Shown in pieces: positions 1-26,269 of a DNA stretch of 26,269 bases (position 1 is the stretch's first letter; the number at the start of each line of letters is the position of its first letter). The position numbers were made by a program, and so were the translations under genes. The stretch covers positions 1 to 26,269 of the IMG/VR virus record IMGVR_UViG_3300038423_000198. One strand, 5' to 3'. The notes beneath the pieces are model-generated. The model saw only the letters and a program-made list of their open reading frames with translations. It was not told the origin of the DNA and searched no databases. This stretch comes from a virus.

Positions 1-1
1 G

Positions 2-145
2 GTTGTACCCGTGCAAGAAGGCCACGTGATCTGCACCGATAACTGGCATTGGACATCCACGGCATATGACAATCCAAACATTCTAAGATTGACGCACGAG
101 GATCGCGCGTTGCTGAAAGGCATGTTGATAAAAGTTGAGGATTGA
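2..145 (+). CDS. C-terminal part of a hypothetical protein (partial)
   Basis: An open frame runs in from the left edge and ends with TGA at 143-145, giving about 47 residues (VVPVQEGHVICTDNWHW... to MLIKVED). It has no recognisable domain. The next gene begins 9 nt downstream and its Shine-Dalgarno GAGGAG overlaps this stop, so the two are probably co-transcribed. The start lies outside the window. That it is coding is inferred from the uninterrupted frame and operon-like spacing. Confidence 0.5.
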   Translation, partial: VVPVQEGHVICTDNWHWTSTAYDNPNILRLTHEDRALLKGMLIKVED

Positions 146-153
146 GGAGAAAC

Positions 154-438
154 ATGTTCAAGAAAACAAAACCTGAACTGATACAAACAAAACTACCGCA
201 GTTTCCACATTGCGACCAACGCATTCTGCACGCGCCCGGAGAATGTGAATTTTGCGATAAGCATACAGATTGGCAGATTTTAAGGCAACTATGGGGCATC
301 GCATTCACAGGATATGAGCCTGAAGGCACAGAATTACCATGTCCGGCAGATTATGCACGTGGCGACAATCATACCAAATGGTTTGGAAATACAGCGAAGC
401 CCAAAAAAGATGACTATAGTGGGCCGTTCACATCATGA
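154..438 (+). CDS. small Cys-rich phage protein
   Basis: A 94-residue protein starting at ATG 154, preceded by GAGGAG at 145-150. An upstream in-frame TTG at 142 is less likely because it would precede that site. It contains H-C-D near residue 20 and an HAPGECEFCDKH motif near residue 30. This clustered Cys/His pattern suggests a small metal-binding or disulphide fold. Similar H-x-PG-x-C-x2-C peptides are common among phage accessory genes, but no function is known to me. The stop overlaps the next start (ATGA), indicating translational coupling. Confidence 0.7.
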   Translation: MFKKTKPELIQTKLPQFPHCDQRILHAPGECEFCDKHTDWQILRQLWGIAFTGYEPEGTELPCPADYARGDNHTKWFGNTAKPKKDDYSGPFTS

Positions 439-599
439 ACATCAAAGCTTGGCTGATTTCCCATACTGACCATCTTATCGCGGGCGTGATCGCTTCGATT
501 CCCGTTAGCATCGCAACGAATATAATCATGCATCATATGGGCGCGATCCTGACATTTTTGCATGTGCCCGTGAACATCATTCATTGGGCGGGTTACTGA
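435..599 (+). CDS. small predicted membrane peptide
   Basis: A 54-residue ORF starting within the stop of the previous gene (ATGA at 435-438). The sequence is largely apolar from LISHTDHLIAGVIASIP through IIMHHMGAILTFLHVPV and could form one or two short membrane segments. It ends in TGA and the next ATG overlaps that stop (TGATG). The coupled overlaps on both sides are the main evidence that it is translated. A holin or spanin role is conceivable for such a peptide but nothing in the sequence proves it. Confidence 0.5.
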   Translation: MNIKAWLISHTDHLIAGVIASIPVSIATNIIMHHMGAILTFLHVPVNIIHWAGY

Positions 600-688
600 T
601 GAAACTCATTTGCTGGCTGGCATGCATCGGCATTGTGATTAGCTTGGCACGAGCGGTTAAAAATTCCACGAAATGGAATCTTGCATAG
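599..688 (+). CDS. tiny hydrophobic peptide
   Basis: A 29-residue ORF, MKLICWLACIGIVISLARAV followed by a short polar tail, overlapping the previous stop by one base (TGATG). The N-terminal 18 residues look like a signal anchor or lipoprotein-like leader with two cysteines. The stop TAG is part of TAGGAGG, which forms the ribosome binding site of the following gene. Coding status is inferred from this tight packing. Confidence 0.4.
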   Translation: MKLICWLACIGIVISLARAVKNSTKWNLA

Positions 689-697
689 GAGGATAAT

Positions 698-847
698 ATG
701 AAAGACATCATAGACCCGAATTATCCAAAGTACGGATATATCTTTGACGTATGGAGCGATAAATGGATTCCATATCAACGGCCACATTTTTTCAGTCGCT
801 TGCGTCGAGCCTTTGTCTCGTTTTGGTGGGAACTTACTAAAATCTAA
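698..847 (+). CDS. small hypothetical protein
   Basis: A 49-residue protein (MKDIIDPNYPKYGYIFDVWS...) with a near-perfect AGGAGG at 687-692, 5 nt before ATG 698. It is rich in aromatic residues (several W, Y, F) with a basic centre (SRLRRA), and no domain is recognised. The excellent ribosome binding site makes it one of the better-supported tiny genes here. A 16-codon ORF overlaps its stop (TAATG at 845) and may be only chance. Confidence 0.6.
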   Translation: MKDIIDPNYPKYGYIFDVWSDKWIPYQRPHFFSRLRRAFVSFWWELTKI

Positions 848-898
848 TGGCATTTCCTTGCGGCATCTACAACATCAAATTCGTGAACTATTTTTGAG

Positions 899-916
899 TG
901 TGTCAAAACAGACACA
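899..916. promoter_or_regulatory. inverted-repeat operator candidate
   Basis: TGTGTCAAAACAGACACA has 6-bp arms, TGTGTC and GACACA, around AAAACA. It lies just upstream of the -35 box at 929. The half TGTGTCAAAAC recurs on the opposite strand at 3879-3889 in the non-coding region. Position and symmetry suggest a repressor or activator site. Confidence 0.4.
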
Positions 917-928
917 ATAACAAAAAGC

Positions 929-957
929 TTGACATCTAACTCCTTTTGTGGTATAAT
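929..957 (+). promoter_or_regulatory. sigma70-type promoter with extended -10
   Basis: TTGACA at 929-934 and TATAAT at 952-957 with a 17-bp spacer ending TGTGG, an extended -10. Both hexamers match consensus. The predicted transcription start is at about 963-965, at or next to the ATG of the SLOG-like gene, so the mRNA may be leaderless. Confidence 0.85.
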
Positions 958-964
958 GTTAGCC

Positions 965-1426
965 ATGAATCAGGGTAATCTGTATCAGCCGACCAAGTTT
1001 GTAATGGGCATTGTAGGCTCGGAATCCATCAAGTTTACGCCTGAGACCGAAGCCCGTGCCAAGGATTGCATACGCGCCTTGCTGCAGCTAGACCACGTTA
1101 CGGGCTATTCTAGTGGCCACTGCCACCTTGGCGGCATAGACATCTGGACGGAAGAAATTGGCGATGAATTCGGGCTTGAACGTTTTATCTACCCGCCTAA
1201 AACGCAAAGTTGGGAAACCGGATACAAGCCGCGCAACTTGCAGATTGTGAAAGCGTCTGATGAAGTGCATTGCGTTACCGTCCGCGAACTGCCCGCGACG
1301 TACAAAGGCATGCGCTTTGACTATTGTTATCATTGCCATACCGATCAGCATGTGAGGTCTGGCGGATGCTGGACGGCATTGCAAGCACAAAAGCGCGGCA
1401 AGCCAGCCTACTGGCATGTGATATAG
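965..1426 (+). CDS. SLOG-like nucleotide-binding protein
   Basis: A 153-residue protein from ATG 965. MGIVGSES near the N-terminus resembles the first strand and glycine loop of a Rossmann-like SLOG fold. It is followed by GHCHLGGIDIWTEEI, which matches the G-G-x-x-G-x-D segment of this superfamily. YKPRNLQIVKASDEV matches the conserved RN...ASD part, and the C-terminal SGGCWTALQAQKRGKPAYWHVI is the usual closing helix and strand. SLOG proteins bind nucleotides or related ligands; the ligand here is unknown. An alternative start at ATG 1004 would begin exactly at MGIVGS. The ATG at 965 fits the promoter at 929-957 without a leader. Confidence 0.75.
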   Translation: MNQGNLYQPTKFVMGIVGSESIKFTPETEARAKDCIRALLQLDHVTGYSSGHCHLGGIDIWTEEIGDEFGLERFIYPPKTQSWETGYKPRNLQIVKASDEVHCVTVRELPATYKGMRFDYCYHCHTDQHVRSGGCWTALQAQKRGKPAYWHVI

Positions 1427-1437
1427 GATTCCACAAA

Positions 1438-1656
1438 ATGACTAAACCAAGATTTGAATGTGACGAATGCGGTCATGCTAACGCGCATGGAAAATACGGC
1501 TGTGAATATGAGTATGGCGATGTGTGGGTTACAGGCAATCAACCAGATCAACCTACTGTGTTGATGGCGCGCGGCCAATGTGGTTGTGACTACCAATCGC
1601 CATACGTGCAGACTGGACCGCATTTGCCCGAGCGATGCGCCTCAGACGCAAAATGA
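1438..1656 (+). CDS. small Cys-rich hypothetical protein
   Basis: A 72-residue protein beginning MTKPRFECDECGHANAHG 11 nt after the preceding stop, with AGGA at 1427-1430. It has C-x2-C, then single cysteines at KYGCEYEYG and QCGCDY, a zinc-ribbon-like pattern. Function is unknown. Its 3' end overlaps the end of the minus-strand gene at 1590-1814 by 67 bp, so the genes converge tail to tail. Confidence 0.6.
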   Translation: MTKPRFECDECGHANAHGKYGCEYEYGDVWVTGNQPDQPTVLMARGQCGCDYQSPYVQTGPHLPERCASDAK

Positions 1657-1814
1657 GCGTGGATACCAGCGATTGATTGTGCTTCAAATCGGCGTTTGGA
1701 ATCGCTCCAGCCCGGACGAGCTTGAGCGCCATTGATTAGCTCTTGGCAGCGTGGGCAAGTGGAATCGTAATTCTTGAATGCTCGGCTACAATTGGGTTTG
1801 TGTTTGGTGTTCAT
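1590..1814 (-). CDS. small Cys-rich phage protein (CPRC family), minus strand
   Basis: A 74-residue protein and the only confidently predicted minus-strand gene. The N-terminal NCSRAFKNYDSTCPRCQELI, followed by NGAQARPGW, is a pattern I recall from many phage proteins of unknown function (C-x-RAFKNYD-x2-CPRCQEL). The C-terminus retains paired cysteines and ends CTYGDW, as relatives do. The start is ATG at 1814-1812. On the minus strand TTGACA (1849-1844) lies 35 nt upstream of the ATG, the same geometry as the putative leaderless promoters here. It overlaps the end of the gene at 1438-1656. Confidence 0.75.
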   Translation of the reverse strand: MNTKHKPNCSRAFKNYDSTCPRCQELINGAQARPGWSDSKRRFEAQSIAGIHAHFASEAHRSGKCGPVCTYGDW

Positions 1815-1891
1815 GTTCAAATGGTCTCATATGGTGAGGAGATTGTCAAGAGAAATCGTAAAATATTTTAGGCGAACAAGAGGAGAACAAA

Positions 1892-2113
1892 ATGGAATTA
1901 GAAGATCTGATTATGATAGGTGCATGTGCTTTGTTAGGAAGTACGCCCCTTGAAGGAATTCCAACACCGTTGGCGATACAGCGAGCCGTTGATACAGCCA
2001 AGCGAGTTTGGGCAGAAGTTTCGGACGGCGGTCAGTCCACACAAAAAGCAGAAAAGACAACAAACACGCGAGAGAATCCGGGTAAAAACGGGTTAATTTT
2101 GGACATTGGATAG
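1892..2113 (+). CDS. hypothetical protein
   Basis: A 73-residue protein with a strong ribosome binding site (AGAGGAG, 1880-1886). The N-terminal half (LEDLIMIGACALLGSTPLEG) is apolar and could be a short membrane or packing helix. The C-terminal half is polar and charged. No family is recognised. It is transcribed away from the minus-strand gene, with a shared TTGTCAAG palindrome-like core in the 77-bp divergent gap. Confidence 0.6.
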   Translation: MELEDLIMIGACALLGSTPLEGIPTPLAIQRAVDTAKRVWAEVSDGGQSTQKAEKTTNTRENPGKNGLILDIG

Positions 2114-2124
2114 GGTGTTAAATG

Positions 2125-2152
2125 TATAATTCCCGAAAATAAGGGAATTATA
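2125..2152. promoter_or_regulatory. perfect 10-bp inverted repeat
   Basis: TATAATTCCC and GGGAATTATA around an 8-nt loop. It begins 12 nt after the stop of the previous gene and could be an mRNA 3' stabiliser, a weak terminator or an operator carrying a TATAAT on each strand. A second small hairpin with arms GCACT and AGTGC follows near 2178-2190, then a T-rich run. Confidence 0.45.
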
Positions 2153-2232
2153 CAGTTCACTCCCGTATGATTCTAAGGCACTTTAAGTGCTTTGTTTGCG
2201 TTAATTATTTTGGACTGGTTCGCAGAATGTAC

Positions 2233-2261
2233 TTGACTACCGCAAGGGAGTAATGTATATT
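2233..2261 (+). promoter_or_regulatory. promoter, probably leaderless
   Basis: TTGACT (2233-2238), 17-bp spacer, TATATT (2256-2261). The ATG at 2268 lies 6 nt after the -10 box, close to the expected transcription start. Confidence 0.6.
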
Positions 2262-2267
2262 ACGAGC

Positions 2268-2474
2268 ATGGAAAACAACAAAGCACTTCCCAAAGGCACC
2301 AAGGTAATCATCGAAAGTTCGGGACTTCCGACATGGGCAAACGGGCAAGTTGCGGAACTTACAATCTCTTATATGCTGCCCAATGCGCACGGACTCCACA
2401 TCCGAATGTACAGTGCGTGGATTAACGGTCGCCGTCTCGACATCGCAGCGCATTCTATCAAGGAGGTACTCTAA
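2268..2474 (+). CDS. hypothetical small protein
   Basis: A 68-residue protein, MENNKALPKGTKVIIESSGL, probably a compact beta-barrel-like fold (KVIIESSG, GQVAELTISY, GLHIRMYSAW). ATG 2268 is preferred because the promoter -10 at 2256-2261 would put the RNA start at this codon. An in-frame ATG at 2253 lies upstream of that -10. The next gene's AAGGAGG overlaps the end of this gene, indicating an operon. Confidence 0.6.
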   Translation: MENNKALPKGTKVIIESSGLPTWANGQVAELTISYMLPNAHGLHIRMYSAWINGRRLDIAAHSIKEVL

Positions 2475-2476
2475 AG

Positions 2477-2695
2477 ATGGAACGCAAATTCAAATACGGC
2501 AAATTCGGACTTACGGAAAACCCGGTCGGCAAGTATGTCGCGTTGCCTTGGAAAGATGGCCGAACACTTCTCGGGGAAGTCGTCAGTACTTCCTATAACG
2601 ACGTGCGCGGTACGCTCCATTTGAATGTGCGGCACTTCTGCGGCGATGCGTGGCCCGTTTCGCCTGTTGCATCTGCGGTGACAATACTTGAGTAA
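2477..2695 (+). CDS. hypothetical small protein
   Basis: A 72-residue protein preceded by AAGGAGG (2460-2466), with its start 2 nt after the previous stop. Segments such as KYVALPWKDGRTLLGEVVST resemble an SH3-like beta-barrel, like its upstream neighbour, so the two could be distant paralogues. No function is assigned. Confidence 0.6.
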   Translation: MERKFKYGKFGLTENPVGKYVALPWKDGRTLLGEVVSTSYNDVRGTLHLNVRHFCGDAWPVSPVASAVTILE

Positions 2696-2828
2696 GGCAC
2701 GAAAGGCTAAATTCAAGTTTGATAAGCATAGAGTGGTTTGCTTATCTGCTGCACGAATGGGCGGGAGAAAATTTGCGGAACGCTACTACGCAGGCGCATA
2801 TCCCTTGCAATTCTCATGCCAAGTGTGA
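2688..2828 (+). CDS. possible 46-aa basic peptide, TTG start
   Basis: A frame from TTG 2688, overlapping the end of the previous gene, encodes a basic peptide starting with SKARKAKFKFDKHRVVCLSA and ending FSCQV. It fills the gap before the next promoter. Evidence is only an uninterrupted frame and packing. It could be spurious. Confidence 0.3.
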   Translation: MSKARKAKFKFDKHRVVCLSAARMGGRKFAERYYAGAYPLQFSCQV

Positions 2829-2834
2829 TATAAT
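2805..2834 (+). promoter_or_regulatory. promoter with TGTGA-TATAAT
   Basis: TTGCAA (2805-2810), 18-bp spacer ending TGTGA, TATAAT (2829-2834). The downstream ATG at 2844 is 9 nt from the -10 box. Confidence 0.65.
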
Positions 2835-2843
2835 AGAAGGCAT

Positions 2844-3290
2844 ATGAGAGACTACCCAAATGTCTGGCGATTTAGATACAGATCATGGATTGAACTGGGC
2901 GTCCACCATTCAGACGATCCTGACACCCGTATAAGAAAGGGCATAGTCAGGGTTCAATACAGGAACGGAAGCTGGCACGACTTCGACAACATAGACCGTA
3001 AGGAGTTCTTCAAGTGGGCAGACGGCGGATTTAAGCCTCGTTTCATGCCCGCTGGCATCATAGTGAAACCGCCAAGAGTCAAAGCCAAGCCGCAAGCAAT
3101 CGAAGAGCCCGAGGAAGAGAACGCAGGACCGTACATAGCCGACACAGACTATTTAGGACAAGTGACTGGCCGACCAACCAGATGGCACAAGGCATACGCA
3201 AAGCCAGAAGAGTCGAGGCGAACGTCGCATGTATCAAAGGCGATAGATAAGATACGTGAGAGATTGAAGCTGCGAAAGCAAGGCAAGTGA
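2844..3290 (+). CDS. hypothetical basic protein
   Basis: A 148-residue protein starting MRDYPNVWRFRYRSWIELGV. The first 80 residues contain many aromatic and basic residues. The centre has an acidic EEPEEENAG stretch and the C-terminus is Lys/Arg rich (IRERLKLRKQGK), suggesting nucleic-acid contact. No domain is recognised. The ATG is 9 nt from a TATAAT box with AGAAGG between, so it may be translated from a very short leader. It is the last gene before the iteron-like region. Confidence 0.6.
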   Translation: MRDYPNVWRFRYRSWIELGVHHSDDPDTRIRKGIVRVQYRNGSWHDFDNIDRKEFFKWADGGFKPRFMPAGIIVKPPRVKAKPQAIEEPEEENAGPYIADTDYLGQVTGRPTRWHKAYAKPEESRRTSHVSKAIDKIRERLKLRKQGK

Positions 3291-3321
3291 GTGTGGTTTT
3301 GTAGCACCTCGACATTGAATC

Positions 3322-3490
3322 GTGTAATTCTTACATAGTGCGTATGTGTAATATTTACTATGTAGATTTTACACAGGTACCACCCCAACCAAGGGAAAAA
3401 GTTTTCCAGTGAAAGATTTTTCTGGCGTCAGATTATTCTGACATATAAATTTTACACAGTATGTAATTTCTACACGGTAGATTTTACACG
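3322..3490. repeat. iteron-like repeats around AT-rich hairpins; candidate replication origin
   Basis: Six imperfect copies of TGTARATTTTACACA lie at about 3322-3337, 3346-3360, 3361-3376, 3444-3459, 3462-3477 and 3478-3490. Between the third and fourth are an AT-rich stretch and three inverted repeats: GGAAAA/TTTTCC, CCAG/CTGG and GTCAGA-TTAT-TCTGAC. Directly repeated sites beside an AT-rich, hairpin-bearing segment are the classic layout of an iteron origin. A multi-site repressor operator is the alternative. No gene lies in 3291-3624. Confidence 0.5.
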
Positions 3491-3624
3491 CCAAGAAGCG
3501 TCACAGCGAACAAAAAGCGTTACCGTGTGTTATCAGCAACTTACAAATGCGATTTACGGAAACAAACGAGTTAGGTGTAAAACCAATCCACCTTTCGCTA
3601 TTTTCTATACTCGTGGAGGAAGAA

Positions 3625-3783
3625 ATGAACGAGAAAGAAGTAGAAGCTATGATTACTCTAAGATTGATTATGTTTCATGACGCGCTGGTCGAACGCGGAC
3701 AGATCGCACCAGCACCGAAACCTGCTGATCCTGTTGAGTTTATGCCTGACCGCACGGTCGTGGATACTCCCAGCATTTTGTAA
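3625..3783 (+). CDS. hypothetical small protein
   Basis: A 52-residue acidic peptide, MNEKEVEAMITLRLIMFHDA, then a Pro-rich middle (QIAPAPKPADP). ATG 3625 follows GGAGGAA (3616-3622); an in-frame ATG at 3547 lacks a site. The first half is a probable helix. The function is unknown. Confidence 0.45.
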   Translation: MNEKEVEAMITLRLIMFHDALVERGQIAPAPKPADPVEFMPDRTVVDTPSIL

Positions 3784-3801
3784 ACTTTGGCACGCGGATT
3801 G

Positions 3802-3836
3802 CTGGCCTGCAATTTTCGGGCCAGACTATTTTGTTT
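3802..3836 (+). terminator. weak terminator-like hairpin
   Basis: CTGGCC (3802-3807) pairs with GGCCAG (3819-3824) and is followed by an interrupted T-rich tail (ACTATTTTGTTTG). It lies 18 nt after the stop of the preceding gene. The tail is not a clean U-run. Confidence 0.4.
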
Positions 3837-3890
3837 GTTATCTATAAGTTAGAAGCGCGTAAATTTTTATACGTGTTAGTTTTGACACAT

Positions 3891-4203
3891 GGGACCCAAG
3901 TACTAGTATGGGCACGGTCCCCAAGGCATCCCCGGCTCGCCGCGCACAGGTACGAAGATACGTTTCATCTCACACATACATCACCACTAAGTGGAACACA
4001 TCAAACCACTTACGCGCGATACGCGCACAATATACTTGCGGGGACCCAATATGAAATGCGTCTATAGATTTCACTAAAAACAATCATTTCAGCGACTGCT
4101 GAAAGGCGTTATACCATTGAAACGATGCGGCCAATGGCTGGAGGGACCCAAATTGCCCGGGCCCATGAAAATTTCTGAAGAAAGTTCTTGACAAAGGGAC
4201 CCA
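3891..4203. repeat. four dispersed GGGACCCA sites
   Basis: Exact copies at 3891-3898, 4041-4048, 4143-4150 and 4196-4203. The core GGGACCC is a near-palindrome, as expected for a dimeric DNA-binding protein. The last copy sits inside the -35/-10 spacer of the tRNA promoter, which suggests an operator role. Confidence 0.45.
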
Positions 4204-4216
4204 TCTGTGGTAGAAT
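4188..4216 (+). promoter_or_regulatory. promoter of the tRNA array
   Basis: TTGACA (4188-4193), 17-bp spacer ending TGTGG, TAGAAT (4211-4216). The spacer contains a GGGACCCA copy. The first tRNA begins 22 nt downstream. Confidence 0.8.
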
Positions 4217-4238
4217 AGTTGTCACGATAAAAGTTTGC

Positions 4239-4313
4239 GGTCGATTCGTATAACCGGCATTACGCCGCTTTCGTAAAGCGGTTATTTGGGTTCGAATCCC
4301 AAGTTGACCTCCA
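4239..4313 (+). tRNA. tRNA-Thr(CGT)
   Basis: Cloverleaf with acceptor GGTCGAT/GTTGACC, anticodon arm CCGCT-TTCGTAA-AGCGG, T-arm with TTCGAAT, U73 and encoded CCA. Reads ACG. First element of the array. Confidence 0.9.
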
Positions 4314-4391
4314 AAATTGGCGAGCTATGCTTCGCCGCGCAAGCGGAGTGAAGAGCCACCAGCGGTTCCAAGCGAACCGCAAAGTTTCAAA
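4314..4391 (+). ncRNA. structured non-tRNA segment with an ACCA-ended hairpin
   Basis: From 4319 the strand can fold as GGC...CTTC-G-CCGC-GCAA-GCGG-AGT-GAAG-A-GCC and ends ACCA, like a minihelix with a tRNA-type 3' end. It is followed by GCGGTTC/GAACCGC around a 5-nt loop. No D-arm, anticodon or T-arm can be assigned. It may be a degenerate tRNA or a new small RNA. Confidence 0.3.
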
Positions 4392-4465
4392 GCTGAATTA
4401 GTTCATCGGGAGAACGAACGCTTGGTAAGCGTTAAAGGTTGGTTCAATTCCAACATCTAGCTCCA
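4392..4465 (+). tRNA. tRNA-Thr(GGT)
   Basis: Anticodon arm AACGC-TTGGTAA-GCGTT, acceptor GCTGAAT/ATCTAGC with one A-C mismatch at position 5, T-loop TTCAATT, encoded CCA. Reads ACC/ACU. Confidence 0.85.
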
Positions 4466-4466
4466 T

Positions 4467-4541
4467 GCCCGAGTAGTTTAGTTGGCAAAACTCCCGCCTT
4501 GTAAGCGGGCGTCCAAGGTTCGAAACCTTGCTAGGGCTCCA
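4467..4541 (+). tRNA. tRNA-Thr(TGT)
   Basis: Acceptor GCCCGAG/CTAGGGC with one mismatch, anticodon arm CCCGC-CTTGTAA-GCGGG, T-loop TTCGAAA, CCA encoded. It begins 1 nt after the previous tRNA. With its two neighbours it completes the Thr codon box. Confidence 0.9.
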
Positions 4542-4647
4542 TATTAAGTCTTCCATTCTGTGGAAGCAAATCGGCTTGAGGGGCGGTGTAAACCCGCTAG
4601 GCGCTTCGGCGTTGATAGCTCACTATAGAGAGCGCAGCCCTGATTTT
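4542..4647 (+). ncRNA. structured non-tRNA cassette
   Basis: 106 nt between two tRNAs, ending in the same ATTTT linker. CTTCC-ATTCTGT-GGAAG forms a hairpin. A multi-branched fold follows: an outer AGGG/CCCT, CGG...CCCG, GGCGC-TTCG-GCGTT and GCTC...GAGAGC. It lacks CCA and a T-loop. The function is unknown. Confidence 0.3.
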
Positions 4648-4721
4648 GGCGTGATCGACAAGCGGCAAGTCAGTTGTCTGCAAAACAACCAACGTTGGTT
4701 CGATCCCAACTCACGCCTCCA
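4648..4721 (+). tRNA. tRNA-Cys(GCA)
   Basis: Perfect acceptor GGCGTGA/TCACGCC, anticodon arm GTTGT-CTGCAAA-ACAAC, U73 as in bacterial tRNA-Cys, CCA encoded. Confidence 0.93.
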
Positions 4722-4727
4722 TTTTAT

Positions 4728-4815
4728 GGATTGGTCGCATAGCGGCAATTGCCACTGGCTGTAAACCAGTTGCTCCTTCGGAGCTTCGCACGTTCGAGTC
4801 GTGCCCGATCCACCA
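4728..4815 (+). tRNA. tRNA-Tyr(GTA)
   Basis: Acceptor GGATTGG/CCGATCC, anticodon arm ACTGG-CTGTAAA-CCAGT, long variable arm GCTCC-TTCG-GGAGC typical of bacterial tRNA-Tyr, A73 and CCA encoded. Confidence 0.93.
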
Positions 4816-4993
4816 TTTTGATACTTAGGTCAGGACGAGATGCTTTGCACCTCGCAAATGGCCGTTTCAGCAACAGACGAGTCATCCAAGTCGTGGCCAC
4901 GGCAAGTCTGATGCTGAGATACCTAATACCCGAAAGGGCGTCCAAGAGAAGGATGACTGGTTGCAAACGTTCTCTTGGATGAATACAGTCTGA
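4816..4993 (+). ncRNA. structured RNA cassette of about 170 nt
   Basis: Two domains are visible. In the first, TTAGGT (4825-4830) pairs with ACCTAA (4921-4926) and encloses several short helices, including CGAG/CTCG. CCC-GAAA-GGG follows. In the second, TCCAAGAGAA (4941-4950) pairs perfectly with TTCTCTTGGA (4970-4979) around a 19-nt loop. It is flanked by tRNAs and preceded by the ATTTT linker. It matches no tRNA or other RNA family I can recall. Confidence 0.45.
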
Positions 4994-5072
4994 TGCGGAA
5001 TAGTTTAGTCCGGTCTAAAACGCATGGCTCATAACCATGATATCATCGGTTCAAATCCGATTTCCGCTACCA
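4994..5072 (+). tRNA. tRNA-Met(CAT), unpaired 1-72
   Basis: Anticodon arm CATGG-CTCATAA-CCATG and T-loop TTCAAAT, CCA encoded. Acceptor positions 2-7 (GCGGAA/TTCCGC) pair, but positions 1 and 72 are U and U. A non-paired 1-72 is an initiator feature in bacteria. The three G-C pairs of an initiator anticodon stem are missing, so it is probably an elongator or an Ile2-type CAT tRNA. Confidence 0.85.
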
Positions 5073-5081
5073 ATTTTCTAC

Positions 5082-5169
5082 TGGGGTGTGGCTCAACCGG
5101 CACAGCAGATGGCTGTTACCCATCCAGAGCGCAAGCTCATTACAGGTTCGAATCCTGTTGCCCCAGCCA
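5082..5169 (+). tRNA. tRNA-Asn(GTT) with a long variable arm
   Basis: Acceptor TGGGGTG/TGCCCCA, anticodon arm GATGG-CTGTTAC-CCATC, T-arm ACAGG-TTCGAAT-CCTGT, G73, CCA. The variable region is about 17 nt with hairpin GAGC-GCAA-GCTC. Asn tRNAs normally have a 5-nt variable loop, so this is unusual. Confidence 0.85.
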
Positions 5170-5175
5170 TTTTAT

Positions 5176-5252
5176 GAGGTTATCGCGTAGCGGCCTATCG
5201 CGCTTCCCCGTCACGGAAGACTTCGCGGGTTCGAATCCCGCTAGCCTCGCCA
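5176..5252 (+). tRNA. tRNA-Asp(GTC), C33
   Basis: Acceptor GAGGTTA/TAGCCTC, anticodon arm CTTCC-CCGTCAC-GGAAG, G73 as expected for Asp, CCA encoded. The base before the anticodon is C instead of the almost universal U33. Confidence 0.88.
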
Positions 5253-5378
5253 TATTGATTTTTCAAGCGAGCCCGGCATCGTATCTACTCCCAAAAGGGT
5301 AAGATGAATAATCCGGGTCGGTTGCCAGCCCCACGAAAAGGAAGCAATCATTCCTGCCGTCTTGAATTTGGATTCAAT
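5253..5378 (+). ncRNA. structured non-tRNA cassette
   Basis: 126 nt between tRNA-Asp and tRNA-His. AGCCCGG pairs with CCGGGT around a smaller hairpin (CCC-AAAA-GGG with ATCT/AGAT flanks). A second unpaired part (GGTTGCCAGCCCCACG...) follows. No tRNA features or ORF. The function is unknown. Confidence 0.3.
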
Positions 5379-5453
5379 GGTGCTTTTGGTGTAGTGATAG
5401 CACGCTCGGCTGTGAACCGGGTAGGCTCAGTTTGAATCTGAGATTGCACCCCA
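5379..5453 (+). tRNA. tRNA-His(GTG)
   Basis: Anticodon arm CTCGG-CTGTGAA-CCGGG, T-arm CTCAG-TTTGAAT-CTGAG. An encoded G at -1 faces C73, the identity element of tRNA-His. Acceptor positions 5 and 6 are U-U mismatches. CCA encoded. Confidence 0.88.
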
Positions 5454-5459
5454 ATTTAT

Positions 5460-5533
5460 CCCGTTTTGGTCTAACGATATGACCCCTGTTTGAAGCACAG
5501 GTAGTCGTGGTTTAATTCCACGGAACGGGACCA
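5460..5533 (+). tRNA. tRNA-Phe(GAA)
   Basis: Acceptor CCCGTTT/GAACGGG, anticodon arm CCTGT-TTGAAGC-ACAGG, T-loop TTTAATT, A73, CCA encoded. Confidence 0.9.
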
Positions 5534-5541
5534 TTTTCAAT

Positions 5542-5617
5542 TGCCCGATGGTGTAACTGGGAACATGGTGGACTTTGAATCCATCCGATAAAGGTTCGAA
5601 TCCTTTTCAGGCAACCA
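5542..5617 (+). tRNA. tRNA-Gln(TTG)
   Basis: Acceptor TGCCCGA/TCAGGCA with one C-A mismatch at 5-68. U1-A72 is typical for Gln. Anticodon arm GTGGA-CTTTGAA-TCCAT, CCA encoded. It shares its acceptor pattern with tRNA-Gln(CTG) at 8520. Confidence 0.9.
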
Positions 5618-5618
5618 T

Positions 5619-5696
5619 GCAAGTGTGATGCAATTTGGCAGACATCTCTAGCTCAAACCTAGAGTCTTGTGGGTTCGACTCCCACTGCTTGCACCA
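5619..5696 (+). tRNA. tRNA-Leu(CAA) with a short variable loop
   Basis: Acceptor GCAAGTG/TGCTTGC, anticodon arm TCTAG-CTCAAAC-CTAGA, T-arm GTGGG-TTCGACT-CCCAC, A73, CCA. The variable loop is only about 5 nt (GTCTT), whereas bacterial Leu tRNAs have a long variable arm. Confidence 0.85.
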
Positions 5697-5700
5697 ATTT

Positions 5701-5787
5701 CGCCAAGTGATGGAACTGGCAGACAGCAATCACTTAAAACGATTGGCTCGAAAGAGCGTGTGGGTCCGATCCCCACCTTGGCGACCA
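5701..5787 (+). tRNA. tRNA-Leu(TAA)
   Basis: Perfect acceptor CGCCAAG/CTTGGCG, anticodon loop CTTAAAA closed by an A-C mismatch over AATC/GATT, long variable arm GCTC-GAAA-GAGC, CCA encoded. Confidence 0.9.
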
Positions 5788-5792
5788 ATTTT

Positions 5793-5867
5793 GGGCTACT
5801 AGTGTTAAGGTAGCACAGCGGCCTTTTAAGCCGACGAGTCAAGGTCCAAGTCCTTGGTGGCCCACCA
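5793..5867 (+). tRNA. tRNA-Lys(TTT)
   Basis: Acceptor GGGCTAC/GTGGCCC, anticodon loop CTTTTAA over CGGC/GCCG, T-arm CAAGG-TCCAAGT-CCTTG, A73, CCA encoded. Confidence 0.88.
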
Positions 5868-5975
5868 ATTTTCGGAACATGCAGCGTGTCCTTTTGGGTG
5901 CAACCAAGAGAGCGGACACAGCATCAAAGTTGTGGTGCTTGCAAACTCCACATAATGTTTCCGAATTCATTTTGA
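5868..5975 (+). ncRNA. multi-branched structured RNA cassette
   Basis: A closing stem TTCGGAACAT (5871-5880) with ATG-T-TTCCGAA (5955-5965) encloses two arms. One is GTGTCC (5886-5891) with GGACAC (5914-5919), capped by CTTTTGG/CCAAGAG. The other is GTGG/CCAC (5932-5951). The whole is a compact three-way-junction RNA of about 95 nt between tRNA-Lys and tRNA-Glu. It has no anticodon or T-loop and matches no family I can name. Confidence 0.5.
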
Positions 5976-6049
5976 GGCCACATAGTTTAGTGGAAGAACG
6001 GCAGGTTCTCAACTTGCTCGCAGGAGTTCGATTCTCCTTGCGGCCCCCA
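5976..6049 (+). tRNA. tRNA-Glu(CTC)
   Basis: Acceptor GGCCACA/TGCGGCC with one mismatch, anticodon arm GCAGG-TTCTCAA-CTTGC, T-loop TTCGATT, C73, CCA encoded. A CTC anticodon reads GAG only; the TTC isoacceptor follows at 6584. Confidence 0.85.
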
Positions 6050-6057
6050 GTTTTCAG

Positions 6058-6086
6058 TTGACAAGCGGCCAAGTTTGTGGTAGAAT
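6058..6086 (+). promoter_or_regulatory. internal promoter before the HNH gene and later tRNAs
   Basis: TTGACA (6058-6063), 17-bp spacer ending TGTGG, TAGAAT (6081-6086), almost the same as the array promoter at 4188. The leader up to 6184 folds into a perfect hairpin, GGGGGTG/CACCCCC, around 6140-6160. Confidence 0.8.
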
Positions 6087-6184
6087 GTAATCTGAATCGG
6101 AGTGATCCTTCGAAGGGTGGCGACCATTACCGCTAGGTTGGGGGTGCCACTATCACCCCCGACATCTCTATAGTGGAGAGAAAA

Positions 6185-6598
6185 ATGAAGATGTGCCCGA
6201 AGTGCGGAAAAGATAACGGAAAGAATGACACTCATGGCGGGTCCTATTGTCACGAGTGTAAAAACGAGTACCAAAAGCAACAAGGATATAATCGTGTTTG
6301 TTATCTGAAAAACAAAGACAGCATCATTGCCCGACTAAAACTTCGAAAACAGGCACGGGTAGAAATAGTTCGCGATGCCAAAAACAAACCTTGTATGGAT
6401 TGTGGAATTTCTTACCCATACTGGATAATGCAATTTGACCACGTGCGTGGAATCAAAACCGGGAATCTTGGTCAAATGTTATGGCGCTTTGGCATAAAGA
6501 GAATTTTAGAAGAGATTTCTAAGTGCGAAGTTGTTTGTGCAAACTGTCATGCGAATCGCACGTATATCAGACAGAAAAATAACGGGGAAGTGGTCTAG
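6185..6598 (+). CDS. HNH homing-type endonuclease inside the tRNA array
   Basis: A 137-residue protein from ATG 6185, with GGAGAG 5 nt upstream. N-terminal zinc-finger pairs CPKC and CHEC are followed by a basic region. The HNH core is CMDCGISYPYWIMQFDHVRG, then EVVCANCHANRTYIR, with Cys pairs framing DH and the closing N/H. Such enzymes cut DNA and often act as free-standing homing endonucleases. It has its own promoter and structured leader. The last 15 nt of the gene are also the first 15 nt of tRNA-Glu(TTC). Confidence 0.85.
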   Translation: MKMCPKCGKDNGKNDTHGGSYCHECKNEYQKQQGYNRVCYLKNKDSIIARLKLRKQARVEIVRDAKNKPCMDCGISYPYWIMQFDHVRGIKTGNLGQMLWRFGIKRILEEISKCEVVCANCHANRTYIRQKNNGEVV

Positions 6599-6659
6599 TG
6601 ATGAAGATACTGGCCCTTCAAGCCAAGTGACGAGAGTTTGAATCTCTCCTTCCCTACCA
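6584..6659 (+). tRNA. tRNA-Glu(TTC), overlapping the HNH gene
   Basis: Acceptor GGGGAAG/CTTCCCT (G1-U72 wobble), anticodon loop CCTTCAA over GGC/GCC, T-loop TTTGAAT, A73, CCA encoded. Position 33 is C rather than U. The 5' end lies within the HNH coding sequence. Confidence 0.85.
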
Positions 6660-6667
6660 AGTTCAAC

Positions 6668-6753
6668 GGATGGGTGGCGAAACGGTAGCCGCACCAGTTT
6701 GCTAAACTGGCAACCGAAAGGTTGTGAGAGTTCGAATCCCTCCTCATCCGCCA
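6668..6753 (+). tRNA. tRNA-Ser(GCT)
   Basis: Acceptor GGATGGG/CTCATCC, anticodon arm CCAGT-TTGCTAA-ACTGG, long variable arm CAACC-GAAA-GGTTG, G73, CCA encoded. Confidence 0.93.
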
Positions 6754-6762
6754 ATTTTCAAA

Positions 6763-6868
6763 CGGTCTGTGGCCGAGCGGAACAGGCACCCGTTTCCTAA
6801 ACGGGACCGATATAGGCGTTCGTCTTCTAAACGAACTAAGGCTGGTTCGACTCCAGTCAGGCCGTCCA
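6763..6868 (+). tRNA. tRNA-Arg with two anticodon arms (CCT and TCT)
   Basis: One acceptor (CGGTCTG/CAGGCCG, U73, CCA) and one T-arm (TTCGACT) enclose two successive anticodon arms. The first is CCCGT-TTCCTAA-ACGGG (anticodon CCT at 6796-6798). The second is GTTCGT-CTTCTAA-ACGAAC (anticodon TCT at 6826-6828). Between them ACCGATATAGGC looks like a shortened copy of the D-arm (GCCGAGCGGAACAGGC). It looks like a partial tandem duplication, or a fusion of two Arg tRNAs by internal deletion. The second arm could act as a long variable arm. Both anticodons decode Arg. Confidence 0.8.
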
Positions 6869-6873
6869 TTTTT

Positions 6874-6947
6874 GTGCTGCTAAGTCAGTGGCAGACTAGT
6901 TGACTCTTAATCAACGAACGAGTGTTCGATTCACTCGCGGCACACCA
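6874..6947 (+). tRNA. tRNA-Lys(CTT)
   Basis: Acceptor GTGCTGC/GCGGCAC, anticodon arm GTTGA-CTCTTAA-TCAAC, T-loop TTCGATT, A73, CCA encoded. Confidence 0.92.
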
Positions 6948-6953
6948 ATCTAT

Positions 6954-7027
6954 AGACTGTTAATTCAACGGCAGAATGCTTGTCCTACACACAAGTCATG
7001 GCGGTTCGAATCCGTCACGGTCTACCA
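6954..7027 (+). tRNA. tRNA-Val(TAC), C33
   Basis: Acceptor AGACTGT/ACGGTCT, anticodon arm CTTGT-CCTACAC-ACAAG, T-loop TTCGAAT, A73, CCA encoded. The anticodon is preceded by C instead of U33. Confidence 0.88.
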
Positions 7028-7028
7028 T

Positions 7029-7103
7029 GCGCTGTTCGTTCAACGGACAGGACAGAACGCTACGAACGTTCAGACGGGGGTTCAATTCCCTCACGGCGCT
7101 CCA
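7029..7103 (+). tRNA. tRNA-Arg(ACG)
   Basis: Acceptor GCGCTGT/ACGGCGC, anticodon arm GAACG-CTACGAA-CGTTC, T-loop TTCAATT, CCA encoded. A34 would be expected to be deaminated to inosine by a host TadA. Confidence 0.9.
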
Positions 7104-7182
7104 TTTTGCAAAGCACGACACCTGTGCGACTGTATATACAGTCAGTGGTGTGATTGGCGAACCGAACGTCGCCTCTTTTTAT
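7104..7182 (+). ncRNA. structured spacer with perfect palindrome and terminator-like hairpin
   Basis: A 16-bp perfect palindrome GACTGTATATACAGTC (7128-7143) sits within an outer ACACC/GGTGT helix. Then GGCGA/TCGCC (7156-7173) is followed by TCTTTTT. The latter could attenuate transcription within the array just before tRNA-Arg(TCG). Confidence 0.4.
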
Positions 7183-7257
7183 GGCTCTATCGTCCAACGA
7201 ACAGGGCACTGGTCTTCGAAACCAGCTATCACGGTTTGAATCCGTGTAGAGCCTCCA
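7183..7257 (+). tRNA. tRNA-Arg(TCG)
   Basis: Perfect acceptor GGCTCTA/TAGAGCC, anticodon arm CTGGT-CTTCGAA-ACCAG, T-loop TTTGAAT, CCA encoded. Confidence 0.93.
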
Positions 7258-7263
7258 TTCTTA

Positions 7264-7520
7264 ACGGTGAACAAGAAGTCGCGGCGAAAGCCGAGGAAGT
7301 TCCGGCCATCTGGTCAAGGTGCCGTGGAAGCTGCGGGGCGCGAAAGCGCACGGGTAAGAGTTCGGCAAGCCTTGCTCTATCCACTTGTCCGAAACGACTC
7401 CACACCGATGCAAGGCAAATAGGGCAGAGGCTGACCACCGATAAAGACTGCCGGGTTGCTGCTTAGACGAATGACTTCTACTTACGCAAGTGAGAACAGA
7501 AGCCGGGCTACGGGCACCGT
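7264..7520 (+). ncRNA. rnpB: RNase P RNA (compact, bacterial type)
   Basis: The catalytic RNA of RNase P, which removes 5' leaders from pre-tRNAs. The conserved regions occur in order. GAGGAAGTTCCGG (7293-7305) corresponds to CR I. GGGTAAGAG (7352-7360) corresponds to the J11/12 region. GATGCAAGGCAAATAGG (7407-7423) corresponds to CR IV at P15. TAGACGAATGACT (7464-7476) follows, and ACAGAAGCCGGGCTA (7496-7510) is CR V. The ends pair as P1: ACGGTG (7264-7269) with CACCGT (7515-7520). At about 257 nt it is shorter than typical 350-400-nt bacterial forms, so peripheral helices are lost. It lies between tRNA-Arg and tRNA-Ile inside the array, whose tRNAs carry encoded CCA. No protein subunit gene is in this window. 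Confidence 0.92.
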
Positions 7521-7541
7521 AAAGGCATCACAATTTTCAAT

Positions 7542-7615
7542 TTCCTTGTCGTATAATGGCAATACGCGTGGCCGATTACCGCGCTATGGTGGTTCGAATC
7601 CATCCAAGGAAACCA
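7542..7615 (+). tRNA. tRNA-Ile(GAT), C33
   Basis: Acceptor TTCCTTG/CAAGGAA, anticodon arm CGTGG-CCGATTA-CCGCG, T-loop TTCGAAT, A73, CCA encoded. U33 is replaced by C. Confidence 0.88.
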
Positions 7616-7648
7616 TTTTTCAAAATCAACGACCAAAGGTCTACGATA

Positions 7649-7942
7649 ATGAATGCAAGAAAACAAAGAGTAGTAGCACAATTAGGTATGCCTCCTGGTA
7701 CGGCTGCGGGAAGACTTCGCAAGATTATTCTTTTTCATTTGCTTTGCAGACTTGAAGAAAATATATGCTTTAAGTGTGCCAAAGAAATAGTAACTGTTGA
7801 TGAGTTGAGCATCGAGCACAAAGAGCCATGGGAAGGCCGCTCTGCTGAGTTGTTTTGGGATTTGAATAACATTGCATTTTCCCATCTGCGGTGCAATACT
7901 ATACACCGAGTAAAAATTGGAGAGTATAATACTGCAAACTGA
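7649..7942 (+). CDS. small HNH endonuclease-like protein
   Basis: A 97-residue protein from ATG 7649 (MNARKQRVVAQLGMPPGTAA). The core is ICFKCAKEIVTVDELSIEHK, then EPWEG, LFWDLNNIAFSHLRCNTIH. This is a compact HNH/zinc-finger pattern with C-x2-C, EH, a helix with N, and H-x2-C. The gene sits between tRNA-Ile(GAT) and tRNA-Ile(TAT) with a weak ribosome binding site (AAAGG). It is probably a mobile or DNA-nicking nuclease lodged in the array. Confidence 0.75.
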   Translation: MNARKQRVVAQLGMPPGTAAGRLRKIILFHLLCRLEENICFKCAKEIVTVDELSIEHKEPWEGRSAELFWDLNNIAFSHLRCNTIHRVKIGEYNTAN

Positions 7943-7991
7943 CAATGCCGGATAGACCGCGCGGATTCACTGGTAGAACAAGAAAAGTTTC

Positions 7992-8083
7992 TGTCGATAG
8001 CACAGGGTGCAGCGAAGACTTATAAACTTCGGAAAGCGCCAGATTAGCGCAACGGGTCGGCTCAATACCGACATCGACAACCA
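7992..8083 (+). tRNA. atypical tRNA-Ile(TAT) with long variable region
   Basis: Perfect acceptor TGTCGAT/ATCGACA, anticodon arm GAAGA-CTTATAA-ACTTC (A-A at the top pair), T-arm GTCGG-CTCAATA-CCGAC, A73, CCA encoded. The D-arm is very short (GCAC/GTGC). The variable region of about 25 nt forms GCGC-CAGATTA-GCGC. A TAT anticodon reads AUA directly, avoiding lysidine. The T-loop starts with C rather than T. Confidence 0.75.
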
Positions 8084-8133
8084 TTTTTTGTAGGGCCTTA
8101 GAATATCATGCTCGATGAGCAAAGGAGAGTAAA

Positions 8134-8343
8134 ATGATTGCTAATCATTGTATTGAGATTGTAGAACAGGAAGATGGTACTTACGTTTATCCTGTTTTGA
8201 ATTACAAAAGAGCGCGAGGATGGCATTTGTGTGTGTACAAGGACGGGTCTGCCGATTTATTTCAGAAAGTCGGACCCCATGGTGCCTTGTTGGGAAAACC
8301 GATTCATCTTCCGCATCCAGTAATAATTGTAGACGAAGAATAA
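8134..8343 (+). CDS. hypothetical small protein in the tRNA array
   Basis: A 69-residue protein with AAAGGAGAG 5 nt before the ATG. It starts MIANHCIEIVEQEDGTYVYP and appears all beta (YVYPVLNYK, WHLCVYKDG, PIHLPHPVIIV). No family is recognised. It lies 50 nt after tRNA-Ile(TAT) and 8 nt before tRNA-Ser(TGA), so it shares their transcript. Confidence 0.6.
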   Translation: MIANHCIEIVEQEDGTYVYPVLNYKRARGWHLCVYKDGSADLFQKVGPHGALLGKPIHLPHPVIIVDEE

Positions 8344-8351
8344 ATTTTGAT

Positions 8352-8443
8352 GGAGGGCAGTCGGCAATGGTGCCTCACTGTCTTGAAAACAGTACCACCG
8401 GCTAAGACCCGGTGACAGAGTTCGATTCTCTGGCCTTCCTCCA
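8352..8443 (+). tRNA. tRNA-Ser(TGA)
   Basis: Acceptor GGAGGGC/GCCTTCC, anticodon arm ACTGT-CTTGAAA-ACAGT, long variable arm CACCGG...CCGGTG, T-loop TTCGATT, CCA encoded. Confidence 0.93.
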
Positions 8444-8519
8444 TTTTCTACTGGCCTTCGCTGATGCCGCGACTAACGAGTGTGGGGTAAAGCCCCTATC
8501 GGGACAGCCAATTTTCTAT
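8444..8519 (+). ncRNA. tRNA-like remnant or small structured RNA
   Basis: Between ATTTT linkers, a unit of about 61 nt starts CTGGCCT and ends GGGACAG-CCA. The ends pair with one mismatch. Inside are TCGC-TGATGCC-GCGA and GGGG-TAAAG-CCCC. There is no proper anticodon loop or T-loop. It is either a decayed tRNA or another array RNA. Confidence 0.3.
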
Positions 8520-8594
8520 TGCCCGTTCGTTTAACCGGAAGGACAGCGGCCTCTGAAGCCGTGAATCTACGTTCGAATCGTAGACAGGCAACCA
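8520..8594 (+). tRNA. tRNA-Gln(CTG)
   Basis: Acceptor TGCCCGT/ACAGGCA (same C-A mismatch as the Gln TTG gene), anticodon arm GCGGC-CTCTGAA-GCCGT, T-arm CTACG-TTCGAAT-CGTAG, CCA encoded. Confidence 0.92.
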
Positions 8595-8598
8595 TATT

Positions 8599-8672
8599 GG
8601 GCTGGGAGTAGGCTGAGAATACGTTCGGTTTGCACCCGAAAAAACAGGGTTTGATTCCCTGCCGGTCCACCA
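8599..8672 (+). tRNA. tRNA-Ala(TGC)
   Basis: Acceptor GGGCTGG/CCGGTCC, anticodon arm TTCGG-TTTGCAC-CCGAA, T-loop TTTGATT, A73, CCA encoded. The usual G3-U70 Ala identity pair is present. Confidence 0.93.
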
Positions 8673-8793
8673 ATTTTGTACAAGCGGTACGCACCCTATA
8701 AGTGGAAGCCAAGGGGATGCGTAGTCCTAGGGAATCCGCGCTTCACGCCGAGGCCCGATTGAACCCGGGAGCAACACGGCGAACAATTTCTAC
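8673..8793 (+). ncRNA. structured RNA cassette
   Basis: First domain: AAGCGG (8682-8687) with CCGC-G-CTT (8736-8743), then TACGCA (8688-8693) with TGCGTA (8718-8723) and CCC/GGG. Second domain: CGCCG (8746-8750) with CGGCG (8777-8781) around an inner CCCG/CGGG. It is flanked by ATTTT-type linkers like the tRNAs. Family unknown. Confidence 0.45.
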
Positions 8794-8868
8794 AGGCGGT
8801 TAAGCTCAACGGCAAACTGTCCGTCTCCAAAACGGAACTTGGGAGTTCGAATCTCTCACTGCCTGCCA
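8794..8868 (+). tRNA. tRNA-Trp(CCA)
   Basis: Acceptor AGGCGGT/ACTGCCT (A1-U72), anticodon arm TCCGT-CTCCAAA-ACGGA, G73 as in bacterial Trp tRNAs, CCA encoded. Last tRNA of the array. Confidence 0.93.
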
Positions 8869-9005
8869 TTTGCGGTACTACGATGCGTAACTCACGTAGT
8901 CAAGGATCATTCGTGAGGTGATCCATGACCTAGTCCACTCCGTTGAAGTCAGCTAAAATCTGATGGAGGAGTGGACGGTCGAATTTCAAATCAAAGGAAA
9001 ACATT
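8869..9005 (+). ncRNA. three-hairpin 3' end of the array / leader of the phosphatase gene
   Basis: Three consecutive perfect hairpins: ACTACG/CGTAGT (8877-8900), GGATCA/TGATCC (8904-8924) and GTCCACTCC/GGAGTGGAC (8933-8976). No T-run follows, so this is not a standard terminator. AAAGGA for the next gene lies at 8992-8997, just after the third hairpin, so the fold may control its translation or be an RNase processing site. Confidence 0.45.
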
Positions 9006-9872
9006 TTGCGCAGTCTCTTTTTTATCGCAAGACATGGTCAGACTGTCCTAAATGAATCGGGACGTTATCGCGGATGGTCTGATGGTCCTGACGCCCAACT
9101 CAACGAAGATGGTATTCGATCTGCTCATGAAGAAGGCAAGTTTCTTCAGAAGCTGAAGCAGCCGTTTTCAAAGATCATATCATCCCCTCTACAACGCGCA
9201 GTCTTGACTGCTGCTATTATCGCGGAGTATCTTGGAGTCGAGTTCATTGAAATTGATGATCGCCTTCTGCCTTTGAATGTTGGCGATTTCAAAGGGCAAT
9301 CCAAAGCAGATCACCCTATTCAGCCATTTCTTGACAACAAGAACAAAAGATTTCCAAATGGCGAAACGATCAATGAGTTTGAATATCGTCAGCACGAGTT
9401 TGCCGAAGACCTTCTAAAGATAATTGAAAAAGAAAAGAGCACGGAAGACCCCGAAGTTTTGGTTGTTGCCCACGTTTCAAATGTGATGTACTGGTGGAAC
9501 CTGCAGACCGGCGCGAACAGCGATGAGTATTTGGGCGAGACGACGGATATTATTAGCTCCGGTGGCATTGCACTGATCGCGGAGTATACCACGATTCCGA
9601 TTTTCAAGTCTAATCCTGAAGCCGAATCCGATCACTCCATACAAATTGACATATCTGCGGTTCAAGGGGAGACCGGAACTGGATACGAGCCCGCTGCGAA
9701 CAAGGGGCCATTCTCTTGTGCTAACTGTGAATTTTTTCGATCTGTGGATAATTCCTGCGGACAGGATGACATGTTGAAGAAGTCAAAGCAGCCGCGCACT
9801 TCCGATGGCCGAATTAAGGTTGATCCGAACGCCTGCTGTGAGTATGTTGCCCGAGTCGGCAATGGCAAATAA
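9006..9872 (+). CDS. histidine phosphatase fused to a Cys-rich domain
   Basis: A 288-residue protein from TTG 9006 with AAAGGA upstream. This start places the phosphatase RHG motif (IARHGQT, catalytic H10) at the usual distance from the N-terminus. Further marks of the phosphoglycerate-mutase-like superfamily are SSPLQRA (R64), PNGE (E120) and VVAHVSNV (second His, 156). After a linker (residues 200-232) comes a domain with C238-x2-C241, C251 and CC277-278 (FSCANCEFF ... DPNACCEY), a Cys pattern I recall from phage virion-associated proteins. Substrate unknown. It precedes the structural block. Confidence 0.8.
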   Translation: MRSLFFIARHGQTVLNESGRYRGWSDGPDAQLNEDGIRSAHEEGKFLQKLKQPFSKIISSPLQRAVLTAAIIAEYLGVEFIEIDDRLLPLNVGDFKGQSKADHPIQPFLDNKNKRFPNGETINEFEYRQHEFAEDLLKIIEKEKSTEDPEVLVVAHVSNVMYWWNLQTGANSDEYLGETTDIISSGGIALIAEYTTIPIFKSNPEAESDHSIQIDISAVQGETGTGYEPAANKGPFSCANCEFFRSVDNSCGQDDMLKKSKQPRTSDGRIKVDPNACCEYVARVGNGK

Positions 9873-10290
9873 GTGGACGAAGACTCATTGTAAACATGGG
9901 CACGAATTTACTCCTGAGAATACTTGCTGGGATAAACATCGTCGTCGTTCTTGTAGAGTTTGTGGCCGATTAAAATATGCAAGATTGATGGGCGGTCCTG
10001 AAAAGAAACGGTATCATTCAGATCGTTATAGAATGTGGAAATATGGTATAAGCGCAGAAGTGTTTGTTGCGATGCTCGCGGCTCAAAATAATTGTTGTGG
10101 AGTATGTTTGAAACCTTTCTCGGAAGATAAAGGGATGGAGGCGGTTGTAGATCACTCCCATGTTACCGAAATGAATCGAGGATTAGTTCATAGAAAATGC
10201 AACATGGCTCTTGGTCTTCTACAGGATGATCCTGTTACTTGCAAATTGGCCGCAGCATATTTGGAAAAATATCTCGGGGAGAAGAAATGA
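9862..10290 (+). CDS. endonuclease VII-like HNH nuclease
   Basis: A 142-residue protein from ATG 9862, overlapping the previous gene by 11 nt. The N-terminus has CKHGHEFTPENT and RRSCRVCGRLK. The core NNCCGVCLKPF, VVDHSHVTEMNRGLVHRKCN, MALGLLQDDP and AAAYLEKYL matches the recombination endonuclease VII family (C-x2-C, DH-x-H, RG-L-x2-C-N, L-G). T4 endonuclease VII resolves branched DNA before packaging. Many stand-alone relatives behave as homing nucleases. The function here is uncertain between the two. Confidence 0.85.
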   Translation: MANKWTKTHCKHGHEFTPENTCWDKHRRRSCRVCGRLKYARLMGGPEKKRYHSDRYRMWKYGISAEVFVAMLAAQNNCCGVCLKPFSEDKGMEAVVDHSHVTEMNRGLVHRKCNMALGLLQDDPVTCKLAAAYLEKYLGEKK

Positions 10291-10451
10291 ATTCAACGCG
10301 ATACAACTATTCATGTGCTGCCTGCCAAGGTTCTGTAACAAAAACCCCCACTGGAAAATCAAAAGGTGAGAAGGGCACGATTCACGGCCTGCATGGCTGG
10401 GAGTGCAATAACTGCGGTCGCGGGGCGAAAGTTTCTCGCGCGCTAAAATAA
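10287..10451 (+). CDS. zinc-ribbon peptide
   Basis: A 54-residue protein starting in the stop of the preceding gene (ATGA) with GGGGAGAAG upstream. Two C-x2-C knuckles, YSCAACQGS and WECNNCGRG, flank a basic loop, as in small zinc ribbons. No further assignment is possible. Confidence 0.65.
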   Translation: MNSTRYNYSCAACQGSVTKTPTGKSKGEKGTIHGLHGWECNNCGRGAKVSRALK

Positions 10452-10460
10452 GAAGGATTG

Positions 10461-12206
10461 ATGCCGACTATTGTTGGAACAGACGGACAAAATTTATTTT
10501 GGAATGATGAAGTCAAAGGGCTTCAAAAAACACCTTTAACTTCTGCGATAGGAACTACAAATTTTAATGGTTTGACTAACCAACCCGGGGTCTTTGCTCA
10601 GGCTTTTGGTGTTACTGCAAACACTCGTTGGACTGGCGATGGTTCTATTACGCTCAATTCTCCAACAGTCACATCAGCATCCATCAATTTCACTGCTTCC
10701 GATGTAGGAAAAACGATTTATACCGTTTATCCGAGCACGGGACAGACAAAATTAATAGGGACAATTCTTTCAGTTCAATCTTCAACTCAAGCTACAGCGA
10801 GTGCGAATGCATCTGCCACGCAGTCCAATTGTTCTTTGTGCGTCGGAACGGATGACACTGCCGCTTTACAAGCCGCTTGGGCGGCGTGCCTAGCAGCGGG
10901 CGGTGCAATGCTATTTTTGCCCTCGGGGGCAATGCTGGTTTCTGCACAGCCTTTTTATTATTCTAATGGTTCTACGGCAAGTCCTATAGGTGCATTTGGG
11001 CTTCAAGGACAGGGAGGATATGGTTCAGGGACTGTGTTTGTAGTCTCACCAAGTTTTAATTTTGGTTCCATGCACGGGTCGGGGATGATTTACGATGTGG
11101 TATCCGGCGTCTCTGGGGCTTACGACGGTTTTCATATGTTTAATCGCGTTTCCCAGATTAGCGTCACGGGCTTAGGGGCGGGATTCGGAAGTCAAAGTGG
11201 CAGCGGTCTTTCTTTGTTATATGGGAGTAATGCCTGTTTTTCTGATATTCAAATCGCGGGATTTTCTGGCCCTGCGTATATGTCATGCGTGACTTTGAAC
11301 ACGGAGAATCGTGCCTATAATTTGAATATTCAACCCCAATTTAGTAGTGGTTTGGGTAATCCAGTAAACTGTCTCTCAATTGCAAACGGCGCAGATTCGG
11401 TAGAAATATATGCTCCAATTTTAGCCTACACTGGAGGGTGGGGCTTAGTTTTTGAGAACAATACGAACGTAAATATTTTTGGCGGCTTAATCACGAGCAC
11501 GGGTGGGGGACCAGGTAGCAATCCTCACACGGGTGTTAGTGTCATCGGTTCCACGGGAGTGAATTTTTTTGGTACTCGAATTAATGCAGCGAATACTGGA
11601 GGGGCAACTCCCGGAGGGATTTATGTTGACGGCACATCCGAGGTGTTCTTGTCCGGTGTTGAAATTCTGAATGGAATAACAAGTTCTACAAATATTTGGG
11701 TAGCTAGTGGTGGTCAACTTTCTTTGCAGAATGTGAACAATGTGGTTACTGGAAGTGCAGCGGGCTTGAACATCGCGGGTTCCCTTTATGACCTAGGAGG
11801 CAACATCTTCGGTCAAACGCCAACAATTTCTGGTTCGATATTCGGAGATGCTTCAATTACAGGCACTGTTCAAGTTGCTGGAAATATTACGCCGGGGACT
11901 GGATGGGGGACCACAGGAGCGGCGGGGAATGGAGTATCATCCGTTAGTGGGAACACGAAAATAATTCAGTTCACCATCACCACGGCGGGCACCCCCGGAG
12001 CTAGTCCAACTGTGGCGATAGTGTTTCCCACTCCATTTTTGGTTGCGCCCATCGTTAGCTTGCAGCAAGTGGGCGGCACGGGAACATCGATATCGAATCC
12101 GATTGCGAGTTCGATCACAACAATGGGAGCAACGTTCACTTTCACGGGGACGCCTAGTGCAGCCGGGGCGACATACATTTTGCAAATGACGGCAGGGCTA
12201 TCTTAA
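10461..12206 (+). CDS. tail spike / receptor-binding protein with right-handed beta-helix
   Basis: A 581-residue protein from ATG 10461 (AGAAGGA upstream). After an N-terminal particle-binding part, CVGTDDTAALQAAWAACLAA (about residue 130) is the hallmark entry of pectate-lyase-like beta-helices in phage spikes. It is followed by Gly/Ser/Asn-rich repeats with short strands (VNIFGGLITSTGG, VNFFGTRINA, EVFLSGVEIL) to about residue 460. The C-terminal 100 residues (ISGSIFGDASITGTVQVAG ... SISNPIASSITTMGATFTF) form a separate beta domain. It probably binds or cleaves a host glycan. No catalytic residues can be assigned. Confidence 0.8.
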   Translation: MPTIVGTDGQNLFWNDEVKGLQKTPLTSAIGTTNFNGLTNQPGVFAQAFGVTANTRWTGDGSITLNSPTVTSASINFTASDVGKTIYTVYPSTGQTKLIGTILSVQSSTQATASANASATQSNCSLCVGTDDTAALQAAWAACLAAGGAMLFLPSGAMLVSAQPFYYSNGSTASPIGAFGLQGQGGYGSGTVFVVSPSFNFGSMHGSGMIYDVVSGVSGAYDGFHMFNRVSQISVTGLGAGFGSQSGSGLSLLYGSNACFSDIQIAGFSGPAYMSCVTLNTENRAYNLNIQPQFSSGLGNPVNCLSIANGADSVEIYAPILAYTGGWGLVFENNTNVNIFGGLITSTGGGPGSNPHTGVSVIGSTGVNFFGTRINAANTGGATPGGIYVDGTSEVFLSGVEILNGITSSTNIWVASGGQLSLQNVNNVVTGSAAGLNIAGSLYDLGGNIFGQTPTISGSIFGDASITGTVQVAGNITPGTGWGTTGAAGNGVSSVSGNTKIIQFTITTAGTPGASPTVAIVFPTPFLVAPIVSLQQVGGTGTSISNPIASSITTMGATFTFTGTPSAAGATYILQMTAGLS

Positions 12207-12216
12207 AGGACAAGAT

Positions 12217-13365
12217 ATGGGTATATCACCAGTTCTAAATCAATTTGCCAATAGCGGCGGGCTCTCAGGTTCCGTTGCTTACCCGAACAATAATGCGGCA
12301 GGGAATCTCCTCGTCTGCGTGGTGCGCTGCTTAGTGACTGATACAGTAGCGGATACCAATAATGGTTCGTGGACTAGAGCAGCCTATCAAGCGACATCGG
12401 ATACTCTTGGTGTCGGGATTTTCTATTACGCGAACTGCAAGTCCGGGGCAAACACGGTTAACACGACGGCTTCCATTGCACGGCAGGTTGTCATTGGGGA
12501 ATATTCTGGACTCGCTTTGACGAGTGTTTTGGGTAACACGAATGCAGCAACGGGAACGGGCAATACGGTCAGTTCTGGCTCTGTTTCGACTTCGCCCAAT
12601 GCGAACACACTTCTAATCGGCGGGGTTTCAAACGAAACTCTCAACGGTCAAGTTTTTACTCCGACTGGCGGATTTGGTAATGAAACAAACGCCAACGCCG
12701 GGGGAAATACATTTCTGTGCGACCAGATTGTCTCCTCCGTAAACTCCTATACTTTTGGCGGGTCGTATAGCGGAGCCGTGGCTCTATGGGCTGCCGCAGC
12801 AGCGGTTTTCATAGGAGAGCCGACATGCGCCACTCCAGTCATTAGTCCTGCGGCGGGCGCGTATGATGGCAGTGTGAATGTCACGATTACTTGTTCAACA
12901 CCGGGCAACTCAATTTATTATACGACGGATGGCAGTACGCCTACGTCGGGCTCGACACCGTACACGCCGTTCACAGTAGATTCTTCTCTGACCGTCAAAG
13001 CAATTGCTATCGCTTCAGGTTATGTAAATAGTGCGGTGGCGTCTGCTGCATACACGCTCACCTACACCATTTCAGGAAGTGCAGGAGTGGCAGGGGCGAC
13101 AGTTACTTACGCTGGAACCACTTCAGGAAGTGTGGTAGCCGATGGCTCAGGAAATTATGCTATCTCAGGATTGCCGAATCTTTGGACTGGCACTGTTACC
13201 CCATCAAAGACAGGTTATACTTTTTCACCTGCTAACTCTTCTCAGACAATTAACAGTGGGGATAACACAGGCGTGAATTTTACGGCGACATCATCAGGCG
13301 GAGGAGCAAGCGGTTGGTTGAATGCTCAACACGATTTCGCAAACAAGAGAGGATTACGAGGATGA
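12217..13365 (+). CDS. virion adhesin with chitobiase-like and carboxypeptidase-regulatory-like domains
   Basis: A 382-residue, Ser/Thr/Gly-rich protein with AAAGGA before ATG 12217. Residues 1-200 form a beta-rich domain typical of phage virion proteins. Residues of about 205-285 (TPVISPAAGAYDGSVNVTIT, then SIYYTTDGSTPTSGSTPY) match the chitobiase/beta-hexosaminidase C-terminal-type repeat (F-x-YTTDGS-x-PT). Residues of about 285-365 (GVAGATVTYAG ... YAISGLPNLWTGTVTPSKTG) resemble a carboxypeptidase regulatory-like Ig domain. The modules suggest carbohydrate contact on the virion surface. The stop overlaps the next start. Confidence 0.75.
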   Translation: MGISPVLNQFANSGGLSGSVAYPNNNAAGNLLVCVVRCLVTDTVADTNNGSWTRAAYQATSDTLGVGIFYYANCKSGANTVNTTASIARQVVIGEYSGLALTSVLGNTNAATGTGNTVSSGSVSTSPNANTLLIGGVSNETLNGQVFTPTGGFGNETNANAGGNTFLCDQIVSSVNSYTFGGSYSGAVALWAAAAAVFIGEPTCATPVISPAAGAYDGSVNVTITCSTPGNSIYYTTDGSTPTSGSTPYTPFTVDSSLTVKAIAIASGYVNSAVASAAYTLTYTISGSAGVAGATVTYAGTTSGSVVADGSGNYAISGLPNLWTGTVTPSKTGYTFSPANSSQTINSGDNTGVNFTATSSGGGASGWLNAQHDFANKRGLRG

Positions 13366-13520
13366 GCGGAGATGCGTTAGCTCGCGGCGCACGAAGCGCG
13401 ACATTTGGTCCAGCAAAAGTCACTCAGGCAAAGTGGGATGCCATCTTCGGAAAAGATGAACCCCAAGAAACGCAAGAAAAGCTCAAGGAATCAGGTAAAG
13501 TAAATGGCAAACAGTCTTAA
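13362..13520 (+). CDS. small hypothetical protein
   Basis: A 52-residue polar protein, MSGDALARGARSATFGPAKV, starting in the previous stop (ATGA) with ACGAGG upstream. The FGPAKVTQAKWDAIFGKDEP segment looks like a helix with a flexible C-terminus. Its 3' end overlaps the next gene by 17 nt. Function is unknown; the location suggests a virion accessory protein. Confidence 0.6.
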   Translation: MSGDALARGARSATFGPAKVTQAKWDAIFGKDEPQETQEKLKESGKVNGKQS

Positions 13521-13812
13521 TACCAATCCCATCGTTATCTCTCAAACGCAAACGGCATATAAATCGGCTGTGCTCACATCACAGGGATCGTTTATTACGT
13601 TACGCATTATTAAAGTATACTGGGAAAATCCGACCAACATTGGCGATACCTTTGTCATTCAAGACCCGGCCAGCGGTCAGACATGGTTAACAGGCCGATG
13701 TGAAGTAGCAAACCAAAGTCAAATTTTTGATTTTACAGCGAAACCCCTGCTATGGAAGGATTTTGAAGTTCTTACATTAGCATCTGGTACGCTGTATATC
13801 TATTTGGACTAA
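13504..13812 (+). CDS. small beta-rich structural-type protein
   Basis: A 102-residue protein, MANSLNTNPIVISQTQTAYK, predicted to be mostly beta strands (FITLRIIKVYWENP, TFVIQDPASGQTW, LASGTLYIYLD). Small proteins like this are common beside phage head or tail genes. No specific role is identifiable. A hairpin with arms TCGGT/ACCGA lies in the 66-nt gap after it. Confidence 0.65.
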   Translation: MANSLNTNPIVISQTQTAYKSAVLTSQGSFITLRIIKVYWENPTNIGDTFVIQDPASGQTWLTGRCEVANQSQIFDFTAKPLLWKDFEVLTLASGTLYIYLD

Positions 13813-13878
13813 CAAGTTTTCTCGGTTGCCTTCGGGGACCGAAATCAAGCAGTAAAATTTTTCAGAAGGAAAAGTGAA

Positions 13879-14142
13879 ATGTCCTATAACAAGCGAGATT
13901 CAAAAGACCCCATGCCGACAGCGGATAATGTTTACCGCGAGAATGAGGCGGGCAACGTTCCGGTGACCGGCGAAGATCACGACCAAAAGAAAGCCGAGAA
14001 GGTTAGCGCCGCTAGCCGTTTTGGTAGCGGTATTGGTCCAGATCAGCCTACCCGTCAAGATGGCGATGGTAACATGCCTGCAACTGGTGAATCGCATGAC
14101 CAGTCCAAGGCTTCAACTATACCAGCATCACGCCGCTGGTAA
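13879..14142 (+). CDS. polar repeat protein sharing a motif with a nearby gene
   Basis: An 87-residue, highly charged, probably disordered protein. It contains two copies of a motif, NVPVTGEDHDQKKAEKV and NMPATGESHDQSKASTI, about 45 residues apart. A third version, NTPVKGEKHDSKKAEKG, ends the protein at 14926-15357. The conserved form N-x-P-x-x-GE-x-HD-x-x-KA may be a short linear binding motif. The function is unknown. Confidence 0.65.
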   Translation: MSYNKRDSKDPMPTADNVYRENEAGNVPVTGEDHDQKKAEKVSAASRFGSGIGPDQPTRQDGDGNMPATGESHDQSKASTIPASRRW

Positions 14143-14147
14143 GCTGA

Positions 14148-14582
14148 ATGACAAAGGAAGAGAAGGCCATTTATAATAAAAAGTGGCAATCTGCTCATCC
14201 TGTGTATGCTTCTAAAAAGTCTAAAGAGTGGAAGGCGGCGCATGTCGAAGAGAAGAAAGTTTACGACAAGCGGTATCATAAGGACCGCCTTATGAAAGAC
14301 CCACTCTATCAAAGACGATATGCGTATAAGAAATTATATGGCATAAGTTTGGAAGAAAAAGAGCGCATTTTAGCATCTCAAAACAGGTGTTGTGCTATTT
14401 GCGGCATTCCAGATGCCAAAAAATGGTGTGTTGACCACGATCATTTTGCAGAAGTTACAACAGGCGAGATTGTTATTCGTGGAATTCTTTGTTCTACGTG
14501 TAATTTCTTGTTGGGTCATGCAAAAGATAATGAGAGTATTTTATTGGCCGCAGTAGAATATCTTAGAAAGAACGGTAAATAA
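14148..14582 (+). CDS. endonuclease VII-like HNH nuclease
   Basis: A 144-residue protein. A Lys-rich helical N-terminus (YNKKWQSAHPVYASKKSKEW) is followed by YGISLEEKERILASQNRCCA, ICGIPDAKKWCVDHDHFAEV, IRGILCSTCNFLLGHAKDN and LLAAVEYLRK. This is the complete recombination endonuclease VII signature (C-x2-C, DHDH, RG-x-LC-x2-CN-LG-x3-DN). It starts 5 nt after the previous stop with a poor ribosome binding site and separates two motif-sharing genes, so it may be a homing insertion. Confidence 0.87.
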   Translation: MTKEEKAIYNKKWQSAHPVYASKKSKEWKAAHVEEKKVYDKRYHKDRLMKDPLYQRRYAYKKLYGISLEEKERILASQNRCCAICGIPDAKKWCVDHDHFAEVTTGEIVIRGILCSTCNFLLGHAKDNESILLAAVEYLRKNGK

Positions 14583-14584
14583 AA

Positions 14585-14923
14585 ATGGCAGATAAGCCTA
14601 AAACAGTAAAAGTCGGGGATGTCCTCGCCAAAGATAAGACGGAGAAATCCGCCCCGAAGTCGGAATCAAAACCCAAGAAGTCCCGACCGAAGCACAAACA
14701 TACCCATATTGAACACCATTACGATGAAAAGGGTAAGTCAACGGGTCATACCGTGCGTCATACTCCAATGGGCGGCGGCGAAGAAGTCAGCTATGCCAAG
14801 CCCGATCTTGATGGAGTCCACGATGGACTTGAAGAGCATGTTGGCGAGCCCAATGAAGGTGAAGCGGAGGCTGAGCCTGCAGAGCCGCAACCCGCTGCAA
14901 CCGCACCGCAGCCGGGAGTATAG
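14585..14923 (+). CDS. charged, probably disordered phage protein
   Basis: A 112-residue protein with a Lys/Pro-rich N-terminal half (KSAPKSESKPKKSRPKHKHT), a His-rich centre (HKHTHIEHHYDEKGKSTGHT) and an acidic Ala/Pro-rich tail (EAEAEPAEPQPAATAPQPGV). The His-rich stretch could bind metal. No family is recognised. It starts 2 nt after the endonuclease stop, and the next gene starts 2 nt after its own stop. Confidence 0.6.
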   Translation: MADKPKTVKVGDVLAKDKTEKSAPKSESKPKKSRPKHKHTHIEHHYDEKGKSTGHTVRHTPMGGGEEVSYAKPDLDGVHDGLEEHVGEPNEGEAEAEPAEPQPAATAPQPGV

Positions 14924-14925
14924 TC

Positions 14926-15357
14926 ATGCCGAATCAACCCACCGAGCAAGAAAAAGCTGCACTTTCTCAAACCCGTGGTAAAACCATGTCAGCCCTTGAA
15001 AAGTCAGGCGGTCTTGCAACTCCCGAAGCAAAGCAAAAATTTGCAGCGGCGCAAGGAACTGCCGAGGCCGCAGGTAAACTCACTCCTGCCCGAATGCAAC
15101 AACTTGCGGCTCAAGGCACCATGAGTTTCAAGCACGGCGGAAAAGTTCCGGGTAAAAAAGGCGAAGCAGTCCCAATTATCGCGCATGCGGGTGAAACAAT
15201 AATTCCAGCAGACAAATCCAAGGGCCGCAATTCCGAGTATCGCAAGGTATTTGTTGCACGACAGCAAACTCGACAGGGCGGCGGCAACACGCCAGTCAAA
15301 GGCGAAAAACACGATTCCAAGAAAGCGGAAAAGGGTATCGCAGAAAAGAAAGCATAA
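14926..15357 (+). CDS. small virion-associated protein with HAGE motif
   Basis: A 143-residue protein. Residues of about 68-95 (KHGGKVPGKKGEAVPIIAHAGETIIPAD) match a segment often found in phage tail and head proteins (GG-x-VPG ... v-x-l-x-GE-x-vip). The C-terminus carries NTPVKGEKHDSKKAEKG, the motif shared with 13879-14142. It lies directly before the terminase gene. The exact role is unknown. Confidence 0.65.
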   Translation: MPNQPTEQEKAALSQTRGKTMSALEKSGGLATPEAKQKFAAAQGTAEAAGKLTPARMQQLAAQGTMSFKHGGKVPGKKGEAVPIIAHAGETIIPADKSKGRNSEYRKVFVARQQTRQGGGNTPVKGEKHDSKKAEKGIAEKKA

Positions 15358-15359
15358 CC

Positions 15360-17150
15360 GTGGGCATCTCAAATCTCGGTGACTTGAACTTCCGATTGAC
15401 ACTGCCCGATGTGCAGAAGTTGTCTAAGGAAGAACAAGACAACGTGAAAATTCGAATCCAGACTGATTTGCGTTTTCTGGTTAACTGCGTTTTGCGTCCT
15501 GCAAACTCCAAGAAGTTTCCAACACTTCTGGAAAAGGTTCATGGAAAAATTATTGACTCGTTCCTTCAGCCTGATCCTCACAAAGATTCTTCTGAATGGG
15601 ATGAACGGGATGAGTTTGTAGTATTGGCTTCCCGAGGCATGCTCAAATCTACAATTGGAGCGGCCTTTCTAACTCAAGTTATTTTGTGTTCTCCTGACAT
15701 TCGTATTCTCATCATGTCAGGAAAAATTGATAAAGCTAAGAGCATCCTTGCAATGGCTCGAAAGCCATTCTTTTCCAATCAAGTTATTCGGCATTTGTTT
15801 CCTGAATGGGCGATTGAAGAATCAGATATCAAACTTGAAGAGTTCACAACTCCAAAGCGAAACCCTGAACTAGACCTTCGAGACCCAACCATCTCCCTTG
15901 CCAGCTTTGAGTCTGTAAAAGCTGGAGGCCACTATGAACTTGTGTTTTTGGACGACGCGACAAACGAAATCAATTCGTCCAATTTAGAGAATTGCGAAAA
16001 AACCCACGGCACATACGATGATACTGACGAGCTAGTTGAGCCGGGCGGATATCGGATGTTTTTGGGCACCAAATGGCATGAAGAAGATTTACCCGCTTAC
16101 ATCTGTCGAAAAGGCGCGGAAGACAAAGAGAAATCTGGACGTGAGACAGTTTCTTATTTTGTTTTGCCCGCATGGACGCTCCGTAAAGATGGAACGCCAA
16201 AAGAAATAGAAGAACGGATAAAGAGAGAGAAGAACGGCCAACTTACTCCTGATGATGTCGATCTTACTTGGCCTGAGAAGCTGAATGCAAACTTCTTATT
16301 CAAACGCTATCGCCGGAATCGTTCTGATTTCTACAAGCAATATTTGCTTGATGCGTCTTTGGACGAGACGCCAAAGTCATTCACAGAAGCAATTCTGAAG
16401 AGACAGATCACATCTCCAAACGATCTTCTGCAAATTCCCATGCATGACCGTTCAGTTGTTGTTCACTGGGATTTAGCATCTGCATTTACTGGCCGACGCA
16501 AGAAAAGTGAATCAGATTATTCCTGTGGCATTATCGCGGTATTTCAGAACAGCACGATGAGAATGTGGGTTGTGCAGGTTGTTCTGGCACACTACAACAA
16601 TGGTACTGATGTTTCAAACGCCATCGTTCAGTTGTATCGGACAGCGGAATATTTCGGGCCCATTGTCGGCCATAGCATCGAAGACGCCATGGGCGTCCGT
16701 TGGCTGGAAGATCAGATCAATGAAGCTGTACGAAGAACTGCCAAGCCAAACGATAAACCGTTCAAGTCTATCACATGGGAATTACCGAACAACGAATTGA
16801 ATGCAAAGAATGTCCGTATCGCGGTATTGGCATCGGCCATGAAAGACGGACATGTCTTTATCAACTCCAATGTCGGGTTCATTGATGATGTCCGCTCTCA
16901 ATTTGAAAAATGGACGCTTGATGCCAAGCGCCGTAAAGACGATGCTCCTGATTGCATCGCGCAGGCTTGGCAATACTATCGCCCGCTGATCTTTCCTAAG
17001 ACCATTGAGAGTTTGAAACCTAGCGGGCCCATTCTCACATGGGAGCCTGAACTTCCGCCCGAAGCACCGGACTCGCATGCAGGAGAAGGTGAAAGCACGG
17101 ATATTGATGCGGTGAATTCAACTAATGTTGCAAGTCTATATCGAGGATAA
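15360..17150 (+). CDS. terL: terminase large subunit
   Basis: A 596-residue protein, probably starting at GTG 15360, 2 nt after the previous stop. The ATPase half has Walker A ASRGMLKST (90-98), Walker B ELVFLDD (193-199) and the coupling motif MFLGTKWH (233-240). The C-terminal RNase H-like nuclease has acidic residues in VVHWDLAS (D371), SIEDAMG (E441/D442) and KDDAPDCIAQAW (D527, D528, D531). It pumps genome DNA into proheads and cuts concatemers. No small-subunit gene is obvious upstream in this window. It is followed by portal after a 9-nt gap, the standard order. Confidence 0.95.
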   Translation: MGISNLGDLNFRLTLPDVQKLSKEEQDNVKIRIQTDLRFLVNCVLRPANSKKFPTLLEKVHGKIIDSFLQPDPHKDSSEWDERDEFVVLASRGMLKSTIGAAFLTQVILCSPDIRILIMSGKIDKAKSILAMARKPFFSNQVIRHLFPEWAIEESDIKLEEFTTPKRNPELDLRDPTISLASFESVKAGGHYELVFLDDATNEINSSNLENCEKTHGTYDDTDELVEPGGYRMFLGTKWHEEDLPAYICRKGAEDKEKSGRETVSYFVLPAWTLRKDGTPKEIEERIKREKNGQLTPDDVDLTWPEKLNANFLFKRYRRNRSDFYKQYLLDASLDETPKSFTEAILKRQITSPNDLLQIPMHDRSVVVHWDLASAFTGRRKKSESDYSCGIIAVFQNSTMRMWVVQVVLAHYNNGTDVSNAIVQLYRTAEYFGPIVGHSIEDAMGVRWLEDQINEAVRRTAKPNDKPFKSITWELPNNELNAKNVRIAVLASAMKDGHVFINSNVGFIDDVRSQFEKWTLDAKRRKDDAPDCIAQAWQYYRPLIFPKTIESLKPSGPILTWEPELPPEAPDSHAGEGESTDIDAVNSTNVASLYRG

Positions 17151-17159
17151 GGAAACGGA

Positions 17160-19271
17160 ATGCAGTTACCCCAGCCAAATACTACCGCCGCCCCGCTAAA
17201 TCAAAGAATAGATGATTTCAGTTTGGATAGTGGTGCAGTAAAAACTGATGAATCTGCACTTTCCTTAGTCATTCAGGATACCCAGCGAGCCGAGAAGTTC
17301 GTGATGGCGCGTTTATGGATGAGCGAATGGCGTGTTGCCAAGAGCTTGTACGAAGCTCCGGTTCGTCAGACTTATTGGCGCGATACTTTGGTTCCGCGCT
17401 CAAGTAATTCTTTCCCTCTAATCGCTCAGCACGTTCGGGCAATTCTGGATCAGGCTATGCCCGCTATCTTTCCAGAGATGACTCCGTTTGCCATTCAGCC
17501 GACTGAAGGCACACCTCGACAAGTATCGCGTGGTTGGGAATCGGTTCTGTCATATCAATTGCGTCAGGCGAATGTGAAAGCTCAAATGCGTCTAATAGTA
17601 AAAGACGCTGAAATTTTTGGCACGGGATTGGGTAAGTTTGGATGGGAAACCTTTGATCGTAAGCGCACGGTCTACAAGCGCGCGGCTATGCCGAAGGAAA
17701 TTCCGTCTTCCGTTCCGGGCGGCAAGTCTACCTTTCTGCATACTGCAGAATCCGATGAATTGGAAGAGTACGATGTAACCGACCGCGTTAGTCAACCATT
17801 CTTTAAGCGCATCGAAATCAACCATCTTTTGGTTAGTCCGGGTCTTCGTGAACCTGATATTCGTGCGGCTGACTTTGTTGTGTACCGTGACTATTTGACG
17901 ATCCGCGATTTGAACAAACTTCGGGATTTTGAAGGTTACGATATTCCCGACGAGAAGACTTTGAAGGCTTTGGCAGCACCTCCTGCCGAACAAGCACCGA
18001 GTTCAGGTTTGGAGAATGAAGGCACGGCGTACCCGACACAGGGGCATCGCCCGCTTCCGCGCTATCTTGATGAGTCTGAAGACCCGCTGGAACACAAGCT
18101 GGAAGTTCTTGAGCACTGGACAAAGGACCACGTCATCGTGGTTCTGCAGCGCAAAAAAGTAATTCGTAATGAAGGCAACCCGCTAGGCGTCATCCCGTTT
18201 GTTTCTTGTTATTGGGACGATCTACCGGGCACATTCTACGCCTTTGGTATTCCACGTCGTATTGGTGGAATCCAGACACACATTCAAGGTTTGCGTAACC
18301 TGCGTTTGGATGACGTTCACATGAACCTTCAAAACATGTGGATGGCTCGCAAAGGTTCCAATATTGCCGCTCAACCCATCAAGCAATACCCGGGCGCGGT
18401 ATTCAAAGTCGATGACATGGACAGTTTGAAAGCCATTGAGAAGCAACCCGTTTTGTCTGAAGCATATCAGGAAGAAGAAGTTCTTATGGCTGATGCCGAG
18501 AAGACAACGGGCGCGAATGAACTGTTGATTCAAGGTGCTATGCCGGGTGGTGTACGCAGTACAGGTATGCGATCTGGTACAGGTGCGGGAGCCGTTGCAG
18601 GAGCATCAAGTGCCCGCGTACAAAGTTTTGTGGATATAGTGTGTGACCAGTGCTTGCTTCCGCTTCTCTATTCTTTCCTGAAAATGGACAGGATGTGGCT
18701 TGATCCTGCCGTTATACGCAAGATCGTGGGAAAGACGTTGTGGACATCCATGGAACAGAATCATGACGGCGATCTTACGCTCGACATGTGCAACAATGAC
18801 GATATTGAATTTACTTTGTTGGCCGGTTCAAACATCGCAGCTAAACAGAAGATGGGCCAGTCTTTGCCATTGCTTGGTCAGATGCTGGAAGCCCCGGCTG
18901 TTCAGCAAGGATTGGCATCTGCTCAAATGAAGGTCAACTGGGTTGAGTATAGCCGTCGTTGGGAAGAAGTCTCAGGTTGGAAGACACCAGAAGACATCAT
19001 TATCCCGATGACTCAGCAAGATCAGCAACGTGCTGCGCAGATGAATCCGAAGATGTTGGATGCCCAAGCAACTCGTGCGCGCTTGGCTCAGATGCACGCC
19101 CAAAATAAGGACCTGTCTGCTCAAGAGCATCAGCAAAAACTTACTGAGATTGATGCCAAGGGTCAGGCAGATACCGGACAAATTATCGCCACGAAAGCTG
19201 TGGAGCGAGCCTCGGAACGCGAAGAAACTCCGGGCATTGTATCAGGATTCGAAGGGCTCGGAGGAACGTAA
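17160..19271 (+). CDS. portal protein
   Basis: A 703-residue protein with AAGGAAA before ATG 17160. Position after terL, length, and segments such as RLWMSEWRVAKSLYEAP, FGTGLGKFGWETFDRK, GIPRRIGGIQTHIQGLRNLR and EKTTGANELLIQGAMPGG fit the large portal proteins of podovirus-like phages. The C-terminal 130 residues are Gln-rich and helical (ARLAQMHAQNKDLSAQEHQQ), as expected for the barrel or crown. Its stop overlaps the next ATG (TAATG). Confidence 0.88.
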   Translation: MQLPQPNTTAAPLNQRIDDFSLDSGAVKTDESALSLVIQDTQRAEKFVMARLWMSEWRVAKSLYEAPVRQTYWRDTLVPRSSNSFPLIAQHVRAILDQAMPAIFPEMTPFAIQPTEGTPRQVSRGWESVLSYQLRQANVKAQMRLIVKDAEIFGTGLGKFGWETFDRKRTVYKRAAMPKEIPSSVPGGKSTFLHTAESDELEEYDVTDRVSQPFFKRIEINHLLVSPGLREPDIRAADFVVYRDYLTIRDLNKLRDFEGYDIPDEKTLKALAAPPAEQAPSSGLENEGTAYPTQGHRPLPRYLDESEDPLEHKLEVLEHWTKDHVIVVLQRKKVIRNEGNPLGVIPFVSCYWDDLPGTFYAFGIPRRIGGIQTHIQGLRNLRLDDVHMNLQNMWMARKGSNIAAQPIKQYPGAVFKVDDMDSLKAIEKQPVLSEAYQEEEVLMADAEKTTGANELLIQGAMPGGVRSTGMRSGTGAGAVAGASSARVQSFVDIVCDQCLLPLLYSFLKMDRMWLDPAVIRKIVGKTLWTSMEQNHDGDLTLDMCNNDDIEFTLLAGSNIAAKQKMGQSLPLLGQMLEAPAVQQGLASAQMKVNWVEYSRRWEEVSGWKTPEDIIIPMTQQDQQRAAQMNPKMLDAQATRARLAQMHAQNKDLSAQEHQQKLTEIDAKGQADTGQIIATKAVERASEREETPGIVSGFEGLGGT

Positions 19272-19642
19272 TGGCTCAAGTTATGACTACAGACGGATTC
19301 GTTATAGATGTGTCCGACGATGATCCGTTGCTGCGGCGAGACATTCCCCGCGTGGAATATGAAACTTCTCAAGAAAATTACGACACCGCGCAAACCATAT
19401 ACGACAAAGCGCGGAGGATAGGGCATCTACGAAATAATCCAGATCATTTGCTGTTTATCAGCGATCTCAAGGAGAAAATTCAACAGAAGGCCGATATTTT
19501 GCTTGCCTGCACGGATAAGGATAAAAAAGATAAAGCGTGGCAAGATCATCGAGACTTACGGATAGTTTTAGACTATTGCAATAACACAATAAACGAAGCC
19601 GCCACCGTACCAAGACCGCTTTTGCACAAAGTATCACAGTAG
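19271..19642 (+). CDS. hypothetical protein between portal and scaffold positions
   Basis: A 123-residue mostly helical protein coupled to the portal gene by TAATG. It has an acidic start (DVSDDDPLLRRDIPRVEY) and several charged helices (LFISDLKEKIQQKADILLAC). It could be a head-assembly factor by location. No family is recognised. The 50-nt gap after it contains a direct repeat of GATTGGCC. Confidence 0.6.
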   Translation: MAQVMTTDGFVIDVSDDDPLLRRDIPRVEYETSQENYDTAQTIYDKARRIGHLRNNPDHLLFISDLKEKIQQKADILLACTDKDKKDKAWQDHRDLRIVLDYCNNTINEAATVPRPLLHKVSQ

Positions 19643-19692
19643 TAAAAATAGACCTGATTGGCCGGGATTGGCCAAAATAAAGGAGAATCACA

Positions 19693-21006
19693 ATGGGAAC
19701 AGGAATACCAGTAGAGAAGGTTTTGAAGTTCACGGACAAAGGCATTTCCGTTGAGGAAGCCCGCAAGAGAATGTTGGAAGCAGGCGAAGCACCGAAAGGG
19801 ATTCTGAAAGAAGTACGCAAGAACGCGGCAGTGAATCCAACACCAGCACAACCAGTTGTTCAGCCAACTGTATCGGCTCCGGTACGACAACCTGTCCCGA
19901 AGAGAGAAGTTGCCACATCCGCTAAGCTGACTGTTGTTACCGAAGATGGAACGGACGGAGAAAGTACTATCATCTCCGCCGAGACGCCGCAAAAGCTAGA
20001 TGCTGAAATCAGAACGATTCACAGTCAAGCACAAATCAAGCACCAGAAGATTCGCGTTGAGTTTATTGCCGATGAGCCTATTGAACCAGTTGTTCAACCA
20101 GAACCAACAGCGGTGGTTGTAGAAGAACCCGTTACTGCTCCTGTGGTGGCTCCCGTAGTTGTGTCACCGATTCCTGTAGAACAACCCGAGCGAATTGAAA
20201 ACGCCAAATTCATTCTGGAAATCAAACAGGAAGACGGTGAATGGATTGGCGAGATCACGTACAAGAACGGTGCAGGTATTGAACGCTTTACTGCTCCGTC
20301 ACGTAATGCTCTGAATTTGAAGTTGCTCGAAGGCAAGGCCAATGCGACCCTTCGTGTTCGTGAAGCTATACGACGCGAGAAATATGGCACCGAATTGGAT
20401 AAGGTCTATACCTTGCCCGACTATCTGACGCAAGAAGCGTATGATGCTCTTCCAAAAGAAGCGCAGATGGGAATTCTTGATACGATTGCCACGAATGAAG
20501 GCAACGTGTTCAAAGAGTTGCACCCCGAGTATTGGCCGAATGAGGACAATTCTGTCAAGATTCAAAAGTTTTTGAACAAGCGTGGTTTACCTTTCACGCT
20601 AAGAAACATCGAATTTGCTTTTGAAGAACTGATGGAAAGCGAAGAGCTTGATATCAGACCAACTCCAAAACCAACAGTTGTAGCACCGTCCGTACCTAGC
20701 CCTGCACCGCGCACAGAGGATTCTGTGGCGGCGGTAGTGCCTGTAACCCCTGTTGCACCCGCACCAGTGGTTCCGGCTACCCCTGCACCGCAGGTACGCA
20801 AGAGGGGGACGACTGGCTTGCAGCCCGGTCATTCTAGCGCGGCTAACACCGAACTAGAAACGGCCACAGAGGAAGCTAACAAGCCGAGCGAACCCTCAGT
20901 CGCGGAACTTCGTAAATCTTCTCCTATCGGAAAACCGCCTAGCGACGACCTCCGACGAGCGTATCAAAATACGCTTGCCGAACGTCGAAAGGCTCGACAG
21001 TTCTAA
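19693..21006 (+). CDS. putative capsid scaffolding / assembly protein
   Basis: A 437-residue protein with AAAGGAG before ATG 19693. Its N-terminal helix-turn-helix-like part (VEKVLKFTDKGISVEEARKR) is followed by Pro/Val/Gln/Glu-rich disordered stretches. A folded centre (residues of about 170-320, FILEIKQEDGEWIGEITYKN ... LPDYLTQEAYDALPKEAQMG) precedes another Pro/Ala-rich linker and a basic tail (RRAYQNTLAERRKARQF). Position between portal and capsid and the flexible composition suggest a scaffold. There is no visible protease domain. The assignment is by context. Confidence 0.5.
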   Translation: MGTGIPVEKVLKFTDKGISVEEARKRMLEAGEAPKGILKEVRKNAAVNPTPAQPVVQPTVSAPVRQPVPKREVATSAKLTVVTEDGTDGESTIISAETPQKLDAEIRTIHSQAQIKHQKIRVEFIADEPIEPVVQPEPTAVVVEEPVTAPVVAPVVVSPIPVEQPERIENAKFILEIKQEDGEWIGEITYKNGAGIERFTAPSRNALNLKLLEGKANATLRVREAIRREKYGTELDKVYTLPDYLTQEAYDALPKEAQMGILDTIATNEGNVFKELHPEYWPNEDNSVKIQKFLNKRGLPFTLRNIEFAFEELMESEELDIRPTPKPTVVAPSVPSPAPRTEDSVAAVVPVTPVAPAPVVPATPAPQVRKRGTTGLQPGHSSAANTELETATEEANKPSEPSVAELRKSSPIGKPPSDDLRRAYQNTLAERRKARQF

Positions 21007-21134
21007 TCGGATTGATTGGGACAATAGTGGGAAGTAAACATTTGTTCGGCATACCATAGCAGAGGTTTCTGCCGCTAGTCTCTAATATGAATTGGAGTCC
21101 TAGTGTTCTAATGTAAAAAATTGAGGTAACAAAT
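21007..21134 (+). other. non-coding leader of the capsid gene
   Basis: 128 nt without an ORF. It contains a small hairpin GCAGA-GGTT-TCTGC and ends with GAGGT before the capsid ATG. No promoter of the TGTGG-TATAAT type is seen. Confidence 0.4.
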
Positions 21135-23781
21135 ATGCCTAGTAATTCACAGGCTTCATTTGTTATCGGCTCAACTTTGCCAAGCACCCAAGCGGTCTTT
21201 TATGATCGTTTGGCAGTACGTGCTTTGTTCGCGCATCTTGGGTTCCAAGGGCTGACCGCAGAACGTCAGATTCCGAAGAACGCAGGTCGCACGACACAAA
21301 TTTACACGTATAACTTGGCTCCGTTTACTGCGAACGTTTCAGCAAACGCGATTGATATTGGTGGTGGACCCATCAATACCCCGCCCCCGACTGCCGTAGA
21401 AGGCACCGTGGGCACACCAATCGTGCCAACTGAAGCGAGCATCCAAGCAGTGCTAGGTCAGTACGTTGATTACGTCAACGTTTCTGACTTTGCTCTTGCT
21501 GTGGATATTGGAAAGCCTCTCGAACAACTCAGCGAAATGCTTGGGTATCGAGGCGCTCTCGTGGTTGATACGTTGATTCAGCAAGGCTTTGATGCTGCTG
21601 TTTCTACGGACCCAACTGCAAGCGTTCAGCTTTCTGATGGTAGCTACGTGACCCGTGCGGTTCTTAACACGGCTGTGGCTACAATTCGCGGAAAGAACGG
21701 ACGACCTTTTGCCGGTGGAAGAATGCGTGGAATCATGCATCAACAAGGGTGCATGCAAAATTAAGCTATATCCGTTAATATCTTACATTTAGCTTGACAA
21801 AGTATCAGATATGTGATACAATGTTTAGTGAAATAAGACAAGACGGAGGAAAGACTTCGATGGATCACAACGCATGGCCGTATGTGGCCGGAATTTTAGA
21901 TGGTGAAGGAAGCATCTACGTTGTCCGTGGTCAACGCTCAGACGGATGTTCGGGTGAGCGATTTGAATTGGGAATCAAAATTAGCAATACAGATTTCCGT
22001 CTCATCAAATGGCTACTGCACAACTTTGGTGGACGATTTCAGACTGATGTTAGCAACCGCAAAGGACGAGGTTTTTCTTCTTTGCGGGCCAAACTTTTAT
22101 ATCAGTGGAAATTGTCTGGCAGCAAAAACAAAGAGAAGTTTTTGTTAGGTGTTATCCCGTATATGATTATCAAGCAGGAACAAGCTAAACTCGCTCTTGA
22201 GTGGGTTAGATTGGGAACTGGTTGGAATCAAGAAAAGCGCGCGGTGCTGGCAGAAAAAATATCAGCACTGAACCACGGCCATCTAATCGAAGAATCCCCA
22301 ACGACTAATACGCTTAACACTCCATTTTATGGAATGAAGATAGAGTCTGAACTGCATGGTGACATGCAGAGTGATCCTGCGGTGACGCAGAAATCCTAAA
22401 CAAAAATTACCTTATATACTTAACGATGTTGCTAACGACCTGACTCACAACGGCGTTCTCGACACCGAGAAGTACACCCGTGAAGGACAGAAGTGGATTG
22501 AAGCTGGCCTCGCAGAAGATAATGAAATCATCCCGGTAGCGGGTATCGATTTCGTTATGAGCACCAACGTTCCGTTGGTTGCCAACTTGCCCGCATCTGG
22601 TAAGTCTTCTTGGGAAACCTACATTACTGCTGACGAGACGATGTTCGCTATCGCTCTTGGTGGTTTTGAAGACGTTCCTTAACCATTGCCGTTTCATGAA
22701 GTTACGGCACAGGGTACGTAAAATCTCGCTATATCGGGGAAACACCTGATACCCCTCAGGCCAATCCCGAGGCAACCTGCGCAAGCAGAGAGTCCGTAGA
22801 GACTACACGCGAGAAACATCTTGACAAACTACAGAATTTGTGGTATAATGTTTGGGTGTTATGATATAGTCCGTTCTGCATGGTAACATGCAGAGTTAGG
22901 GGTGAGACATGGGTTTTGCAACAGTAGAACAAGAGCGGCAATACGCTCGTCAGTATTATGCCCGCAATCGGGCCAAGATACTGGAGCATGCTCGGGAGAA
23001 GTATGCCGAGAATGCAGAACTACGTAAAGCGAAATCAGATTATCGAAAAGAATGGTGGAAGGGCGTTTCTTCCGACTGGGACCGTTACAAGATTTATATG
23101 GTTCGCCGGGCTCGTCACCGTGCCAAGATGCTTGGTCTTCCTTTCGATCTCACACCTGATGACATCACTATTCCAGAGGTATGTCCGCTTTTGGGAATTC
23201 GTTTACAAGTGGCAACAGGTCGTCACAAAGACGATTCACCTGCTCTTGACCGAAGAATTCCTGAAAAAGGGTATATCAAAGAAAATGTGATGGTCATCTC
23301 GCAACGCGCCAACGTTTTGAAACGGGATGCTTCTTTAGAAGAGCTAGAGAAGCTAGTTGACGGATTGCGAAGAATAACAAATTAAGGACGAATCCAACTT
23401 CAAGGCAAACATCTATGAATTCGCACCGAGTGCATTTGACCCGGGCGGAGAAATAGGTGGAGCGGTTAGTTACAACTAAGTAAAATTGGTTCATCGTGGC
23501 GAAATCCGCGAATGAGAATCTTCTCTAATTGACTCGAACCCTGAAATGGCAACGAGGCGGAAGCGAAAGCACCGTGAGAGACTAAGCGAGAAGACACCCT
23601 TCGGGGTGATGCAATAGTCCGAGCACACAGGAATCCAACTGTGTGAGATTGTCAGAAATGCACAATCCCCCAAGTTATTTGGGGTAACAATCCTGTTAAG
23701 TTCGTCGTAACTCCCCGTCCTGCCGCCGCTGGCACGTTCCTGCCCTTCCGACGTATTTTGTCGGAAACAGCAACAGCCTAA
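21135..23781 (+). CDS. major capsid protein, four exons interrupted by three group I introns
   Basis: Exons: 21135-21740, 22410-22679, 23387-23477 and 23696-23781, together encoding 350 residues. Exon 1 (MPSNSQASFVIGSTLPSTQA ... RMRGIMH) and exon 2 (PYILNDVANDLTHNGVLDTE ... ALGGFEDVP) join as IMH-P, a hydrophobic-H-P step typical of HK97-fold capsid proteins. Exon 3 (DESNFKANIYEFAP ... GGAVSYN) and exon 4 (FKFVVTPRPAAAGTFLPFRR ... ETATA) complete the C-terminus. Each exon stops in-frame within a few codons of its 5' splice site. Boundaries rest on P1 pairing with a U-G pair, frame continuity and, for introns 2 and 3, a terminal G. The position after portal and putative scaffold supports the identity. 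GAGGT precedes ATG 21135. Confidence 0.82.
21794..21822 (+). promoter_or_regulatory. intron-internal promoter for the LAGLIDADG gene
   Basis: TTGACA (21794-21799), 17-bp spacer ending TGTGA, TACAAT (21817-21822). Same class as the promoters of early-region genes and the tRNA array. Confidence 0.7.
21860..22399 (+). CDS. LAGLIDADG homing endonuclease
   Basis: A 179-residue protein from ATG 21860 (GGAGG at 21846-21850). YVAGILDGEGSIYVV is the single LAGLIDADG motif, with the catalytic acidic residue in LDGEGSI. GIKISNTDFRLIKWLLHNFG and LYQWKLSGSKNKEKFLLGVI are the following strand-helix parts of this fold. With one motif it probably acts as a homodimer, making a double-strand cut at intron-less capsid alleles. 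The C-terminal residues ESPTTNTLNTPFYGMKIESE are encoded by ribozyme core sequence, so protein and RNA constrain each other. Confidence 0.88.
   Translation: MDHNAWPYVAGILDGEGSIYVVRGQRSDGCSGERFELGIKISNTDFRLIKWLLHNFGGRFQTDVSNRKGRGFSSLRAKLLYQWKLSGSKNKEKFLLGVIPYMIIKQEQAKLALEWVRLGTGWNQEKRAVLAEKISALNHGHLIEESPTTNTLNTPFYGMKIESELHGDMQSDPAVTQKS
22821..22849 (+). promoter_or_regulatory. intron-internal promoter for the HNH gene, in the P8 loop
   Basis: TTGACA (22821-22826), 17-bp spacer ending TTTGTGG, TATAAT (22844-22849). Closely matches the promoter at 929-957. Confidence 0.8.
22909..23385 (+). CDS. HNH homing endonuclease in intron 2
   Basis: A 158-residue protein from ATG 22909, preceded by GGTGAG. 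The N-terminus is a basic, coiled-coil-like region (RQYARQYYARNRAKILEHAR). The nuclease part has EVCPLLGIRLQ, then DDSPALDRRIPEKGYIKENV and MVISQRANVLKRDASLEELE. This matches phage HNH proteins of the form S-P-x-L-DR-I ... GY-x-x-N-v-x-v-i-S-x-x-A-N. The stop ends one base before the intron's last G. It probably cuts intron-less capsid alleles near the exon 2/3 junction. Confidence 0.85.
   Translation: MGFATVEQERQYARQYYARNRAKILEHAREKYAENAELRKAKSDYRKEWWKGVSSDWDRYKIYMVRRARHRAKMLGLPFDLTPDDITIPEVCPLLGIRLQVATGRHKDDSPALDRRIPEKGYIKENVMVISQRANVLKRDASLEELEKLVDGLRRITN
23478..23695 (+). other. group I intron 3 (218 nt, no ORF)
   Basis: P1: exon AACT plus intron AA pairs with TTGGTT (23485-23490), with U-G at the splice site. 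P3 is TCTTCTC (23519-23525) with GAGAAGA (23588-23594). P7 is GACTA (23580-23584) with TAGTC (23615-23619). P8 is CACCC-TTCG-GGGTG (23595-23608). P9 is CACACAG/CTGTGTG (23624-23645). Further stems are GATTGT/ACAATC and CCCC/GGGG. The intron ends at G695 and exon 4 completes the codon TTT (Phe). The compact core with no ORF suggests the endonuclease was lost or never present. Confidence 0.85.
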
Positions 23782-24036
23782 GCCGATAATAACTCAAGTT
23801 TCGGAGTAACGAAACAATCCTTGCTCCACACGGTATGTGGACTAAAATTTACCGAGTTTGCCCGTTTACATAAACGAGCCGTTACCGAGAACGTTTACTC
23901 GGAACCCCCAGTCAGGCAGGGGTATACAAGAAGCCGCCCGGCGTTGGTCCCGCAGGCCAACAAAACTTCGTCAAAGGGATAGTGGCCTCCTCCCGCTATC
24001 CCTTGGCGTTGTAAGAAGAAAAAGGAGAAGAAGATA
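23782..24036 (+). other. structured non-coding region after the capsid gene
   Basis: 255 nt without a credible gene. Successive hairpins are GTTTCG/CGAAAC (23798-23815), CCACA/TGTGG near 23830, CCGAG/CTCGG near 23886 and CCCC/GGGG near 23910, then the hairpin at 23970-24007. There is no T-run, so these are more likely RNA stability or control elements than a terminator. Confidence 0.5.
23970..24007 (+). promoter_or_regulatory. hairpin with anti-Shine-Dalgarno loop (copy 1)
   Basis: The stem GTCA-A-AGGGATAG with CTATCCCT-TGGC carries a 13-nt loop TGGCCTCCTCCCG. The loop's CTCCT (23987-23991) is complementary to AGGAG (24023-24027), the ribosome binding site of the gene at 24037. A second copy with compensatory changes lies at 24367-24401. 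Confidence 0.55.
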
Positions 24037-24324
24037 ATGTTGACAGTAAAACTATATACAGACGGAAAAGTCACAGTAGTTGAAGGTACAAAGATAAACG
24101 TCTATGCGGCAGGTCCAAACGAAGGAATTGCGGACAATCCGAAAGACAGATTATGGGATGTAATTGAAATTTCAGTCGAACAGGGAGAAAAGAATGAGGT
24201 GTTTTATCTCTCTAGTATAAAAAGACCCCGACCTAAAGGGTGGGCGGCTGAAGTCGATTTTTATGAGAAGGCATATATTGAAAACGAGCATGGTGCGACT
24301 ATTGAAATTGTAAAACCAGTTTAG
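24037..24324 (+). CDS. hypothetical protein behind a regulatory hairpin
   Basis: A 95-residue, probably beta-rich protein (MLTVKLYTDGKVTVVEGTKI ... DVIEISVEQGEKNEVFYLSS) with AAAGGAG upstream. No family is recognised. It directly follows the capsid gene, and the hairpin at 23970-24007 may limit its translation. It shares this leader type with the next gene although the proteins are not visibly related. Confidence 0.65.
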   Translation: MLTVKLYTDGKVTVVEGTKINVYAAGPNEGIADNPKDRLWDVIEISVEQGEKNEVFYLSSIKRPRPKGWAAEVDFYEKAYIENEHGATIEIVKPV

Positions 24325-24366
24325 TTTTTAATAATAGCCTCGCCTGATCCGCGAGTAAAATCGAAA

Positions 24367-24401
24367 CGGGGAGATAGTGGCCTCTTCCCGCTGTCTCTCG
24401 G
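24367..24401 (+). promoter_or_regulatory. hairpin with anti-Shine-Dalgarno loop (copy 2)
   Basis: The stem CGGGGAGATAG with CTGTCTCTCGG (one mismatch) bears loop TGGCCTCTTCCCG. CCTCT (24381-24385) is complementary to AGAGG (24411-24415), part of the next ribosome binding site. Stem and loop differ from copy 1 in ways that preserve pairing. Confidence 0.55.
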
Positions 24402-24424
24402 CATTGTCTCAGAGGAGATAAAAA

Positions 24425-24616
24425 ATGAATATAGTTTTAGAAAATGATGGACAAAGAGCAATTGTACGGCGCTCATATATTCCTTTATCGGAGCTAAAAA
24501 CATCTTTTATATTTGCGGACGATATTGGATTACTTTGTGCTGTTTATCGTAGCGATTTTAATTTAACTAAGGAACAATTTCTTGCAGAACTTCCGGTCGG
24601 CGGGGAGTGTAAATAA
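24425..24616 (+). CDS. hypothetical small protein behind a regulatory hairpin
   Basis: A 63-residue protein, MNIVLENDGQRAIVRRSYIP, with AGAGGAG before ATG 24425. Short strands are followed by a helix (LTKEQFLAELP). No family is recognised. Its stop overlaps the next start by one base (TAATG), so the leader hairpin may control both genes. Confidence 0.6.
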   Translation: MNIVLENDGQRAIVRRSYIPLSELKTSFIFADDIGLLCAVYRSDFNLTKEQFLAELPVGGECK

Positions 24617-25323
24617 TGTCTGATGACTTTGTCAAAACAATTACTGATGAAGATGTAGCATGGCATAATAAAGAAGAAGCCCTGCTTGAAGAGATGGGTT
24701 TGACGCGCAACGACACTGACAAGTTGCGCAAGACCATGTTGTCTGCTGACGAAGCTGTTTGCGCGAAGCAAGAAGAACTGACACGTATCCGCCAGCACAA
24801 AGGCCGCAAAGAGAATTGGCAGGAATTTCTGGATACCAAGGCGCGCATGGGGCGCGTGTTGTCTGGCCATGATGTGATTCGTCATCTTCGCACCATCTTG
24901 CCGCAACTGCGTTGCGCCGATGGCCGCGTTCGAAAAACGCTTTCTTTATTTTCTCCCGTTGTGCGCACCTACGAAGACGGGTTTCATCCGGGCTGGGAGT
25001 ATTTGGGCTGGATTCAAAGCCATCTTAATCCCGAATATACAATTGATATCGTGGATGCTGACGGCGTGCCCAAGGGCAAAATTAACGGCTGGCGCACCTT
25101 CCTGCTGAACGTCATTATCCGCAAAGACGGCACCGGCAAATGGATTCTGAAATCCAACGGCGTTGTAGCAGATGGGACTGGATTGCCGTTGAAGATCATC
25201 ACTGAAGAACAGGCATTACGTGCATTTGGATATCCGACAAACGGAGCCACGGCTTCAGAGTATCGCAGACAACTTTGGGAGTTCCGCAATGGTAAGCAAG
25301 TTAATCCTATTGCATGGACTTAA
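24616..25323 (+). CDS. hypothetical protein
   Basis: A 235-residue protein coupled by TAATG to the previous gene. The first 80 residues are charged helices (KEEALLEEMGLTRNDTDKLR ... QEELTRIRQHKGRKENW). The middle has FSPVVRTYEDGFHPGWEYLG and NPEYTIDIVDADGVPKGKIN, and the end is FGYPTNGATASEYRRQLWEF. I do not recognise the family. Its location after the capsid gene suggests a virion or late function. Confidence 0.65.
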   Translation: MSDDFVKTITDEDVAWHNKEEALLEEMGLTRNDTDKLRKTMLSADEAVCAKQEELTRIRQHKGRKENWQEFLDTKARMGRVLSGHDVIRHLRTILPQLRCADGRVRKTLSLFSPVVRTYEDGFHPGWEYLGWIQSHLNPEYTIDIVDADGVPKGKINGWRTFLLNVIIRKDGTGKWILKSNGVVADGTGLPLKIITEEQALRAFGYPTNGATASEYRRQLWEFRNGKQVNPIAWT

Positions 25324-25403
25324 ACGAATGTTACTGAACTGAGCGAAGCACCACAGTTCAAACCAACCGCGCTCACACGGAAAGGTGAGATAAGGAGAAG
25401 TAT
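25324..25403 (+). promoter_or_regulatory. intergenic hairpin
   Basis: TGAACTG and CAGTTCA form a perfect 7-bp stem near 25334-25359. AAGGAG for the next gene follows at 25393-25398. No promoter box is evident. Confidence 0.35.
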
Positions 25404-25889
25404 ATGTCAGAAGAAAAAGATACACCTAATATCACTAAGGTAACGGTACCCGCCGGTCTCACAAACGATCAGCTTTTCAAGATGTTGATCGATGCTCAGA
25501 AGGAACAGGCCAAGTCCAACAAACTGTTGGCTGATGCTCTTTTGGAATCACGCAAGCCTTACATTGATCCGGCTGTATTGGAAGAAAAGCAGCGGGCTTT
25601 GGAAGAGAAGCGCAAGTCGGTGGACCTCACCATGCGCCAGCGTGCTGAAACCAAGAGACAGTGTCCGCATACGCGAACCACTCAGGACAGCAACGGCTTT
25701 GTTTCGTTTGGCGACAAATTGAACATTAAGTGGCAAGAACACTCCAACGGAATCATCTTGGGTGTTTGCGGCACTTGTTTCTCTCAGTTTGACGCCCGCA
25801 ATCCAGCAGATCGAGACCTACTCCGTCGAGACGGAACTTCGATCAAGAATATGGGTCGCGCCCGCGAGCATTCTCGTTTGGGGATGTAA
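25404..25889 (+). CDS. hypothetical protein with coiled coil and zinc-binding motif
   Basis: A 161-residue protein. A helical region (NDQLFKMLIDAQKEQAKSNK ... EEKQRALEEKRKSVDLTMRQ) likely forms a coiled coil. It is followed by KRQCPHTRT and ILGVCGTCFSQFDARNP, a C-x-H plus C-x2-C zinc-finger-like arrangement. It ends in a basic tail. No specific family is recognised. A strong terminator follows directly. Confidence 0.65.
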   Translation: MSEEKDTPNITKVTVPAGLTNDQLFKMLIDAQKEQAKSNKLLADALLESRKPYIDPAVLEEKQRALEEKRKSVDLTMRQRAETKRQCPHTRTTQDSNGFVSFGDKLNIKWQEHSNGIILGVCGTCFSQFDARNPADRDLLRRDGTSIKNMGRAREHSRLGM

Positions 25890-25897
25890 AGAAAATC

Positions 25898-25930
25898 AAG
25901 GCCGCAAGAGGAAGCGGCCTTTTTTATTTT
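25898..25930 (+). terminator. rho-independent terminator
   Basis: AAGGCCGC pairs with GCGGCCTT around an 8-nt loop, followed by TTTTTTATTTT. Ends the transcription unit containing 24037-25889. Confidence 0.9.
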
Positions 25931-25939
25931 GAGGAGATG

Positions 25940-26269
25940 ATGAAAAAAGATATCACTGTGGTGACCAGCCTTTGTGGCGCGGGACTCGAAAGAGAGTATT
26001 TACTGCTCCGCGATTTACTTATGTCTCAAGGCCACTATGTGATGGGCGTTCACTATACGGATATGTCCTGTGAACTCCATTCCAGCGATCTCACGATATC
26101 TTTTGAAGTTGTTTCTCCTCGCGTTCTTTCTCTCTCCCGAGAGCATTGGTTAGTTCCAAACAGCGAATGGTGGAACCCGCTTAATGACCGTTTCCTTCCG
26201 CAGTTCAGCAAGATCATCTGCAAGACCAAAGATTGTTACGACATCTGGTGCCGAAAAGTAGGTTCGGCC
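25940..26269 (+). CDS. glycosyltransferase-like protein (partial)
   Basis: 110 residues of a protein that continues past the window. GAGGAG (25931-25936) precedes two adjacent ATGs. The second (25940) has the better spacing. MKKDITVVTSLCGAGLEREY is a Rossmann-type start. LVPNSEWWNPLNDRFLPQFS and KIICKTKDCYDIWCRKVG resemble the N-E-W ... d-x-ilcKT section of GT-B glycosyltransferases. It could modify phage DNA, virion proteins or host glycans. The assignment is tentative because the C-terminal half is missing. Confidence 0.55.
   Translation, partial: MKKDITVVTSLCGAGLEREYLLLRDLLMSQGHYVMGVHYTDMSCELHSSDLTISFEVVSPRVLSLSREHWLVPNSEWWNPLNDRFLPQFSKIICKTKDCYDIWCRKVGSA

Follow-up and report, generated by a model that had tools for sequence, protein, structure and literature searches.

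Sequence evidence for a conserved, reduced RNase P RNA encoded in phage tRNA arrays

Comparative sequence analysis indicates that a 257-nt element within the tRNA array of a tailed phage is genuinely an RNase P RNA, phage-encoded, conserved and of reduced form, a variant of a known ribozyme. We consider it probable (about 0.8) that this catalytic-domain RNase P RNA uses the RnpA protein of the host to mature the CCA-encoding pre-tRNAs of the phage, and it is in this sense that we infer its transcription, RnpA binding, cleavage and benefit to the phage. RNase P RNA is generally regarded as a housekeeping ribozyme of cells, and RNase P RNAs devoid of the specificity domain are to our knowledge otherwise represented by laboratory deletions of the bacterial type and by archaeal type T. 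A preliminary description of this DNA had proposed a phage-encoded RNase P RNA embedded in a tRNA array, a proposal now strongly supported by a covariance-model match, 15 distinct covarying sequences, the tRNA context and a terminase gene in 18 of 19 records.

Results

Position of the RNA in the window

The window, by which we mean the whole stretch of DNA analysed, is a virus record of 26,269 bases (IMG/VR IMGVR_UViG_3300038423_000198) with matches to terminase, portal and major head proteins; the presence of a terminase large subunit identifies it as a tailed phage. Its relevant features are:

4188..4216, + strand, promoter-like site TTGACA-17-TAGAAT upstream of the first tRNA (consensus match only)
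4239..8868, + strand, tRNA array of 26 ARAGORN tRNAs plus one found by Rfam at 6763-6865
6058-6086, + strand, second promoter-like site (consensus match only)
7264..7520, + strand, RNase P RNA gene from P1 to P1 (cmscan envelope 7263-7525)
15360..17150, + strand, terminase large subunit (phrog_38, E 5.2e-43)

The covariance-model search suggested in the preliminary description was positive: the class A bacterial RNase P RNA model RF00010 spans 7263-7525(+), model positions 1-367, with 74.7 bits and an E-value of 6.6e-23. This score is below the curated gathering score of RF00010 (100 bits), at which a whole-window Rfam scan does not return the RNA, and routine annotation therefore misses it. 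The RNA is flanked on the same strand by tRNA-Arg(tcg) at 7183-7257, 6 nt upstream, and tRNA-Ile(gat) at 7542-7615, 21 nt downstream; these ARAGORN calls agree with the placement first described. The tRNAs of the array, all 26 of the ARAGORN set with an encoded CCA, are the likely substrates of the RNA. Their number had been given as 28, a figure which we correct to 26 by ARAGORN and one by Rfam, the latter being a 44.2-bit match at 6763-6865 missed by ARAGORN.

Some further features of the window deserve mention. Promoter-like sites number eight in the region against 5.6 expected, and four copies of GGGACCCA, possibly regulatory sites, lie at about 3890-4205, upstream of the first tRNA and near the promoter-like site. 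HNH and endonuclease VII domains occur at 7556-7942, 9805-10290 and 14148-14582, the first of these in a frame which overlaps and then extends past the tRNA-Ile downstream of the RNase P RNA. A group I intron (RF00028, 64.1 bits) is found at 22684-22893, downstream of the major-head-protein frame; this frame matches only positions 26-199 of the 356 of its profile, and the gene is probably split.

Anatomy of the window RNA

The elements of the RNA, all on the + strand, were assigned from the sequence and from its relatives:

7264..7269, P1 5' strand ACGGTG, pairing with 7515-7520, also in the minimum-energy fold
7274..7280, P2 5' strand AGAAGTC, pairing with GACTTCT at 7473-7479
7283..7292, P3, a short hairpin GGC-GAAA-GCC from the sequence, of varying length among relatives
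7293..7307, CR-I, GAGGAAGTTCCGGCC, with the P4 5' strand at 7298-7306 and a bulged U at 7301
7307..7310, P5 5' strand CATC, pairing with GATG at 7407-7410
7311..7316, 5' strand TGGTCA of the P6 pseudoknot, pairing with TGACCA at 7432-7437
7318..7321, P7 5' strand GGTG, pairing with CACC at 7403-7406
7322..7336, P8, CCG at 7322-7324 with CGG at 7334-7336, invariant and hence without covariation evidence
7338..7349, P9, GCGC-GAAA-GCGC, compensated in relatives
7351..7358, joining strand CGGGTAAG, identical in 14 of 15 distinct sequences (CGGGUUAG in L211)
7359..7396, hairpin replacing P10-P14, CR-II and CR-III; no CR-III, 103 positions skipped in the covariance-model alignment
7403..7413, P7 and P5 3' strands, then J5/15 GCAA (sequence and relatives)
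7414..7460, P15 region, with P15 at 7414-7416/7458-7460 (compared sequences)
7417-7423, L15 AAATAGG (CR-IV; compared sequences)
7423-7427/7448-7452, P16 (compared sequences)
7453-7456, GGGT, expected from known RNase P biochemistry to pair with tRNA CCA
7480..7491, P19-like hairpin ACTT-ACGC-AAGT (sequence)
7498..7510, CR-V, AGAAGCCGGGCTA, with the P4 3' strand at 7502-7509
7515..7520, P1 3' strand CACCGT (sequence)

The perfect P1 helix that had been described as closing the 257-nt element is thus borne out, with 6 bp. The core signature is present, with CR-I and CR-V forming P4, the CR-IV region, J5/15 GCAA and P15 with GGGU. In RNase P RNA the GGGU of L15 binds the CCA of tRNA, and here it is suited to the CCA that the phage tRNAs encode; it is found in 15 of 15 distinct sequences, as is the bulged U of P4, which at 7301 we take to be the equivalent of E. 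coli U69. The phage RNAs have the type A layout, in which the P6 pseudoknot (UCAACA/UGUUGA in relatives) stands with P16/P17, although P17 is short in the window RNA at only about 2 bp. By eye, P18 was seen neither in the window nor in 13 of the 15 distinct sequences, and seven of the 15 have a hairpin at the P19-like site.

Pairing of P4, which had been singled out for scrutiny in a full fold, does not appear when the window RNA is folded by itself to minimum energy; P1 and P2 are formed, and the fold is no stabler than shuffles (z -0.26). A GAGGAA...AGAA pair able to form all eight P4 pairs at a distance of 120-420 nt nevertheless occurs once in the window, at 7293, and in none of 300 dinucleotide shuffles, and comparative data support the helix fully.

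Homologues in viral contigs

Viral contigs were scanned with three patterns, two of which were not keyed on CR-I. The CR-I-keyed scan returned 22 stretches, with RF00010 matches of 65.9 to 102.3 bits in 10 of 22 records; the other two returned 22 and 60 stretches and led to 57 new records, of which 50 gave eight matches and the other seven none. No viral contig matched a class B CR-I pattern, and L017, picked up by a CR-V 16-mer match, was dropped as it has neither tRNAs nor an RNase P RNA match. Counting the window, the clade of its RNA thereby amounts to 19 records with 15 distinct sequences; only four of these records attain the 100-bit gathering score, so that annotation at this score would miss the RNA in the remaining 15.

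In all 19 records the RNA lies inside a tRNA array and on the tRNA strand, and in 10 of the 15 distinct cases a tRNA is at most 13 nt away on at least one side. At this distance tRNA processing can also trim the ends of the RNase P RNA. The phrog_38 terminase is present in 18 of the 19; the one without a match, G021 (20.7 kb), has an RNA equal to that of G028, which does have phrog_38. The RNA of G005, close kin by the window terminase, is letter-for-letter the same and in the same context. RNase P RNA was detected in none of three records in which the terminase is 57% identical and the tRNAs number 25-29, two of which share the array layout and look like one phage; its absence from all three of these array-bearing relatives indicates that the RNA is an addition which such arrays do not require. 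In L094, L097 and L210 ARAGORN called a tmRNA overlapping tRNA-Lys. Of 164 Rfam matches in L094 and six further loci, the 150 listed include no tmRNA, so that these calls are probably false.

Covariation

Pairing was counted on a segment alignment built by hand from the 15 distinct sequences, in which the register was chosen by eye for P6 in L061, L212 and the window RNA, and for P15 and P17 in L061. Paired cells and columns with two-sided compensation were as follows:

P2, 98 of 98 cells, 6 of 7 columns (14 sequences; L069 omitted, its 5' end being cut by the covariance-model match, with the P1/P2 strand further upstream)
P4, 120 of 120 cells, 4 of 8 columns
P5, 48 of 60 cells (fourth pair not real), 3 of 4 columns
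P6 pseudoknot, 89 of 90 cells, 5 of 6 columns
P7, 72 of 75 cells, 2 of 5 columns
P8, 45 of 45 cells, no variation, 0 of 3 columns
P9, 60 of 60 cells, 4 of 4 columns
P15, 59 of 60 cells, 3 of 4 columns
P16, 67 of 75 cells, 4 of 5 columns
P17, 52 of 52 cells (window and L212 left out), 3 of 4 columns

When 3' strands were shuffled among sequences, 2000 times per helix, no shuffle matched the observed pairing of P2, P4, P6, P7, P9, P15, P16 or P17, a single one matched that of P5, and every one matched that of P8, which does not vary. Partner shuffles of this kind ignore relatedness and so overstate the case, and the variety of pair types is the stronger point: the outermost P4 column has A-U in six sequences, C-G in four, U-A in four and G-C in one. 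Addition of 14 more sequences (13 new ones and that of G052) gave 232 of 232 paired P4 cells over 29 distinct phage-record sequences, with a U at the bulge in 28 and an A in one; in this count the CR-V site was taken as the best-pairing AGAA site, and L296, L310 and L311 were left out. P4 of the phage RNAs shows changes of A-U to G-C or C-G, and of G-C to U.G or U-A. A one-base shift of the universal P4 bulge (GAGGAAGUUCC/CCGGGCUA) was considered and dropped, as column counts put the bulged U in its usual place. The invariance of CR-I, CR-IV, parts of CR-V, P7, P8, J5-15 and L15 carries no weight, being fixed by the search patterns.

Loss of the specificity domain

Five conserved blocks had been described in the window RNA. 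Of these it has CR-I, CR-IV and CR-V, and a small hairpin stands in the place of CR-II and CR-III. A CR-III expression matched 17 of 20 bacterial rows and none of the 18 phage rows, and a CR-II expression 19 of 20 and one of 18 (L214, where the match is CR-V), the bacterial rows being the 20 rnpB that could be parsed by regular expression out of 30 loci, with 10 unparsed. As the CR-II expression is loose and can match CR-V, the CR-III result and the 103 RF00010 positions skipped at the replacement hairpin are the better evidence. This hairpin is variable and lies between CGGGUAAG and ACUCCACAC in the phage RNAs, at a site where the GGYAAAC(C/U)CC strand is unbroken in 18 of 20 bacterial RNAs. 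The phage RNA may be read as one in which this bacterial strand is interrupted by an inserted hairpin and P10-P14 are lost, and the window RNA appears to be of type A descent, cut down to the catalytic domain and P7-P9. According to passages of PMC4919922, CR-II and CR-III lie in the specificity domain and contact the D and T loops of tRNA. In L064:1501-1766 the replacement hairpin includes a stretch resembling a tRNA T-arm (CGGGUUCAAAUCCGU), as if a piece of tRNA had been inserted.

Longer, intermediate and very short forms

A scan of viral contigs for canonical CR-IV and GGGU returned 34 stretches, with an RF00010 match in 18 of 21 new records. Four are further short forms (G157, G170, G171, G173) and seven are intermediate forms with P18 by eye (G156, G158, G160, G165, G167, G169, G172), several of which retain the CR-II/III remnants ACAGAGACGA and GUGAAAC. 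In G164 (L305; 360 kb, with terminase) an HNH-like reading frame is seen by eye inside the RNase P RNA gene, possibly a homing insertion into this RNA. Together the short and intermediate forms and G164 make 12 records, and tRNA genes, from 4 to 30, were found in each stretch examined. The phrog_2 terminase is present in eight of 19 records (G052, G156, G157, G158, G159, G164, G165, G169), weakly in G156 and G165; the phage nature of G160, G167 and G170-G173 follows the IMG/VR classing. G153 and G159 have in common a partial 53-bit match, and G155, G161 and G163 were not counted because they have high scores and no phrog_2 match and look bacterial.

The two extremes are found in G052 and G168. 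The former (363 kb; L056, L269, L270) has a full-length class A RNase P RNA at L056:8153-8517 (299.5 bits), 0-1 nt from tRNA-Trp; it also has terminase and portal genes and, spread across 39 kb, 47 tRNAs and a tmRNA. In the latter (L307 / L288) the match is 158 nt long (79.4 bits), the specificity domain is wholly missing, an A replaces the bulged U of P4, and the fold is moderately stable (z -1.94); this may be the smallest bacterial-type RNase P RNA. The contig has phage DNA polymerase and clamp-loader genes and is in our own reading T4-like, and tRNA genes were not found in its 46 kb (33% GC).

Canonical CR-I in viral contigs was accompanied by an RF00010 match in 21 of 23 records. A tRNA scan of nine of the 23 loci found more than one tRNA only in L056 (G052), and a terminase-family search of six records gave matches in G052, G050 and G054. 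G054 (L263) and G050 (L264) are about 35 kb in size, have a canonical rnpB (268 and 266 bits) and no tRNA in the loci, and may be phages or proviruses with a neighbouring host rnpB. Viral records with a canonical rnpB, several with the gene at a contig edge and with a bacterial or proviral look judging from scores and positions, raise the question of whether bacterial DNA has been misjoined to viral contigs. For the window clade such misjoining is hardly credible and is already contradicted by the single terminase family in 18 of 19 records, by the recurrence of the same RNA and context in a second record, by the similar tRNA neighbours across records and by the separation of the clade from bacterial RNAs.

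Nine phage-record RNase P RNAs were compared by blastn with 50,697 phage records, where six had no match, L307 had only two 35-base matches (E 0.5), L056 matched nine records and L297 three. The L056 and L297 matches include a Salmonella genome record, two "Acinetobacter phage MD-2021a" records and five fecal clones, one of which is without annotation; a carrier isolate is possible among the remaining matches. In the record named Microcystis phage MaAM05 (MW495066.1 111323-119473, L271), fabI, engB and glyS lie beside an rnpB-like stretch, and the region looks bacterial.

Descent

In a tree of 43 RNAs the 19 short phage RNAs group in a single clade (support 100/100), the seven intermediate phage RNAs in another (90/95), and 16 bacterial RNAs lie with that of G052 on a third side (96/84). 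The tree leaves out L305, L307, L310, L311, L296 and four empty bacterial rows, and its deep order is uncertain owing to the 271 columns, the MAFFT alignment and the small number of bacteria.

The phage CR-I was found in 0 of the 20 parsed bacterial rnpB. Searching for it together with GTGCCR in 84,980 bacterial and archaeal genomes gave 51 stretches, none leading to rnpB by regular expression; RF00010 matched the genomes of 44 of the 46 stretches so checked (40 above cut-off). L145, the sole stretch with CR-V by regular expression within 600 nt, looks like a fortuitous match inside a coding region. A recent capture from a host is rejected, because the CR-I of the clade was not seen in any bacterial rnpB examined. 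That the RNA could be a non-functional relic of a captured host rnpB is suggested by its shortening, its score below the curated one and its thermodynamically ordinary fold; compensatory changes in eight helices across deeply diverged sequences speak against this and indicate ongoing selection, and with the outcome of the genome search they make a relic very unlikely.

Discussion

Relation to known RNase P RNAs

The phage RNAs share with bacterial class A (RF00010; E. coli M1 RNA) P1, P2, P4 with its bulged U, P5, P6, P7-P9 and P15-P17, as well as CR-I, CR-IV, CR-V and the GGGU of L15. They differ in being set in phage tRNA arrays and in having no P10-P14, CR-II or CR-III nor, in the window, P18. 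A further difference is next to the P4 bulge, where 21 of 29 phage-record sequences have U.G, a share partly fixed by the CR-I scan pattern, and bacterial CR-I has a G in 20 of 20 parsed cases.

Theta ribozymes are reportedly HDV-like and self-cleaving, being neither RNase P nor trans-acting. They resemble the present RNAs in that they too are phage ribozymes tied to tRNAs (PMC10879173). Archaeal type T (also type P; Pyrobaculum and relatives) has, according to passages of PMC4919922 and PMC5839562, lost nearly all of the S-domain and P18, with P6 modelled as kept. It is however an archaeal RNA with archaeal proteins, whereas the phage RNA best fits the bacterial class A model, retains P7-P9 and has its own replacement hairpin, and the likeness is probably convergent. 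Among the RNase P RNAs of CPR bacteria, passages of PMC8172020 describe some found only at lowered covariance-model thresholds and one without P12, P13, P14 and P18; these are cellular genes, and the CCA-binding motif kept in the phage RNAs is missing in 23 of 35.

No report of a phage RNase P RNA was found among the best matches, by title or start of abstract, in the open-licence PubMed Central literature. No such case appears in passages of PMC11143913 and PMC4919922, and passages of PMC2996960 contain no mention of phage, virus or plasmid. An earlier report may exist, for instance in a subscription paper or a preprint.

Proposed function

The RNase P RNA would be co-transcribed with the tRNAs of its array and would fold into a P1-P2-P4-P5-P15/P16 core with the P6 pseudoknot. 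The window RNA would then bind host RnpA, hold a pre-tRNA through its acceptor stem and encoded CCA, the latter by the GGGU of L15, and cut at the tRNA 5' end; cleavage at the neighbouring tRNA could help to free the ends of the RNase P RNA itself. Without the elbow-binding part the enzyme should depend less on the shape of the tRNA elbow and more on RnpA and CCA. An RnpA gene (PF00825) was found in 0 of 16 and 0 of 24 records (40 in total, mostly fragments and including 35 carriers), which makes the host RnpA the likely partner. Passages of PMC5839562 report that E. coli type A RNA without the S-domain still cleaves, at a rate about 120-fold lower, helped by P6-like pairing and unaffected by loss of P18. 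The phage RNAs show the same set of features, with P6 kept, the S-domain replaced and P18 missing in 13 of 15. PMC3308948 deals with the exchange of E. coli RnpA for foreign versions.

The same reduction could also suit a decoy, that is an RnpA-binding core without efficient cleavage which titrates RnpA and slows the maturation of host tRNAs. RnpA binds RNase P RNA at the catalytic domain, which is what the phage RNAs have kept while losing the substrate-recognition part, and no phage RnpA was found. A decoy is improbable, however, as it would need neither the P4 bulge (U in 28 of 29) nor the J5/15 GCAA nor a GGGU loop able to pair with CCA, and a block of RNase P would hurt the phage's own tRNAs; the location in a tRNA array also fits processing better. 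Quite improbable too is an active ribozyme with another main substrate, for example phage polycistronic mRNA or host RNAs: loss of elbow recognition should widen the substrate range, and the 158-nt form of G168, with no tRNAs in 46 kb, indicates that one carrier may act on something else, but 19 of 19 window-clade records place the RNA in the tRNA array on the tRNA strand. Maturation of the phage's own pre-tRNAs with host RnpA thus remains our preferred reading.

The forms span a full-length RNA in a 363-kb phage, intermediate RNAs in several lineages, catalytic-domain-only RNAs in the window clade and 158 nt in a phage which we read as T4-like. A broader proposal, which we regard as evenly poised, is that an RNase P RNA of their own is an old and recurrent trait of tRNA-rich phages, forming with host RnpA phage-specific holoenzymes which recognise the acceptor stem and CCA and not the elbow, and which sustain the maturation of phage tRNAs when host machinery is shut off or attacked. 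The partial independence from host tRNA processing put forward in the preliminary description is plausible, but as the 40 records searched yielded no protein subunit, dependence on host RnpA would be the likelier state. The finding that related viruses also carry an RNase P RNA suggests that they have a tRNA-processing ribozyme of their own and do not rely wholly on that of the host. Natural RNAs without the S-domain offer a direct test of how large a part of RNase P is required in vivo, and a conserved phage lineage of RNase P RNA lying under annotation cut-offs bears on the large tRNA sets of phages and on their translational independence.
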